Part shown: positions 1 through 56,014 of the stretch, one piece after another
How positions within the stretch are numbered: the stretch's first letter is position 1
How the letters are laid out: each line of letters begins with the position of its first letter
IMG/VR virus record: IMGVR_UViG_3300030102_005174
Span: 1 to 56,014 of that record
Direction: 5' to 3' (one strand)
From: a virus
Length of the DNA: 56,014 bases
Position numbers and translations under genes: made by a program
The notes under the pieces: model-generated
What the model saw: the letters and a program-made list of their open reading frames with translations, nothing else
The model's database searches: none
Told to the model about the DNA's origin: nothing

Positions 1-153
1 TTAGCTACTATTTTCAGAGCCGTGCAATTCTCTGCTGGGAGCAGTGGAACAATCTTATGTCGAACACCTACAATAACGAGAGTTGGGGTAAGTGAAGGCA
101 TATTACAAACTAACCTAGATATCCCTTTTCAAAGAGATGTCACTTATAGCTAA
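1..153 (+). CDS. Tail terminator-like protein, C-terminal part (split by window ends)
   Basis: Frame 1 is open from base 1 and stops with TAA at 151-153. No start lies inside the window. If the 7-base overlap between the two window ends is collapsed, this frame continues exactly from the ORF that starts at 55741, giving 139 residues. The C-terminal part reads as a short beta-rich domain with RVGVSEG and QTNLDIPF, the style of the DUF4128/tail-terminator family. In siphoviruses that protein caps the tail tube and joins tail to head. It sits just before the tail tube gene, the usual place. The family is inferred from pattern and position. Confidence 0.75.
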   Translation, partial: LATIFRAVQFSAGSSGTILCRTPTITRVGVSEGILQTNLDIPFQRDVTYS

Positions 154-164
154 TAGGAGCGAAT

Positions 165-1073
165 ATGGGCGATACAAACCAAACCTCGATTGCTGTTGTG
201 GCAGAGTCCACATTCGGTGTAACACCAACAAACGGCATGACATTTACAAGATTTACTGGCGAAAGTTTAGCTTTTAATATTGAAAATACGCAAAGCAATG
301 AAATAAGGGCTGACCGTAATGTTCAAGATATTATAAGAACAAACGCAAGCGTTGCTGGTGATTTAAATTTTGAATTAAGTTATGGAACTTATGATACATT
401 ATTAGAGGGTCTAATGATGTCAACTTACAGTTCTAACGTACTAAAAAATGGCAGTACATTAAAAAGTTTTAGCTTGGAAAAAAAGTTTGAACTTGGCAGT
501 ACAGATAAATTTCATTTATTTAAGGGCTGTAGAATAGGTTCTATGGGGCTTAATATAAGTGCTGGCGAAATAGTAACCGGCAACTTTACTGTTTTAGGTA
601 AAAATATGACAGTATCAACTTCGGCTGTTGACAGTTCAATAGATGCAACCACAACAGCGCAACCATTTAACGCAGTTAATAATGTTACTCAAATTTTAGA
701 AGGTGGCAGTGGCATTTCTGAAAGCGTTATGAGTTTGAGCCTTACAATAGATAACAATTTAAGGGCGCAAAACGAAATTGGTAATTTAGGCGCAACTGGT
801 ATAGGGCTTGGACAATTTAGTGTAACCGGTTCTATGTCGGCTTATTTTTCTAGTGGTACTTTATATGAAAAATTTGTTAACGGTACTGACAGCGCTTTGT
901 CAATTACGTTAAACGATGGTTCTAACAGTTACACTTTCTTATTACCTAAAATTGAATATACAACTGGCACTGTAACAGCCGGCTCAACTAACTCAGATGT
1001 AATGTCTGATTTGGAGTTTATTGCAAAGTATGATACATCAGAAGCGTGTACTTTGAAAATAACTAGAGCATAG
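165..1073 (+). CDS. Major tail tube protein (Phage_tube_2-like)
   Basis: 302 residues, ATG preceded by TAGGAG at spacing 6. The N-terminal stretch (about residues 8-75), with ESTFGVTP, RFTGESL, EIRADR and a later FELSYGTYD, is the signature of the Phage_tube_2 tail tube family seen in marine and alphaproteobacterial phages. In the virion this protein polymerises into the hollow tail tube through which DNA leaves. The rest is low in charge and rich in Ser/Thr/Gly, as expected of a beta-sandwich structural protein. It lies between tail terminator and tail chaperone genes, which is the standard order. Confidence 0.85.
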   Translation: MGDTNQTSIAVVAESTFGVTPTNGMTFTRFTGESLAFNIENTQSNEIRADRNVQDIIRTNASVAGDLNFELSYGTYDTLLEGLMMSTYSSNVLKNGSTLKSFSLEKKFELGSTDKFHLFKGCRIGSMGLNISAGEIVTGNFTVLGKNMTVSTSAVDSSIDATTTAQPFNAVNNVTQILEGGSGISESVMSLSLTIDNNLRAQNEIGNLGATGIGLGQFSVTGSMSAYFSSGTLYEKFVNGTDSALSITLNDGSNSYTFLLPKIEYTTGTVTAGSTNSDVMSDLEFIAKYDTSEACTLKITRA

Positions 1074-1078
1074 GTAAT

Positions 1079-1477
1079 ATGGATATAAATGATTTAAAAT
1101 ATAACCCAGACCTCGCTAATAATGGGGTTTGGGTTGAACATGATGAAACAACATCATTTTTAATTGCAAAATTAGGCAATAAAGGTTTTCAAACAGCTTT
1201 TAAAAAAAGATTACAACCATACAGAAGAGCATATGAAAATGGAACTCTTTCAGCAAAAAAAGAAGTTGAAATTATGGTTGAATGTATGGCTGACCACATT
1301 TTGCTTGGCTGGAAAGGATTACTTTTAAATGGAAAAGAAATTCAATATAGTCGTGAAAAATGTGTTGAAATATTAAGCATGGAAGGTGCTGAAGAGTTTA
1401 GAGATTTAATTACAAATTATTCAACAGATGTTGCAAATTACAAAACGGAGCAAAATGAACTTGATTTAAAAAACTAA
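1079..1477 (+). CDS. Tail assembly chaperone (short, G-like form)
   Basis: 132 residues, mostly helical and charged. It lies between tail tube and tape measure genes, where lambda gpG and its analogues are found. Such proteins coat the tape measure during tail assembly and are absent from the mature virion. A motif around residues 94-112 (ILSMEGAEEFRDLI) resembles the end of this family. The gene ends with codons AAA-AAC just before TAA. That is a slippery heptamer, and a second open frame (1474-1794) continues in the -1 frame. So this is the unshifted product of a likely frameshift pair. No sequence family is certain; position and frameshift make the role likely. Confidence 0.75.
   Translation: MDINDLKYNPDLANNGVWVEHDETTSFLIAKLGNKGFQTAFKKRLQPYRRAYENGTLSAKKEVEIMVECMADHILLGWKGLLLNGKEIQYSREKCVEILSMEGAEEFRDLITNYSTDVANYKTEQNELDLKN
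1468..1474 (+). promoter_or_regulatory. -1 ribosomal frameshift slippery heptamer
   Basis: The bases are A AAA AAC, read in the zero frame of the upstream chaperone gene, directly followed by its TAA stop at 1475-1477. A AAA AAC is a well-known -1 slippery sequence. The -1 frame is closed upstream by TGA at 1462-1464, open across the heptamer, and stays open to 1794. A stop codon right after the heptamer favours pausing. No strong stem was found by eye just downstream. Confidence 0.75.
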
Positions 1478-1794
1478 TAGCGTGGTTGCGTTGGCAATTA
1501 TCTTGGGGAGATAAATATGAAAAACTTGTGGCAACCGTAAAAGATGTGCATGAGAAGCCATTTGTAAAAGACGCAATCACGCTTACATATTTTCAACAAA
1601 TTTATGCAGAAGCATTTGTTGATTTAAACAATCATAGGCAAGTAGGAATGGCTGTTTCGCCTATACCGTTTAGTGATATAAAGGCATATGTAGAATTGCA
1701 TAAAGTAACAGATGTAGAGGATTTTATATTTATAATATCACAACTAGATATTGAATACATTAAAATTTCCAATGCATCAAATAAGGGTAAGTAA
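1474..1794 (+). CDS. Tail assembly chaperone -1 frame extension (T-like domain)
   Basis: This frame adds 106 residues to the 132-residue chaperone after a -1 slip, giving a fusion of about 238 residues, like lambda gpGT. Independent translation is unlikely. The first candidate start is TTG at 1486, and no SD sequence precedes it, in contrast to neighbouring genes. The segment has a tryptophan-rich start (WLRWQLSWGDKY) and a helical C-terminus, and its stop overlaps the tape measure ATG (TAATG). By analogy the T domain binds the tape measure protein or tail tube subunits. The fusion is an inference from frame geometry. Confidence 0.7.
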   Translation, partial: LIAWLRWQLSWGDKYEKLVATVKDVHEKPFVKDAITLTYFQQIYAEAFVDLNNHRQVGMAVSPIPFSDIKAYVELHKVTDVEDFIFIISQLDIEYIKISNASNKGK

Positions 1795-3809
1795 TGGCAG
1801 ACCTAGCAAGATTAAATATAGCAGTAAATACAAGAGGTGCTAGGCAACAACTTGGCGCTTTTCGTACTGCAATGGCTACGACAAGCAGAGCCGTTACAAA
1901 CCAAGTAAACAGAATACAAGGATCATTTAGAAGTGTAACTAGCGCTATATTCGGCTTACAAGGCGCTCTAGCCGGTGTTGGTTTAGCTTTAGGTGCTGGT
2001 GCAGTAGTGCAAACAAGTCTGCGCCTAGACCGTTTAAGAACGGCTTTAACGGCTGTTTCTGGTAGCAGTGTACAAACAAATAAAACATTACAAACATTAG
2101 AAGCTATGTCTGATAGGCTTGGCGTAAATTTTTTGGCAACTGCCGAAGGTTTTAAAAACTTTTCTATTGCATCTAGAACAGCCGGTATGGATGCAGATAC
2201 AACAAATAAAATATTTGAAGCTGTTGTAACTGCCGGTGGCGCAATGAAGTTAAGCACCGATGATATGAGTGGGTCTTTAAGGGCATTGCAACAAATGATT
2301 TCAAAAGGCAATGTTCAAGCTGAAGAATTAAGAGGGCAATTAGGTGAAAGACTTCCGGGCGCTTTTGCAATGTCAGCAGAAGCGTTGGGTGTTACAACAA
2401 AACAATTAAATAAAATGCTTGATAATGGCGAAGTTTTAGCAAGTGATTTGTTGCCAAAACTTGGTAATTTGTTAATGGAAAAATTTAAAGAACCAGCAGA
2501 AGTAGCGTCAAAAAGTGCAACTGCTGAATTTAACAGATTTTTTAATGCTATAGATAAAGTAAAAATTGCGATAGGTGAAGCTGGGTTAATTGGTGTTTTA
2601 GTTAACTTAACTGATGGAATTACAAAATTTATAAAATCTGGTGGTTTTATGAATTTTTTTGGCGATTTCTTAATTGGTGGGGCTATGGCATTAGATAGGT
2701 TAGTGTCCTTAACTGATGAATTTAAATTTTTCTTTAACATGGTTGTTACCGGTGTAAATAAGTTAAATGAATTTGCTGGTGGTACAATAGGTCAATTAGG
2801 GCTTATGGGTTTTATATTATTTGGCAAAAAAGGTTTAAGGGGTGGAATTTATATTGCAATAGCAACTGGTATAATTGATTTATTATTAAAAGAATTAACA
2901 GGAGTTGTCGAATTTATTGATCCACTTAATAAAACCGGTCTTGCTGACAAATTTAGAAATGCAAATGTTTCCGGATTTGCAAAAGAAAAAATAGACGAAC
3001 TCAGTGATGCCGTTTTAAGAAAGGCTGGTATATTTCCAGAAGATTTACGAGACAGGCTTGGCATGATGGAAGATATTACACCAAGAAACCAAGCTATTAT
3101 TAAAGGTGGTGCAAACAGTTTTGAATTTAGAATGAGAAGATTTATTAATAGTTTAGAAAAAGCAGATAAAGAACTTAAAGAGAATTTTGGTAGTTTTTTT
3201 ACTACTGGTAAAATAGAAAGCACAGCAGAAGAACTAACACCATTTGGAAAATTTTTTAGTGGTGTAAGTAAAGGATTTGAAAATTTAGGTAAAAGTGTTG
3301 TTGATTTTGCAAAAATTGGTGAAGATGCAGTTAAGCGTTCTTTTGGCGCTATGGATAATGCAATAGAACAACTTGTTAAAAATGGTAAAATAAATATGAA
3401 AGCCTTTGCGCAAGATATGCTCATTTATTTTGCACAAATAAGCGCAAGAATGGCTGTTGTTTCTGCTTTTAACGCATTTAAGCCTAGTATGCTTAATTTT
3501 TTTGGCTTACCACCATCGGCTGGTGGCATTCAAGGTGAAAAATATGGTGGGGCAGTTAGTAGAGGTACGCCATATTTAGTTGGTGAAGCTGGGGCAGAAA
3601 TATTTGTGCCAAATCAATCTGGAAGAATTGTACCAAATGCCGGTGGTTCAACTATTGTAAATAATTATGATTTTAGAGGTGCAGATAGAAGTGCTGTAGC
3701 CCAGTTAGAAATGATGGCAGAAAATATTAAACAAGAAACATTTAAAATGGTTTTTGGTAGTATAGAACAAGGTGGTAGGTTTGCAAAAGCTACTGGGAGA
3801 AGGGCATGA
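1794..3809 (+). CDS. Tail tape measure protein
   Basis: 671 residues. Residues about 70-225 match the N-terminal tape-measure domain: LDRLRTAL, a helical stretch, GAMKLSTDDMSGSLRALQQ, then AEELRGQLGERLPGA and SDLLPKLG. The middle holds hydrophobic segments (about residues 320-370) that could enter a membrane during ejection. Near the C-terminus GEAGAEIFVPNQSG is a tape-measure tail motif. At roughly 1.5 angstrom per residue the length predicts a tail near 100 nm. It overlaps the chaperone extension by one base and the next gene by four, so the tail genes are translationally coupled. Confidence 0.92.
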   Translation: MADLARLNIAVNTRGARQQLGAFRTAMATTSRAVTNQVNRIQGSFRSVTSAIFGLQGALAGVGLALGAGAVVQTSLRLDRLRTALTAVSGSSVQTNKTLQTLEAMSDRLGVNFLATAEGFKNFSIASRTAGMDADTTNKIFEAVVTAGGAMKLSTDDMSGSLRALQQMISKGNVQAEELRGQLGERLPGAFAMSAEALGVTTKQLNKMLDNGEVLASDLLPKLGNLLMEKFKEPAEVASKSATAEFNRFFNAIDKVKIAIGEAGLIGVLVNLTDGITKFIKSGGFMNFFGDFLIGGAMALDRLVSLTDEFKFFFNMVVTGVNKLNEFAGGTIGQLGLMGFILFGKKGLRGGIYIAIATGIIDLLLKELTGVVEFIDPLNKTGLADKFRNANVSGFAKEKIDELSDAVLRKAGIFPEDLRDRLGMMEDITPRNQAIIKGGANSFEFRMRRFINSLEKADKELKENFGSFFTTGKIESTAEELTPFGKFFSGVSKGFENLGKSVVDFAKIGEDAVKRSFGAMDNAIEQLVKNGKINMKAFAQDMLIYFAQISARMAVVSAFNAFKPSMLNFFGLPPSAGGIQGEKYGGAVSRGTPYLVGEAGAEIFVPNQSGRIVPNAGGSTIVNNYDFRGADRSAVAQLEMMAENIKQETFKMVFGSIEQGGRFAKATGRRA

Positions 3810-4459
3810 CAACAAAAGATTTTCCAGCAAATTTAGTTCCAAGTAGCATACAATTTGGTTTACAAAGTAATACACAAGTTTTTAAAAGCCCATTATCTTC
3901 CAGTACACAAACTTTAAGAATGCCGTCTGCATCGTGGTATGGCAAAGCCAGTTTTACAGATTTAATTGAAAGTGATTGGCGAACACTTGCAAGTTTTATT
4001 ACAAGCCTAGAGGGTATGCACGGAAGATTTTATTTTGGTGATTTTGGTGGTGTTGAGCCTAGAGGTGCAATGTCAGCAAGTTCCAATACGTTGCGAATTA
4101 ATGGCGCATCACAAACTGGCGCAACAATAGCCGTAGATGGTTTTCCAGCAAGCACAAGTAATGTTTTTAGGGCTGGTGATTATATTGCTTACGACACAAC
4201 GGCTGGGCGTGAATTAAAAATGATAACGGCTGACGCAACAAGCAACAGCAGTGGGGAAGCAACATTAAGTATTGCGCCCAACATTAGAACAAGCCCAGCA
4301 GATAATGCTGTTGTATCTTATAGAACAACAAGCGCTAATGGTTTAGGCAATACAGATTTAACTTGCATTGTAAGGTTAGAAGAAGACCAAAGTGCATGGA
4401 ATGTTGCACCACCGTTAATAGGTACAATTTCATTTACATTTATTGAGGCTTTTGCATGA
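3806..4459 (+). CDS. Putative distal tail (Dit-like) protein
   Basis: 217 residues, ATGA overlap with the tape measure stop. It is the first gene after the tape measure, where siphoviruses place the distal tail protein that forms the ring at the tube end. Residues about 55-85 (SDWRTLASFITSLEGMHGRF then FYFGDF) resemble a conserved segment of minor tail proteins from GTA-like and lambdoid tails, where a bounded region describes a short inserted value range. The rest is beta-rich. The assignment rests mainly on gene order. Confidence 0.55.
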   Translation: MTTKDFPANLVPSSIQFGLQSNTQVFKSPLSSSTQTLRMPSASWYGKASFTDLIESDWRTLASFITSLEGMHGRFYFGDFGGVEPRGAMSASSNTLRINGASQTGATIAVDGFPASTSNVFRAGDYIAYDTTAGRELKMITADATSNSSGEATLSIAPNIRTSPADNAVVSYRTTSANGLGNTDLTCIVRLEEDQSAWNVAPPLIGTISFTFIEAFA

Positions 4460-5022
4460 CAAGAACTATTAATACTAATACTTTAGCAAAGGTTGATGAT
4501 GAACAAGTAACCATGATAAATATGGTTCAATGTAATTTTGCAAGTGGAACTTTTTATGCAAATTCTACAGCACAAAGCATTGTTTATGATAGCAATACCT
4601 ATTTAGGCGTTGGTAAAATTGGTGCAATATCAGAGGTTGAAGAAAATACAGATGTAAGCGCACATCAAATTAATTTAACGCTTACCGGTTTAGATACAAC
4701 ATTAATGAGTGAAAGTTTAAACCAAAACTATAGAAACAGAAGTGCTATTATTATGGTTGCTTTTTTAGATAGCAGTGATGCTATTGTTGGCGAGCCAGTA
4801 ACAATATTCAGTGGTATTATGGATAGTGTACAAGTAACGGTTGGGGAAACTTGTACAATTAGCTTAAAAGTAATTAGCCGTTTACAAGATTGGGAAAGAA
4901 CACGCTTTGGGCGTTATACAAATGAAGAACAACAAGAATTATTTGCTGGGGATAAAGGTTTTGAATTTTTAAACCAAACAATAGAAAAAACTATTTATTG
5001 GGGAAGGACACCACCAGAGTAA
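4456..5022 (+). CDS. Minor tail protein, DUF2163-like hub protein
   Basis: 188 residues with a four-base overlap to the gene before. Features include YDSNTYLGVGKIGAISEVEE, a central beta-rich part with VTIFSGIMDSV, and a C-terminal DWERTRFGRYTNEEQQ followed by FEFLNQTIEKTIYWG. The last block is typical of a tail hub protein family, near DUF2163, that precedes the NlpC/P60-like gene in GTA-like tail tips. It probably forms part of the hub that closes the tail tube. No enzyme motif is seen. Confidence 0.6.
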   Translation: MTRTINTNTLAKVDDEQVTMINMVQCNFASGTFYANSTAQSIVYDSNTYLGVGKIGAISEVEENTDVSAHQINLTLTGLDTTLMSESLNQNYRNRSAIIMVAFLDSSDAIVGEPVTIFSGIMDSVQVTVGETCTISLKVISRLQDWERTRFGRYTNEEQQELFAGDKGFEFLNQTIEKTIYWGRTPPE

Positions 5023-5462
5023 TGCAAAGGTTAGAAGGCTGGGAAGATAATTTAAAAAAATATATTGAACAGCATGAAAATAGAAATTTTAAATTTGGCG
5101 CAAATGATTGCGTTGCTTTTGTTATTGGTGCTTATTTAGTAATTACTGGTATTGATTTACAAAAAAAATTAAAAGAAGAAAATTTTTTATTAGATCATAA
5201 AGATAAAAAAGGCGCTTACAAAAAAGTAACAGAATATGCTGATGGTACTGTTTTTGGCAGTGCTGGTAAACTAGCAAAAAAAATGAAAATTAAAAAAATA
5301 CATGGCGCTTTCGCAAAGCACGGTGATATTGTTGGTAAATACAATAGCAAAAAAGAAGAAATGTTGGGTGTAATGTCAGACGACGGAACTGCTACTTATT
5401 TGCACAAAGATGGTATAGTGCATTTAGATAGAACCGAAATAAAGGTGGCTTGGGAAGTGTAA
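5022..5462 (+). CDS. NlpC/P60-like (DUF6950-type) tail-tip peptidase
   Basis: 146 residues from ATG 5022, which overlaps the previous TAA by one base. An upstream in-frame TTG at 4998 is possible but less likely. Residues 20-45 carry FKFGANDCVAFVIG, matching the catalytic Cys region of NlpC/P60-like phage proteins (DUF6950). A later segment, GVMSDDGTATYLHKDGIVHL, could supply the histidine. In GTA-like tail tips this gene lies between the hub and the gpJ-like protein and is thought to cut peptidoglycan on entry. The sequence is lysine-rich, and catalytic competence is not proven. Confidence 0.6.
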   Translation: MQRLEGWEDNLKKYIEQHENRNFKFGANDCVAFVIGAYLVITGIDLQKKLKEENFLLDHKDKKGAYKKVTEYADGTVFGSAGKLAKKMKIKKIHGAFAKHGDIVGKYNSKKEEMLGVMSDDGTATYLHKDGIVHLDRTEIKVAWEV

Positions 5463-7958
5463 ATGGAACAAATTGGATTAGCAGTAGCATCAGCATTAAA
5501 CATTACAAGCGCCACCGGTATAGCTTTTGTACAAGCCGGTGTTTACGTTGTTGGCACAGCCATTAGTGTTCACTCTGCAAGGCAGATGGCAAAAAGGCAA
5601 ATGAAAGGAATAAATGATTTAGTTGCTGAACAAGGTTTAGAAACTAAAATGCAGTTTCGTTCAGATATGCCACGAAGGTTAATTTATGGAAAAACAAAAG
5701 TAAGTGGCGTTGTTGCTTTTGCCGGTGTTAGTGGAACTGGAAACAAATATTTACATCTTGTGGTTGCATTAGGGCAAGGTGAGCTAAATTCTATTACAAA
5801 TGTTTTTATTGATGAAACTGATTTAAGTTTAACACAAGATGGCTCTGATAGCAGTAGCCATGCAAGATTTGTTGCCGGCAGTGGCAATAAATATGAAAAT
5901 TTAGTAAGGGTTAAAAAACATTTAGGCAGTGATAGCCAAAGTGCAGATGCCGATTTGGTAAGTGAAGTCTCTGAATGGACAACAAGCCACAGATTAAGGG
6001 GCGTAGGTTATATTTATATTAGGTTAGAATATGACCAAGATAAATTGCCACAAATACCAAATATAAGTTGCATTGTAGAGGGCAGAAAGGTTTACGACCC
6101 AAGATTAGATAGCACAAATGGTGGTAGTGGTTCGCACAGATTTGCAACAAGTTCTACTTGGGCTTACTCAAGAAACCCATCTTTGTGTATAAGAGATTTT
6201 TTAATAAATACTTATGGTTTAGGTGCATTAAACAGTGAAATGAATGACACAAGGTTTGCTGAAATGGCAAACAGTTGTGATGCAAATGTAACTATAAACA
6301 GCAGTGGTGATACACAAAAACGATATACTATGGATGGTATGATACCGTTAGATCAATCACCGGTAAGTATAATGGAGTCTATGCTTGTTTGTTGTGCTGG
6401 TAGCATTGCCTATACGCAAGGTAAATATGAGTTACAAGTTGGAGTTGCTATTGCTAATTCACGATCCCATACATTAAATGAAACACATTTAAGGGATAAT
6501 GTTACAATACAAACTGATGGTGGTAAAAGTAACCGTATAAACGCTGTAAGGGGTACATTTTTAGATGAAGATAATTTTTATCTTTCAACAGATTTTTCAC
6601 CATACAGAGATAGCACATATGAAAGTGAAGATGGCGAAGCGCTTTATGGGGATGTAAATTTTCAATTTGTAAAAAATAATATTAGAGCGCAAAGGCTTGC
6701 AAAAATTATGGTTGAAAGAAATAGGCAAAGTTTAAGCCTAACATTGCCATGTAATTTGAATGCTTTCCCAGTTTCTGTAAATGATAAAGTTACGTTAAGT
6801 TTAGACCGAGATGGTGCTTTTAGTAACGAAACCATATTTAATGGTAAAGAATTTATGGTTACTGGCTGGAAAATGACACCAAATGGTGGCGTTGATTTAG
6901 AATTAGTTGAGTATGCAGATGCCATTTATAGTTGGAATTTTGGCAACAGCTTTGGTATTGATATTGCGCCAAATACAAGTTTACCAGACCCAGCAACGGT
7001 ACAACCACCCACAAATGTAACAGTTACAGAAACACCGGATATAAATGATGACGGAACTTTGCTGGTAAGTGCCAAAACTACATTTACAAGCGCAACCGAT
7101 GCTTTTGTTGGTAATTATGAAGTTGAATTACAAGTGCAGTTAAGTGGTTCGTTTTTAACTGCATATACAGCCGTAGTGGGCAGTAATGTTACAAGGGTTG
7201 ATTACAGTGGGCTAATAGTGGGCAGAACTTACAGGGCAAGGGTGCGTTCTGTAAGCGTGTTAGGTAGAAGAAGTGCATATGCAACCAGTTCAAATGTAAC
7301 GCTTGCTGGCGATGTAACAGCGCCTAGCGCCTATACAGCACTTACGGCTAGTGGAATAGGTGAAGCAGTTGAATTAACCTTTACAAACCCCACAGAAAGC
7401 GATTTTAGGGGTGCTGAATTTGTAATGCAAACTGGCACTGGTAATCCAAACAGTGGTTCACCAACAATTAATTTTAGTGTAGCTGGTTCTGCCGGTAAAG
7501 TTATGAAAATAACAAGAAATAATTTAACAGCCGGCACACAGCAAAGATTTTGGATAAGGTCAACAGATTTTTCTGGTAATAATAGTGCATTTTTTCCAAA
7601 CAATGCTGATGGTATTACTGCAACACCACAAGCCGGTGGCGTTGATGTACAAAACTCAAGTGGCACAAGCATTGTTTCCGGTGGCGTAGCGCAATTAGGC
7701 GCATTTGGTACTGTAGACCAAATAACAAGTGGTAATAGTAATACTTTAATTGGTAATGATGCAATAGTAACAGCACATTTATCGGCAGATTGTGTAACTG
7801 CTGATGAAATAGATGTGGGTACGTTAGATGCAATCAGTGCAACTATTGGCACATTGCAAAGCGCTTCATCTGGTGCAAGGTTAGTTATACAAACTGATAA
7901 AATAAAAGTATTTGATAGTAATGGTAATGAAAGAGTAAGAATTGGTAATTTAAGCTAA
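5463..7958 (+). CDS. Tail tip / host-specificity protein (gpJ-like)
   Basis: 831 residues. The N-terminal third contains a hydrophobic stretch, then RRLIYGKTKVSGVVAFAG, and ELNSITNVFIDE, both typical of gpJ-like central tail fibre proteins. The middle part (about 240-500) is the phage-tail_3-like region. Residues about 510-620 and 620-720 look like two fibronectin type III domains. The C-terminus ends with QTDKIKVFDSNGNERVRIGNL, a standard ending in this family. It should sit at the tail tip and take part in host recognition or channel opening. Length is in the usual range of 700-1200 residues. Confidence 0.85.
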   Translation: MEQIGLAVASALNITSATGIAFVQAGVYVVGTAISVHSARQMAKRQMKGINDLVAEQGLETKMQFRSDMPRRLIYGKTKVSGVVAFAGVSGTGNKYLHLVVALGQGELNSITNVFIDETDLSLTQDGSDSSSHARFVAGSGNKYENLVRVKKHLGSDSQSADADLVSEVSEWTTSHRLRGVGYIYIRLEYDQDKLPQIPNISCIVEGRKVYDPRLDSTNGGSGSHRFATSSTWAYSRNPSLCIRDFLINTYGLGALNSEMNDTRFAEMANSCDANVTINSSGDTQKRYTMDGMIPLDQSPVSIMESMLVCCAGSIAYTQGKYELQVGVAIANSRSHTLNETHLRDNVTIQTDGGKSNRINAVRGTFLDEDNFYLSTDFSPYRDSTYESEDGEALYGDVNFQFVKNNIRAQRLAKIMVERNRQSLSLTLPCNLNAFPVSVNDKVTLSLDRDGAFSNETIFNGKEFMVTGWKMTPNGGVDLELVEYADAIYSWNFGNSFGIDIAPNTSLPDPATVQPPTNVTVTETPDINDDGTLLVSAKTTFTSATDAFVGNYEVELQVQLSGSFLTAYTAVVGSNVTRVDYSGLIVGRTYRARVRSVSVLGRRSAYATSSNVTLAGDVTAPSAYTALTASGIGEAVELTFTNPTESDFRGAEFVMQTGTGNPNSGSPTINFSVAGSAGKVMKITRNNLTAGTQQRFWIRSTDFSGNNSAFFPNNADGITATPQAGGVDVQNSSGTSIVSGGVAQLGAFGTVDQITSGNSNTLIGNDAIVTAHLSADCVTADEIDVGTLDAISATIGTLQSASSGARLVIQTDKIKVFDSNGNERVRIGNLS

Positions 7959-8296
7959 TGGCTTATGGATTAGATATTAAAAATACAAGTGGTTCTAGTA
8001 TTTATTCTGTTACTTCACAAACTTGGTCGCAAGTTGAATATTTTACAAAAGCAGAAGGCGATACCTCTACAACAACAAAAAACTATAGTTATTTGCCAAG
8101 TGGTGTAACTTTAAGAGTGGCAATTTTATTTACAGATACAACATTACCAGATGATGAACAGCCATTAATACCTACAATAAATATAAGTGGCACAACAGTA
8201 ACCGTAACCGGCACAGATACATCAACATCAAATTCTGTAAGTGGTACAATTACACAAAAATCTCAAGCGTGTTTAATTTTGGTGTTGGCTAAATGA
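7958..8296 (+). CDS. Small tail-tip accessory protein with YG-KN module
   Basis: 112 residues, ATG overlapping the stop of the tail-tip gene. It begins with AYGLDIKNTSGSSIYS, a short module also found at the start of the next gene and repeated inside it. The rest is Thr/Ser-rich and probably beta-structured, with SGTTVTVTGTDTSTS. Such modules are common at the N-termini of phage fibre proteins. It probably decorates or extends the tail tip. No catalytic motif. Confidence 0.5.
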   Translation: MAYGLDIKNTSGSSIYSVTSQTWSQVEYFTKAEGDTSTTTKNYSYLPSGVTLRVAILFTDTTLPDDEQPLIPTINISGTTVTVTGTDTSTSNSVSGTITQKSQACLILVLAK

Positions 8297-9768
8297 GTTA
8301 CGGTTTTTTAGCAAGAAATAACAGTGGTGAAGTTTTAATTTCAGATGTAATGAAAAATTTACATTTAAAAGAAAAAATTACAACACCAACATCTATTTCA
8401 GTACCTTATACAACATTTGGTGGTTTATCAAAATTTACATATCAATTTACTTGTTCATCAACACCAGTTCCTTTTTTTACAATGCCATTTACTGATAGAT
8501 TTTATTGCATGACAGGGGCAAAGAATGTAAGTGGTAATACTTGGCAAGTTGAGATATTATCTAGTGGTGGTTTCCCTAATGCTGGTGCTACTGGAAGCAC
8601 ACAAGGTTCAGCAACAACTGCAACAAATACTAGAGAACCATCTAGTGGTACTTTTTTTAATAATGAAAATAATACAATAAGATTTAGTGGTAACCCTATG
8701 CCAAATATTTTTGCAACTAGTGGTTATGCTAGTACAGCATATTATGGTATGGTATCTATTGGAAGTGGTAGCATTCCTATGAGTTTTGGTGGAAATGATG
8801 GTATATATAGTGTTATATGGAATGGAACTTCTGTAATAAGCAATCAAACTTTTTCATATAATACAAGTAATTTTGGTTTTACTTCATCACCTAATCTTTC
8901 AGCAAATGGTTATACATATACCATGTTAGATACTTCAAACAATGGACTTTTTGACGTAGGTTCAACTTCAACACCAGATTATGGTCGCTTTGTTCCGGGC
9001 TTTAACCCAACAAATTCAGCATTACTTGTTCGACAATACAGAATATTTAGAGTGCAAAACCAAGTAACGACAACACTAGGTTCAAGTGGTAATAATCCAA
9101 CTGGAAGTTATACTGATGCACAATCACCAAATTTATATGTTTTTGCCGACCCAACAGCAATAAGTGCAAGTGACAGTTATGGTTTTCAAGTTAAAAATAG
9201 TAATGGCGATGTAAGTTTTGACAGCCGTATGCGACCATTGCAAATAAGTTCAACTGTAAACATTACACACCCAACTACAGCAAGTAATGCTAGTGCTAGT
9301 GGTTTATCTGCAAGAAACTGTAGTTCAAATCATTCAAGCAATTTTTTACCAAATGTAACTTCTGACCATACAACAAGTACACAACCTACAGAACCAATGT
9401 TCTTTTTTAGTAGTCTATCACAACGACACCATGAACAATCAGTTACAGAAGTTGAAACAGAATGCGATGGAGTTGATGTAAAAGGTAATTGCATTGGTGT
9501 TTCAAGGGATTATAATTGGAGGTCAACATATTGGGCATTTTATCGTTGTGCTTTACAAAGAACCAGTTCAACAAATTTAAGGGCTGGCTGGGTTACTAGA
9601 GAACACGCTTGTTATCACTCTAGGTCATTAAATAGTAGTTTTTTTGGCATAGATGGTTTATCACCAGATAGTTCAGCACAAGGTGATGGAAAACACCCTT
9701 GGAATGATGCTAACATTAATAATGCACAAAATACTTGTATTATTGCAGACAGTGGATTGTATAACTAA
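8293..9768 (+). CDS. Tail-tip fibre/adhesin with duplicated module
   Basis: 491 residues with four-base overlap to the gene before. The module SYGFLARNNSGEVLISD at residue 2 recurs at about residue 295 as SYGFQVKNSNGDVSFDS, each followed by a hydrophobic strand, so two tandem copies of one domain are likely. The C-terminal 110 residues carry several cysteines (ETECDGVDVKGNCIGVS, YRCAL, HACYHS), unusual for a secreted fibre in this genome and possibly metal or disulfide sites. Likely a receptor-binding or tip-decorating protein, judged from position and composition. Confidence 0.5.
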   Translation: MSYGFLARNNSGEVLISDVMKNLHLKEKITTPTSISVPYTTFGGLSKFTYQFTCSSTPVPFFTMPFTDRFYCMTGAKNVSGNTWQVEILSSGGFPNAGATGSTQGSATTATNTREPSSGTFFNNENNTIRFSGNPMPNIFATSGYASTAYYGMVSIGSGSIPMSFGGNDGIYSVIWNGTSVISNQTFSYNTSNFGFTSSPNLSANGYTYTMLDTSNNGLFDVGSTSTPDYGRFVPGFNPTNSALLVRQYRIFRVQNQVTTTLGSSGNNPTGSYTDAQSPNLYVFADPTAISASDSYGFQVKNSNGDVSFDSRMRPLQISSTVNITHPTTASNASASGLSARNCSSNHSSNFLPNVTSDHTTSTQPTEPMFFFSSLSQRHHEQSVTEVETECDGVDVKGNCIGVSRDYNWRSTYWAFYRCALQRTSSTNLRAGWVTREHACYHSRSLNSSFFGIDGLSPDSSAQGDGKHPWNDANINNAQNTCIIADSGLYN

Positions 9769-10409
9769 TGGCTTACGTTACTCATTTAGCTAATGGAACA
9801 ACTGTAAACAGTTATGTAGCAAATGATGAATATAACAATCAGATTGATTATCTAAAAACGGTTTTTGGTTGGGGTTTCCCAGAATATACTTTGATTTCCG
9901 ATAAATTTACTGATGAATATTTAAAAGAAGAAGTAATTTATGGCTGTTTAAATAGAATTGACTACAAGGATTTTGTTAATGAACATACTGTTACAGTTAA
10001 CAGATTATTAGCTTTAGAAAGCAAAAAATCATATTTATTTGTATTAAATGGGTTTTGGGAAAATAACCCAAGCTGGTGTCATAATGATGCGCTTATAGTA
10101 GCGCAATCAATACATTATGAAGAGGATGGAAAAGAATTTTTAACAAAAGCAAATGATTATAAACACTATATTATTAGGGCAAGCGCAAGCATTTCTAAAA
10201 GTGAATTTGGTTTAGAATTAACTGATGATAGTGATGAATTTTTATGCGCTTTGGTTGAAAACAATACCATAAAAGCAATAAGAAAATTAGTTCCAACTGA
10301 TGGTGTTGGTGACGAAATATTAGAAAACTGGCAATCTTTATATTTATTATATGCAAGGAAAGCTGGTAAAAAAGAATATCTAAAAAAATTATACCAAAGT
10401 GGTTTATAG
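9768..10409 (+). CDS. Unknown protein of the tail-tip operon
   Basis: 213 residues, one-base overlap with the adhesin gene. I do not recognise the family. The N-terminus (MAYVTHLANGTTVNSYV) looks like a small beta unit; the rest is mixed alpha/beta with many aromatic residues, with GFWENNPSWCHNDALI in the centre and a helical, lysine-rich C-terminus. It lies last in the tail block, just before the endolysin, where tail-fibre accessory proteins are often found. It is followed by a clear AGGAGG SD for the next gene. Confidence 0.45.
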   Translation: MAYVTHLANGTTVNSYVANDEYNNQIDYLKTVFGWGFPEYTLISDKFTDEYLKEEVIYGCLNRIDYKDFVNEHTVTVNRLLALESKKSYLFVLNGFWENNPSWCHNDALIVAQSIHYEEDGKEFLTKANDYKHYIIRASASISKSEFGLELTDDSDEFLCALVENNTIKAIRKLVPTDGVGDEILENWQSLYLLYARKAGKKEYLKKLYQSGL

Positions 10410-10417
10410 GAGGGTTT

Positions 10418-10957
10418 ATGTTTAGTGAAAGTTTTGAGTTAGCTTGGAAAAAAACAAAAAAACACGAAGGGGGCTATGTAAACGACAAAGATGACAGTGG
10501 TGGCGCTACAAATTGGGGCATTTCACTGCGTTTTGTTAAAGCCGAAGGCATTGAATTAGATTTAGATGGCGATGGCGATATTGATAAAGAAGATATGAAA
10601 GCGCTAAAAGAAGTAAAAGCAAAAGAAATATACCATAAATATTTTTGGGAAAGAGGCAATTACGATCAAATAGATAATATTGATGTTGCCGGCAAACTTT
10701 TTGATATGGCTGTAAATATGGGTGCAAGGCAAGCGCATAAACTTGCACAAAGGGCTTGTCATGATTGTGGTAATATTTATTTACAAGCAGATGGCATACT
10801 TGGCACAAAAAGTCGTGGCGCAATAAATGGCATAGATACTGAAAAATATTTAACTAAATTAAGAAAAAGACACGCTGGGTTTTATGAACAAATTGCAGAA
10901 AAAAACCCAAAACTTAAAAAGTTTTTAAAAGGTTGGTTAAAAAGGGCTGAACAATGA
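10418..10957 (+). CDS. Endolysin, GH108-type N-acetylmuramidase with EF-hand loop
   Basis: 179 residues, strong SD (AGGAGG) upstream. HEGGYVNDKDDSGGATNWGIS at residues 16-36 is the GH108 active-site signature; E17 is the expected catalytic glutamate. It should cut the glycan backbone of peptidoglycan for lysis. Residues 48-59 form a canonical EF-hand style loop (D48, D50, D52, G53, D54, I55, D59), an insertion known in several GH108 proteins and probably binding calcium. No signal peptide is seen, so export relies on a holin. The C-terminal part resembles the peptidoglycan-binding PG_binding_3 region of this family. Confidence 0.9.
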   Translation: MFSESFELAWKKTKKHEGGYVNDKDDSGGATNWGISLRFVKAEGIELDLDGDGDIDKEDMKALKEVKAKEIYHKYFWERGNYDQIDNIDVAGKLFDMAVNMGARQAHKLAQRACHDCGNIYLQADGILGTKSRGAINGIDTEKYLTKLRKRHAGFYEQIAEKNPKLKKFLKGWLKRAEQ

Positions 10958-11277
10958 GTAAAAAATTAGAACCAAAATCAAAATATAACGATTTAGATGT
11001 TGATGGAGATGGGGTTGTAAGCGATGCAGAGTTCCAAATGGCTGAAAAACTTACAAGGCTGGAAAACAACGATGCAAAAGATGACCAAATACGCAAAATG
11101 GCGTGGGTAAGTATGATTAGTGTTATATTCCTCGTTATATTGGTTTTAACGCCCTTAATACCAAATGAAAGGGTAACACTTACCACTTCACTAATTAGCA
11201 CCTTTGTCGTGGCTAATATGGGCATTTTAGCAACATTTATGGCAACAAGTGCATGGCAAAGGAAAAATGGTAATTAA
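10954..11277 (+). CDS. Holin-like membrane protein with EF-hand loop
   Basis: 107 residues, ATGA overlap with the endolysin. Residues 15-26 are a textbook EF-hand loop (D15, D17, D19, G20, E26). Residues 33-42 are polar and helical. Two hydrophobic segments follow (about 50-66 and 75-96), ending in a basic tail. A two-helix membrane protein directly after an endolysin is probably its holin or a regulator of lysis. The EF-hand would face the cytoplasm or periplasm depending on topology, which I cannot fix. Confidence 0.65.
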   Translation: MSKKLEPKSKYNDLDVDGDGVVSDAEFQMAEKLTRLENNDAKDDQIRKMAWVSMISVIFLVILVLTPLIPNERVTLTTSLISTFVVANMGILATFMATSAWQRKNGN

Positions 11278-11471
11278 TGACATGGCTATTGGTTGTATTT
11301 CTTTCCGGTACGGTGCAAGAATCTGTCTACTTCAGTGATTTGGACTCGTGCCTTAGAATTGCAGAGAAAATTAGAGCGCAAAATTACGACCCATCACTCG
11401 CTGGGGATAGTAGAATCTGGGTCAAAGCGTATTGTGTTCCTAAAACATTACCTAAAAAGAAAGGGCAATGA
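11277..11471 (+). CDS. Small membrane or exported protein of the lysis cluster
   Basis: 64 residues, start overlapping the holin-like stop. A short hydrophobic N-terminus (MTWLLVVFLSGTVQ) is followed by a soluble part with two cysteines (DSCLRIAEKI and KAYCVP) and a lysine-rich tail. Similar small proteins follow lysis genes in many marine phages, with unknown role. A spanin role is possible but no lipobox or long coiled coil is visible. An overlapping ORF in another frame (11293-11520) looks like a shadow. Confidence 0.55.
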   Translation: MTWLLVVFLSGTVQESVYFSDLDSCLRIAEKIRAQNYDPSLAGDSRIWVKAYCVPKTLPKKKGQ

Positions 11472-11612
11472 ATGCAAAAAATTTATAAAACATATTCATT
11501 TTGGAATAAAAAAGAAGTAAGTTGGATTAACAGACCTAGAAATGGAGTTGAAATATGCAAAAACAAAAAAGAGGAAGACCAAAAAAAGAAACAACAGCCA
11601 AAAAAAAATTAA
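11472..11612 (+). CDS. Small basic protein, 46 residues
   Basis: ATG follows the TGA of the previous gene directly. The product begins MQKIYKTYSFWNKKEV and ends in a Lys/Gln-rich tail. SD support is weak (AAAGGG), so expression would depend on coupling. It overlaps the better supported ORF at 11555 by 58 bases in another frame. No family recognised; it may not be real. Confidence 0.35.
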   Translation: MQKIYKTYSFWNKKEVSWINRPRNGVEICKNKKEEDQKKKQQPKKN

Positions 11613-11689
11613 ATATATTTGATTTTATTTTATCATTTAGAGATAAAGGTAAAAGAAAACCATTTTTTGAATGGTTAATGGGCAAATGA
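11555..11689 (+). CDS. Small AT-hook-like basic protein, 44 residues
   Basis: ATG at 11555 has GGAG 7 bases upstream. The N-terminus KRGRPKKE contains the GRP core of an AT-hook, a minor-groove AT-DNA binding motif, suited to an AT-rich genome. The C-terminal half (FDFILSFRDKGKRKPFFEWL) is amphipathic. Its TGA overlaps the ATG of the next gene (ATGA at 11686), so it fits the operon. DNA binding is inferred from the motif only. Confidence 0.55.
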   Translation: MQKQKRGRPKKETTAKKKLNIFDFILSFRDKGKRKPFFEWLMGK

Positions 11690-11880
11690 ATTACGAAGAT
11701 GAAAATGAACAGTTTGGCAAATTGCTTTATGCCGGCATTATTAATGAAGAAAATTATAAAGAATTTTGCAAGCGTTGTTTAACAAAAACTATTTTTGTTT
11801 CAGTTCATGGTCATCTGCAATGTGAAAAATGTAAAAGTGTTGTACACGATTGCTGTAGTGGGAAAAACAATATTTTATAA
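11686..11880 (+). CDS. Small zinc-ribbon-like protein
   Basis: 64 residues, started at ATG 11686 that overlaps the previous TGA. An earlier in-frame ATG at 11671 lies inside the previous gene. The C-terminal half has CKRC, CEKC and DCC with a histidine between them, a pattern of a small zinc ribbon. Role unknown; zinc binding is inferred from cysteine spacing. Its stop overlaps the start of the nuclease gene. Confidence 0.6.
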   Translation: MNYEDENEQFGKLLYAGIINEENYKEFCKRCLTKTIFVSVHGHLQCEKCKSVVHDCCSGKNNIL

Positions 11881-12272
11881 TGTATGAGTACGCTGTAAAA
11901 GAAATAAAAAAAGTTGTTGATGGTGATACTGTGGATATTGTTATTGATTTAGGTTTTTCTTTAACTAAGAAAGAAAGGGTAAGGCTTGCCGGTATAGATA
12001 CACCGGAAAGCAGAACTAAAGATTTAAAAGAAAAAGAATTAGGGTTGGAAGCAAAAGAATTTTTAGCAAGGCGATTACAAGAGGGCGTTGGTAGAAATTT
12101 AAAAGTAAGAACTGAAAAAGATGGTAAATACGGTAGAATGTTGGGTTGGTTTATTATTGGTGAAACAAATTTAAACGAAGAAATGGTTCACAGAGGTTAT
12201 GCTTGGCTTTATGACGGTGGTACTAAAGAAAAAGATTTACAAGAATTAAAGGATAAAAGGGGCATAAAATGA
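11880..12272 (+). CDS. Thermonuclease-like (SNase) nuclease
   Basis: 130 residues. Motifs VVDGDTVDI (about 13-21), RVRLAGIDTPES (39-50) and DGKYGRMLGW (82-91) match the staphylococcal nuclease fold with its Asp, Arg and Glu active-site region. It would cut DNA or RNA using calcium. No signal peptide is visible. Located among small genes between lysis proteins and the basic-protein cluster; it may degrade host nucleic acid or be an accessory exported via lysis. Family assignment is firm, biological role is not. Confidence 0.88.
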   Translation: MYEYAVKEIKKVVDGDTVDIVIDLGFSLTKKERVRLAGIDTPESRTKDLKEKELGLEAKEFLARRLQEGVGRNLKVRTEKDGKYGRMLGWFIIGETNLNEEMVHRGYAWLYDGGTKEKDLQELKDKRGIK

Positions 12273-12481
12273 CAGTTGACCCTTTTTTATTTTGGAATGT
12301 TTTACTAACTTTAGTTATAGCGCCAGCAATTTTTGTATTTAGAGCGTTACAATCTGAGGTAAAGAGAATCGATATACTTTTGAATAAAACAAGAGAAGAT
12401 TACGCAAAAAGAGATGACGTAACACAAGCAATTAATAGGTTAGAAGAAAAGATAGATAGAATTTTAGAAAAACTTAAATAG
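12269..12481 (+). CDS. Membrane-anchored coiled-coil protein
   Basis: 70 residues. One hydrophobic helix at residues 6-25 (FWNVLLTLVIAPAIFVF) then a long charged amphipathic helix to the end, with heptad spacing of Leu/Ile. The layout resembles small inner-membrane phage proteins in lysis regions, perhaps i-spanin-like, but it is short for that. Starts with ATGA overlap to the SNase gene. Confidence 0.6.
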   Translation: MTVDPFLFWNVLLTLVIAPAIFVFRALQSEVKRIDILLNKTREDYAKRDDVTQAINRLEEKIDRILEKLK

Positions 12482-12488
12482 GTGTTTT

Positions 12489-12647
12489 ATGGCTACAAAG
12501 AAAAAACCAATACCAACAAACAAAGCATTATATGCAAGAGTTAAGGCTGAAACAAAACGCAAATTTAAGGTTTATCCAAGCGCTTATGCAAACGCATATT
12601 TAGTGCGTACTTACAAGAAGCGTGGTGGCAAATATAGGATGGGCTAA
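12489..12647 (+). CDS. Small basic protein, 52 residues
   Basis: ATG at 12489, stop TAA 12645-12647, whose last base begins the next ATG. It starts MATKKKPIPTNKALY and contains KAETKRKFKVYPSAYANAYL and a KKRGGKYRMG end. Very rich in Lys, Arg and Tyr. Its YPSAYAN segment recurs in small proteins beside DUF5872 genes in marine phages. Probably a nucleic-acid or virion-associated protein; function unknown. Confidence 0.7.
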   Translation: MATKKKPIPTNKALYARVKAETKRKFKVYPSAYANAYLVRTYKKRGGKYRMG

Positions 12648-12901
12648 TGAGTTTAAAAACATGGTTTAAACAAGGCTGGGTTGATATTGGCGCACCTAAG
12701 AAAAACGGTAAGTTTCAGCCATGTGGCAGAGCAACCGGCAGTAAAAGAAAATACCCTAAATGTGTACCGTTGGCTACTGCAAACAGAATGACACCATCAC
12801 AAATTAAAAGTGCAGTAAGAAGAAAAAGAGCAAAGGCACAGGGCGTTGGTGGAAAACCTACAAATGTAAAAACTTTTGCTAGAAAGAAGAGAAAGAAATG
12901 A
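12647..12901 (+). CDS. DUF5872-like basic protein
   Basis: 84 residues with about 30 percent Lys/Arg. WVDIGAPKKNGKFQPCGR and KRKYPKCVPLATANRM match the DUF5872 pattern seen in marine phages and some bacteria, with conserved Cys pair (PCG and PKC). C-terminal VRRKRAKAQGVGGKP and KTFARKKRKK tail look nucleic-acid binding. One of three tightly packed basic genes, so they may act together. Function in the literature is not known to me. Confidence 0.75.
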   Translation: MSLKTWFKQGWVDIGAPKKNGKFQPCGRATGSKRKYPKCVPLATANRMTPSQIKSAVRRKRAKAQGVGGKPTNVKTFARKKRKK

Positions 12902-13170
12902 TTACAGCATATGGGGAAACATTTAGAGGTTATAACAAACCTAAAAGAACGCCACGCCACAAAACTAAAAGCCACGCTGTTTTGGCAAAAGTGGGTAATA
13001 AAGTTAAATTAATACGCTTTGGGCAACAAGGCGTAAAAGGTGCTGGTAAAAATCCAACTAGCAAAAGGGATAAAGCAAGAAAGCGTTCTTATTATGCTCG
13101 CCATAATGCTCAAGACCCCAACCCAAGCAAAATGTCTGCAAGATATTGGTCTCATAAAGTTAAATGGTAG
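12898..13170 (+). CDS. DUF6321-like basic protein
   Basis: 90 residues, ATGA overlap with the DUF5872-like gene. HAVLAKVGNKVKLIRFGQQG, then GAGKNPTSKRDKARKRSYY and MSARYWSHKVKW at the end, match a widespread phage family (DUF6321). Strongly basic. Its fixed pairing with the DUF5872-like gene suggests a shared task, perhaps in DNA condensation or packaging, which is inference. Confidence 0.75.
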   Translation: MITAYGETFRGYNKPKRTPRHKTKSHAVLAKVGNKVKLIRFGQQGVKGAGKNPTSKRDKARKRSYYARHNAQDPNPSKMSARYWSHKVKW

Positions 13171-13361
13171 AGCAAACAATAAGTGATGTAGAAAACCTAA
13201 CCAAAACAATTAATTTTGGTGAAGGTGGAAGTGATGTTGAAGCCGGCATACAGTTTATATATCATATGCGTGAACATTTAGTTGATATTGGCATAGCAAC
13301 CGTTTATGGTTTGGCAGTATATGCTTTATTTTTATGGATAACAAAAAAAATAAAGGGTTAA
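13164..13361 (+). CDS. Small C-terminally anchored membrane protein
   Basis: 65 residues. A polar N-terminal half with Glu and Asp, then one hydrophobic helix near the end (IGIATVYGLAVYALFLWI) and a KKIKG tail, so a tail-anchored inner-membrane protein. It overlaps the basic gene before it by seven bases. Possible role in lysis control because a holin follows 150 bases later. No family recognised. Confidence 0.55.
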   Translation: MVEQTISDVENLTKTINFGEGGSDVEAGIQFIYHMREHLVDIGIATVYGLAVYALFLWITKKIKG

Positions 13362-13364
13362 CTA

Positions 13365-13403
13365 TGAGGGGTATGTTTGATGGGTGTCATTTTATATCCC
13401 TCA
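13365..13403 (+). promoter_or_regulatory. Hairpin in the leader before the holin gene
   Basis: TGAGGGGTAT (13365-13374) pairs with ATATCCCTCA (13394-13403) over 10 positions with one G-U pair and a 19-base loop. It starts four bases after the previous stop. A second, competing pairing of CACC (13402-13405) with GGTG (13415-13418) is possible. No clean U run follows, so it is not a simple terminator; it may be a processing or attenuation element. Confidence 0.4.
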
Positions 13404-13442
13404 CCATTTTGGGGGGTGTCTGTTTTATTTAACACTTAATCT

Positions 13443-13470
13443 TTGATTATTGTTATTTACAATGTAATAA
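13443..13470 (+). promoter_or_regulatory. Candidate sigma70 promoter for the holin
   Basis: TTGATT (13443-13448), 16-base spacer, TAATAA (13465-13470). It lies 40 bases before the holin start. In AT-rich DNA such matches are common, so support is moderate only. Confidence 0.4.
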
Positions 13471-13509
13471 AATTTTTGCAGATTGATCCCCCCACCAAAA
13501 GGAGTTTAT

Positions 13510-13911
13510 ATGTTAGGTTCTCTTATATCACCAATAGCATCTCTTGCCGGCACATGGTTGCAAGGTAGGGTTGATAAAGCTAAAGCTGAAACAGAAGTTA
13601 AAGTAGCAAAAGCCAAAGCCGAAGCGAAAGTTTACGAGACCGAGGCTACCTCTAGTTTTCTTAATGAGCAAGCGCTTACAAATCAAATGGGTGAAAGCTG
13701 GAAAGATGAATTTTGGTCAATAATTTTTGGGGCAATATTAATAGCTTCATTTTTGCCATTTTCACAACCGTATGTAAAAGAGGGTTTTATATTTTTAGAA
13801 GAATCGACCCCTCATTGGTTTTCAAATATGTTATATATTATTATTGGAAGTAGCTTTGGTTATAGGTTTGGCAAACAAGGTTTACAAATGATAAACAAAA
13901 GAAAGAAATAA
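13510..13911 (+). CDS. Holin, three-helix (Holin_3TMs/GTA holin-like)
   Basis: 133 residues from ATG 13510, preceded by AAAAGGAG at good spacing; an in-frame upstream ATG at 13483 precedes the SD and is rejected. An N-terminal hydrophobic segment is followed by an amphipathic Lys/Glu/Ala helix (KVAKAKAEAKVYETEA), then WKDEFWSIIFGAILIASF and a last hydrophobic segment YIIIGSSFGYRFG. This matches the Holin_3TMs family of GTA and alphaproteobacterial phages. It would release the GH108 endolysin. A second putative holin lies at 10954. Confidence 0.8.
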   Translation: MLGSLISPIASLAGTWLQGRVDKAKAETEVKVAKAKAEAKVYETEATSSFLNEQALTNQMGESWKDEFWSIIFGAILIASFLPFSQPYVKEGFIFLEESTPHWFSNMLYIIIGSSFGYRFGKQGLQMINKRKK

Positions 13912-13990
13912 AAAAACTTGTATAACAAACAAAAACAATTTACTTTGCGAATTAACGGAGTCTTTTCCAACTTCGTTGGGTTTAAGTTGT

Positions 13991-14034
13991 AGCGTGGCTC
14001 TGTTATTTCCTTTCTTGAGCCACGCTTTTTTTAT
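13991..14034 (+). terminator. Rho-independent terminator ending the tail/lysis operon
   Basis: Perfect 10-bp stem, AGCGTGGCTC (13991-14000) with GAGCCACGCT (14017-14026), 16-base loop, then a T-rich run. It lies between the plus-strand holin and convergent minus-strand genes. Confidence 0.85.
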
Positions 14035-14039
14035 TTTAA

Positions 14040-14459
14040 TTACCAACCGGTTAAGGCACTAGAAACATCGCAAAAATGTAATCCACCGGCAAAACATTCA
14101 TTTTCTAATGCTGGTCTTCCAAATACTTGATTTGTATATTTATAAATTACAGATGGTGGAGCGCCCACGCCATTATGTTTTAGCATAATATTTGGTACAC
14201 CGGCTTTAATTTGCCTAGCAACAGAATTATGATATTTGTAAATATCAGCATCTTCAGCATAACCATTTAACACTCTAGCAAGTGCGCCAAGTTCAAAAGC
14301 ATTATCACTTACCCTTACACAAATACTGTCTAAAGGGCTTCTTTTGTCATAATCATCGTAGCAATATTCCGGTGTTAAATAATACCAATGTAAAGATGCA
14401 CTTGGATAACCCTCTTTCTTTTTTTCCGGATGCCATTTTACTCTAAATGCTTTAAACAT
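14040..14459 (-). CDS. Unknown protein, 139 residues
   Basis: No family recognised. It begins MFKAFRVKWHPEKKKEGYP, has many Tyr and Trp in the first third (LHWYYLTPEYCYDDYD) and five cysteines. The middle (DNAFELGALARVLNGYAED) is helical. It is the last gene of a short minus-strand run (14968 to 14040) that starts at a promoter with the shared 17-bp dyad, so it probably belongs to that regulated set. Confidence 0.6.
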   Translation of the reverse strand: MFKAFRVKWHPEKKKEGYPSASLHWYYLTPEYCYDDYDKRSPLDSICVRVSDNAFELGALARVLNGYAEDADIYKYHNSVARQIKAGVPNIMLKHNGVGAPPSVIYKYTNQVFGRPALENECFAGGLHFCDVSSALTGW

Positions 14460-14462
14460 TTT

Positions 14463-14702
14463 TTAACCCCCCCAATGTTCTTGCCAAGTTAATTCTATTG
14501 CATTTTCATAATTTCTTTCATCAAAACTATTTATTACAATACCTTTGGCTTTAAGTTTCTTATAAATATTATGTTTAAATTCAACTAAACACTCACTTGT
14601 TTCACAAGTGTTTTGAAGCCCATCAAGGGCATAGATATTATCTAAATGCCCCATAAGTTCTGTTTTAACTGCTCCCATTACTGCGCCCCCATTTCTTTCC
14701 AA
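14463..14702 (-). CDS. Unknown protein, 79 residues
   Basis: Small acidic helical protein, with CETSECLVEFKHNIYKKL and a C-terminal IELTWQEHWGG. It overlaps the upstream gene by 25 bases and ends 3 bases before the next, so it is in a coupled operon. No function visible. A later in-frame ATG (MGAVKTEL) at residue 9 is a possible alternative start. Confidence 0.55.
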   Translation of the reverse strand: MERNGGAVMGAVKTELMGHLDNIYALDGLQNTCETSECLVEFKHNIYKKLKAKGIVINSFDERNYENAIELTWQEHWGG

Positions 14703-14968
14703 GTCATACGTTGTCTTACCAACAACTTACCCTCATCGATACGTTCTAATATAAATTCAATATCAACAATTTCTTTTGATAATTTTGCAATTTTAATATC
14801 ACACTCTTGAGCCCAAGATTTGTCTTTAATTAAATCTTTTAAATCTAAAACTTTAAAAATGTGGTCTTCTAAAACTTGTTGTTTTTTTTGCAATTCATCA
14901 ATTTTTTCAAATTTAATAACTGCGTTTGGTTTTAAATATTTTTTTAAATTTTGTGTAAAATTTTCCAT
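14678..14968 (-). CDS. Unknown coiled-coil protein, 96 residues
   Basis: Highly charged, predicted helical nearly throughout (KKYLKPNAVIKFEKIDELQKK). The C-terminal half ends with ILERIDEGKLLVRQRM. First gene behind the promoter-operator at 15002-15030. No family recognised; the composition suggests a small regulatory or protein-binding factor. Confidence 0.55.
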   Translation of the reverse strand: MENFTQNLKKYLKPNAVIKFEKIDELQKKQQVLEDHIFKVLDLKDLIKDKSWAQECDIKIAKLSKEIVDIEFILERIDEGKLLVRQRMTWKEMGAQ

Positions 14969-15001
14969 TTTTTACTCCGTTGGGTTTAATTTATAATATT
15001 A

Positions 15002-15030
15002 AATATAGTGCCAATGGCACTACATTACAA
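15002..15030 (-). promoter_or_regulatory. Promoter with 17-bp dyad operator (copy 1)
   Basis: On the minus strand: TTGTAA (15025-15030), 17-base spacer, TATATT (15002-15007). The dyad TAGTGCCAATGGCACTA lies at 15006-15022 with perfect 8-bp arms around one central base. It drives the 14968-14040 genes. The -35 box overlaps the stop codon of the upstream 191-residue gene, so this is an internal promoter. Confidence 0.8.
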
Positions 15031-15600
15031 GTCTTTTCTAAATTTTTTTTGCAATTTTTTTAATTTTGTTGGCATATCAACGGTTTTAGGCTTAGCAAAA
15101 CTTTTTAAAAACCCCCATTTTTTATTATATTCGCAAATAATTTCTTTGTTTTTTTCTGTTGTTATCCACAACATATATTGAAATTTTGTATAGCCTTTTT
15201 TCCAATTATTCCAACTTGTAACCTCATTTGGGTATTCAAATTCTTTTTTTGCTAAAACAATGTAATCGTTCATTAAATCCAAGTTTTTTCTAAACTCTTC
15301 TTCCGATTGTTTGTCTATTGGTTGTATGCCACCAAAAGGTTTTTTATAAATATCAAAATTATAAAAATTTAAAACATCAGTTATTTCTACACCAACTTTT
15401 GGTGTATAAACTCTTTTATCTATAGAAATACCACGCTTTCTGTCAGCATTTGATTTTTGCAGTTTTCTAAATGTGCTTTCATATCCTAATGGCGCTTTAT
15501 AATCTTTCCATTCGGCAGAACATCTATATAAAAAATCATTTACAATTTTGGCATGATATAAATAAAGTTTTTTACACCAACTTTTTCTTACGTTAAACAT
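15025..15600 (-). CDS. Unknown protein, 191 residues
   Basis: Basic, aromatic-rich protein (many Lys, Tyr, Trp, Phe). It has clear SD (AGGAG) on the minus strand. N-terminus VRKSWCKKLYLYHAKI; later NEVTSWNNWKKGYTKFQY; C-terminus KLKKLQKKFRKDL. No enzyme motif recognised. Its end holds the next promoter. Low-GC codon use matches the rest of the genome. Confidence 0.6.
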   Translation of the reverse strand: MFNVRKSWCKKLYLYHAKIVNDFLYRCSAEWKDYKAPLGYESTFRKLQKSNADRKRGISIDKRVYTPKVGVEITDVLNFYNFDIYKKPFGGIQPIDKQSEEEFRKNLDLMNDYIVLAKKEFEYPNEVTSWNNWKKGYTKFQYMLWITTEKNKEIICEYNKKWGFLKSFAKPKTVDMPTKLKKLQKKFRKDL

Positions 15601-15713
15601 ATTTTTGACTCCTAATTAGTTCTCAAGTAGTCCCTTTCTCTCTAAGGTGCGTGTTTAGCTACTCTGTCGAGAAGGCAACAGGGTTCTTCTAAGGTAAGTC
15701 ATTTAAAAAAAAA

Positions 15714-16004
15714 TTAGCTAGTCCAGTTTATAACGCTATGTCCACGCCCCCTTAAACACGCCACAAGAGGGTTATAGCTTTTAGGCATAAGGTTATAGTA
15801 ATCGTGCCAAAAATCGTTGTAATCTTTTATTTTAACTTTTTCGCTTTCTATTAACTTTTCACACTCAACAGTATCACGAACTATTTCTGCTGGGTTTTTA
15901 CTTGTGCGTGGGTCTACAATAGGTGACCATTGCACAATCTCATTATTAGGTTTTGCACAACTTATTAAAAGCAATGCAATAAATATTATTGGGTTTAGTT
16001 TCAT
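15714..16004 (-). CDS. Small lipoprotein
   Basis: 96 residues. A short basic start, hydrophobic core IIFIALLLISCAK and a lipobox (LISC, Cys16) mark a bacterial lipoprotein. The mature part ends with ACLRGRGHSVIN, a motif shared by a family of small bacterial lipoproteins and phage homologues. It lies in an early-type operon with ssb, so it may work during infection, for example in surface change or exclusion of other phages. That function is inference. Confidence 0.7.
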   Translation of the reverse strand: MKLNPIIFIALLLISCAKPNNEIVQWSPIVDPRTSKNPAEIVRDTVECEKLIESEKVKIKDYNDFWHDYYNLMPKSYNPLVACLRGRGHSVINWTS

Positions 16005-16012
16005 TTTTTCCT

Positions 16013-16228
16013 CTAATTACTTGGGCTTTCATAAATATATTTATTTAAACTTATTTTGCTTATGCGTCTTGCACCACCAAATTTTTTGCTTAAAATATCT
16101 TTATTTTCTATCATGTGATAAACTTTACGTTGGCTACAACTTAACTGTTGAGCAACTTGCTCAACAGTAAGCCATGTATCATTATAGTGCGCATCAATAA
16201 AATCTTCTTCACTAGAATGGTATTTCAT
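16013..16228 (-). CDS. Excisionase-like HTH DNA-binding protein
   Basis: 71 residues. WLTVEQVAQQLSCSQRKVYHMI (about 20-41) is a winged helix-turn-helix of the excisionase/MerR-like HTH_17 type, followed by ARRISKISLNKYI. No integrase is present in the window, so it is more likely a transcription regulator or DNA architecture factor than an excisionase. It overlaps ssb by 17 bases. Confidence 0.8.
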   Translation of the reverse strand: MKYHSSEEDFIDAHYNDTWLTVEQVAQQLSCSQRKVYHMIENKDILSKKFGGARRISKISLNKYIYESPSN

Positions 16229-16619
16229 CGTCTAAATCCCCCTCTTGCGCTGGTTGTTCATCGCTTATGTCTTTAGCCGGCACTTCATCAAAATTATCAT
16301 TATTTTCTTTTTTACTGCCAAAGCCAATTCCTTGCACTTTTATATTTAAACCAATCCTTAATTCACCACTGTCTTTTGCACGATATTCATTGGTAGTAAA
16401 TTCACCGGTAATCATTAATGAAGTACCTTTAGTTAAATATTGTTTAAAATTTTCTGCGCCTTTAGAAAAATAATTGCAGTTAAAAAAGGTGGTGGTTTTA
16501 TTATCACCAAAACCCATATTGTTAGCTATGCTAAAATTTAAAAATTTACCATAATCGTTTTCACGCAATTCAGCATCTTTTGTTAAATTGCCCAACAATG
16601 TTATTGTACAAATACTCAT
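16212..16619 (-). CDS. ssb: Single-stranded DNA-binding protein
   Basis: 135 residues. The OB-fold start (LLGNLTKDAELREND), FFNCNYFSKGAENF, TSLMITGEF and the acidic C-terminal tail ending DDEIPF are typical of SSB. The tail recruits replication and repair partners. It binds ssDNA during replication and recombination. Gene neighbours are exonuclease and putative annealing protein, so the block is a recombination-replication module. ATG preceded by an AGGAGA-type SD (minus strand). Confidence 0.92.
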   Translation of the reverse strand: MSICTITLLGNLTKDAELRENDYGKFLNFSIANNMGFGDNKTTTFFNCNYFSKGAENFKQYLTKGTSLMITGEFTTNEYRAKDSGELRIGLNIKVQGIGFGSKKENNDNFDEVPAKDISDEQPAQEGDLDDEIPF

Positions 16620-16630
16620 ATTTTTTCTCC

Positions 16631-17386
16631 TTATTTTTTTAGTAAGTTTTTGTATTTATCTAACTCAAGCCTTACTTGCAATTCATGCGCTCTTGGTAAT
16701 ATGCCATCGCTAAATATCTTTTGACACAAGTTTTGTATAACTTGCACATCATCATTATCATTCCAAACTTCATTTACTTCGTTAGTAATTTCGGTAAGGG
16801 TTACAAAATTATTGGCATCAGCTATATGTTGTTTAACTAATGCGCTCCACTTGCTTGCATCATCTTTGCTTAACTTGCCATCTATTTTAAGTATAGCTTT
16901 TGGTAATTTACTTTTTATTAATTCAATTACTTTATTATCTTCTTTTGCAAGGTTATCTAATTTGCTACTTTTGTTAGTATCTTTAGGTTGCTCTTTTGGT
17001 TCTTCTTCCATCATTTCAGCGCTGGAATAAACTTCACCATGTAACCCAATAAGTTTAAGTATTACCCTATCTTTTGCTCTTTTTTCTGCCATAGCAAAAC
17101 AATAAGGGTTAAAATTATTTTTTGGGCTGGCTTCACCTATTGACCATTCTTCAACATTACCCATTTTACCCTTTACACAAACAACTGCTATTTGGTTTTT
17201 ACTGTCTGCCTCTATTATTTGTGGCATATCAAAAACAATTTTTTTATGTGTAGCAATTTTTTCTAAAGCCATATGTTTTATAATATATTGGTTAGATTGT
17301 TTATGTTGCCAAATATGAGTTTGGTCATAAATATTTAATTCTTGTAAAATTTCTTTTACTATTTTGGGTGCATTAAGTTTTGCCAT
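16631..17386 (-). CDS. Putative ssDNA annealing/recombination protein
   Basis: 251 residues. The central WSIGEASPKNN, FAMAEKRAKDRVILKLIGLHG and EVYSS pattern occurs in phage proteins that sit beside YqaJ exonucleases and SSB, and resembles the ssDNA annealing (Rad52-like) group. The C-terminal part is acidic and helical. By place it should be the annealing partner of the exonuclease. I cannot assign a named family with certainty, so the function is partly inferred from neighbours. Confidence 0.5.
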   Translation of the reverse strand: MAKLNAPKIVKEILQELNIYDQTHIWQHKQSNQYIIKHMALEKIATHKKIVFDMPQIIEADSKNQIAVVCVKGKMGNVEEWSIGEASPKNNFNPYCFAMAEKRAKDRVILKLIGLHGEVYSSAEMMEEEPKEQPKDTNKSSKLDNLAKEDNKVIELIKSKLPKAILKIDGKLSKDDASKWSALVKQHIADANNFVTLTEITNEVNEVWNDNDDVQVIQNLCQKIFSDGILPRAHELQVRLELDKYKNLLKK

Positions 17387-18396
17387 TATTTTATCTCCTT
17401 AACTGTAAAACTGGTTTGCGTTCTTGCTTTAACTGTATATTCAGATACTTCTGTGGTACTTTGTTTTATTAAATGTTTTTTGTTTAAACCGTTATCAAAT
17501 ACATTACATTCTATAAAAGAATTATCGGCTATTTCTGCTTGCAATAAATTTTTGCATTCAGCTAAATTTTTAGTTGCATCTTTGTGGTTTCGTTTTGCAT
17601 GAACAAAATTAGAAACTAATGTTGTAAACTTGTTGTCTTGCGTTCTGTCAACTGTTTCACCATTTTGGTTAGGATATAATGATTTAAGTGTGTTAGTGGT
17701 GCTGGTGGTACTGTCAGCGTTATATGGACATTGTCTGCCACTGTTCAAATAATCCCAAAATAAAAAACTGTTATTCCTTATAAGATTTACTGTTGGCTGA
17801 TGTAATTCATAACAGTATGTATAGGTAGTATTGCCATTGACCAACGCAGTTAAAACGCCCCAACTATATCCCAAAACATACATATAATGTTGAAGTTGTA
17901 TTATATATTGAACTGGTGGTTCGTTTTCTGTCCATTGTTGTTTATGTATTAATCCATCAACATTTTTTATTTCAAAAACACCATGACCCTCTTGTTCCTT
18001 GCCAAGTTTGTCATTTACAAATTTTGATGGATAAGCCAAAACTGCATCCGGTGTTGCGCCTAATTTACTTTCTTCCAAAGTATAATATGTGTCATTACTT
18101 ACCCAAACATCTTCGAGTAAATTATATCCCATATCTTCAGCAACACCATCTCTTATTGCGCTTTCTAATCTACGCCCCCAAACCATACGGTTGTTATCTT
18201 TAAAATTATCATCTATTAAACCGGACTTTTCATGCCAAAGTGTAAATGGACTTTTAAAACTGCTTTTTTCCATTAACACAGGGCTATCAGTTCCACTCGT
18301 GTATTTTTTTCTTAAATCTTTCCATTCCGAACTGCCATGCTTTACATCTTTGTGTACTTTCGCTTGTATAGTCGGATATTTATCAACTATTTTCAT
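17386..18396 (-). CDS. YqaJ-type viral exonuclease
   Basis: 336 residues. Motifs along the chain: GSSEWKDLRKKYTSGTDS (recognition start), WGRRLESAIRDG, LGATPDAVL (metal-binding Asp), GVFEIKNVDG (Glu-X-Lys) and QLQHYMYVLG, all of the YqaJ/lambda Exo PD-(D/E)XK family. It degrades one strand of dsDNA ends to feed an annealing protein. First gene of the minus operon, next to the divergent promoter region at 18427-18460. Confidence 0.88.
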   Translation of the reverse strand: MKIVDKYPTIQAKVHKDVKHGSSEWKDLRKKYTSGTDSPVLMEKSSFKSPFTLWHEKSGLIDDNFKDNNRMVWGRRLESAIRDGVAEDMGYNLLEDVWVSNDTYYTLEESKLGATPDAVLAYPSKFVNDKLGKEQEGHGVFEIKNVDGLIHKQQWTENEPPVQYIIQLQHYMYVLGYSWGVLTALVNGNTTYTYCYELHQPTVNLIRNNSFLFWDYLNSGRQCPYNADSTTSTTNTLKSLYPNQNGETVDRTQDNKFTTLVSNFVHAKRNHKDATKNLAECKNLLQAEIADNSFIECNVFDNGLNKKHLIKQSTTEVSEYTVKARTQTSFTVKEIK

Positions 18397-18426
18397 AATG
18401 TTCTTTCTTTAATTAAGTTTAAGTTA

Positions 18427-18460
18427 TTGCTTATGTAACATCGCTGTGTTAATAATGCAA
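18427..18460. promoter_or_regulatory. Overlapping divergent promoters between exonuclease and rusA
   Basis: Plus strand: TTGCTT (18427-18432), 17-base spacer, TAATAA (18450-18455). Minus strand: TTGCAT (18455-18460), 17-base spacer, TACATA (18432-18437). The two overlap almost fully and face opposite ways. A half copy of the shared dyad (TAGTGCCAACGG, 18468-18479) lies just after the plus -10, so a regulator could control one or both. Confidence 0.6.
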
Positions 18461-18497
18461 GTCATTTTAGTGCCAACGGTATGAAAGAATATGCAAA

Positions 18498-18959
18498 ATG
18501 AAGCAAAATATAACAGATATTAAGAAAGATAAAAATAGTGTTGTTTTCAGCATTTGGGAAAATCCAGTGCCAAAAGGCAGACCAAGAAGTACGGTTAGAA
18601 ACAATAAAATAAATGTTTTTACAGATACAAAAACAAGACAGTATGAATTTAGGTCAAAGTTATGGTTGGTTAGGGCTGTGGGTTTTACTCAATTTGAAGG
18701 CGCATTAAAAGTAACAGCACATTTTTATATAAAACCACCAAAAAAGTATAAAAAAGACGATATTGAAAATGAAAAATACTTTCCAAAAACTAGACCAGAT
18801 TTAGATAATTATGTAAAAGCATTATTAGATATTTGTAATGGAATAATTTTTAAAGATGATGCTCAAGTTGTTGAGTTAGAAACTTGTAAAAAATATTCAA
18901 ACCAACCAAAAACATTTGTAAAAGTAGAGGTATTAAATGCAAAGGAAAAAACTAAATAA
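18498..18959 (+). CDS. rusA: RusA-type Holliday junction resolvase
   Basis: 153 residues. NPVPKGRPRS near the N-terminus, then RPDLDNYVKALLD and GIIFKDDAQVVEL, are the RusA motifs; the Asp residues bind magnesium. The enzyme cuts four-way DNA junctions from recombination or replication before packaging. First gene of the plus replication operon. ATG chosen at 18498; no strong SD is seen, so translation may be leader-poor. Confidence 0.92.
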   Translation: MKQNITDIKKDKNSVVFSIWENPVPKGRPRSTVRNNKINVFTDTKTRQYEFRSKLWLVRAVGFTQFEGALKVTAHFYIKPPKKYKKDDIENEKYFPKTRPDLDNYVKALLDICNGIIFKDDAQVVELETCKKYSNQPKTFVKVEVLNAKEKTK

Positions 18960-19266
18960 CAGAAGGCAAACAGAAACATTTTCAGTAAAAAATAATTACA
19001 CCAAACTTTATTGCAGTATTAGTCGTGATTCTGAAAATAAAATTAAAGAAGTTTTTTATACCGGCAGAGGTAAGGGTGGCAGTGATATGGACACATTACT
19101 TTATGATATTGGTGTTTTAATAAGTTTAGCTTTGCAAAATAACATTGAAATCGATCATTTGCTTAAAAGTTTATGTAAAAATGAAGATGGCACATACGCA
19201 TCTCCAATAGGGCTTGGACTTGAAAAAGCAAACAAAATTCAGAAAGAAGAGAGTTTACAAACATAA
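18937..19266 (+). CDS. TSCPD-domain protein
   Basis: 109 residues overlapping rusA by 23 bases. YTKLYCSISRDSENKIKEVF, then GKGGSDMDTLLYDIGVLISLAL, resemble the TSCPD domain that is normally found at the C-terminus of class II ribonucleotide reductases (NrdJ) or alone in phages. The protein has no reductase catalytic region. It may act on nucleotide metabolism or replication; the role of stand-alone copies is not known to me. Confidence 0.6.
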   Translation: MQRKKLNNRRQTETFSVKNNYTKLYCSISRDSENKIKEVFYTGRGKGGSDMDTLLYDIGVLISLALQNNIEIDHLLKSLCKNEDGTYASPIGLGLEKANKIQKEESLQT

Positions 19267-19306
19267 AAAGATAGATTACTAACCCCAAAACCCAATGGAG
19301 AATGAA

Positions 19307-19987
19307 ATGGAAAATAATTATAAAGCATATATGCCACTATGGGTTGGCGATTATATTTCTGATACCCAACATTTATCAACTTTAGAACATGGTATTTATT
19401 TATTGTTATTAATGCACTATTGGCGCAATGGCGCATTAACAAATGATAAAAGTAAATTAATGCGTATAACTAGAGTTTCTAGATACAAAATAATTCACAA
19501 TGTTTTGCATGAGTTCTTTCACTTAAAAGACAATAAATGGTGGAATTCTAGGCTTGAAAAAGAAATATTAAGAATACAAATTCATAAGGAAAAGCGTGTT
19601 AATTCTGCAAAAATTGCAAGCAAAGCACGGTGGGATAAAGAGAAACAAAAGAATATGCAAAGCGTAACCGTAACGCATAACGATTCGAATGCCACTCATA
19701 ATCATAACCATAATCAGAAAGAAGAATATATATTCTATGGTAATACGGTAAGAATAAATGAAGCTACATTAAAACAATTTTTAAAAGAAAATAAAAACCA
19801 TACAAGTCAAAGTATTATTGCAGAAATTAAAACTTGTGATGAATTTTATACTGCAAAATTAATGGATGGTAATTTAAAAGAAGATTATCCATATGGGCAA
19901 GAAGCATTTTTTAAATTAAAGGAGTGGATTAAAAAATCTAATAAAGCACCGGTTACAAAGACTCAAAGTATAAGGAGTGCAATATAA
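19307..19987 (+). CDS. DUF1376 replication-associated protein
   Basis: 226 residues from ATG 19307, which follows GGAG at good spacing; an ATG at 19295 lies before that SD. Residues 5-70 (AYMPLWVGDYISDTQHLSTLEHGIYLLLL and YWRNG) are the DUF1376 winged-helix signature. Such proteins are found before the helicase in many phages and may act as replication initiators or helicase loaders. The C-terminal half is basic, with HNHNHN-type repeats, and is not conserved. Confidence 0.8.
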   Translation: MENNYKAYMPLWVGDYISDTQHLSTLEHGIYLLLLMHYWRNGALTNDKSKLMRITRVSRYKIIHNVLHEFFHLKDNKWWNSRLEKEILRIQIHKEKRVNSAKIASKARWDKEKQKNMQSVTVTHNDSNATHNHNHNQKEEYIFYGNTVRINEATLKQFLKENKNHTSQSIIAEIKTCDEFYTAKLMDGNLKEDYPYGQEAFFKLKEWIKKSNKAPVTKTQSIRSAI

Positions 19988-21813
19988 TGGATAGCGTTAA
20001 ATTTGAAAATGAAACTGGTATTAAATTAAACAATTATAATGTTGGTAATCAAAAGATTGTTTGTCCACGATGTAAAGGGCAAGGGGGGCAAGGTTTTGAG
20101 GGCAAAACATTATCAGTAACTGTCGAGAATAATGGCATTATATGGTATTGTAATCGCCAAAATAAATGTGGTTTCACTGGTCGTTATAATACAGATGAGA
20201 ATTGGCGTGATTACAGGACATTTAATAAAGTTAAAAAAGTATATAAAAAACCAAAAGATAATATTAAAAATATTGATGGCAACGCTTTATTAAAAAAGTT
20301 TTTCAGTGATAGAAAAATCAGTGAAACAACATTACAGGAATGGAATGTTGGTTACAAGGTAGGTAAAAATAATTCAGTAAACATTGCATTTAGGTATAAA
20401 GATGCAACCAATAATTTAATAAATGTAAAATATAGAAACACTGATAAAAAATTATTTTATCAAGAAGCAAACTGCGAGCAAATATTTTATGGGTTGCATA
20501 TGCTGGAAAAAACCGAAAAACAAGATGTTTTGTATATTGTTGAGGGCGAGGTTGATGCACTCTCAATGTGGGAAGCCGGTTTTAGAAATGTGCTGTCAAT
20601 ACCAAGTGGTGGCATAAGTTTAAAGAGTGTTGGTAATTTAGAAAAAGATGCAGATAAATTTAATTTTCTTTTACACAGCGATGAACTGTTAAGTAAATGT
20701 GAAAAGTTTGTTTTAGCTTGCGATTATGATGAAGTGGGCAAAGCAACAATGCAAGAATTAAGCAGACGTTTGGGGCGTGAAAAATGTTTTAGGGTTACAT
20801 TTCCGGCAAAAGAAAATGGAAGTTTTTACAAAGATGCAAACGAAGTTTTAATTAATTTAGGCAAAGAAGTTTTGTTTAATTGTGTTGAAAACGCAGAACC
20901 ATTTCCAATATTTGATGTTCACTCTGTAAACGATTATGCAGATGAGGTTTTTAAACTATATAATGGCGAAGTTGAACCACCATTTAGCACCGGTTTTGAA
21001 AATTTAGATGAATATATGAAAGTTAAGTTAGGTGATATCAGTGTTGTAACCGGTATCCCAAACAGTGGTAAATCTGAAATGGTTGATGCAATTATTCTTA
21101 ACATGGCGAGGTTACATGGTTGGAAATTTGGAATGTGCAGTTTTGAAAATCCACCAAAGTATCATATTGCAAAGTTACTTGAGAAACATATTGGCGCACC
21201 TTTTTTTGGTGGAAGTTCTTACAGCAACAAAATAAGCAAAATAGAATTAAATAAAGGTTTAGAATATTTAAACGATAAAATACATTTTGTTAGAGCAGAT
21301 AATCCGGATGAGAGACCACCAAATATTGATTGGATAATCGACAAGGCAAAAGTGTTGGTTAGAAGGTTTGGCATTAAAGGTTTTGTTATTGATCCATATA
21401 ATGAAATTGAAAGCACAAGACCTACAAATATGATGGAAACTGAGTTCATAAGTATGGTTTTAAGTAAAATAAAAAGATTTGCACAAACTTATGAATGCCA
21501 TGTCTGGATTGTGGCGCATCCTAGAAAAATGAACAGCATTGATGGTAAAGTTCCAATACCGGCATTATATGATATTGCATCATCTGCGCATTGGGCAAAC
21601 AAAGCTGATTTGGGTTGGTGTTTAAGCAGAGATAGAAATAATCCTAGCCAGCCGGTTGAACTTCATGTACTTAAAGTTAGATGGAAAGAATGTGGAATGG
21701 CTGGAAATATTGCATATTTTACTTGGGACAGATGGAGTGGCAGATATAAAGGGTTAGCCAATGTCAAAGAAGAAGAAACAGAAAACAACCCAAGAACCAA
21801 TTATTACACCTAA
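19987..21813 (+). CDS. Primase-helicase (T7 gp4-like)
   Basis: 608 residues. A zinc-ribbon (CPRCKG and CGFTG) at 18-57, a TOPRIM core VEGEVDAL near 185 with LACDYDEVGK further on, and a DnaB-like helicase domain with Walker A GIPNSGKSE near 357 and later FVIDPYNEIE and VAHPRKM. It should lay primers and unwind DNA at the fork. One-base overlap with the DUF1376 gene. No DNA polymerase is seen, so the fork probably uses host Pol III. Confidence 0.92.
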   Translation: MDSVKFENETGIKLNNYNVGNQKIVCPRCKGQGGQGFEGKTLSVTVENNGIIWYCNRQNKCGFTGRYNTDENWRDYRTFNKVKKVYKKPKDNIKNIDGNALLKKFFSDRKISETTLQEWNVGYKVGKNNSVNIAFRYKDATNNLINVKYRNTDKKLFYQEANCEQIFYGLHMLEKTEKQDVLYIVEGEVDALSMWEAGFRNVLSIPSGGISLKSVGNLEKDADKFNFLLHSDELLSKCEKFVLACDYDEVGKATMQELSRRLGREKCFRVTFPAKENGSFYKDANEVLINLGKEVLFNCVENAEPFPIFDVHSVNDYADEVFKLYNGEVEPPFSTGFENLDEYMKVKLGDISVVTGIPNSGKSEMVDAIILNMARLHGWKFGMCSFENPPKYHIAKLLEKHIGAPFFGGSSYSNKISKIELNKGLEYLNDKIHFVRADNPDERPPNIDWIIDKAKVLVRRFGIKGFVIDPYNEIESTRPTNMMETEFISMVLSKIKRFAQTYECHVWIVAHPRKMNSIDGKVPIPALYDIASSAHWANKADLGWCLSRDRNNPSQPVELHVLKVRWKECGMAGNIAYFTWDRWSGRYKGLANVKEEETENNPRTNYYT

Positions 21814-22258
21814 TAAATGGCAAAGCCAACACCATGAATATGAAATATCTAATGCAAGGAGCAAACGAAGATTATACAGGGTTACAAACCAAACACCACT
21901 TGATTATTTGTACAAAAGAAAAAGTATTGATGATAGCCAATATCAAGCCGGCAATGAAATACATAAATTTTTTCAAATTGCAAACATACAAAAATTAAAA
22001 GCTGTTGATTATTCTAGAAATAAAAATTATGGCACAACAAAAGACGATTTAACAAGTTCACAAATACACGCTAGAAAAAAATTAAAAGAAGTAATACAAA
22101 AACTTGGCAGAGTAGGTTCTAAAATTGCTTTAGATGTATGTTGTTATGAAAATACTGTTAAAGATGTAAGTATTAAAATATCGAAAAATGAAAAATATGT
22201 AATGGAGCGTTTAAGAGAAGCGCTTGATGATTATGCTATTTTTATGGGTATTAAATAA
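21761..22258 (+). CDS. Unknown phage protein (DUF6456-like?)
   Basis: 165 residues overlapping the primase-helicase gene by 53 bases. A basic start (SKKKKQKTTQ), then SNARSKRRLYRVTNQTPLDYL and DDSQYQAGNEIHKF, then a helical C-terminus. The PLDYL then QYQAG pattern resembles DUF6456 phage proteins, but I am not sure. It ends the replication operon before a terminator. Confidence 0.55.
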   Translation: MSKKKKQKTTQEPIITPNKWQSQHHEYEISNARSKRRLYRVTNQTPLDYLYKRKSIDDSQYQAGNEIHKFFQIANIQKLKAVDYSRNKNYGTTKDDLTSSQIHARKKLKEVIQKLGRVGSKIALDVCCYENTVKDVSIKISKNEKYVMERLREALDDYAIFMGIK

Positions 22259-22260
22259 AA

Positions 22261-22284
22261 AAGGGGCTACTGACATAGCCCCTT
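22261..22284. terminator. Bidirectional terminator between convergent genes
   Basis: AAGGGGCTA (22261-22269) pairs with TAGCCCCTT (22276-22284), 9 bp, 6-base loop, with A run before and short T run after. It separates the plus replication operon from the minus HTH gene. Confidence 0.8.
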
Positions 22285-22320
22285 TCCTCATGAAAAAGAA
22301 GTAAAAACATTTATATCATA

Positions 22321-22584
22321 TTATTTTTCTAAAATCAACTCTATATGTCTTTTAATATCAATACTGCCATTTAAACCTAGCTGTCTCCTTTCATTTAGTA
22401 ACGCTAATATTAAAGGCATCTCCGGTGGTATAGCACGGCTACCGGCTATCCATCTCCTAACTGTAGATTCATTTCTTCCCAGCAACTTACTTAACTTACG
22501 TTGCGAACCCCAGCCAAAAACATTTTCAATACTTTTCTTAAATTCCTTTGGGTTTAAATCCATTTCATCACCTATTCTTTTCAT
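22321..22584 (-). CDS. Cro/XRE-like HTH regulator
   Basis: 87 residues. GSQRKLSKLLGRNESTVRRWI (about 28-48) is a helix-turn-helix of the lambda-repressor-like type, followed by GSRAIPPEMPLILALL. No dimerisation or cleavage domain is present, so it is Cro-like. Its own promoter contains one copy of the 17-bp dyad (22595-22611) that recurs in five other promoters, so it is the best candidate to bind that site and regulate itself and the others. That link is inference from geometry. Confidence 0.8.
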   Translation of the reverse strand: MKRIGDEMDLNPKEFKKSIENVFGWGSQRKLSKLLGRNESTVRRWIAGSRAIPPEMPLILALLNERRQLGLNGSIDIKRHIELILEK

Positions 22585-22590
22585 AAATGC

Positions 22591-22619
22591 AATGTAGTGC
22601 CAAATGCACTAAAAAGCAA
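22591..22619 (-). promoter_or_regulatory. Promoter with 17-bp dyad operator (copy 2)
   Basis: Minus strand: TTGCTT (22614-22619), 17-base spacer, TACATT (22591-22596). Dyad TAGTGCCAAATGCACTA at 22595-22611, one arm imperfect. It drives the HTH regulator gene, suggesting autoregulation. Confidence 0.75.
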
Positions 22620-22621
22620 TC

Positions 22622-22646
22622 AAAAAGGGGCATTACACCCCTTTTT
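22622..22646 (-). terminator. Terminator after the DUF932 gene
   Basis: AAAAAGGGG (22622-22630) pairs with CCCCTTTTT (22638-22646) around a 7-base loop. Read on the minus strand it ends with a T run, right after the DUF932 stop at 22660. The A/T runs on both sides make it usable in both directions. Confidence 0.75.
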
Positions 22647-22659
22647 TTATTTTTATTTG

Positions 22660-23757
22660 TTAAGCTACGTCTTGTAAAACTTTCCATTCATTGGGTTGTA
22701 AATCAAGTATTTTACCCCCAATTCTTTCAAGCTCAGTAGCTCTTTCATAGGTGTCGGCTTTTTTACTATAATCGGTAACTGCATTTAATAAACCCCATGC
22801 AGTTACATCACCACCTTTAATCAAAGATGTTAAAATGCCTTCTTGCTCATTTTCAGCAAGCCCATATTGTTTAGCCAAAACTTTAATAGTTTCGTTTGGA
22901 GCATTCATTTCTGAACTGTCTGCAAGGCTACGCATTTTATCAACATTATTTAAAAACAAAGTTTCGTTTGCAGTGTTTTTAACAATATCTCTAATTGCCA
23001 ATTTAAGCGTATGTGCATCTGCTTCAAGTGTTTCGGTGCTTAACAAATCATAGCTTTCACTCAATTTAGTTCCAACATGAGTTTTGCGAGTTTTGCCATC
23101 TTGAACAACCAAACCATTATCGCAAACAAGTCTATAAACCAACATACTTACTTCAACTGCACCAAATCCAACTTCAGAATTTCTAATAAGCAAACCGGAT
23201 TGTACAACATCACCCTTTTTAACAATGGCTGATATTTGTGGTAAAACAGCTTTTATGTACATATTTTTGTCGGTTAAACTACAGCTTTTAATCTGAATGT
23301 TTGGCATCTCCAAAAGAGTTGGTAATGCGCCCTCTGCGATAAGTTCGTTATCGATACGCTTGTATTTATCACTTAAGAAAGCCCTACAAGTATATTTTTC
23401 TAAATTATTTTGTTTATCTTGACCATCGTCAAACAAACGCAACATTCTTGGTTTTGGGTTTTTCTCAAACCAATGATTAATATTTTCTTTTAATAATGAT
23501 TGGTTGTCCTCAAAACGCATTTTATCATAATATCTTTTGGGGATATCTAAATGTGTTGCAATTTGCGTATGCGCAACATCACTAATATCAAGTTGAGAAT
23601 TTGGCATCTCATTTGAGTTAATACCAAATGCCAAATCATTTCGTGTTGTTGATTTTTCCAAAGTCAATTTATTTGTAGATAATACAATATCTTTTTTCTT
23701 GGCTTTGTTTTCTTCTAGCTTTTTAGCTAATTCAATTAAATTTATATCTTGTTTCAT
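22660..23757 (-). CDS. DUF932 phage/plasmid protein
   Basis: 365 residues. The block AHTQIATHLDIPKRYYDKM, then RAFLSDKYKRIDNELIAEG, SGLLIRNSEVGFGAVEVSM and RLVCDNGLVV are typical of the DUF932 family, widespread in phages and plasmids with unknown role, possibly DNA binding. It follows the 80-residue gene with a strong hairpin between. SD (AAAGGA) precedes the ATG. Confidence 0.85.
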   Translation of the reverse strand: MKQDINLIELAKKLEENKAKKKDIVLSTNKLTLEKSTTRNDLAFGINSNEMPNSQLDISDVAHTQIATHLDIPKRYYDKMRFEDNQSLLKENINHWFEKNPKPRMLRLFDDGQDKQNNLEKYTCRAFLSDKYKRIDNELIAEGALPTLLEMPNIQIKSCSLTDKNMYIKAVLPQISAIVKKGDVVQSGLLIRNSEVGFGAVEVSMLVYRLVCDNGLVVQDGKTRKTHVGTKLSESYDLLSTETLEADAHTLKLAIRDIVKNTANETLFLNNVDKMRSLADSSEMNAPNETIKVLAKQYGLAENEQEGILTSLIKGGDVTAWGLLNAVTDYSKKADTYERATELERIGGKILDLQPNEWKVLQDVA

Positions 23758-23770
23758 AATTTTCCTTTCT

Positions 23771-23790
23771 GCCCCAGCTTTCGCTGGGGC
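23771..23790 (-). promoter_or_regulatory. GC-rich hairpin before the DUF932 gene
   Basis: GCCCCAGC (23771-23778) and GCTGGGGC (23783-23790), 8 bp, 4-base loop, in very AT-rich surroundings. On the minus transcript it lies just upstream of the SD of the DUF932 gene and no U run follows, so mRNA stabilisation or processing is more likely than termination. A T-rich run on the plus side could allow termination of plus-strand transcripts. Confidence 0.6.
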
Positions 23791-23803
23791 TTATTTTAAG
23801 TTA

Positions 23804-24046
23804 TTATTGATTTTGTGCCTTAACCCATTTATCCATAGATTTTTTGGTCATTGCGTTTTCAAACATTAGGTTTAAAGTTCCATCTAACATTTGGTCTAGT
23901 CCATCATCACCTAAATCAAATTTTAATTCGCCTTTCATAAGTGATGGTGATTTTTCCAACTTCTTAAATTCTTCTCTAATTAAAGCTGAAAATTTAACAG
24001 CAAATTCTTGCTGTATTTCTTCTATTGCATTGTATCTTCCTAACAT
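23804..24046 (-). CDS. Unknown protein, 80 residues
   Basis: Helical, with AIEEIQQEFAVKFSALIREEF, then KFDLGDDGLDQMLDGTL and AMTKKSMDKW. No family recognised. First gene behind promoter-operator copy 3 and upstream of DUF932, so the two are probably co-regulated. Confidence 0.6.
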   Translation of the reverse strand: MLGRYNAIEEIQQEFAVKFSALIREEFKKLEKSPSLMKGELKFDLGDDGLDQMLDGTLNLMFENAMTKKSMDKWVKAQNQ

Positions 24047-24086
24047 ATGTTTTACCTTTCGTTAGTTTGTTTTAATTTATAATTTT

Positions 24087-24115
24087 AATATAGCACCATT
24101 GGCACTAATTGTCAA
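24087..24115 (-). promoter_or_regulatory. Promoter with 17-bp dyad operator (copy 3)
   Basis: Minus strand: TTGACA (24110-24115), 17-base spacer, TATATT (24087-24092), a near-consensus sigma70 promoter. Dyad TAGCACCATTGGCACTA at 24091-24107, one substitution in one arm. It drives the 80-residue gene and DUF932. Confidence 0.82.
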
Positions 24116-24154
24116 GTACTATTTTCAAGGGTGTTCACTAATTTGCAAAAAGAC

Positions 24155-24183
24155 TTGCAATATATTTTATTTAGATTTATATG
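24155..24183 (+). promoter_or_regulatory. Candidate promoter for the 24218 gene
   Basis: TTGCAA (24155-24160), 17-base spacer, TATATG (24178-24183), 34 bases before the gene. The word TGTTCAC occurs twice nearby (24132-24138 and 24182-24188), flanking the promoter. The dyad operator is absent here. Confidence 0.5.
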
Positions 24184-24217
24184 TTCACAAACTTAAATTC
24201 ATAACTTGGAGAAAAAA

Positions 24218-24712
24218 ATGAAAAGTAAAATATTTAAATTTTTAAATGAACTTAACTATGAACAATTAAAAGAATCTGTAAATGATATGTATTGGGAATA
24301 CGATAGAATGAGTTCAAGTGGACAAGAAACATTAGATAAAATGGCAGACATTTTAAAATTGCCAAATTTTGTTGAAAGAGAATTGGTTAAAAAAACTGAA
24401 AACTCAATATTTATAATGTTTGAGCAAAGTGGCAAAAAAACTCCCATTGATTACATGGTTGCAGAAAATGGTGGCATTTCATTTTTTAGTAATGAAAAAT
24501 TAGTTGCTTGGACAAAAACACCGGATGGTGTTGCATATCTTTTAAGAAAAAGAGGATTAAGCCCAAAAGGTATTAAATACAGTTCATCAATTAATTTTGC
24601 ATCAGAATATGGTTTTAAAAACAATCAAGATGCGATAGCATTATTTGATAAAGGTTTGTTAAAACATGAAAAAGAAAATGCAAGATTAAATATTTCTAAT
24701 CCAGTAATATAG
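24218..24712 (+). CDS. Unknown protein, 164 residues
   Basis: ATG 24218 follows GGAG; a TTG at 24206 in the same frame precedes the SD and is rejected. Two helical parts (FLNELNYEQLKESVNDMYWEY) around a more beta-like centre (ENSIFIMFEQSGKKTPIDYM, GGISFFSNEKLVAW). No family recognised. First of a plus-strand run that leads toward the packaging genes. Confidence 0.6.
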   Translation: MKSKIFKFLNELNYEQLKESVNDMYWEYDRMSSSGQETLDKMADILKLPNFVERELVKKTENSIFIMFEQSGKKTPIDYMVAENGGISFFSNEKLVAWTKTPDGVAYLLRKRGLSPKGIKYSSSINFASEYGFKNNQDAIALFDKGLLKHEKENARLNISNPVI

Positions 24713-24722
24713 GGAGAAAAAT

Positions 24723-24896
24723 ATGTTAAATAAAATTGTAAGATACTCAAGTTTAACTTTAGTTACTTTTGGTGTAGCTATATTATTTTGGTTTGTTGCA
24801 ATAAATTTTTTATTAAATTGCCAAACATGGGATCAAGATTTATGGACAAAAAATAGCAGTTGCATAACAGTTCCTATGATTTTGGGTTTTGAATAA
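24723..24896 (+). CDS. Small membrane protein, 57 residues
   Basis: ATG 24723 is preceded by AGGGAG. One or two hydrophobic segments (SSLTLVTFGVAILFWFVAI) and two cysteines (NCQTW, SSCIT) in the short outer part. Probably an inner-membrane protein, function unknown. Confidence 0.55.
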   Translation: MLNKIVRYSSLTLVTFGVAILFWFVAINFLLNCQTWDQDLWTKNSSCITVPMILGFE

Positions 24897-24908
24897 AAAA
24901 AATAAAAC

Positions 24909-24937
24909 TTGCAATGCGTTGCAAATTGTGGTAAACT
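24909..24937 (+). promoter_or_regulatory. Candidate promoter for the 24972 gene
   Basis: TTGCAA (24909-24914), 17-base spacer, TAAACT (24932-24937). The word TTGCAA occurs again at 24920-24925. Spacing to the gene start (35 bases) is normal. Confidence 0.5.
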
Positions 24938-24971
24938 GTTTTTAACTTAAACCTTAATGAAAGGAAAGGAC

Positions 24972-25508
24972 ATGGAAAATCCTTTAGTAAATAGCCCAAA
25001 TGTAGGGTTGGATTTTGTTTACAATGACGGTGGGCGCTCGAAATATTTTAAGGGCAAAAATGCCGGTGATTGTGTAACACGCTCCATAGCCATAGCTGGC
25101 GAGTACGATTATGAATGGGTTTATAACTCTCTTGCAGAAGAGATTAAATGGTATTGCTCCGTTCATAATGATAAGATAGCAAAAAGTTATCGTAAAAATT
25201 TTAGGGGTAATTGGTACGATAAAAGTAAAACTCCTCGTAATGGCGTTCACAAAGAAATTTATAAAGGCTGGTTATTTAAAAATAATTGGCAATGGCGAGC
25301 ATTACAAAACTTTGACCCAAGTGATGGTCATAAGAAGTTTTATGATTTACCCAAACAGGGTAGAATAATAGTTTCGTGCCGAAGGCATTTAAGTAGCCTA
25401 GTTGATGGTGTTGTGCATGATACTTGGAATGCAAGCATTTCTGAGTATGAGGGTGAGACCTTATGGCGCAGTGTATTGGGTTACTTCCATAAAGTAGGGG
25501 GCGCATAA
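24972..25508 (+). CDS. Possible cysteine-peptidase-like phage protein
   Basis: 178 residues from ATG 24972, preceded by AAAGGAAAGG; a GTG-free upstream ATG at 24957 precedes that SD. NAGDCVTRSIAIAGEYDYE near residue 26 looks like the Cys-containing helix start of papain-like folds, and RHLSSLVDGVVHDTWNAS could supply His and Asp. This pattern recurs in phage and bacterial proteins of unknown function. Catalysis is a hypothesis. One-base coupling to the next gene. Confidence 0.5.
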   Translation: MENPLVNSPNVGLDFVYNDGGRSKYFKGKNAGDCVTRSIAIAGEYDYEWVYNSLAEEIKWYCSVHNDKIAKSYRKNFRGNWYDKSKTPRNGVHKEIYKGWLFKNNWQWRALQNFDPSDGHKKFYDLPKQGRIIVSCRRHLSSLVDGVVHDTWNASISEYEGETLWRSVLGYFHKVGGA

Positions 25509-26677
25509 TGAGCGCTCCATTACTTATCAATCAAGCCATAGGTGGTTTAGCAAATCCGGAAAAGTCTATACTAGGATTTGTAAACAAAAAAAACCTAACA
25601 AAGGACACAAATAAATTGGCGATACAAAGTTCAAGGCAAGCATTAAAAATGCTTGCCGACAGCCAAAAGTTTTTTATTGATGAAAAGTTAATGCAAACTG
25701 TTGGTGAATTAGCATCACAAGATCAAAACAAAATAATTGAATTAATTAAAAGGGCGATACCACCTTTCGATAATATGTTTGTTGAATGGAATGAAAAAAG
25801 ACGTCTTGAAAATTTAGGTGCTGATGCAACGCAATCATTTTTTCAAGTTGGCTATCATATACAACGTCTTAATGGTATGTTTTTTTATACATCATATAAC
25901 ATGGTTGATAGGTTAAAGTCCGATTCTAATTATGAAGTTAAATATGGTAATAATTATTTAAACAAAGTTATTAGTAATAAAATTCATATACCATTAACCG
26001 GTTTTTATTTATCCAATGATGAAAAACTATCTAATAATGATTTTCAAAACACCATAGATTTTAAACAAAATACTTTTGGTGCTACAAAAAAACAGATAAG
26101 AGAATCACACGAATTTCATTGTAAACATTTAATTGGTGAACATTATTGTGAAAGTGAAAAAACATCACGATTGATAAATTGGTTAGATGGCAGATTGGAA
26201 ACTGCACAAACTATTGCAACTAATATGATGTTTCCGGATAAAACTTTAACAAAAGGTTTTAATAAAGAAGAAATGTCTAGGTGGGTTGCATCTGATATGA
26301 AAGCTATTGGTGGTGATTTAAGATTAATAACTGCAATTTTAGCAACATTAAATTATGACCATATTGTTTATAATGATGCAAAGCCAAACCCAAAAATATT
26401 ACATACAAGAAACGGTAGGTCTTTACCAAAATATTCTTACAGGCTGGTTACAATAGATTTACCAAAGCCAAAGGTAAGAAAAGTTTACAAAGGCATAATT
26501 ACCGGCAGTGGTTCTCCAAAAGCTGAACATTGGCGCAGAGGACATTGGCGAGTACAAAATTATAAAAATGGTAAAAAGCGTATATGGATAGAACCAATGA
26601 AAGTTGGTGATAAAAATATTGGCGTAATTGAACATGATTATATTTTGAGGGGGAAAGAGAAATGTTTAACTCATTAA
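25508..26677 (+). CDS. Unknown phage protein with RRGHWR C-terminal domain
   Basis: 389 residues. The first 300 are mostly helical and unrecognised. The last 70 hold HWRRGHWRVQNYKNGKKRIW followed by IEPMKVGDKNIGVIEHDY, a small C-terminal domain that occurs in phage proteins otherwise differing in sequence. It suggests a DNA- or RNA-contacting tail. It overlaps the SleB gene by 16 bases. Confidence 0.6.
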   Translation: MSAPLLINQAIGGLANPEKSILGFVNKKNLTKDTNKLAIQSSRQALKMLADSQKFFIDEKLMQTVGELASQDQNKIIELIKRAIPPFDNMFVEWNEKRRLENLGADATQSFFQVGYHIQRLNGMFFYTSYNMVDRLKSDSNYEVKYGNNYLNKVISNKIHIPLTGFYLSNDEKLSNNDFQNTIDFKQNTFGATKKQIRESHEFHCKHLIGEHYCESEKTSRLINWLDGRLETAQTIATNMMFPDKTLTKGFNKEEMSRWVASDMKAIGGDLRLITAILATLNYDHIVYNDAKPNPKILHTRNGRSLPKYSYRLVTIDLPKPKVRKVYKGIITGSGSPKAEHWRRGHWRVQNYKNGKKRIWIEPMKVGDKNIGVIEHDYILRGKEKCLTH

Positions 26678-27084
26678 TCTGCCTAGCTACTGCAATCTAT
26701 TTCGAAGCAAGAGGTGAGCCTATGGTTGGGCAAGTCGCAGTAGCTCAAGTGGTCATTAATCGTGTTGCAGATTGGAGATATCCAAATGATGTTTGCGAGG
26801 TTGTAACACAGGGTTACTATTATACTTGGGATAATACAAAACCAATTAAAGATAAATGCCAGTTCAGTTTTTGGTGCGATGGTTTGCCGGAGACAATAAA
26901 TGATAAATTAGCATGGGGTTTTGCATTAGATATTGCCGAAGCAACGCTTAATGGATATTTGTATGATACCACACAAGGCGCAACACATTACCACGCTTAT
27001 TATGTACAGCCTAGCTGGCGTAAAAGTTTTACACAAACGGTCAGAATAAATGACCACATTTTTTATAGATGGGAGATTGAATAA
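26662..27084 (+). CDS. Cell wall hydrolase, SleB family
   Basis: 140 residues. YFEARGEPMVGQVAVAQVVINR at 13-34 is the SleB/Hydrolase_2 active site with the catalytic Glu, and FSFWCDGLPE plus GATHYHAYYVQPSW complete the fold. It cuts peptidoglycan. The hydrophobic start is short, so export is unclear. It lies in the early-to-middle region, far from the main lysis genes, so it may have another role, perhaps local wall opening. Confidence 0.85.
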   Translation: MFNSLICLATAIYFEARGEPMVGQVAVAQVVINRVADWRYPNDVCEVVTQGYYYTWDNTKPIKDKCQFSFWCDGLPETINDKLAWGFALDIAEATLNGYLYDTTQGATHYHAYYVQPSWRKSFTQTVRINDHIFYRWEIE

Positions 27085-27326
27085 TGACAAAATTTTCAAC
27101 TGAATTTATTGATAAGGTAAAAACACATTGGGAAGAAAATAAAGGCAAAGTAAAATATGTTGCTGAAACTGGTGTACACCTTAAACGCAAAACATCAAAA
27201 AAATATACATTAGATGATGTAGCTGACCATTTTGGTATTACAGAAAGCCAAGCAAGGCGTATTTTGTACGTCAAGCCCACCAAGCCAAAAGAACATATTT
27301 CAGAGGTACAAACATACCAGCGTTAG
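27084..27326 (+). CDS. Small HTH-like protein
   Basis: 80 residues. TLDDVADHFGITESQARRIL (about 46-65) has the shape of a helix-turn-helix. Basic N-terminal half (KVKYVAETGVHLKRKTSKK). Last gene before a promoter-terminator region at 27387, so it may be a regulator. No family recognised with certainty. Confidence 0.6.
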   Translation: MTKFSTEFIDKVKTHWEENKGKVKYVAETGVHLKRKTSKKYTLDDVADHFGITESQARRILYVKPTKPKEHISEVQTYQR

Positions 27327-27386
27327 TGTTTTCACCCATTTCTCGGTGTTTAAAACGCCAAAAATTTAAGTATTTTAGTTTAAAAT

Positions 27387-27415
27387 TTGCAATATTTTAA
27401 AAAAAACTGTATATA
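27387..27415 (+). promoter_or_regulatory. Promoter placed just before a terminator
   Basis: TTGCAA (27387-27392), 17-base spacer, TATATA (27410-27415). Expected start near 27422. A strong terminator follows at 27449, so transcripts would be only about 60 bases unless readthrough occurs. This is reminiscent of lambda pR'-tR'. AT-rich context limits confidence. Confidence 0.55.
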
Positions 27416-27448
27416 CTTATTTTTAAGCAATTTATGTTTTCTCAACTT

Positions 27449-27483
27449 ACCCCCCTTTTTTTTAATTGGGGGGTCTTTTTTTT
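27449..27483 (+). terminator. Strong terminator before the packaging region
   Basis: ACCCCCC (27449-27455) pairs with GGGGGGT (27468-27474), 12-base loop, then a T run from 27476. It ends transcription from the upstream operon and would also block the promoter at 27387. Confidence 0.85.
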
Positions 27484-27534
27484 CTTGTGCGAAAGTCACT
27501 GCTGAGATATAACTTTGTTAAAGTGAGGGTATTA

Positions 27535-27690
27535 ATGAAAGGAAAACTTTTAATACTTAATACTGTTATCAGTAATTCAAGACGTAGAACCCAAACTGCA
27601 GATGGCAAAAAACCCAAACAATTCGAAATACAAGAACCCTATTACATACCAAGAAGATTTACTTCATTGGGTAAAAAAGGTCGTAAATAA
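27535..27690 (+). CDS. Possible small leader ORF, 51 residues
   Basis: ATG 27535 follows AGTGAGGG at good spacing, the same SD style as the scaffold gene. The product is basic (SNSRRRTQTADGKKPKQFE). It overlaps the next gene by 89 bases in another frame. It may be a coupling leader for 27602, which itself lacks an SD. Reality uncertain. Confidence 0.3.
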   Translation: MKGKLLILNTVISNSRRRTQTADGKKPKQFEIQEPYYIPRRFTSLGKKGRK

Positions 27691-28204
27691 ACCATACAAA
27701 AGCATTAATGGAATGACAGTTTGTCCATACGCTATGAAAGCATGGCGTGATAAAAAGGTTGAAGTATTTGAATGCGATGGAAAAATATTTAGGCAAATTG
27801 TTGAATTAACAAATACTTTTTTAGCACAAAACGAAAAAGAAATTTTTATTTTATGCGATAAAGAACACGAAAAATATAAAGCAGATGATTTGTTCACATT
27901 TTGTGAAATGTTAAACAGCCCAAGTGGAAATATTGTGAATGATATATGGTTAATACCATTTCACCCAAATGCCGATAAAGATGCAAGCCCAATAAAAGGT
28001 TTTGATGATACAAATTATGAACCATTATTGGATTATGATTTTACAATGGTTTTCATTCAGCGTTTATCCCAACTGAATGAAGCTAGTTACTTTCTTGAAA
28101 AGAAGGGTTACTACGATGAATGGGATAAAGAAGATTTAACAGAATTACATCAAAGGAGGTGTTTAGGTAATGGTAATGGGAAGAAAAAAAGGCAGAAAAG
28201 GTAA
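27602..28204 (+). CDS. Unknown protein, 200 residues
   Basis: Starts MAKNPNNSKYKNPITYQEDLL and has no own SD, so may be coupled to the small ORF before it. The centre holds NGMTVCPYAMKAW, FILCDKEHEKYK and DDLFTFCEML. C-terminus is very basic (GNGKKKRQKR). The pattern VCPYA...AW recurs in a marine-phage protein family of unknown role. It contains the 16-residue mini-ORF at its end, in another frame. Confidence 0.6.
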   Translation: MAKNPNNSKYKNPITYQEDLLHWVKKVVNKPYKSINGMTVCPYAMKAWRDKKVEVFECDGKIFRQIVELTNTFLAQNEKEIFILCDKEHEKYKADDLFTFCEMLNSPSGNIVNDIWLIPFHPNADKDASPIKGFDDTNYEPLLDYDFTMVFIQRLSQLNEASYFLEKKGYYDEWDKEDLTELHQRRCLGNGNGKKKRQKR

Positions 28205-28220
28205 AAAGAAAAGAAAGTAA
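28170..28220 (+). CDS. 16-residue basic mini-protein or coupling ORF
   Basis: ATG 28170 is preceded by AAAGGAGGTG (28153-28162), the best SD in this region, at spacing 9. The product MVMGRKKGRKGKKKRK has 11 Lys/Arg of 16. Its TAA overlaps the ATG of the nuclease gene (28220). It may be a real DNA-binding peptide or a translational coupler. It lies inside the end of the 27602 gene in another frame. Confidence 0.5.
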   Translation: MVMGRKKGRKGKKKRK

Positions 28221-28666
28221 TGGGCTTTATACCAAAAGAAACATTTATTTCTTTGCGTAATGAAAAAAACTTTTCTCAAAGAATAGGCAAAATCTGGAAC
28301 TGTAAATTAACCAAATTAGGTAAATCGTATAGTCCGGATTTTGCTTTAAGTAAAAATAATGAAATTGTTGCTTTTTTAGAATTAAAATGCAGATATGGTC
28401 AAAATTGGGATAAGTTCAGTACTTATATGATTGCATATAAAAAGTGGGAAAAATGTATCTCACATTGTAAAACTCATTTATTTGATTTCCCTTTCATATT
28501 GGCAGTTGCAGTTGACGATGGTGATTATTGGTGTAATATAACAAAACTAAATCACTTGAGTGGAGCAAAAGTTAGGATGGGTGGTAGGAGCGATAGGGAT
28601 TGGGAAGAAGATAAAGAGCCTTGTGTTTTTATACCTAAATCAAATTTTAAAAAAATAATGTTGTAA
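28220..28666 (+). CDS. PD-(D/E)XK-type nuclease-like protein
   Basis: 148 residues. SYSPDFALSKN (about 33-43) and IVAFLELKCRYG (48-59) form a P-D...(E)-X-K active site pattern. The rest is mixed. Such small nucleases near packaging genes may act in DNA processing or in host DNA degradation. Motif assignment is by eye. Confidence 0.65.
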   Translation: MGFIPKETFISLRNEKNFSQRIGKIWNCKLTKLGKSYSPDFALSKNNEIVAFLELKCRYGQNWDKFSTYMIAYKKWEKCISHCKTHLFDFPFILAVAVDDGDYWCNITKLNHLSGAKVRMGGRSDRDWEEDKEPCVFIPKSNFKKIML

Positions 28667-29875
28667 ATGAGTAAAACAGATTTCAAAGTTGAAATGTGGG
28701 ATATAACAAAGCCAAAGGCATATGAAAGTAATCCCAGACAAATTGGCATGGAAAGTGTTGCGAAAACAGCGATGTCAATCGAAAAATATGGTTGGCGTCA
28801 ACCGATTGTTGTTGATGAAGATGATATTATTTTAGCTGGTCATACAAGATTACTTGCCGGTGAATATTTAAAACAAAAACAAGTTCCGGTTCATGTTGCA
28901 GTTGGTTTAACTGATGAAGAAAAAAGGGCATACAGAATTGCAGATAACAGAACTGCTCAAGAAAGCCAGTGGGATTTGCCATTATTAGCTGAAGAATTAA
29001 AATTTTTAGAAGATGAGGAATTTGATTTAAAGTTTACTGGATTTGATACAACAGAATTAGATAAACTGTTAAAAAATGTAAATGAAGGTCTAACAGACGA
29101 AGATGAAGTTCCAGAGGTTACTGAAACTGATATAAAAGTTGGTGACGTTTTTGAACTTGGTAATCATAAAATTGTTTGTGGTGATTCATTAGATGAAAAA
29201 AATTTACAAACACTTTTAAATGATAAAAAAGCAGATATGGTATTTACCGATCCACCATATAATGCAGATTATAAATCAAGAGGTAAAAACGAAATGTTAA
29301 GAGAGGGCATTAAGAATGACAATATGTCCGATAGCAAATTTCAAATTTTTGCTGAAAACATTTTTAAAACTGTAAAATCAAACATTTATAAAGGCAGTTC
29401 AATATATATTTGTTGTAATTGGAAAGATTCATATCCAAGATTTTATTTTATTGCTGAAAAAAATAATATAAATGTTTCAAACTGTATTGTTTGGAATAAA
29501 GAAAGCGCTGGCATGGGTTGGAATGACTATCGCTATCAATTCGAATTTATATTATATGGCTTTGAAAAAGCTAGAAAACATAACTTCTATGGCGATAGAA
29601 CAAATACAGATTTATGGTCATTAAAAAGAGAAGCAAGAAGTTCATACGAACACCCAACACAAAAACCGGTTGAACTGGTTGAAAAAGCTATTACAAATTC
29701 AAGTTTGCAAGAACAGTTGGTGTTGGATTTGTTTTTGGGGTCTGGCAGTACATTAATTGCCTGTGAAAAAGTAAACAGAAAATGTTATGGCATTGAACTT
29801 GACCCAAGATATGTGGATGTAATTATCCAACGGTGGGAAAACTACACCGGCAAAAAAGCAAAAAAAATTAATTAA
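28667..29875 (+). CDS. ParB-nuclease-like domain fused to DNA methyltransferase
   Basis: 402 residues. Residues about 10-115 are a ParB N-terminal-like domain (KAYESNPRQI, GWRQPIVVDEDDIILAGHTRLLAGE, RIADNRTAQ). Residues about 150-400 are a DNA methyltransferase with FTDPPYNADY (motif IV, about 193-202) before DLFLGSGST (motif I, about 355), the order of beta-class amino-methyltransferases. It methylates adenine N6 or cytosine N4 in an unknown site, probably protecting phage DNA. It sits two genes before the terminase block. Confidence 0.92.
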   Translation: MSKTDFKVEMWDITKPKAYESNPRQIGMESVAKTAMSIEKYGWRQPIVVDEDDIILAGHTRLLAGEYLKQKQVPVHVAVGLTDEEKRAYRIADNRTAQESQWDLPLLAEELKFLEDEEFDLKFTGFDTTELDKLLKNVNEGLTDEDEVPEVTETDIKVGDVFELGNHKIVCGDSLDEKNLQTLLNDKKADMVFTDPPYNADYKSRGKNEMLREGIKNDNMSDSKFQIFAENIFKTVKSNIYKGSSIYICCNWKDSYPRFYFIAEKNNINVSNCIVWNKESAGMGWNDYRYQFEFILYGFEKARKHNFYGDRTNTDLWSLKREARSSYEHPTQKPVELVEKAITNSSLQEQLVLDLFLGSGSTLIACEKVNRKCYGIELDPRYVDVIIQRWENYTGKKAKKIN

Positions 29876-29909
29876 AAAATAAATCTCAACTAAATTTATT
29901 TGGTGAAAT

Positions 29910-30395
29910 ATGATTGATCCTATTACTTTAGGAACTGCCGTTACTGTGGCTACACAGACCTATGGGCAAATAAAAAAACTTATACAAACCGGCAAGGATA
30001 TAGAAGAAATGTCCGATACGCTGGGTAAGTGGATGGGCGCAGTTTCAGATATTGATAATATAAATAAAAGTTCAAACAATCCTTCTACGTTTGATAAATT
30101 ATTTAATGGCTCTGTTGAAGAAGTAGCCATGAACAGTTACAGCGCAAAAATAAAAGTTCAAAAACAAAGAGAAGAACTCAAAAACTGGTTAGTTGGGCAT
30201 TACGGATTACAAGCATGGGATAACTTATTAAAAGAAGAAGGGCGCATACGAAAAGCTAGACAAGAAGCAATATATGCTCGTGAAGAACAAAAAAAAATGA
30301 TTAGAGATTATACAATAATGGGTTTGGCACTTTTAATTGGTTTAGGGGCTGTGGGGTGGATGGTCTGGATCATATCGTTTTCTGTTACACAATAA
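29910..30395 (+). CDS. Membrane-anchored coiled-coil protein, 161 residues
   Basis: N-terminal part with GTAVTVATQTYGQIKKLI and GKWMGAVSDI, a long charged helix (KVQKQREELKNWLVGHYG, ARQEAIYAREEQKKM), then one C-terminal hydrophobic segment (IMGLALLIGLGAVGWMVWI). A tail-anchored membrane protein found in many marine phages near packaging genes; role unknown. Confidence 0.65.
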   Translation: MIDPITLGTAVTVATQTYGQIKKLIQTGKDIEEMSDTLGKWMGAVSDIDNINKSSNNPSTFDKLFNGSVEEVAMNSYSAKIKVQKQREELKNWLVGHYGLQAWDNLLKEEGRIRKARQEAIYAREEQKKMIRDYTIMGLALLIGLGAVGWMVWIISFSVTQ

Positions 30396-30458
30396 TAATA
30401 CTTGCAATAGCTGGGTTTTGTTTAATTTGTTTTTTATTTGGGTAATGGAGTAATGATA

Positions 30459-30752
30459 ATGTTTTATAATTTAATATATTATTTGCTTTTATTCATATGT
30501 GTTTTTACTATTTTAGGCATTGTTGTTTTTGCAAGAGATATTGAACATACAACTTGCCGTCTTGCAAAACAGTTATTGGAAGATAAAACAAGGGTATGTG
30601 TTTACGTTGGCGCAAATTATACGCAATGGAATGAATATGTGCCTATCGGTGCTGGCGAATGTCCAAGAGAAATTCAATGTAAATATAGACCAAATGAAAA
30701 ACCGTTTACGTTAAAGAATGTAATTAAAAGTATAAAGGACAGTTTTAAATAA
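30459..30752 (+). CDS. Small membrane protein, 97 residues
   Basis: Start chosen at ATG 30459, after GGAG at 30447; ATG 30453 in the same frame is an alternative. One N-terminal hydrophobic segment (FYNLIYYLLLFICVFTILGIVV), then an outer part with three cysteines (TTCRLA, RVCVYVGAN, GECPREIQCKY). No family recognised; possibly secreted or anchored in the membrane. Confidence 0.55.
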   Translation: MFYNLIYYLLLFICVFTILGIVVFARDIEHTTCRLAKQLLEDKTRVCVYVGANYTQWNEYVPIGAGECPREIQCKYRPNEKPFTLKNVIKSIKDSFK

Positions 30753-30759
30753 AAATTAC

Positions 30760-30805
30760 TTGTAAAAGTATATAAATTAACTCATATATATTGCCAATGG
30801 CTAGG
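30760..30805 (+). promoter_or_regulatory. Candidate terminase promoter with degenerate operator
   Basis: TTGTAA (30760-30765), 17-base spacer, CATATA (30783-30788), followed at once by TATTGCCAATGGCTAGG (30789-30805), which matches the shared dyad at 12 of 17 bases and keeps its core GCCAATGGC. Here the dyad lies after the -10 rather than in the spacer. Confidence 0.5.
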
Positions 30806-30837
30806 TTTTTAACTATTTTTTATACGCTATAAAAGAA

Positions 30838-31185
30838 ATGACAGCAAAAAAAACAAAAAAAATTACAAAAGGCAGACCCTCTTTTAAACCAACAAAAGAG
30901 CAAAAATCACAAGTAACCAGTATGTCCGGTTATGGTTTAACTGCCGATCAAATTTGTGCAATAATTGATGTTTCAAGGGGTACATTATTTAAATACTTTC
31001 AAAAAGAACTTAAAGAGGGTGAAGCAAAAGCGTTAGGTAGAGTTTCGCAAAAAGCGTTTGAAATGGCTGTGAGTGGTAATCAACCAGCCATGACTATGTT
31101 TTATTTAAAATGTAGGGGTAAATGGACAGAAAGAATAGCTGTTGCAAGCGAAGATTTACCACCAATAGTTGTTTCAAGTGATTAA
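30838..31185 (+). CDS. Terminase small subunit
   Basis: 115 residues. Basic N-terminus (TAKKTKKITKGRPSF), then GYGLTADQICAIIDVSRGTLFKYF, an HTH segment as in terminase small subunits, then helices with FEMAVSGNQPAMTMFYLKCRGKW. It recognises the packaging site and sits directly before the large subunit with a one-base overlap. Confidence 0.85.
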   Translation: MTAKKTKKITKGRPSFKPTKEQKSQVTSMSGYGLTADQICAIIDVSRGTLFKYFQKELKEGEAKALGRVSQKAFEMAVSGNQPAMTMFYLKCRGKWTERIAVASEDLPPIVVSSD

Positions 31186-32486
31186 TGTATTCTGCATATG
31201 AGGAATATGAAGCGCAAAACAATGGCAAACCATTGGAAGGCGCACCAAGACCTATTGAAATAAAATTAACCACACCACAACGTAATGTAGCTCTATCGAA
31301 CAAAAGATTTCGAATAAATGTAGCTGGGCGTAGAAGTGGTAAAAGTTATTTAAGTAAATTTTTAATTTTTCAATATGCCAATAATAATAAATATAGTAAG
31401 TGCTGGTATGTTGCGCCAACATATAGAATGGCAAAACAAATTATGTGGGGTGAAATTAAAGATTTAATTTTAAACAGTGGGCGTAGTGGTAGTTTGCCAA
31501 ATGAAACTGACATGAGTATTACGCTTAAAAATGGCAGTTTAATCGCATTGCGTGGCGCAGATAATCCGGACAGTTTGCGTGGTGTTGGGCTTGATTTTTT
31601 GGTTATGGATGAGGTTCAAGATATAAGTCAACAAACATGGGAAGCTGTTTTAGCCCCAGCACTTGCTGATAAAAATGGTAAAGCATTACTTTGTGGTACG
31701 CCAAAAGGTTATAATTGGTTTTATGACTTATGGGTTAATGCGCACGAAGATGAACAATGGCAATGTTTCAGAAGTACAACTCTTGAAAGTGGTATTGTAA
31801 GCCAAGAAGAAATAAACCGACAAAAAAAAATAATGGATGATAGATTATTTCGGCAAGAGTTCGAAGCTAGTTTTGAAACTTTAGCCGGTAGAGTTTATCA
31901 AAATTTTACGAGGGAAATACATACAGACGATTATATACAAGACAATGGTGGTGAAATTTTAGTTGGTATGGACTTTAATGTTAATCCAATGTGCTGTTGT
32001 TATGCACAAAGGGTTGGCGAGCAACTACATATATTTGATGAGGAAGTTATACCAAATGCAAATACTGAAATAATGGCAAGACAAATTGACCAAAAATATA
32101 AAAATCGTACCATAACAATTTATCCAGACCCAAGTGGTAAGAGTAGGCGTACAAGTGCGCCAGTTGGGCAAACAGATTTTACAATATTAGAAAACTATGG
32201 ATTTCAAGTTGTTGCGCCCAGTAGTGCGCCACCAGTTATTGATAGAATAAATGAAGTAAATGCAATGCTAGAAAACGCAGAAGGTACAACAAGACTATTT
32301 ATAAACCCACGATGTACACAATTAATTAAAAGTTTGGAAGGACTTACATTTAAAGAGGGGACTAATATGCCGGATAAAAATTTAGGTTTAGACCATATGG
32401 CTGATGCTTTGGGTTATATGGTACATAGTGAATTTCCACTTAATCCAGACGTTGTGGGTGTCGGCAGAGTAAAGGGTTATTATTAA
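31185..32486 (+). CDS. terL: Terminase large subunit
   Basis: 433 residues. Walker A AGRRSGKSY (about 47-55), Walker B FLVMDEVQD (about 137-145), then a nuclease domain with GMDFNVNPM and DPSGKSRRT, and DHMADALGYM near the end. It is the ATPase and nuclease motor that cuts and packages DNA. Length is normal. Confidence 0.95.
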   Translation: MYSAYEEYEAQNNGKPLEGAPRPIEIKLTTPQRNVALSNKRFRINVAGRRSGKSYLSKFLIFQYANNNKYSKCWYVAPTYRMAKQIMWGEIKDLILNSGRSGSLPNETDMSITLKNGSLIALRGADNPDSLRGVGLDFLVMDEVQDISQQTWEAVLAPALADKNGKALLCGTPKGYNWFYDLWVNAHEDEQWQCFRSTTLESGIVSQEEINRQKKIMDDRLFRQEFEASFETLAGRVYQNFTREIHTDDYIQDNGGEILVGMDFNVNPMCCCYAQRVGEQLHIFDEEVIPNANTEIMARQIDQKYKNRTITIYPDPSGKSRRTSAPVGQTDFTILENYGFQVVAPSSAPPVIDRINEVNAMLENAEGTTRLFINPRCTQLIKSLEGLTFKEGTNMPDKNLGLDHMADALGYMVHSEFPLNPDVVGVGRVKGYY

Positions 32487-32497
32487 GGGGGTAAAAT

Positions 32498-33883
32498 ATG
32501 CCAATTACTGATTTACATACTGAATATGAAGATTACAGCATACAATGGAAAAGGATAAGAGATTGTGTTGCCGGTGAAGATGCCGTCAAGGACAGTGGGC
32601 AAGTACACTTACCAAAACCGGATAATATGTTACCAGACCAATATGTTAATTATTTAACAAGGGCATTGTTTTATGGCGCAACAGGCAGAACATTATCTGG
32701 GTTGGTAGGTGCTGTTTTTAGAAAAAGACCAATAGTACAAGTGCCAGATAGGTTGAGGGAAAATTTATTTAATGTTACCGGCACTGGTGTACCATTTGAT
32801 AATTTTGCACAGCATACAGTTGAAGAAACACTTGCAATGGGTCGTTTTGCAGTATTGGTTGACAGACCGGCAGAAGCAGATGGTTCACCATACTTTAGAG
32901 GTTACAGGGCAGAAGAAATAACAAACTGGCGCACAGAAACAATTAATGGTGAAGAAAAGCTGGTGCAGTGCATATTAAAAGAGGTTTCTGAAACACCTAT
33001 GGCTGATGGGTTTGGTACAGAGCGCAAGTTACGTTATAGAGTATTAAATTTAATTGATGGTATTTACACGGTTCAAATATATGAGGAAAGCGAAGATGCT
33101 GAAGTATTTGCATTGGTTGATGAAATAACACCACAAAAAAGAGGTGAAAATTTTGATTATATACCATTGCAATTTTTTGGTTCTGTTGAGTTAAATCCAA
33201 AAGTACAAAAACCACCATTAATAGATTTGGCAAACGTAAATATAAGCCATTACAGAACAAGTGCAGACTTGGAACAAGGTAACTTTTTAACAAGCCAGCC
33301 GACCCCTTATATAACTGGCTTAAAAGCAGACCAAATGGGCGATTTTCCTATTGGTAGTGGTAGTATGTGGTTTTTACCGGAGAGCAGTAATGTTGGTATG
33401 TTAGAATATCAAGGTGCTGGTCTTACGTTTTTAGAAAATGCGTTAACAAGAAAACAACAAATGATGGCACAACTGGGCGCAAGGCTTTTAGAAGATAGTA
33501 GGCGTTCTGTTGAAAGTGCTGAAACATTGCGTGTAAGAAGCAGTGGCGAAAGTAGTGTTTTGGCTAATTTAGCAAATAACTGTAGTATGGGTTTAGAGCA
33601 ATGTTTGGAATGGTATGTAGATTGGGAAGGGTTAAACCCAGATATTGTGGAAGTTACATTAAATACAGACTTTTTGGATAAGCGATTAGACCCAACTGAA
33701 TTAAGAGAGTTGGTAAGTGCTTGGCAAAGTGGAGCAATACCATTAGATGATTTAATTTATAATTTACAGCGTGGCGAAATACTACGACCAGATTACAGTA
33801 TTGATGAGGTAAAAGGTTTACTGGAACAAACGCCAACAACAACAGTTGGTAATGAGTTAGAGTTAGACGAAAGTGAAGAGTAA
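32498..33883 (+). CDS. Portal protein (DUF4055)
   Basis: 461 residues, preceded by AAGGGGG. YINYLTRALFYGATGRTL-like segment (here YVNYLTRALFYGATGRTLSG) and LVGAVFRKRP, then GRFAVLVDRP and LTFLENALTRKQQMMAQLG, match DUF4055 portals. It forms the 12-mer ring at one capsid vertex, through which DNA passes. The end overlaps the next gene by one base. Confidence 0.92.
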   Translation: MPITDLHTEYEDYSIQWKRIRDCVAGEDAVKDSGQVHLPKPDNMLPDQYVNYLTRALFYGATGRTLSGLVGAVFRKRPIVQVPDRLRENLFNVTGTGVPFDNFAQHTVEETLAMGRFAVLVDRPAEADGSPYFRGYRAEEITNWRTETINGEEKLVQCILKEVSETPMADGFGTERKLRYRVLNLIDGIYTVQIYEESEDAEVFALVDEITPQKRGENFDYIPLQFFGSVELNPKVQKPPLIDLANVNISHYRTSADLEQGNFLTSQPTPYITGLKADQMGDFPIGSGSMWFLPESSNVGMLEYQGAGLTFLENALTRKQQMMAQLGARLLEDSRRSVESAETLRVRSSGESSVLANLANNCSMGLEQCLEWYVDWEGLNPDIVEVTLNTDFLDKRLDPTELRELVSAWQSGAIPLDDLIYNLQRGEILRPDYSIDEVKGLLEQTPTTTVGNELELDESEE

Positions 33884-36800
33884 TGGCAGTTGGCAGACCT
33901 AACCCAGTTGGTGATATAACTGGCGCAAATGATAAAGTTGCCGATAATATCATTACTCATGCTGTAAATCTTGAGAGATTAAAATCAAGCGAATATCAAA
34001 AAGTATTTCAATTATTAGATAAACTTGAGATTGAATTAGAAGAAAAAATAAAAAAAATTGATGTTACTGCCGTTGGTGGCAAAGCAAGACAAAAAAGATT
34101 TACCAAATTACTTGCAAATGTAAGAGCCACAATAAAAGCGCAGTATGGAGACATTAATTCTAAATTTAAAGATAGTTTAAAAGATGTTGCTAAACTTGAA
34201 CCTAAAGTTTTAGCAAACGGTATTGGTAAAGCCGTAGCCAATAATCCTAAAGTTGGTGTTGCATTAGTTCAATTTTTACCACCCCCCACAACATTACAAG
34301 CGTTAGTTGATGACACATTAGTTATGTCTGCTCCAGTAAAAACACACTGGCAAAGGCAAGCCGGTGATTTGGTTGAAAGATTTACTGATGCAATGCGTGA
34401 AGGCATATTAGCAAATGAAAGTATTGGCGATTTAGTACGCAGAGTAAGAGGTACAAAAGCCAATAATTTTAAAGATGGAATAATGAATGTAAAGCGCTAC
34501 CAAGCAGAAGCATTAGTGCGCACAAGTGTTCATGCAGTAAGTAATAAAGCAAGGCAAACAACTATCGACAGAAATATTGATATTATTAAAGGGTATCAAT
34601 GGCTATCGACACTTGATACAAGAACCAGTGATATATGCAAATCATATAGTGGTTTAACATGGGACAGTAGTAAAAATCCTATTGGGCATAAAAAGGGTTA
34701 CAGAACACCACCAGCACATTATAATTGTCGTTCAGTTATTGTTCCAATGTTAAAATCTTTTAGTGAACTTGCCGGTAAAGATTTAACTTTTAATAATAAA
34801 AAATTTAGAAAAGGGTTTGAAAATGCTTTGGTGGCAAGTGGCATACCATTGGGCGAAGCAAAAACAATAAAGCGTGGGATGCAAGCAAGCATGACCGGAC
34901 AAGTTGCCGGTGAACTTACATACGAGACTTGGTTAAAAACAAAAAGTGTAAGCATACAAAAAGAAGTTCTTGGTGATGGTCGCTGGCAATTATGGAATGA
35001 TGGCAAAATAGGATTTGTTGATTTAGTTGACCAACGTAATAATCCATTAAGTTTAGAGGAACTTATTGCGTTAATTGATGAAGGTAAAACAAGTATCGCG
35101 CAAGCCAGCAAAATTGCCAAAGATTTAGCAAGGCAAGAAGCAAAGAATAAAGCCATACAACAAGCGACATTGGTTAAAAAGGAAGATGAGGCATTAGAAC
35201 TACTTAACAAGGCAATAGGGGGCGCTACAGGTTTTAAAAACCACCAGAAAGCATTTAAAAAGTTAAGTAAACAATCAAAATGGAATAATTTAAGCAATCA
35301 AGAAAAAGTAACTGCAATTCAAGCAGATGTTGATAATATTATTTTAACATCTAAAATTTCAACAATTAAAAAGAAAATAAAAGACGGTAAAAAGTTAAGC
35401 CCAAGTGAAGAAAAAACTTTGGCTGGTTTATCACAAGAACTCAAAGAAGAAATAAATGATTTAAAAGTAAACTCAAAAGAATTAGTTTTGCTTAAAAAAG
35501 ATTTAGAGGGTCAAATTGGTTTCACTGAATATATGTTTAAAAATAAAGTATTTGGTGAGAATGTTGTTAAACAAGTTAAATTTATTGTTGAAACATCTGA
35601 CATAACAAGTATCTCGGCAATGCAAAAATCACTTGCCAGAATAAATCAAATAAAAATATTACAAAAACAAGCATATAAAGATGTGTTAGATTTTAATGAA
35701 GAAATATTAAGTTACAGCCCAGCAAAATTAAAAATGTTGGCAGACGAAATTTATCCAGACGGTTATTTTTTTAGCCCAAGTGAAGCAATAAGTAATTTTT
35801 TAAAGGGTGAAAAGATTGCGCCAAGCCTTAACGTAAAAGTATTAAAAAATTTAGGTGATGAAGGTAAATTATTAAAAGCAAAAGACACACCATTATCTGA
35901 ATTAAAAACTCAAGAATTATATATTAATTATGCCAAAAATGCTCAACGTAAAGTAAATTTAAAATTCAACATGGCAAATGATAAAGCCCAATTAAAACTT
36001 GATAAAATTATCAGTGCCGATAAAGCAAGTGGTTTGCTTACTGAGAAAAAAGTTTACGACAAAATGTTGAAAGATGGCTCACCGGTTTTAAGTGCAGAAA
36101 AATATGACATTGTTTCTTTTATTGAAGATGAAGCTGAAAAAATTAAAAAAGCCGGAAAAATTGGTCAACAAAAAAGTATTATATCCTCAAAACTTGCTGA
36201 AGAAAAAGCCTTAACAAATAAACAACAAAAATTTTTAAATGATTTGTCAATAGGTGATCCGGAAGAATATCAAAACTTTTTAAATTTGGTCGAGGTTAAA
36301 AAACTTAAACTTGGTAAAAAAACTGATGCCGGAATAATTGCCGTAGATGAAGCAAATGACCAACAAATATTATTTTCAAATATGGAACAAATTGATGGAC
36401 AAACCGGCAGTAATATAGGTGGTTTATTTAAAGACAAAACAACCGGTATCAAATATTATATTAAATCAGCACAAAATGAACAACAAACATATATTGAGAT
36501 GCTTTCAGCAAGGCTTTACGAAATGGCTGGAGTTCGAGTACCCAAATTAAAAGTAATAAACATTGATGGTAAAATTGGTAATACGCAAATAAACAGAGTT
36601 GGAATTGCAAGTAAAATTGAAGATGTTGAAGATATTGAAATTAATGACATGATTGGATTAAATGGTGTTGAAGAAAATTTTGCAGTTGATGCGTGGCTTG
36701 CAAACTGGGATGTCATTGGTGAAGGTGGTGCAAGCACATATAATCTTAAAAAATTAAAAGATGGCAGTGGTGCATTAAGATTGGATACTGGTGCTTCAAT

Positions 36801-38982
36801 GATTTTTAGAGCGCAAGGTGGCATAAAAGATTTTTCCAAAAATAGTGTTTTAGAAATAAGGAGTATGAGACAAAATTTTGTTAATGCAAGTGCATCGGAA
36901 GTTTTTAAAAACTTAAACAATGATGTAATTGCTGTTGGCGTTGCTAAAATTTTAAAAATATCTGATGATGAAATTAAAAATGTTGTTAAAGAAATATTGC
37001 CGGCAAATATGGTTGATGATATTTCCGAAGCACTTATTGGCAGAAAAAAAGACCTAGCAAAAAGATTTAAACCACAATTAGATCAATTAAATAGAAAAAC
37101 GCCAACGACACTTGCAAAAGAAATTGTACAAACAGAAAAAGAAGCAATTAAAAGGTCTGGTGCAAATGGATACAGTATAACTATAGATAAAGACCAATTA
37201 GAAGATCAATTAGTACATTTTCATAATGATTTTCAAGAAGGCACAAACAAAGGAGTCATTAGATCATTTACAAAATTGAGGGGTAAAGCTGGCGATGATT
37301 TAAGTCGAATTGTATCCAATACTGGAACACAAAAACAAGGTTTTGATTTAAGTACTTCCGATAGCTCATTAATAAATTTACTTAAAAGCGTTCAAGCACG
37401 AGCAAAAAAAGGTGATAAATTAGCTTCATATACATTTTCAACTGCTGATGAACTTATTGAAAATTATACAAATATAAACAAATCAATAAACCTTGAACTT
37501 AAAGAAAAATTATCTCCAAGTGATCTTGCAAATCTAATGAATACCAGAAGTGCAAATGAAAACATCATTGAATTTTTAAAACAGTATAAACTCAGTGATA
37601 AAGTAACAACTGCAACACCAGCTTTTTATACGCCACCAGCAAACTTTAAAAATTTACTCAATAATGATGGTTTTTTTATAAACAGAGGTAGAATAGATTT
37701 TACGATATTGGGTGAAGATTCAGCGATAAAATGGACAAAGAATAATAGATTTCAATGGAAAAAGAGAGAGTTTAATAATGGTCAAATTACCGGTGTTACA
37801 GATAAACAAGGCAAAATAACCGGTGATGATTACATTACTGTGGAAAATTATACGGCTACCATTGATGGTGTCAAAGTTACATATTTTCCAAGAAGAGTAA
37901 CTGACGGATATGGTAATCCTTTACCTAAAGTAGGAGATATTCATAATTTTGCATTACAAAACAAATTAACATTTGAAGTAGCCGACACAGTTGACGGACA
38001 TAATAAAATTTTAGATACGATGCGTAAATTAGGGATTAACGCTGACAGGGCAACTGATTTAGATAGAGAGGTTGTATATTTAAGAAAATTACATCAAATT
38101 GAGGTGCATAAAAGTCTTGAAGAATTTATGTTTTTAAAAGATGACTTATTTGAAAGCAGTGATTTATATAGAGTTATCAAAAAACAAACTGAGTTTGATG
38201 CATATAATAAAACTATAGAAGATATATCAAAGTTGCCAATAGAAAAGCAAAAGCAAGCATACATTGATGAAATTAAACAATTAACGAAAAAAGATATTAC
38301 ACAAAGTCCAAGTTATAATCCATTTGGTAATTGGGAAGCCAATACGCAAGGCAGAATAATCACACACAGAGTTGATTTAGATACGGAAGAGTTTAGTCAA
38401 TTTAAAGAAAATTATTATATTGGACATAGATTAACAACATCGGAAAAAACTGATGTTATAAAGCAAATATTTGAAAATGGTGGCACAATGACACCAACTG
38501 TTGATAAATTACGAAAAGGTATAGATTTACATGGTATGTCACCGGATGAGGATTTGGTAACTGGTGGTGCTGATTATTTTTTCACAAGAATTGGTATAAG
38601 ATCAAAATCACCAAATGAAAAACATAATTTAATGTGGAAAGCAGATCATTTAAAAAGATTAGACACTCATTCGTATAGTTATGATAGATTTGGCAACACT
38701 GTTAAAGCCTTAGAGTCATTTGGGACAAGAGCATACTCTGTTAAAACGCTTAAATTATGGGCAAAAAGGGGTGGTAATGAAACAAATTTTAAAAATGGGT
38801 TATCATTATTTGACGGCTTGCAATTTATGAGATTTGATTCAAAGCGAGAAGTAAACGAAATTATTGATTATTTAAAATCAAGAGGGTATAATACTTGGGT
38901 TGATGGGCGTAAATTTGAAGATGTTATTATGACATTTGACGATTACACACTTAAATTTAATGAGGGTACACTTAAACTGTAA
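33883..38982 (+). CDS. Giant MuF-type minor head protein with kinase-like segment
   Basis: 1699 residues. Residues about 140-290 are a MuF/minor head domain: QAEALVRTSVHAVSNKARQ, LDTRTSDICKSYSG and PPAHYNCRS (H279, C282). A long helical region follows. Residues about 840-1040 carry GSNIGGLFKD, K861 in KYYIKS, E872, ARLYEMAGVRVP, then FAVDAWLANWDVIG (D943), N954 and LRLDTGAS (D968). That order is typical of protein-kinase/HipA/PI3K-like folds, and similar segments occur in large phage head proteins. Residues about 1505-1699 contain HRLTTSEK (H1515), GGADYFFTR (1561-1569) and GRKFEDVI (E1679), a conserved C-terminal unit that may be ART-like. It is probably packed in the capsid. Enzyme activity is inference. 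Confidence 0.8.
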   Translation: MAVGRPNPVGDITGANDKVADNIITHAVNLERLKSSEYQKVFQLLDKLEIELEEKIKKIDVTAVGGKARQKRFTKLLANVRATIKAQYGDINSKFKDSLKDVAKLEPKVLANGIGKAVANNPKVGVALVQFLPPPTTLQALVDDTLVMSAPVKTHWQRQAGDLVERFTDAMREGILANESIGDLVRRVRGTKANNFKDGIMNVKRYQAEALVRTSVHAVSNKARQTTIDRNIDIIKGYQWLSTLDTRTSDICKSYSGLTWDSSKNPIGHKKGYRTPPAHYNCRSVIVPMLKSFSELAGKDLTFNNKKFRKGFENALVASGIPLGEAKTIKRGMQASMTGQVAGELTYETWLKTKSVSIQKEVLGDGRWQLWNDGKIGFVDLVDQRNNPLSLEELIALIDEGKTSIAQASKIAKDLARQEAKNKAIQQATLVKKEDEALELLNKAIGGATGFKNHQKAFKKLSKQSKWNNLSNQEKVTAIQADVDNIILTSKISTIKKKIKDGKKLSPSEEKTLAGLSQELKEEINDLKVNSKELVLLKKDLEGQIGFTEYMFKNKVFGENVVKQVKFIVETSDITSISAMQKSLARINQIKILQKQAYKDVLDFNEEILSYSPAKLKMLADEIYPDGYFFSPSEAISNFLKGEKIAPSLNVKVLKNLGDEGKLLKAKDTPLSELKTQELYINYAKNAQRKVNLKFNMANDKAQLKLDKIISADKASGLLTEKKVYDKMLKDGSPVLSAEKYDIVSFIEDEAEKIKKAGKIGQQKSIISSKLAEEKALTNKQQKFLNDLSIGDPEEYQNFLNLVEVKKLKLGKKTDAGIIAVDEANDQQILFSNMEQIDGQTGSNIGGLFKDKTTGIKYYIKSAQNEQQTYIEMLSARLYEMAGVRVPKLKVINIDGKIGNTQINRVGIASKIEDVEDIEINDMIGLNGVEENFAVDAWLANWDVIGEGGASTYNLKKLKDGSGALRLDTGASMIFRAQGGIKDFSKNSVLEIRSMRQNFVNASASEVFKNLNNDVIAVGVAKILKISDDEIKNVVKEILPANMVDDISEALIGRKKDLAKRFKPQLDQLNRKTPTTLAKEIVQTEKEAIKRSGANGYSITIDKDQLEDQLVHFHNDFQEGTNKGVIRSFTKLRGKAGDDLSRIVSNTGTQKQGFDLSTSDSSLINLLKSVQARAKKGDKLASYTFSTADELIENYTNINKSINLELKEKLSPSDLANLMNTRSANENIIEFLKQYKLSDKVTTATPAFYTPPANFKNLLNNDGFFINRGRIDFTILGEDSAIKWTKNNRFQWKKREFNNGQITGVTDKQGKITGDDYITVENYTATIDGVKVTYFPRRVTDGYGNPLPKVGDIHNFALQNKLTFEVADTVDGHNKILDTMRKLGINADRATDLDREVVYLRKLHQIEVHKSLEEFMFLKDDLFESSDLYRVIKKQTEFDAYNKTIEDISKLPIEKQKQAYIDEIKQLTKKDITQSPSYNPFGNWEANTQGRIITHRVDLDTEEFSQFKENYYIGHRLTTSEKTDVIKQIFENGGTMTPTVDKLRKGIDLHGMSPDEDLVTGGADYFFTRIGIRSKSPNEKHNLMWKADHLKRLDTHSYSYDRFGNTVKALESFGTRAYSVKTLKLWAKRGGNETNFKNGLSLFDGLQFMRFDSKREVNEIIDYLKSRGYNTWVDGRKFEDVIMTFDDYTLKFNEGTLKL

Positions 38983-39404
38983 TGACACCAGCACAAGAAA
39001 CATTAATGCAATATGTGGCATCTAGAAAGCCGTTACTGTACGTTTACGAGGGTAGAATTAATTATGTATGTAATTTGGTGGTAATTGATAATTATGCCTT
39101 TGGAGACGGCTCAAAAGCCGAAGGAATAGCCATTGGTCTCGATAAGTGGTATATGCCTACAAATTATGGAGTAAGAGCAGTTAGATTTTTGCAAGGTAAA
39201 TTGGAAGGCACATCAGATGACATTTGGGATATTGGTGAAAATGAGATACGAAGAACATTACCGGAGTTTGGTGAAGATTTAGAAACAAATCGGTGGAATG
39301 CAGAGTGCAAAAAAAATATTTCAAAAAGTTTTTTTAAAACATTACAAAACACATTGTTGGATGATATTGTAGCAGATTACGGTTTGAAAAAAAGAAGGGG
39401 CTAA
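38982..39404 (+). CDS. Unknown protein coupled to the giant MuF gene
   Basis: 140 residues, ATG overlapping the giant gene's stop by one base. No family recognised. TPAQETLMQYVASRKPLLY at the start, YVCNLVVIDNYAFGDG, WYMPTNYGVRAVRFLQGKLEG, and acidic centre. A small gene right behind a MuF fusion can be an immunity or loading partner in MuF toxin systems, but no direct evidence exists here; it may be an ordinary head accessory protein. Confidence 0.6.
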   Translation: MTPAQETLMQYVASRKPLLYVYEGRINYVCNLVVIDNYAFGDGSKAEGIAIGLDKWYMPTNYGVRAVRFLQGKLEGTSDDIWDIGENEIRRTLPEFGEDLETNRWNAECKKNISKSFFKTLQNTLLDDIVADYGLKKRRG

Positions 39405-39413
39405 ACGCCCCTT
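39395..39413. terminator. Terminator between convergent genes
   Basis: AAGGGGC (39395-39401) with GCCCCTT (39407-39413), 5-base loop. It overlaps the stop of the plus-strand gene and lies 16 bases from the end of the minus-strand gene. Confidence 0.7.
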
Positions 39414-39428
39414 TAAGTTTGGAGTAAA

Positions 39429-39698
39429 CTATTCCCAGCGATTGGTTCTGTCACGCAAATACATTTTAATCATATCCTTTAAATCAATGCTGATGTAATC
39501 ACCACCACTATCGCCCATTCTTAAGCATAATGAATGTTCTGCCGGTTCACCATCACAAGCATTATCAAACATATAACAATCCCATTTAATGTTAAGTCCA
39601 CTTTTAGTTTTAGTGGTGCAAGATAATAAATACTCATCTTCATAATGCTCACAATCATTGTCATGGTGTTTGCCTTTATGTATCTTTTTACCAGCCAT
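39429..39698 (-). CDS. Unknown Cys/His-rich protein, 89 residues
   Basis: MAGKKIHKGKHHDNDCEHYE at the start, five cysteines in total (DCEHYEDEYLLSC, DCYMFDNACDGE, SLCLRM). The His/Cys set might bind metal. C-terminus ISIDLKDMIKMYLRD is amphipathic. Third gene of a minus operon behind operator copy 4. No family recognised. Confidence 0.6.
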   Translation of the reverse strand: MAGKKIHKGKHHDNDCEHYEDEYLLSCTTKTKSGLNIKWDCYMFDNACDGEPAEHSLCLRMGDSGGDYISIDLKDMIKMYLRDRTNRWE

Positions 39699-40023
39699 AT
39701 TGATTACCCCCCTCTCTGTTTATTTCAAATTCATAAAACTCAATTATATTATTCATGGCTAATTCTTCACATTCTGTATTATGATATTCTTGATACCATT
39801 TTGGTTTAATTAACCATTCATCAAATGGCACAACGTCAGCCAAACCACTGTAATTATATAAATCTGTAAAAAATTCTCTGTAAACAGGGTCTTCTCTTTT
39901 ACCCATTATTGCTTGAAATTTTAAATGTTTTAATTTCCATTTTTGATCATTTAATATTTCTGTATGTTTTTCTATTTGTTCTTCACAATATTTAATTAAA
40001 AAATTATCATAAAGGTTTTCCAT
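39688..40023 (-). CDS. Unknown protein, 111 residues
   Basis: Helical start (NFLIKYCEEQIEKHTEIL), WKLKHLKFQAIMGKRE and an acidic C-terminal part with aromatic residues (WLIKPKWYQEYHNTE). Good SD on the minus strand. It overlaps the next gene by 11 bases. No family recognised. Confidence 0.6.
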   Translation of the reverse strand: MENLYDNFLIKYCEEQIEKHTEILNDQKWKLKHLKFQAIMGKREDPVYREFFTDLYNYSGLADVVPFDEWLIKPKWYQEYHNTECEELAMNNIIEFYEFEINREGGNQYGW

Positions 40024-40036
40024 TTTATTCTCCTTT

Positions 40037-40052
40037 GGGGGCTTGCGCCCCC
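40037..40052 (-). promoter_or_regulatory. GC-rich hairpin before the 40023 gene
   Basis: GGGGGC (40037-40042) with GCCCCC (40047-40052), 4-base loop. On the minus transcript it lies just before the AAAGGAG SD of the 111-residue gene, as at 23771-23790. No U run follows on that strand. Confidence 0.55.
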
Positions 40053-40065
40053 TTTTGTGTTTAAG

Positions 40066-40440
40066 TTAACTTAATGATTTTGATACTGCGTTTTCAAATG
40101 CTTCAAATGGGTGCGATCCACTTGCTGTATATTCAACATCTAAATATTTAAATGTGCATCTTACTTCATCACCATCAAAAGCTGTTACACAACCAATAGT
40201 TTCATATGTATAACCATCAAAATATTTAACATTCCAAATTGGTCTTTCAGTTGCATAATAACCGTTAGTACCTAATGTTTCATTTCTTTCATAATCTCTT
40301 TCAAACTGAAAATTTGCTTTAAGTTCTGATTGTTTGTTGTTTACATAATCGCCCCAAGCTACGTTAGCTTGCTCATGTGATGGTAATACGCTTTTAAACT
40401 CTGTTGGGTATTTAACCATTTTTGTATAATCTATGTTCAT
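40066..40440 (-). CDS. Unknown protein, 124 residues
   Basis: First gene behind operator copy 4. The first part is Lys/Glu-rich; then RPIWNVKYFDGYTYETIGCVT and DGDEVRCTFKYLDVEYTASG are beta-like. It ends with GSHPFEAFENAVSKSLS. No enzyme motif; no family recognised. Confidence 0.6.
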   Translation of the reverse strand: MNIDYTKMVKYPTEFKSVLPSHEQANVAWGDYVNNKQSELKANFQFERDYERNETLGTNGYYATERPIWNVKYFDGYTYETIGCVTAFDGDEVRCTFKYLDVEYTASGSHPFEAFENAVSKSLS

Positions 40441-40480
40441 TTGTTACTCCGTTTTGTTTTTGTATTTAAGTTATACATAT

Positions 40481-40509
40481 AATATAGCGCCAATGGCACT
40501 ATTTGTAAA
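40481..40509 (-). promoter_or_regulatory. Promoter with 17-bp dyad operator (copy 4)
   Basis: Minus strand: TTTACA (40504-40509), 17-base spacer, TATATT (40481-40486). Dyad TAGCGCCAATGGCACTA at 40485-40501, one substitution in one arm. It drives the 40440-39429 genes. Confidence 0.8.
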
Positions 40510-40558
40510 GTCTTTTTTTTACTTTTTTTAAAGAAAATTGTAATCTTTTGAATTTATT

Positions 40559-40864
40559 ATGAAAAAAAATTACAAAAACAAAAAATATTTAGAGTTTATA
40601 TGCAGAATGCGTTGCATTATATTGGCAAAAAGCTGTAAAGGCGAAACAAATGCTCATCATTTACTCAAACCATACGATGGTAGTAGGGGTATGGGATTAA
40701 AGGCAAGTGACAAAAATGTTGTGCCATTATGTTTTTACCACCATCAAGAATTGCATGACAAAGTTGGCAATGAGAATAAGTTTTGGACATTGTATGGTTA
40801 TGATGAAGATTATGGAAGGCGCATCGCTGAAAAATTATTTAATCACTATGAAAAAAGCCCCTAA
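40559..40864 (+). CDS. HNH nuclease-like protein (DUF968/Ref-like)
   Basis: 101 residues. NAHHLLKPYDGSRGMGLK and KNVVPLCFYHHQELHD with paired His and Cys residues are an HNH-type metal-binding site of the DUF968/Ref style. It would cut DNA or act as a recombination nuclease. It stands alone between minus-strand genes, so it may be a moron-like insertion. No SD or clear promoter seen. Confidence 0.75.
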   Translation: MKKNYKNKKYLEFICRMRCIILAKSCKGETNAHHLLKPYDGSRGMGLKASDKNVVPLCFYHHQELHDKVGNENKFWTLYGYDEDYGRRIAEKLFNHYEKSP

Positions 40865-40877
40865 TAAATTAGGGGCT
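40856..40877. terminator. Terminator after the HNH gene
   Basis: AGCCCCTAA (40856-40864) with TTAGGGGCT (40869-40877), 9 bp, 4-base loop. It includes the stop of the HNH gene and separates it from the convergent minus gene. Confidence 0.8.
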
Positions 40878-40923
40878 AATAATATTTAATTCTTGGGAGG
40901 AAATTAAATGTAATTAAAAACTA

Positions 40924-41352
40924 TTATCGTTTTCTAAATTTAAAGTACCCACCCATATCGGTAAAGTCAAATGTTTTACGTTTAAATTTTTTGTTTATTT
41001 TAAAATCTTTAAAATTAAAAGCACTCGCATCACCGGCATTAACCATAACGCTCCAAACTTCATGCAAAGCGTCTAGACGTTTGTTTTCATGCAAACCCAA
41101 AACATTTTGGGCTTCATCTTTGAAATTTGAATAATTAATACGCAAAATATTACTTGCCACAACTTGAGCGACAGTTTCCTTTGGTATGCTTGCACGGTAA
41201 GGATAATCATTTTGAGGAGTATGGGTTGTATTTTTTACTGTTTTAAATACTTTTTCAATATCCCCTTTAAATCTAGCCCTTACCATTAAATTTTTATTAT
41301 TATTATAATCTTCTACAACACTGAAAAAAGCGTTGGGTGTAAATAACCACAT
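40924..41352 (-). CDS. Unknown protein, 142 residues
   Basis: Start chosen at ATG 41352, which follows AAAGGA; an ATG five codons earlier contains that SD. Features: WLFTPNAFFSVVEDYNNNKNLMVRARFKGDIE, then PYRASIPKETVAQVV, LDALHEVWSVM and a basic end (KINKKFKRKTFDF). The start looks like a small phage protein seen in marine phages, unknown role. It is behind operator copy 5. Confidence 0.6.
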   Translation of the reverse strand: MWLFTPNAFFSVVEDYNNNKNLMVRARFKGDIEKVFKTVKNTTHTPQNDYPYRASIPKETVAQVVASNILRINYSNFKDEAQNVLGLHENKRLDALHEVWSVMVNAGDASAFNFKDFKINKKFKRKTFDFTDMGGYFKFRKR

Positions 41353-41447
41353 ATAATTTCCTTTCATCTAAATTAGGTGTTAGCCCACATTAGTAAAACT
41401 TTATCAATTAACTATGTTTAAAAAAAAATTTGTGAGCTAACCTCGCA

Positions 41448-41476
41448 ATTATAGTGCCATTTGCACTATTTGTCAA
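41448..41476 (-). promoter_or_regulatory. Promoter with 17-bp dyad operator (copy 5)
   Basis: Minus strand: TTGACA (41471-41476), 17-base spacer, TATAAT (41448-41453), a full consensus sigma70 promoter. Dyad TAGTGCCATTTGCACTA at 41452-41468, one mismatch in one arm. It drives the 142-residue gene. Confidence 0.85.
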
Positions 41477-41504
41477 GTTTTTTCTATTTTTTGTTATTTT
41501 TTTC

Positions 41505-41533
41505 TTGTCAGCTAGTGCCATTGGTATTATATA
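41505..41533 (+). promoter_or_regulatory. Promoter with 17-bp dyad operator (copy 6), head genes
   Basis: TTGTCA (41505-41510), 17-base spacer, TATATA (41528-41533). Dyad-like TAGTGCCATTGGTATTA at 41513-41529 keeps one arm and the core. It faces away from copy 5, 30 bases off, and drives the scaffold and coat genes. Confidence 0.75.
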
Positions 41534-41555
41534 TTTTTGCAAAAGTGAGGTTATA

Positions 41556-42308
41556 GTGGCATTAAAAAGCATTTATACTAAAAAAGAAGATATCCCAGAA
41601 AATTTACAAGAATATTATATTGAAAAAGATGGTGGTTTTCACCTACAAGCAGATGGGCTAGTGCCAAAAACAACAGTTGATGAATTTAGAAACAACAATA
41701 TAAAACTCACAAAAGAATTGGAAAAAGTTCAAAACACTTTAAACGGTGTAAATGTTGAAGAGTACAAACAGCTTAAAGAAGAAAAACAATTAATTGATGA
41801 CCAAAAGTTAATTGATGCCGGTAAAGTAGAAGAAGTTGTTTTGAGCAGAACAGAAAAGTTGCGTAATACTTTAGAAGCAGAAGCAAACAAATACAAAGAA
41901 ATTGCAGAATTAAATGAGCGAAAAGTAAATGATTTAATTTCGCAACAAAATGCAATGACTATTAATAACCGTTTAAAAGATGAAGCTATAAAAGCTGGTG
42001 TAGCGCCAACAGCGTTGCAAGATGTTTTAAGCAGAGGTTCACAAATTTGGCAAGTGCAAGATAATACGATTGTAGCTATGCAAAACGATACGCCTTTGTA
42101 TAGTAAGAATGGTTCAGCCAAACTTACGATGCAAGAGTGGTTAGAGGACTTATCAGAAGAAGCTCCTCACCTTTATAAATCCAGTTCTGGTGGTGGTGCT
42201 ACTGGGGGTGGTAGTCTTGGTGCTAGAAAAGTTTCTAGATTAGATCAAGGCGCATTAAATACCAACCTAGAAGCAATCGCTAGTGGAAAGGTCGTTGTGA
42301 CCGAATAG
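41556..42308 (+). CDS. Head scaffolding protein
   Basis: 250 residues from GTG 41556, which follows AGTGAGG. An in-frame ATG at 41454 lies upstream of the promoter and is rejected. The chain is highly helical and charged (KELEKVQNTLNGVNVEEYKQ, TEKLRNTLEAEANKYKE), and the C-terminal part has VAPTALQDVLSRG, SSGGGATGGGS and ALNTNLEAIASGKVVV. It comes directly before the coat gene, the usual place of scaffold proteins that guide capsid assembly and then leave. Confidence 0.8.
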   Translation: MALKSIYTKKEDIPENLQEYYIEKDGGFHLQADGLVPKTTVDEFRNNNIKLTKELEKVQNTLNGVNVEEYKQLKEEKQLIDDQKLIDAGKVEEVVLSRTEKLRNTLEAEANKYKEIAELNERKVNDLISQQNAMTINNRLKDEAIKAGVAPTALQDVLSRGSQIWQVQDNTIVAMQNDTPLYSKNGSAKLTMQEWLEDLSEEAPHLYKSSSGGGATGGGSLGARKVSRLDQGALNTNLEAIASGKVVVTE

Positions 42309-42345
42309 CATACGGAGTATGCGACAGACTTACGGTGTAAATCTG
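42308..42345 (+). promoter_or_regulatory. Structured leader between scaffold and coat gene
   Basis: GCATAC (42308-42313) pairs with GTATGC (42317-42322), and a second hairpin of CAGACTTA with TAAATCTG (about 42325-42345, one mismatch) follows. An AAGGAGA SD for the coat gene lies about 30 bases later. The structure may separate translation of the two genes or stabilise coat mRNA. Confidence 0.4.
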
Positions 42346-42390
42346 CTAAATTACTAAATCTTAATCTATAACTATAAGGAGACTTTAGTC

Positions 42391-43530
42391 ATGGCTAATA
42401 CCATTACTAATATACTTCCAAAGATACTAGCTCGTGGTTTATTGGCGCTACGAGAACAAGCAGTAATGCCTAGACTAGTAAATTTGGATTACAGCAATGA
42501 AAGCGCCCAAAAAGGCGATACAATCGATGTGCCAATTCCAAGTTCGCTTACTGTAAGTGATACTGTACCGTCAAACGTATTAGAAGCACCAGCAGATAGC
42601 GCACCAACCAAAGTCCAAATATCATTAAATAATTGGAAAAAGGTTAATTTTCATTTAACAGATAAGCAGTTAGTTGATATTGATAAAAACGAACACTTCA
42701 TTCCAATGCAGATGTCTGAAGCTGTTAGAGCATTATCAAACCAAATTAACTTAACTGTATTGCAAGAGTTCAAAGGCGTCTACGGTTTTGTAGGTACTGC
42801 TGGCACAACACCTTTTGGAAGTAATGTTACAGATGCAACTAATGCAAGAAAAGTTTTAAACCAGCAGTTATGTCCAAGAGATAACAGACGTATGGTTCTT
42901 GACTTTGATGCAGAAGCAAACGCACTGGCATTAGCAGAATTTCAGCGTGTAAACGAAAGTGGAGACATTGGCGTTAAGCGTGAAGGTGAAATTGGCAGAA
43001 AGTTTGGTTTTGACATTTTTACTGATGACCAAGTTGTTACACATACAGCCGGTGGCAGTGGTACACCATTAGTTAACGGAGCGTTAGCTGTTGGTGATAC
43101 AAGCGTTGCTATCGATGGCATGAGTGGCACAAGTGGTTTTGTAGTTGGCGATGTTGTTACATTCGCTGGTCATACACAAACTTATGCAATTACCGTTGCT
43201 CCTACAGCAAGTAGTGGCGCTCAAACAGTTACAGTTAGCCCAGCAATTAAAGAAATAGTTGCAGATAACGCTAGTGTAACTAAAAAGGCTTCTCACACTG
43301 TTAACTTGGCTTTCCATAGAGATGCTTTTGCATTAGCTATGCGCCCATTAACATCAGAGACAGCCGGTGATGCATATGGCAACAATATTGTTTCTATGAC
43401 AGACCCAGTAACTGGACTTTCAATGAGATTGGAAGTTTACAGACAGTATAAGCAAGTTGTTTATGAACTTGATGCTCTTTGGGGCGTTAAGCTAATTAGA
43501 CCGGAATATGCTGTAAGGATAGCTGGTTAA
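42391..43530 (+). CDS. Major capsid protein (P22 coat-like)
   Basis: 379 residues, strong SD. MANTITNILPKILARGLLALREQ at the start, then DTIDVPIPSSLTVSD, ALSNQINLTVLQEFKGVYG and an insertion rich in Gly/Thr (about 225-300), then FHRDAFALAMRPL and YKQVVYELDALWGVKLIRPE. That matches the P22 coat protein (gp5) family of HK97-fold capsid proteins. It builds the icosahedral head. The strong terminator after it should limit downstream transcript amounts. Confidence 0.92.
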   Translation: MANTITNILPKILARGLLALREQAVMPRLVNLDYSNESAQKGDTIDVPIPSSLTVSDTVPSNVLEAPADSAPTKVQISLNNWKKVNFHLTDKQLVDIDKNEHFIPMQMSEAVRALSNQINLTVLQEFKGVYGFVGTAGTTPFGSNVTDATNARKVLNQQLCPRDNRRMVLDFDAEANALALAEFQRVNESGDIGVKREGEIGRKFGFDIFTDDQVVTHTAGGSGTPLVNGALAVGDTSVAIDGMSGTSGFVVGDVVTFAGHTQTYAITVAPTASSGAQTVTVSPAIKEIVADNASVTKKASHTVNLAFHRDAFALAMRPLTSETAGDAYGNNIVSMTDPVTGLSMRLEVYRQYKQVVYELDALWGVKLIRPEYAVRIAG

Positions 43531-43542
43531 TTTTAATTATTA

Positions 43543-43566
43543 GGGGGGTTAACGCCCCCCTTTTTT
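43543..43566 (+). terminator. Terminator or attenuator after the coat gene
   Basis: GGGGGG (43543-43548) with CCCCCC (43555-43560), 6-base loop, then six T. It lies inside the plus-strand head operon, so it probably lets only part of the transcripts go on. Confidence 0.75.
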
Positions 43567-43580
43567 AAAAAGGAATTGTT

Positions 43581-43787
43581 ATGGAAACTATTGCTATAAG
43601 CAAAGGTGGCGCTGAAGCCATCATAAATATTGATGAATTAGATGAATGGAAAAAAAAGGGTTGGACAGACCAAAAAGAACCTAAACGAGCAAGAAACTCA
43701 GATGGCACTTTAAAAGCTGATGATAAAAGCACTAAAGATGTAAATGAGGCTTGGGAAGGTGGCAAAGCACCTAAAACAAAAAAATAA
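43581..43787 (+). CDS. Small head-region protein, 68 residues
   Basis: METIAISKGGAEAIINIDELDEWKKKGW then a Lys/Asp/Ser-rich tail. The start looks like small head proteins that precede the adaptor gene. Function unknown; no enzyme motif. Confidence 0.6.
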   Translation: METIAISKGGAEAIINIDELDEWKKKGWTDQKEPKRARNSDGTLKADDKSTKDVNEAWEGGKAPKTKK

Positions 43788-43805
43788 AGTTTTTAGGAGT
43801 TTATT

Positions 43806-44354
43806 ATGCCAACATTAATAGTTGAAACTGGTTCAGCTATAACAAATGCAAACGCTTATTGCACACTTGCAGAAGCGAATAGTTATAACGATGAACACCC
43901 ACATGGTACTTCATGGTTAAGTATTTCTTCGAATGATAAAAACCGTTCAATTATAATGGCTACTAGAACATTAGATGAGCAAATTGATTGGTACGGTGAA
44001 CCAACTTTTAATATGGCAGAAAGTATAAGCAGTTCTAATGCCGGCAATGTAACAAGGCAATTTTTACGTTTTCCAAGAAGTGGTGTTTATGACCAAGATG
44101 GTTATGTTTTTGATAATAAAAGTATTCCAACTTGGCTTAAAAATGCAACTTCTGAATTTGCAAGATATTTGGCAGAAAACGATAGAACAGCAGAACCAGA
44201 TACGCAAGGTTTTGGACAAGTAAGGTTAGGATCGCTTACTGTAGATATTGATAAATTTGACCAGCCACCAATTTTACCAAGAAGTGTTTTAAATATTGTT
44301 AGACCATATGGCACTGTAAGGGGTTCAAATGTTGGCATGGTAAGGAGGTCTTAA
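43806..44354 (+). CDS. Head-tail adaptor, DnaT-like
   Basis: 182 residues. TLIVETGSAITNANAYCTLAEANSY at the start, SIIMATRTLDEQIDWYGEP, RQFLRFPRSGVYDQDGY and a C-terminal SVLNIVRPYGTVRGS match phage DnaT-like head-completion proteins. It probably connects portal to the closure protein. One-base overlap with the next gene. The next expected neck genes appear only at 54979, after the fibre block. Confidence 0.8.
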   Translation: MPTLIVETGSAITNANAYCTLAEANSYNDEHPHGTSWLSISSNDKNRSIIMATRTLDEQIDWYGEPTFNMAESISSSNAGNVTRQFLRFPRSGVYDQDGYVFDNKSIPTWLKNATSEFARYLAENDRTAEPDTQGFGQVRLGSLTVDIDKFDQPPILPRSVLNIVRPYGTVRGSNVGMVRRS

Positions 44355-44728
44355 TGTCAGCCGGTGAAGCAGATTTAACTTGCGATCAAGGGGCAACCTT
44401 TTCAGTGGTTGTAACATATAAAAATTCTAGTGGCTCTGCTATTGATTTAAATGGTTATGGGGCTAGAATGGATATAAGGTTTGGTCAAACTACTGATGCC
44501 GATCTTTTATTGGCTCTTGGGGCTTCAAATGGCTTTATAACCATATCTGATGCAAGTAATGGTAAAATAACAATTAATATACCGGCAAGCACAACAGATA
44601 ATTTTAATCCACAAATTTATTATTATGATTTAGAAATATTTAATACAAATGTTTCGCCAACTTTTGTAGATAGGGTAATTATGGGAAAATTCGAAGTAAC
44701 GCCACAAGTAACAAGTAGTGCGAGTTAA
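44354..44728 (+). CDS. BppU-N-like structural protein
   Basis: 124 residues. LTCDQGATFSVVVTYKNSSG, YGARMDIRFGQTTDADL, GKITINIPASTTDNF and YYYDLEIFNTN follow the common beta-sandwich pattern of phage proteins near BppU N-terminal domains. It likely anchors fibres. First gene of the fibre cassette. Confidence 0.6.
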   Translation: MSAGEADLTCDQGATFSVVVTYKNSSGSAIDLNGYGARMDIRFGQTTDADLLLALGASNGFITISDASNGKITINIPASTTDNFNPQIYYYDLEIFNTNVSPTFVDRVIMGKFEVTPQVTSSAS

Positions 44729-44730
44729 AT

Positions 44731-44970
44731 ATGACAGCTAATACAGTTATAATTTCAGAAGGGAATACAGCAACAATATCTGACACACAAGTGGATGTTA
44801 CAAATGTGGGTGAGCAAGGAGTTGCTGGTGGAAGTTCAATTTTAGGTAAATCAGTTATTGGTTCAACTGTTAGTGTCAATGGTTCATTATTGGTTTATAA
44901 CAGCAGTACCGATCAATGGGGCAGTACAGTTGTGCCAACCGGTTTAACGATAAGTGGGGGCAGTTTTTGA
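44731..44970 (+). CDS. Small structural protein, 79 residues
   Basis: TANTVIISEGNTATISDTQVD at the start, then Gly/Ser/Val-rich segments (GEQGVAGGSSILGKSVIGS). No charged core, so probably a fibre-associated or base protein. TGA overlaps the TTG start of the next gene. Confidence 0.5.
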   Translation: MTANTVIISEGNTATISDTQVDVTNVGEQGVAGGSSILGKSVIGSTVSVNGSLLVYNSSTDQWGSTVVPTGLTISGGSF

Positions 44971-45242
44971 GCGTTGCTGAAAAAAATGAAAAGAATTTAA
45001 AAATAAACGCTTCTATGGATAGAAAAGTTATTTGCAATCAAATTATAAAAAATTATCAATTTAATGCAAAAGAACATAATAATAATAAGAATGAAGTTTA
45101 TGAATATGAAGTGGTATATTTAGTGAATACGTTAACACCAAGAGTGGGCGCAGTGTTAACGGAAGAGCAGTTAAGTGAACTGCAAACTGTCCAAAAACTA
45201 AACTACGAAATTAAAAGTAGTAAAGCAACCATAGTGAGGTAA
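44967..45242 (+). CDS. Unknown protein, 91 residues
   Basis: Start assumed at TTG 44967 that overlaps the previous TGA; an ATG at 44916 lies inside the previous gene. The chain is Asn/Lys-rich (NLKINASMDRKVICNQIIKNY, HNNNKNEVYEYEVVYLV) with acidic ends. No family recognised. It may help fibre folding. Confidence 0.45.
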   Translation: MSVAEKNEKNLKINASMDRKVICNQIIKNYQFNAKEHNNNKNEVYEYEVVYLVNTLTPRVGAVLTEEQLSELQTVQKLNYEIKSSKATIVR

Positions 45243-45244
45243 AA

Positions 45245-46474
45245 ATGGCTAATACATTACAAATTAAAAGGTCTAATAGCACAAATACCCCTACAAGTTT
45301 GGCATATGGTGAGTTAGCTTATTCACAAGCTTCCGATAAACTTTACATTGGTAAAGCTGACGGCTCTAGTGTTGAGGTTATAGGTGGTGCTGGTGCTTTT
45401 TTAAGGTCTGATACAAATGATACTTTTGGTGGTAATTTAACAATCACCGGAAACTTAACGGTAAGTGGAACAACTACTACAGTTGACTCAAATACTGTTT
45501 CTATAGGCGATAATATACTGGTGTTAAACAGCGATGCAACCGGTTCGCCATCTCAAAACGCTGGGTTAGAAGTTGAAAGGGGAGATAGCGATAACGCAAT
45601 TTTTCAATTTAACGAAACTGATGATAGGTTTGAGTTTAAAATTGGTTCTGCAATAGCGCCAATTAAAGCAAGCAATGCAGTTTTAACTGGCAACATTGAT
45701 TTGGAAGGTGATATTGATGTAAATGGCACATCTAATTTAGATAACGTAGATATTGATGGTACGCTTACCGTTGATGGAACTGCTGTTGATATTAATGCTA
45801 CAACAACTTGCACAATAGATAACACCAACACAACTAATGGTGTAAAGATTGGAACTTCAACAAGTGCTGTTCCAATAACTATTGGGCATACTACTTCTGA
45901 AACAACCATTGCAGATAATGCAACTGTTGGTGGTAATTTAGCTGTTACCGGCACAATAACTGGTTCAAGTACATTACAAGGTACAACAATTACTGCAACA
46001 ACTGCTTTTGTTCCAGATGCCAGCGATGGCGCAAGTTTAGGTACTGCAAGTTTAGAATTTAGCGATTTGTTTTTAGCAGATGGGGCTGTTTTAAATTTTG
46101 GCGATGACCAAGATACAACATTAACACATACTGATGGGGCTGGTTTAACATTAAACAGTACAAATAAAATTATGTTTAATGATGCAAGCCAATTTATACA
46201 AGGCATTAGTGCAACAGTTCTTGGATTGGGCGCAACAGATGAAATTGATTTAACTGCTACTGCAATCGATATTAATGGAAATTGCGATGTTTCCGGTACA
46301 TTAACTGTAGGTGGTGCATTTACATCTTTGGGCATTGATGATAATTGTTCAGCAGAAAGATTACAATTAGCTGATAGTTCAATAGCAATTATGGCAAGTG
46401 GCGTAACATTAAGTGGTTTTGCAAGTGGTTCAAGCACATTAGATAAATTTGTTATTGATGGGGGTACATTTTAA
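45245..46474 (+). CDS. Tail fibre protein, 409 residues
   Basis: The N-terminal ANTLQIKRSNSTNTPTSLAYGELAYSQASDKLYIG is the fibre module seen in major tropism determinant N-terminal domains. Then GNLTITGNLTVSGTTTTVDS and DNILVLNSDATGSPSQNAGLEVERG, a common phage fibre repeat module also present in the 742-residue fibre. The rest is Asp/Gly/Thr-rich beta repeats. It probably trimerises into a fibre. Confidence 0.75.
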   Translation: MANTLQIKRSNSTNTPTSLAYGELAYSQASDKLYIGKADGSSVEVIGGAGAFLRSDTNDTFGGNLTITGNLTVSGTTTTVDSNTVSIGDNILVLNSDATGSPSQNAGLEVERGDSDNAIFQFNETDDRFEFKIGSAIAPIKASNAVLTGNIDLEGDIDVNGTSNLDNVDIDGTLTVDGTAVDINATTTCTIDNTNTTNGVKIGTSTSAVPITIGHTTSETTIADNATVGGNLAVTGTITGSSTLQGTTITATTAFVPDASDGASLGTASLEFSDLFLADGAVLNFGDDQDTTLTHTDGAGLTLNSTNKIMFNDASQFIQGISATVLGLGATDEIDLTATAIDINGNCDVSGTLTVGGAFTSLGIDDNCSAERLQLADSSIAIMASGVTLSGFASGSSTLDKFVIDGGTF

Positions 46475-46674
46475 TGGCTAACACAGTACAACACAAGCGT
46501 AACACAAGTGCTGGGCAAGAACCTAGCGCAAGTGATTTATCGGCTGGTGAAATTGCAATAAATACAGCAGATGCAAAATTGTTTATAAAAGATACAAGCA
46601 ACAATGTTGTAGAAATTTTAAATGGGGCAGATAATGAAGCAAACGCACTAGCGCTTGCAATCGCTCTTGGCTAA
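46474..46674 (+). CDS. Small fibre-module protein, 66 residues
   Basis: MANTVQHKRNTSAGQEPSASDLSAGEIAINTADAKLFIKD, a stand-alone copy of the module that starts the 409-residue fibre, then a helical Ala/Leu tail (ANALALAIALG). Possibly a truncated fibre head or a base element. Overlaps the fibre by one base. Confidence 0.55.
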   Translation: MANTVQHKRNTSAGQEPSASDLSAGEIAINTADAKLFIKDTSNNVVEILNGADNEANALALAIALG

Positions 46675-46686
46675 TAAGGAGTTAAC

Positions 46687-47022
46687 ATGGCTAATACTTT
46701 TAAACTCAAGACAAAAGCTGGAGTTACATCCCTTGCAACTGTCTATACAGTTCCATCAAATACAACAGCCTTAATAATAGGTGGTTATGTAGGAAACACA
46801 ACAACATCTGGAATAAACGCTACGGTAACAGTTTCATCTGATACTTCCGACACAGAAACAAATGCAGATGTTGAAATAATAACAAATGCACCAATACCAG
46901 TAGGTGGCACAATACAGCCTTTTGGTTCTGGAAAACAAGTTTTACAAACAACAGATATTGTAAAAGTTTCAGCAAGTGGTGCTGTTGATGTAAGTCTTTC
47001 TATATTGGAGATTACGCCTTGA
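46687..47022 (+). CDS. Structural protein, 111 residues
   Basis: MANTFKLKTKAGVTSLATVYTVPSNTTALIIGGYVGN, then beta-rich segments with VKVSASGAVDVSLSILEI. A common small virion protein in marine phages. Preceded by AAGGAG. Role likely at the base of fibres. Confidence 0.6.
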   Translation: MANTFKLKTKAGVTSLATVYTVPSNTTALIIGGYVGNTTTSGINATVTVSSDTSDTETNADVEIITNAPIPVGGTIQPFGSGKQVLQTTDIVKVSASGAVDVSLSILEITP

Positions 47023-48593
47023 CATATATTGGTTTATCCCCACCTAACACATTTACTAAATCAACAAGCCAAACATTTACTGGCAATGGTAGTACAACTG
47101 CTTTTACATTGCAGACAAGAGTTTCATCACCAGAAGATTTAGAGGTTTTTGTATCCAATGTTCAACAGCAACCCACAGAAAGCTATACAATAAGCTCTGA
47201 TGGGGTAACAATGACGTTTTCAGAAGCACCACCTAGTGGAACTTTCTATGTCATATACAGAACAGTAGCACAACAAGCTGGTACGGACACAGGAGCATCT
47301 AGGCTTGGAGAAAATAATACATTTACTGGCACAAATACATTTACTGGAGACGTAACTTTTGATAGCACTAATAGTTCAGCTTATGATGTAAGTTGGGACA
47401 GTTCAGAAGGTAAATTAAGATTTAATGACAGTGCTAAATTAGAATTAGGTACTGATGGTGATGCTTTTATGAGAGCTAATCATGTAGGAACAGTATTTTA
47501 TGCTGAATCAAACTTTTTTTATTTCAATAATACTAAAGAAAATGGGGATATAGGTTTTTTTACTGATGATGGTTCTGGTGGTTTAGCTACCTACATTAAA
47601 TGTGATGGGGGTGATGGCGAAGTAAATTTATACCATTATGGTTCTGAAAAATTTGCAACAAAAAGCACTGGTGTAGAGGTTACTGGCACTTTAGATATGA
47701 ATGGTGGTGAAGTAATATTAGATGCAGATGCCGATACATCTATTACTGCCGATACAGATGACCAAATAGATATACGAGTTGCAGGTTCTGACAAAGTGAA
47801 AATAGACGCAACAAAATTTGAAATATCTGGAACAACTGCTAATACGCAAGGTGGAGAATTTCCAAGAATACAAATTTCAACTTTAGCTGACAATAATCCT
47901 ACTTATTCTGGTGCTTTAGATATTGTAGAAAAACAAAGTGGTGCTAGCTCAACAGCAGTATTTGGTAGTAGTGCAATCTATGGTTTTAGAATGATGCTTG
48001 ATGGCTTTAATAATGTATTAAAGTGGTTTAGTGGTTCTCAAACTACAGTTACTGAAAGAATGGGTTTAGATAGAGATACTGGTAATTTAACTTTAAATAC
48101 TGGCAATCTAATTATAGGAACTGCTGGTAAGGGAATAGATTTTAGTGCAACAAGTGATGGCACAACTTCCACAAGTGAGGTTCTTGATGACTATGAAGAA
48201 GGGAATTGGAATGCAACATTAACACCTCAAACAAGTGGTAGCGTTAATGTAAGTAATGATGGTTGTCAATATGTCAAAATAGGTCAGATAGTTCATGTAA
48301 GTGGTATTGTACAAGTTAATTCTGTTTCAAGTCCAACTGGTGTTATGAGAATGGGTGGCTTTCCTTTTGCTTGTGCAAATCTTGATGATTTAAGTGGTGG
48401 TGTTTTAGCAACAATAAATATTCAAGCCTGTGCTACTCCACCTCATCGGTATGGAATGTGGATGCAAGAGGGAGATAGTACAGCCGATATATTTAATTTC
48501 ATAACAAGTTCAGACCAACCACAAGGCTCTGCATCACAAAATTTTGGTGGAAATGAAAGTATTTATTTTTCATTGACCTATAGAACTACATAA
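47019..48593 (+). CDS. Tail fibre/adhesin, 524 residues
   Basis: TTG start at 47019 overlapping the previous TGA, with GGAG upstream. N-terminal TYIGLSPPNTFTKSTSQTFTGNG and FTLQTRVSSPEDLEVFVSNVQQ is the same attachment module as in the 742-residue fibre. A central repeat-like region follows. Near the C-terminus DDYEEGNWNATLTPQTSGS and YVKIGQIVHVSGIVQV form a common fibre tip domain. Probably a receptor-binding fibre. Confidence 0.75.
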   Translation: MTYIGLSPPNTFTKSTSQTFTGNGSTTAFTLQTRVSSPEDLEVFVSNVQQQPTESYTISSDGVTMTFSEAPPSGTFYVIYRTVAQQAGTDTGASRLGENNTFTGTNTFTGDVTFDSTNSSAYDVSWDSSEGKLRFNDSAKLELGTDGDAFMRANHVGTVFYAESNFFYFNNTKENGDIGFFTDDGSGGLATYIKCDGGDGEVNLYHYGSEKFATKSTGVEVTGTLDMNGGEVILDADADTSITADTDDQIDIRVAGSDKVKIDATKFEISGTTANTQGGEFPRIQISTLADNNPTYSGALDIVEKQSGASSTAVFGSSAIYGFRMMLDGFNNVLKWFSGSQTTVTERMGLDRDTGNLTLNTGNLIIGTAGKGIDFSATSDGTTSTSEVLDDYEEGNWNATLTPQTSGSVNVSNDGCQYVKIGQIVHVSGIVQVNSVSSPTGVMRMGGFPFACANLDDLSGGVLATINIQACATPPHRYGMWMQEGDSTADIFNFITSSDQPQGSASQNFGGNESIYFSLTYRTT

Positions 48594-48602
48594 GGAGCAA
48601 AC

Positions 48603-48920
48603 ATGGCACAAGGTGATATAACAAAAGAATATGAAAATGATAAAATAGAAATAGTGCAAACTTGGGCGATACAAGTTCGTAAAGCTACTAAAATTATAGA
48701 AGAACAAGCTGATGGTTCAAAAAAAGTTTTAACAAGAACTTATAATCGTCATGTGTTGCAACCTTACAATTCAATTAAAAATAAAGAAACTGGAAAATGG
48801 ACACATACTGCCACAGATATTAGTGGTGAGGATGCAGATGTACAAGCCATAGCAAATGCAGTTTGGACAGATACTGTAAAAGATAATTATAAAACATTTA
48901 AAGAAAATCAGAGTATATAA
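48603..48920 (+). CDS. Small fibre-operon protein, 105 residues
   Basis: AQGDITKEYENDKIEIVQTWAIQVRKATKII, charged, then LTRTYNRHVLQPYNSIKNKE. No family recognised. Placed between two fibre genes, as are several small charged proteins here, so it may be a fibre assembly factor. One-base overlap with the next gene. Confidence 0.5.
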   Translation: MAQGDITKEYENDKIEIVQTWAIQVRKATKIIEEQADGSKKVLTRTYNRHVLQPYNSIKNKETGKWTHTATDISGEDADVQAIANAVWTDTVKDNYKTFKENQSI

Positions 48921-50032
48921 TGGCATTATCAAAAATTAACACAAATCAAATAGTAGATGGAGCAGTAGCTACAGCCGATATTGCTGATGGATTAATTACA
49001 ACAGCCAAACTTGCAGATGGAGCAGTAACAACGGCTAAAGTAGCAGATGATGCAGTTACTACTGCAAAAACAACTGATGCAAATATAACAACTGCTAAAA
49101 TTGCCGATGATGCTATTACACAAGCCAAGATAGGTGCAGATGCAGTTGGCACAACTGAATTAGCTAATGATGTAGTTATTAATACAAGTAGCACTGATAC
49201 AACACTTGCAACTTTTACTAATACTGGTGCTCACAATACAGCAAATGGTGTTGTCCATGTAAAACAAAGTTCAGCAACTAATTTACCAACAATGGTTATA
49301 GAACAAACTGGTGGTGGTGGTAATCCAGCAGACACACAAGGTTTACATATTAAAATGGCTGGTCAAAATCAAGGTGCTGGTAAAGCGATAAGAGTTACAA
49401 CAACAAATTCAAATCTTAATAGTGGTAATGCCTACGACCCATTTATGGTTAATAATGGTGGTGAAATAGAAGTAAAAAATTCATCTAATCAAAGTACATT
49501 AAATTTAAGTTCGGCTGGTTATCTTACTAAACCAAGACACCCATACTTTGCTGTAAGAAGAGGAGATGGTGCTGGAGAACAATTTGTTAATGCTTCTAAC
49601 TCTCACACAGTTGCAGTTCCAGTTACATTTGATACTGAAGAACTTGACCCATTTAGTATGTTTAATAATTCAACTTATAAAATATCTATTCCAGTAAGTG
49701 GTGTTTATGCTTTTCATTGGTCAGTTCTAACTGGCATTTTAGTTCCTAGTTCTGGTGTGAATTGGTGTTCTTTTGAATTAATGTTAAATGACAGCACTGG
49801 TTCAAGAATATCTGGAACACCAAAAATGTATGAAGAAGCATATAATGCTAGTGGAACTGCAAATGCTGGAGTTGGTGGTAGTGGTAGACATTTTAAAAAA
49901 ATAACTGGCAGTTGCCAAGTTTATGTCAGTTCAGACGATACAGTTAGATTAATGGTTTATACTACTGCAAGTTCAAATTTAAGAATACATAGTGGTTCAC
50001 ACTCTACATTTTGTGGATATTTATTAGGTTAA
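48920..50032 (+). CDS. Fibre protein with TTAK repeats and C1q-like tip
   Basis: 370 residues. Residues about 15-75 are a tandem repeat of 10-11 residues with TTAK(I/L/V)AD (ADGAVTTAKVADD, ADDAITQAKIGAD). The C-terminal 160 residues (VRRGDGAGEQFVNAS, SGVYAFHWSVLTG, DTVRLMVYT, STFCGYLLG) look like a C1q/TNF-like jelly-roll tip. Repeats recur in two other fibres of this cassette, suggesting duplication with tip exchange. Receptor unknown. Confidence 0.75.
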   Translation: MALSKINTNQIVDGAVATADIADGLITTAKLADGAVTTAKVADDAVTTAKTTDANITTAKIADDAITQAKIGADAVGTTELANDVVINTSSTDTTLATFTNTGAHNTANGVVHVKQSSATNLPTMVIEQTGGGGNPADTQGLHIKMAGQNQGAGKAIRVTTTNSNLNSGNAYDPFMVNNGGEIEVKNSSNQSTLNLSSAGYLTKPRHPYFAVRRGDGAGEQFVNASNSHTVAVPVTFDTEELDPFSMFNNSTYKISIPVSGVYAFHWSVLTGILVPSSGVNWCSFELMLNDSTGSRISGTPKMYEEAYNASGTANAGVGGSGRHFKKITGSCQVYVSSDDTVRLMVYTTASSNLRIHSGSHSTFCGYLLG

Positions 50033-50047
50033 TAAGGAGTATATATA

Positions 50048-50314
50048 ATGCCAAAATACACAGTTGAAATTACAGATATTGAAGATAAAGCAATGTCTTT
50101 TATAGCAGTAGAAGTGCAAAATTGGATAGATACTGCTGTTACTGAAAGAGCAAGAAGGGCAAAAGCAGATATACTTGAATTAAATATGAAACATTGCAAT
50201 GCAAATGGGATAACCATTGCAGAAAATCCAGACAAACAACTAGAACAAGCATTTAGTTTGGGTGTTGTTAAAGAATTAAAAGATGTTTCTGAAAGTCCAG
50301 AACGAGGTGAATAA
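50048..50314 (+). CDS. Small fibre-operon protein, 88 residues
   Basis: KYTVEITDIEDKAMSFIAVEVQNWIDTAVTERARRAKADILELNMK, helical and charged, with QALEQAFSLGVVKELKD-like end (QLEQAFSLGVVKELKDV). Preceded by AAGGAG. Small proteins of this type lie beside fibre genes in several phages; role unknown, perhaps assembly. Confidence 0.55.
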   Translation: MPKYTVEITDIEDKAMSFIAVEVQNWIDTAVTERARRAKADILELNMKHCNANGITIAENPDKQLEQAFSLGVVKELKDVSESPERGE

Positions 50315-50317
50315 ATA

Positions 50318-52546
50318 ATGTACATAGGTTCTAGTCCAAATTTTGGTGCATTAGATAGCCAAACAATAACAACTGCAAATGGCTCAACAGCAACATTTAC
50401 ACTTAATCAATATGTTCCAGACAGCGATAGCATAATTGTTACTGTTGGAAATGTGGTGCAAGAACCTACAGAAGCCTATACAGCAAGTGGCAACTCAATA
50501 ACATTTACAGAGAATGTTCCAAATGGTGATACAATTGTTATTAGATATTTAGGTCGATCAGTTGATGTTTATACCGGCTATAAAAGAGTACAAAGATTTA
50601 AATTTGTAGCTACAAATGGTCAGCAAACATTTACCGGCAGTGATGCTAATTCAAATACCCTTGCATATACAGCGCAAGATATCGACGTGTTTTACAACGG
50701 TGTGAGGCTAGACGAAAGCGAATTTACTGCAACTAATGGAACTAGCGTGATATTAGGCACTGGGGCAACGACAAACGCTGAATTAGTTATTTTAGCATAT
50801 AAGGTAGTTCAGCTTGCAGACACCGTACCAGCAAGCACCGGAGGCACTTTTACTGGCAATGTTGTTTTTAGTGGTAATGCAACTGTCAATGGTAATTTAA
50901 CTGCATCTGGAACAACCACATTAGTCGATACAACAAACACAGTAATCAAAGATAATTTATTAGGATTAAATCATGGAGCAACATCAAACTCTAATGATGC
51001 TGGGATAATTATTGAAAGAGGTTCTACTGGCAACGATGCATTACTTATATGGGATGAGTCCGAAGATAAATGGGCATTAGGAACAACGACATCAAATGCC
51101 AGTAGCACTGGTAATTTAAATATGACAACTGGAACATTGGTTGCAAATTTAGAAGGTACAATTCAAACAGCATCACAAACAAATATTACAGCAGTTGGTA
51201 CATTAACTAATTTTAGAAGCACTGGAATAGATGATAATGCAGATGCTTTAGCTATGACTATTGATAGCTCGGAACGAGTAGGAATAGGTACATCATCACC
51301 AGATGCAAAGCTAGATGTTGAAGGCACAACAGATGCTGAAATGAGAGTTACTAGAACAACTGCAAGTGTATCTGGTAATTTTGCAGACCAAGGGGCTGTT
51401 CTTAATCTTGTCAATAATATTCAGTTTGAAAATGGTTACAATGGTGATGCTTATACTGGACAGATATTATTTACAAGTAATGATACTAGCACTGGTACTG
51501 GAGTAAGAGCAAAAATAGCTGTTAAAAATACTCACTATGCTCACTTTGAAAGATTGATGTTTCATGTAAGTCCACAAAATACTGCAACTGGTATTTCAAC
51601 AGCAACAGGACATGATGGTAAAGCAGTTGAAATTTATAAAGGTTCTGAAACCACAGTATTTCATATAGGTGATAGCACACCATTAAATATTGGAACTAGT
51701 TATAACGAAGCAACACTTTGTGTTGGCAAACATTTCGGTATTTATTCAGATAACAATGGAAATGTAAATACTTCTGAAATAATGGTTAATTCTTACAATG
51801 ATGGTAGCAATAGAGTTTTTGCTACAAGTGGTAGACACGCACAATCAATACAGTTTGACACATATAATGGTAATATGCACCTTCGTGTTTCAAGTGCAAG
51901 TGGTAATGCAGATGCAAATGTTTCATTTAGAAATGCTTTAAATATTGCTACAAGCACTGGTAGTATTGGAACTGGTGCAATGTCACCTAGTGGCACTGCC
52001 ATGATAATTGATAACGACAGCACAACTAATCCCTTTGGTTTGGCTGTAAGAACTCCAAATACAGCTATGGATAACAACTCAACATATTTCTTTAGAGGGC
52101 AAGACAATGTTACATCAAGGTTTACTGTATTTTCAGATGGTGATGTAGCAACTTCTGATGCTGGAACTTTGACATCTGATATTAAAAATAAAAATACTAT
52201 TACAGATGCTACAGATAAATGGGAAGATATAAAAAAGTTAAAAGTAAGAAATTTTTATTGGAATGAAGATTATCACCCAGATAAAAAAGACCAAAAAATG
52301 ATTGGCTTTATTGCACAAGAATTTGAAACTGTATTTCCTAAATTAGTTAAAGATTATAAAGATACAGAAATAGTACAAGAAAAAGATAAAGATGGTGTTC
52401 TTCAATCAATAAGTAAAGAAACTGGTGATATTACTAAACATATAAAAGAAGCTAAATTAATACCAATTCTTACAAAAGCATTACAGGAAGCAATGACTAG
52501 AATAGAAACATTAGAAGCAGAAGTTAAGGAACTAAAGAATGGGTAA
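50318..52546 (+). CDS. Tail fibre with C-terminal S74 chaperone domain
   Basis: 742 residues. N-terminal YIGSSPNFGALDSQTITTANG with FTLNQYVPDSDSIIVTVGNVVQ, repeated in related form at about 90-160, is the attachment module. A fibre repeat (NGNLTASGTTTLVDT) follows. The last 120 residues, SDIKNKNTITDATDKWEDIKKL, FYWNED, MIGFIAQEFETVFPKLV and a C-terminal coiled coil, are a peptidase S74 intramolecular chaperone, which folds the trimer then cleaves itself before the Ser of SDIKNK. Confidence 0.9.
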   Translation: MYIGSSPNFGALDSQTITTANGSTATFTLNQYVPDSDSIIVTVGNVVQEPTEAYTASGNSITFTENVPNGDTIVIRYLGRSVDVYTGYKRVQRFKFVATNGQQTFTGSDANSNTLAYTAQDIDVFYNGVRLDESEFTATNGTSVILGTGATTNAELVILAYKVVQLADTVPASTGGTFTGNVVFSGNATVNGNLTASGTTTLVDTTNTVIKDNLLGLNHGATSNSNDAGIIIERGSTGNDALLIWDESEDKWALGTTTSNASSTGNLNMTTGTLVANLEGTIQTASQTNITAVGTLTNFRSTGIDDNADALAMTIDSSERVGIGTSSPDAKLDVEGTTDAEMRVTRTTASVSGNFADQGAVLNLVNNIQFENGYNGDAYTGQILFTSNDTSTGTGVRAKIAVKNTHYAHFERLMFHVSPQNTATGISTATGHDGKAVEIYKGSETTVFHIGDSTPLNIGTSYNEATLCVGKHFGIYSDNNGNVNTSEIMVNSYNDGSNRVFATSGRHAQSIQFDTYNGNMHLRVSSASGNADANVSFRNALNIATSTGSIGTGAMSPSGTAMIIDNDSTTNPFGLAVRTPNTAMDNNSTYFFRGQDNVTSRFTVFSDGDVATSDAGTLTSDIKNKNTITDATDKWEDIKKLKVRNFYWNEDYHPDKKDQKMIGFIAQEFETVFPKLVKDYKDTEIVQEKDKDGVLQSISKETGDITKHIKEAKLIPILTKALQEAMTRIETLEAEVKELKNG

Positions 52547-53768
52547 TACAAGAAATCTAGGCGATTTATTAAACACAGATAGCACAATAGCAACAGCAGA
52601 TGTTGCAGATGGTGGTATAACTACTGCTAAATTAGCCGACACAGCAGTTACAACAGCCAAAATCACAGATGGTAATATATCTACTGCCAAGTTAGCTGAT
52701 GATGCAGTTACAGGAGCAAAGATAGAAAACAATCCAACCATAGCTGGTAATTTAACTGTAAGTGGCGATTTTGTTCCTTCCATAAGCACATTTACTTCAA
52801 ATATATTAATGAATGGAAATTTTGCTATTGCACAAAGAGCAACAAGTTCAACAGCACAAGGAATACAAACAGTTGATAGATGGTCAGTAAATTTTTCTCA
52901 AGTATCTGTAACACAAACACAAGAACCAACAGCAACAAGTGATGCACCTTATGGTCAAGGATTAAGAAATTTTTATAGAGCAGAAATTACTTCAGCATCA
53001 TCAAGTACTGCATCGTATACTCAATTTGTACATCAAATAGAGTCACAACATATTGCTACTAGTGGTTGGGATTATAAATCATCAAGTAGTTATTTAACTT
53101 TAAGTTTTTGGGCAAGGTCAAGTTTAGCTGGAACTTATCAAGCATTTCTTTTTACATCAAATATGTCACCAAATAAAATAAGAACAAATACTTTTACTTT
53201 ATCAGCAAATACATGGACAAAAATTTCAGTAAGTATTCAAGGAGATTCAAGTTTAACAATAAATAATGATACTACTCGTGGGATGCTTGTTTATATAGTA
53301 CCTCATTATGGAACAGATTTCACTGGAAGTAATGCAAATACATCAACTTGGTATCCTTTAACTGGTCTAGATTATTTGGTAGATTATCCACAAAATTGGG
53401 GTGATACAAATGGTAGAATATTTGATATTACTGGTTGTCAATTAGAAGTTGGTCAATCAGCAACACCTTATAAATATGAAACCTATGCTGAAAATTTACA
53501 TAGATGTCAAAGGTATTTTAGACAAATAGGAACTATAAGACATCAAGGTGCAAACGGAGATCCATGTGGACAGATAATTCCTTTAGAACCAACTATGAGG
53601 GCATCACCAGCCGTTACTGGAAATAGTTCAACTGGTGGAAGTCACAGTATAGCTGGAACTGGAGATTTTCCAAATACTCAAATAATTTATAGTGGAACTG
53701 CTGGAACAAGTGGGAGTTCAGCATTTATACAATTTACAGGAGTAAAAGCAGATGCAGAATTCTCATAA
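52539..53768 (+). CDS. Fibre protein with TTAK repeats and jelly-roll tip
   Basis: 409 residues. Residues about 15-65 hold the TTAK repeat (ADGGITTAKLADTAVTTAKIT). ILMNGNFAIAQRATSSTAQG and TVDRWSVNFSQVSV at about 85-125, then SSSYLTLSFWARSS, match the carbohydrate-binding jelly-roll domain found in many phage tail fibres. It ends with KYETYAENLHRCQRYF. It likely binds a surface polysaccharide. The start overlaps the S74 fibre by eight bases. Confidence 0.8.
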   Translation: MGNTRNLGDLLNTDSTIATADVADGGITTAKLADTAVTTAKITDGNISTAKLADDAVTGAKIENNPTIAGNLTVSGDFVPSISTFTSNILMNGNFAIAQRATSSTAQGIQTVDRWSVNFSQVSVTQTQEPTATSDAPYGQGLRNFYRAEITSASSSTASYTQFVHQIESQHIATSGWDYKSSSSYLTLSFWARSSLAGTYQAFLFTSNMSPNKIRTNTFTLSANTWTKISVSIQGDSSLTINNDTTRGMLVYIVPHYGTDFTGSNANTSTWYPLTGLDYLVDYPQNWGDTNGRIFDITGCQLEVGQSATPYKYETYAENLHRCQRYFRQIGTIRHQGANGDPCGQIIPLEPTMRASPAVTGNSSTGGSHSIAGTGDFPNTQIIYSGTAGTSGSSAFIQFTGVKADAEFS

Positions 53769-53943
53769 AGAATATAAAGATTGTAAATATATAAATTTTA
53801 ATGACGGAACTGATAATAAATATATTCAAGCAACAATAGATGGAACTGTATGGTCTGTTCCTATAGATATTAATAATTCAGATTATGCTGAAATTAAAAG
53901 ACAAGTTGATGCTGGAGAACTAACAATAGAGGAAGATGATTAA
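53752..53943 (+). CDS. Small fibre-operon protein, 63 residues
   Basis: ATG 53752 follows AGGAG. KEYKDCKYINFNDGTDNKYIQATIDGTVWSVPID, then an acidic end (ELTIEEDD). Similar short proteins with the VWSVP word accompany fibres in some marine phages; perhaps a tail-fibre assembly factor. It overlaps the fibre by 17 bases and the next gene by one. Confidence 0.5.
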   Translation: MQNSHKEYKDCKYINFNDGTDNKYIQATIDGTVWSVPIDINNSDYAEIKRQVDAGELTIEEDD

Positions 53944-54764
53944 TGGCACTATCTAAAATAACAACTGCAAGTTTATCTGATAATGCTGTAACGACAGCCA
54001 AGATTACAGATGCCAACATAACGACAGCAAAGATTGCCGACACAGCTATAACTACTGCTAAAATAACAGATGCAAATATTACAACTGCCAAGATAGCAGA
54101 TTCAAATATAACTACAGCAAAGGTTGCTGATGATGCAGTTACGAATGCAAAGATAGGTGCTGGTGCAGTAACAAACACAGAAGTAAATGCAAGTGCTTCA
54201 ATAGCATCAAGTAAAATAATATCATCTAATGGAACAAGAGTTCTTTTACATAGCTATGCTTTAGGAGTTGATACAGCTTATGTTGAGTTTAATAGCACCT
54301 ATATTACAGATACTTATGATGAATACATTTTAGAAGGCAAACATTGCACACCAACTGTTGATAATGCAGAAGCAGTAGTCCATTGTTCAAGTGATAATGG
54401 TAGTAATATGGCTACATCTGGTCATGCAAGAAGTTATTTAAGATTAAATGCAAATCCAGCACAAGGTGCAGAAGCTGGTAGCAATAACTATATTCAGATA
54501 GCAACAGATTTAGGAAATGATGATAATAGAGGTTTGACTTGGGAATGTAGATTTTATGGTTTAAGAAATACTTCTCATTATAAATATATGTTTTTTATGA
54601 CTTGTGGAAAACATAGTGCTGATGAATATCAATGGAGAGGAGGTTCGTCTATAGCTACAACTTCTGCAATAAATTATATTTCATTTCTTTTCAAACCAAG
54701 TGGAAATATAAAAGCTGGTGGTAAGATTGCATTATACGGAATAAAAGGTTCAAATTATAGCTAA
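53943..54764 (+). CDS. Fibre protein with long TTAK repeat array
   Basis: 273 residues. The first 85 residues are almost all repeat (TDANITTAKIADTAITTAKI), the longest such array in this genome. The C-terminal 180 residues (LLHSYALGVDTAYVEFNSTYI, EYILEGKHCTPTVDNA, YKYMFFMTCGKHSADE, GKIALYGIKGS) are a fibre tip seen in other phages. Probably receptor binding. Last of the fibre genes. Confidence 0.75.
   Translation: MALSKITTASLSDNAVTTAKITDANITTAKIADTAITTAKITDANITTAKIADSNITTAKVADDAVTNAKIGAGAVTNTEVNASASIASSKIISSNGTRVLLHSYALGVDTAYVEFNSTYITDTYDEYILEGKHCTPTVDNAEAVVHCSSDNGSNMATSGHARSYLRLNANPAQGAEAGSNNYIQIATDLGNDDNRGLTWECRFYGLRNTSHYKYMFFMTCGKHSADEYQWRGGSSIATTSAINYISFLFKPSGNIKAGGKIALYGIKGSNYS
53967..54180 (+). 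repeat. In-frame tandem repeat array (TTAK-type), third copy
   Basis: Tandem units of about 30 bases coding GCxAAxATxACxACxGC-like words, each for TTAK plus I/V and Ala/Thr-Asp. Related arrays lie at about 48965-49170 and 52590-52725. The protein repeats are probably rods. Such near-repeats may allow recombination between fibre genes. Confidence 0.7.
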
Positions 54765-54784
54765 AATAATTATAAGGAGTTAAA

Positions 54785-54979
54785 ATGGAAAATCAAAAGA
54801 TAGACCAAAAAGTACATCAAGCGATTGTACAAGAAATAGTAGAACAAAGAGATAGAGCCATGAATGATGCAATACAAAAAGGTGCAGATTTAAGATTGGC
54901 TATGGCAAAAAATAAAGAATTGGAAGAAAGGTTAGATGCGTTGCAACCAAAAGCTGTAAAAGATAAGGCAAGCAAGTAA
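54785..54979 (+). CDS. Small coiled-coil protein, 64 residues
   Basis: ENQKIDQKVHQAIVQEIVEQRDRAMNDAIQKGADLRLAMAKNKELEERL, fully helical, then a Lys-rich tail. Preceded by AAGGAG. Perhaps an assembly helper or a stalk. One-base overlap with the head closure gene. No family recognised. Confidence 0.55.
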   Translation: MENQKIDQKVHQAIVQEIVEQRDRAMNDAIQKGADLRLAMAKNKELEERLDALQPKAVKDKASK

Positions 54980-55353
54980 TGCCAGCAATAGGTGGAACAG
55001 CATTAGATAAAGCGTTATTGCCGGTAGCTGATAAGTTTATAAAAACTTTTGGCACAACAGCAAAATTTACGCACAAAAAGTTTTCTAGTTATAATGCAAC
55101 CACCGGTGCAGTAACTGCAAGTGATAAAAATTTAGATATAAAATGTATTATTGAAACAAGTAATAGAACACAAAATGATACTGGGTTAGTAAATATTGCA
55201 AAAACTATTACGGTAGCTTCAAAAAGTTTTGAGCAAGCACCGGAAGAGGGAGATATAGTAAAAATTTTAAGTGTTGTTTATATAGTGGGTTCAGTTGTTG
55301 AAAACTTTAGTGGCGAAAGTGTTGCCACATATACTTTGGGGTTAACAAAATAA
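54979..55353 (+). CDS. Head-closure/stopper-like neck protein
   Basis: 124 residues. PAIGGTALDKALLPVADKFI at the start and FTHKKFSSYNATTGAVTASDKN, then EEGDIVKILSVVYIVGSV and TYTLGLTK at the end, a pattern of small neck proteins that lie before gp10-like genes. It probably closes the capsid channel after packaging. The role is inferred by position and layout. Confidence 0.65.
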   Translation: MPAIGGTALDKALLPVADKFIKTFGTTAKFTHKKFSSYNATTGAVTASDKNLDIKCIIETSNRTQNDTGLVNIAKTITVASKSFEQAPEEGDIVKILSVVYIVGSVVENFSGESVATYTLGLTK

Positions 55354-55739
55354 TGTCAGTAAGACAATTTAATTTAGATTTGGCAAAGTTTAGCAAAAAA
55401 ACACAATTAAATTTAGATATAGTTGCTAGAAAAGTTGGCTTTGAAATATGGAATGGCGTTACAAAAAAAACGCCAGTTGATACCGGTAGGGCTAGAGCAA
55501 GTTGGAACTTAACTGAAGAAGTTGTTAATTTAAGCACAGCAAGTGAAAACGTAGTGCATGGCTCAAATGCAAAAGGAAGTGTTGGTAGAATAACCGGTAA
55601 AGGTGATGTAATTTATATAACAAATAATGTGGATTACATTAATGAACTTGATAAAGGCACAAGCCAACAAGCGCCAAATGGTATGGTCAGTTTAACGATA
55701 AATGAGGTACAAGCGCAATTAAAAGCGTTAACAATTTAA
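55353..55739 (+). CDS. HK97 gp10-like tail completion protein
   Basis: 128 residues. VGFEIWNGVTKKTPVDTGRARASWNL at about 28-52 is the hallmark of HK97-gp10-like neck proteins. NVDYINELDKGTSQQAPNGMV is the second motif. It connects tail and head. One-base overlap with the gene before; a single base separates it from the tail terminator start. Confidence 0.88.
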   Translation: MSVRQFNLDLAKFSKKTQLNLDIVARKVGFEIWNGVTKKTPVDTGRARASWNLTEEVVNLSTASENVVHGSNAKGSVGRITGKGDVIYITNNVDYINELDKGTSQQAPNGMVSLTINEVQAQLKALTI

Positions 55740-55740
55740 T

Positions 55741-56014
55741 ATGACTTTTGCAGATGAAAGAAAAGCAATAGAAAGCCGGTTAAGCACTAATTGGACAACA
55801 ACAACAATACAGTTTGAAAACGTACCCTTTAAAAAACCGGATAATAATACTTATATTGCCATGTTTATTTTAAATGGTAGTGCTGAACAAATAGATATGA
55901 GTGGGAGCGCTACAACGGATAAACATAGACATATTGGAAATATAATTATACAGATATTCGTGCCGGCTGATACTGGCACTAATACAGCACGAAGTTATGC
56001 CGATAGTTTAGCTA
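55741..56014 (+). CDS. Tail terminator-like protein, N-terminal part (split by window ends)
   Basis: 91 residues from ATG 55741 to the window end, no stop. DERKAIESRLSTNWTTTTIQFEN and KHRHIGNIIIQIFVPADTGTN, then ARSYADSLA, resemble the start of DUF4128/tail terminator proteins. With a 7-base overlap of the ends it continues at 7-153, giving 139 residues with no frame break. Position directly after gp10-like and before tail tube fits a tail terminator. Confidence 0.75.
   Translation, partial: MTFADERKAIESRLSTNWTTTTIQFENVPFKKPDNNTYIAMFILNGSAEQIDMSGSATTDKHRHIGNIIIQIFVPADTGTNTARSYADSLA
56008..56014 (+). repeat. 7-base overlap with the window start
   Basis: TTAGCTA here equals bases 1-7. Joined at this overlap the reading frame of the tail terminator stays open; joined end to end without collapse it meets TGA after about 33 codons. 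The sequence is probably a circular or circularly permuted molecule of about 56007 bases. Confidence 0.6.

What the first reader, a model, noticed from the sequence alone, without database searches (positions are those of the whole stretch)
22321..22619. The Cro-like protein is the likely master regulator and controls itself
The only clear lambda-repressor-like HTH gene has one of the six dyads in its own promoter. It has no second domain, so it looks like a short Cro-like repressor. No integrase is present, so this regulon would time gene expression in a lytic cycle rather than keep lysogeny.
Basis: inference. Interest (0 to 1): 0.7.

Follow-up and report, generated by a model that had tools for sequence, protein, structure and literature searches.

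The report
Phage repressor with six promoter operators
A small phage DNA-binding protein very probably switches off its own gene and five other phage promoters, including the one in front of the capsid genes, by sitting on a palindrome buried inside each promoter; this wiring is conserved in about ten related uncultured phages, some of them temperate.

Summary
The 87-aa HTH gene has the dyad 22595-22611 in its own promoter, one of exactly six in the window; the next best match scores no better than chance. All six lie inside the 17-bp spacer of a sigma-70 promoter in one fixed register, so RNA polymerase and a dimer could not bind together.

Dyad and terminase searches gave about ten related phage species with the same promoter-operator cassette. 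In all six species where the HTH locus was seen, the operator sits in the HTH promoter and the ATG lies 5-7 nt after the -10 box (a leaderless mRNA). A more distant relative with a 31%-identical HTH lacks the dyad. It carries a different palindrome (TATGCA-N3-TGCATA), in or next to the spacer at four promoters and near the HTH start.

The interpretation needs correction. Three of three relatives that cover the slot carry an integrase plus a separate CI/Cro pair whose intergenic region lacks the dyad. The protein is therefore a third regulator, not the switch's Cro, and the regulon is not tied to a lytic lifestyle. Its logic and fold most resemble Aca (anti-CRISPR-associated) autorepressors. 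Binding, timing and target functions are untested.

The parts
22321..22584 (-). HTH repressor gene, 87 aa (alternative start M8 at 22563, 80 aa)
   Evidence: homologs 44-51% identical in 5 further phage species and 31% in G020/G027. The ATG at 22584 lies 6 nt after the -10 box, as in relatives (5-7 nt), favouring a leaderless start; M8 has an SD-like AGGTGA
22591..22619 (-). HTH gene promoter: -35 TTGCTT 22614-22619, 17-nt spacer, -10 TACATT 22591-22596; the weakest of the six promoters (7/12)
22595..22611 (.). operator (dyad) in the HTH gene's own promoter, TAGTGCCAAATGCACTA
   Evidence: orthologous operator in 6/6 species
22622..22646 (.). terminator-like hairpin with T runs on both sides, separating the DUF932 gene from the HTH transcription unit
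15002..15030 (-). promoter (TTGTAA-N17-TATATT) with operator 15006-15022, driving 14678-14968, 14463-14702 and 14040-14459
   Evidence: same cassette before the 14040 homolog in G007, G012, G013
24087..24115 (-). promoter (TTGACA-N17-TATATT, 11/12) with operator 24091-24107, driving 23804-24046 and possibly DUF932 gene 22660-23757
40481..40509 (-). promoter (TTTACA-N17-TATATT) with operator 40485-40501, driving 40066-40440, 39688-40023 and 39429-39698
   Evidence: same in G005
41448..41476 (-). promoter (TTGACA-N17-TATAAT, 12/12) with operator 41452-41468, driving 40924-41367
   Evidence: homologous promoter in G003, G005, G016
41505..41533 (+). promoter (TTGTCA-N17-TATATA) with operator 41513-41529 (decayed right half), driving the scaffold/capsid operon
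   Evidence: same site before scaffold homologs in G004, G005, G011, G012
41556..43530 (+). regulated head operon: scaffold protein (GTG start about 41556) and P22-type coat protein 42391-43530
   Evidence: PHROG 206 (3e-29), PHROG 283 (2e-92), PF11651 (1e-28); start read
14040..14968 (-). regulated operon of three small proteins of unknown function
   Evidence: no family above cut-off
39429..41367 (-). regulated small genes 39429-39698, 39688-40023, 40066-40440 and 40924-41367, unknown function
   Evidence: 40924-41367 conserved next to the scaffold gene in relatives
18397..18497 (.). 101-bp recE/RusA junction where temperate relatives carry CI and Cro; empty in the window

Best explanation
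The HTH protein binds, most likely as a dimer, to the 17-bp dyad TAGTGCCAWTGGCACTA and represses by steric exclusion: each dyad fills the spacer between the -35 and -10 boxes, with two bases overlapping the -10. It keeps its own weak promoter low (negative feedback) and damps five strong promoters. Four of these drive small minus-strand genes of unknown function and one drives the scaffold/capsid operon. Its mRNA is probably leaderless. It works like an Aca-type brake: on entry of naked phage DNA the strong promoters fire at once, repressor accumulates and shuts them down. In temperate relatives the same protein would silence these promoters in the prophage, alongside but separate from the CI/Cro switch. 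Shown by sequence: the gene, six operators, fixed promoter register, conservation, and change of operator together with HTH. Inferred: binding, dimerisation, repression rather than activation, timing, and anti-host roles of the small genes.
For: Six operators far above background. A 17-nt spacer at zero offset is the best of all spacer/offset combinations (mean 9.7/12 over the six sites). A score of 9 or more occurs at 0.6% of intergenic positions, yet five of six sites reach it. Across 32 non-identical sites the -35 always starts 8 nt before the dyad and the -10 always begins on its last two bases. HTH own-promoter operator in 6/6 species. Covariation: G020/G027, HTH 31% identical, has no TAGTGCCA dyad but four perfect TATGCA-N3-TGCATA sites in 25 kb (0.0 in shuffles). 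Two are in exact register (one 12/12), two are shifted 1-2 nt, and a 2-mismatch site lies at the HTH start; one perfect site lies at the 40924-homolog/scaffold junction, as in the window. No other window HTH gene has a homolog in the mapped relatives. Nearest folds are small autorepressors and antitoxins: HigA2, Aca10, Aca2. Published Aca families bind an inverted repeat within the core promoter and repress it (PMC9410906; PMC9410881).
Against: No binding or expression data exist. Covariation rests on one divergence event (two contigs of one species). Fold matches are not significant by E-value (best 0.14). Repression of a head operon by an early-acting brake is odd for a lytic phage, whose head genes are needed late. 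A host regulator using the same dyad cannot be excluded by sequence alone, though the covariation argues against it.
Confidence: 0.75

Rival explanations
1. Dispersed-operator immunity repressor: the HTH protein is mainly a prophage silencer (like P1 C1 or L5 gp71), and the window phage is a lysogeny-defective derivative that kept it.
For: Integrase, CI and Cro in G007, G012 and G013, which carry the same regulon. These genes are absent from the syntenic slots in the window. The capsid promoter is among the targets. Precedent: lytic D29 is described as a deletion derivative of a temperate parent and shares about 24 dispersed sites with L5 (PMC5712189).
Against: A separate CI/Cro module is present in all three temperate relatives, so the main lysogeny switch is elsewhere. 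The RusA/primase early operon of the window has only a noise-level half-site (18468, score 10.3). No bacterial genome with the HTH was found.
Confidence: 0.3
2. Lambda-type Cro: a lytic partner of a CI repressor that shares its operators.
For: Small single-domain HTH, autoregulated; weak sequence similarity to the relatives' Cro proteins (E 0.0015-0.13).
Against: A real Cro (66-71 aa) sits divergent from CI at another locus in relatives, and that intergenic DNA has no TAGTGCCA dyad (best score under 5).
Confidence: 0.06
3. Activator working from the spacer, as MerR proteins do.
For: The dyad lies between -35 and -10.
Against: MerR-type promoters have 19-20 bp spacers that need remodelling (established knowledge); here the spacer is 17 bp in all 32 sites and several hexamers are near consensus. 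The HTH is not MerR-like.
Confidence: 0.04
4. The dyads are targets of a host regulator and the HTH gene is just one target.
For: Sequence alone cannot name the binder; no tool result supports it directly.
Against: Same operator in phages of 33% to about 52% GC, and operator change together with the phage HTH.
Confidence: 0.08

Closest known systems
Aca (anti-CRISPR-associated) autorepressors, especially Aca10 and Aca2
   Same: Small HTH autorepressor; inverted repeat within the core promoter; blocks a strong promoter. Aca10 site TTGCAA-N16-TATTCT with a 21-bp repeat overlapping -35 and -10 (PMC9410881). Similar predicted fold (7xi5, rmsd 1.6 A over 55 columns).
   Different: No sequence homology detected; own transcription unit rather than the last gene of an acr operon; one regulator for six dispersed promoters including the capsid operon; no known acr gene found.
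Aca8-type regulon of archaeal rudiviruses (SIRV2 early genes)
   Same: Many small early genes scattered in a viral genome share one promoter-plus-regulatory cassette, also in front of the regulator gene itself (PMC11065993).
   Different: Archaeal TATA/BRE promoters and wHTH protein; targets there include demonstrated Acrs; structural genes not reported as targets in the passages read.
Mycobacteriophage L5-type immunity repressor and stoperators
   Same: One phage repressor with many sites across the genome; site motif drifts with the repressor among relatives (PMC6550527).
   Different: Asymmetric 13-bp sites, monomeric two-domain repressor (PMC9283540), most sites outside promoters; here symmetric sites inside promoters and a separate CI/Cro.
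Phage P1 C1 and phiC31 CIR repressor systems (from memory)
   Same: Dispersed operators overlapping promoters of early and late genes.
   Different: Main immunity repressors of their phages, larger proteins; compared only from general knowledge.
Lambda cI/cro
   Same: Small HTH, autoregulation; leaderless cI mRNA in lambda (established knowledge).
   Different: Not paired with CI, different operator locus, many dispersed promoters.

Membership tests
Aca proteins | small HTH protein | tested here: met
   87 aa, HTH with five helices
Aca proteins | inverted repeat within the gene's own core promoter | tested here: met
   22595-22611 inside the 17-bp spacer; 6/6 species
Aca proteins | sequence homology to a known Aca family | tested here: not met
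   no Pfam, NCBIfam or PDB sequence match above cut-off
Aca proteins | encoded with acr genes | tested here: not met
   single-gene unit; no regulated small gene matches a known family; novel Acrs not excluded
Aca proteins | represses the promoter | not testable with these tools
   needs a reporter assay
Lambda-type Cro | shares operators with a divergent CI gene | tested here: not met
   CI/Cro pair of relatives at another locus without the dyad
Lambda-type Cro | small autoregulated HTH | tested here: inconclusive
   size and own-promoter operator fit; binding untested
Dispersed-operator immunity repressor (P1 C1, L5 gp71) | operators at several dispersed phage loci | tested here: met
Dispersed-operator immunity repressor (P1 C1, L5 gp71) | is the repressor that establishes lysogeny | tested here: inconclusive
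   temperate relatives have another CI; function untested
MerR-type spacer activators | 19-20 bp spacer | tested here: not met
   17 bp at all 32 sites

The most novel reading that the evidence does not exclude
A third, CI-independent phage regulator that gates both a set of accessory (perhaps anti-host) genes and the capsid operon purely by derepression of host-type promoters. It uses an autoregulated leaderless repressor and a graded operator set with the capsid sites among the weakest, and it survives loss of the lysogeny genes. The unknown small genes behind the operators would then be a ready list of candidate anti-defence genes.
Probability: 0.3. Interest if true: 0.72.

Novelty: new variant of a known kind. 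Interest (0 to 1): 0.57.

Why it matters
It gives an uncultured phage family a concrete, conserved regulatory circuit with a defined protein, a defined operator and a second, diverged protein-operator pair for specificity tests. It separates late structural-gene control from the CI/Cro switch in temperate relatives. It also yields a short list of co-regulated unknown genes, found the way Aca-based searches find anti-defence genes.

Tried and rejected
Sigma-54 reading of TGGCAC was considered and dropped: no -12 GC element, while sigma-70 hexamers fit throughout. MerR-like activation was rejected on spacer length. 44 of 51 dyad-scan contigs fall outside the terminase-related phages and lack the full promoter register; the five of these that I inspected in gene context lie within or beside long ORFs, and all 44 are treated as chance matches. 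tblastn of the HTH in cultured phages found nothing (one weak hit at E 0.05 for a homolog). HTH search of bacterial genomes found nothing, and the terminase search there gave only relatives at 54% identity or less, so the host is unknown. The half-dyad at 18468 in the early-right promoter region scores at noise level. The scan for the G027 operator in viral contigs brought no further relatives beyond the same species. No Rfam match in the window. An early guess that the protein starts at M8 was weakened by the conserved 5-7 nt spacing from -10 to ATG.

Full report
WHAT IS THERE. The window is a 56,014-base virus contig. It has tail genes at both ends, terminase 31185-32486, portal 32498-33883, scaffold and P22-type coat protein, and a RecE/RusA/primase-helicase replication block. 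The HTH gene 22321-22584 (-) encodes 87 aa. It lies tail-to-tail with the primase-helicase operon and is separated from the DUF932 gene by a hairpin terminator at 22622-22646, so it is probably its own transcription unit.

THE OPERATORS. Six dyads fit TAGTGCCAWTGGCACTA within 2 mismatches: 15006, 22595, 24091, 40485, 41452 and 41513. Both-strand matches within 3 mismatches are 13, against 1.6 expected. With a matrix from 32 sites, the six score 20-31 and the next window sequence 10.4, which is in the range of shuffled sequence. All six are intergenic.

THE REGISTER. Each dyad sits in the spacer of a sigma-70 promoter: -35, two bases, fifteen bases of dyad, then the -10, whose first TA is the end of the dyad. 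Over the six sites this arrangement has the highest mean hexamer score of all spacer/offset combinations (9.67 of 12); five of six reach 9 or more, which 0.6% of intergenic positions do. The best-scoring promoters by an independent scan include 41476-41448 (12/12) and 24115-24087 (11/12). Five promoters point leftward at small genes. The sixth, 41513, points rightward at the scaffold/capsid operon, 61 bp from its divergent neighbour.

RELATIVES. A dyad scan of viral contigs returned 51 stretches. Seven of these encode terminase/portal or capsid relatives of the window and carry the dyad in the promoter register; these contigs were found by the operator alone. A terminase search added others. 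By nucleotide comparison they are about ten species. 32 non-identical sites all keep the 17-nt spacer and the same register. Sites entered this set on dyad match and promoter fit together, so the perfect register partly reflects selection; the six window sites were chosen on the dyad alone.

AUTOREGULATION. HTH homologs occur in G001, G007, G011, G012, G013 and duplicates, 44-51% identical to the window protein. In every one the operator lies directly before the gene, and the start codon is 5-7 nt after the -10 box. That predicts a leaderless mRNA, unlike the other regulated genes in the window, which have ordinary leaders.

COVARIATION. G020/G027 (one species) has an HTH 31% identical to the window's, with recognition-helix changes R-x-x-x-T-V-R-R-W to V-x-x-x-T-V-S-R-W, and no TAGTGCCA dyad. 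It has four perfect TATGCA-N3-TGCATA palindromes in 25 kb, against 0.0 in shuffles. One is in a 12/12 promoter upstream of the terminase and one in TTGTAT-N17-TACAAA, both in the exact register. Two more lie at -35/-10 pairs with 1-2 nt shifts; one of these is between the 40924 homolog and the scaffold gene, as in the window. A two-mismatch copy lies at the HTH start. This is the strongest evidence that the HTH protein reads the dyad. It is a single divergence event.

NOT THE CRO OF A CI SWITCH. G007, G012 and G013 encode a tyrosine integrase. Between recE and RusA they encode a CI-like protein of about 205 aa (HTH_3 above cut-off in G007 and G012; homolog in G013) and a divergent 66-71 aa Cro-like protein. 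The best dyad score in those intergenic regions is under 5. All three relatives that cover this slot have CI, Cro and integrase in addition to the dyad HTH. In the window the slot is 101 bp, and int is missing beside the SSB gene. The window phage therefore looks like a lysogeny-defective relative of temperate phages. The regulon predates that loss or is independent of it.

MECHANISM. Occlusion of the promoter by a dimer is the simplest reading: spacer of optimal length, near-consensus hexamers, symmetric site. Activation from the spacer would need a long MerR-like spacer. The HTH gene's own promoter in the window is the weakest of the six (7/12), as expected for a low steady level. The capsid-operon operators of WIN, G011, G012 and G004 score 20.0, 24.9, 24.1 and 24.1, in the lower part of the range (most sites 25-31), which suggests lower affinity and earlier release. 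That is inference.

COMPARISON. Fold search gives HigA2, Aca10 and Aca2-like proteins among the first, none significant by E-value. Aca proteins bind an inverted repeat within the core promoter and repress it (PMC9410906; PMC9410881). In rudiviruses a shared promoter cassette marks early and anti-defence genes and also precedes aca8 (PMC11065993). L5-type phages have dispersed sites for one repressor, with co-drift of site and repressor (PMC6550527), and lytic D29, described as a deletion derivative of a temperate parent, keeps these sites (PMC5712189). The present system works like a genome-wide Aca-type brake but fails the Aca membership tests of homology and acr linkage.

LIMITS. No experiment; contigs incomplete; host unknown; functions of the regulated small genes unknown.

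Noticed in passing
window 16013-16228 (-): HTH_17/excisionase-like protein (Pfam 39.7 bits) beside SSB with no integrase in the window; temperate relatives have the integrase next to SSB, so it may be a leftover of lost lysogeny or an unrelated HTH.
   Followed up: partly
window 18468-18484: Half-dyad TAGTGCCAACGGTATGA just upstream of the RusA/primase operon, at noise-level score but in the early-right promoter region.
   Followed up: partly
window 27084-27326 (+): 80-aa protein with a weak sigma-70 region 4/HTH_23-like match, not found in the mapped relatives.
   Followed up: partly
window 41454-42308: The listed scaffold ORF start is probably too early; GTG at about 41556 with SD GAGGT fits the promoter and relatives.
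   Followed up: yes
window 28667-29875: ParB-like N-terminus fused to a DNA methyltransferase, no ParA seen.
   Followed up: no
window 55741-56013 and 1-153: Open frames run off both ends inside the tail gene cluster, suggesting a nearly complete, circularly permuted genome cut within tail genes.
   Followed up: no
L158 6750-7487 and L154 7055-7789: A 244-245 aa protein next to the integrase in the temperate relatives; the L158 copy has no Pfam match and neither has a window homolog.
   Followed up: partly
G007 22558, G004 12348, G002 1138, G001 5918, G011 11309: An operator-promoter upstream of the terminase cluster, facing a small gene, is present in relatives and (with the other motif) in G027, but absent from the window.
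   Followed up: partly
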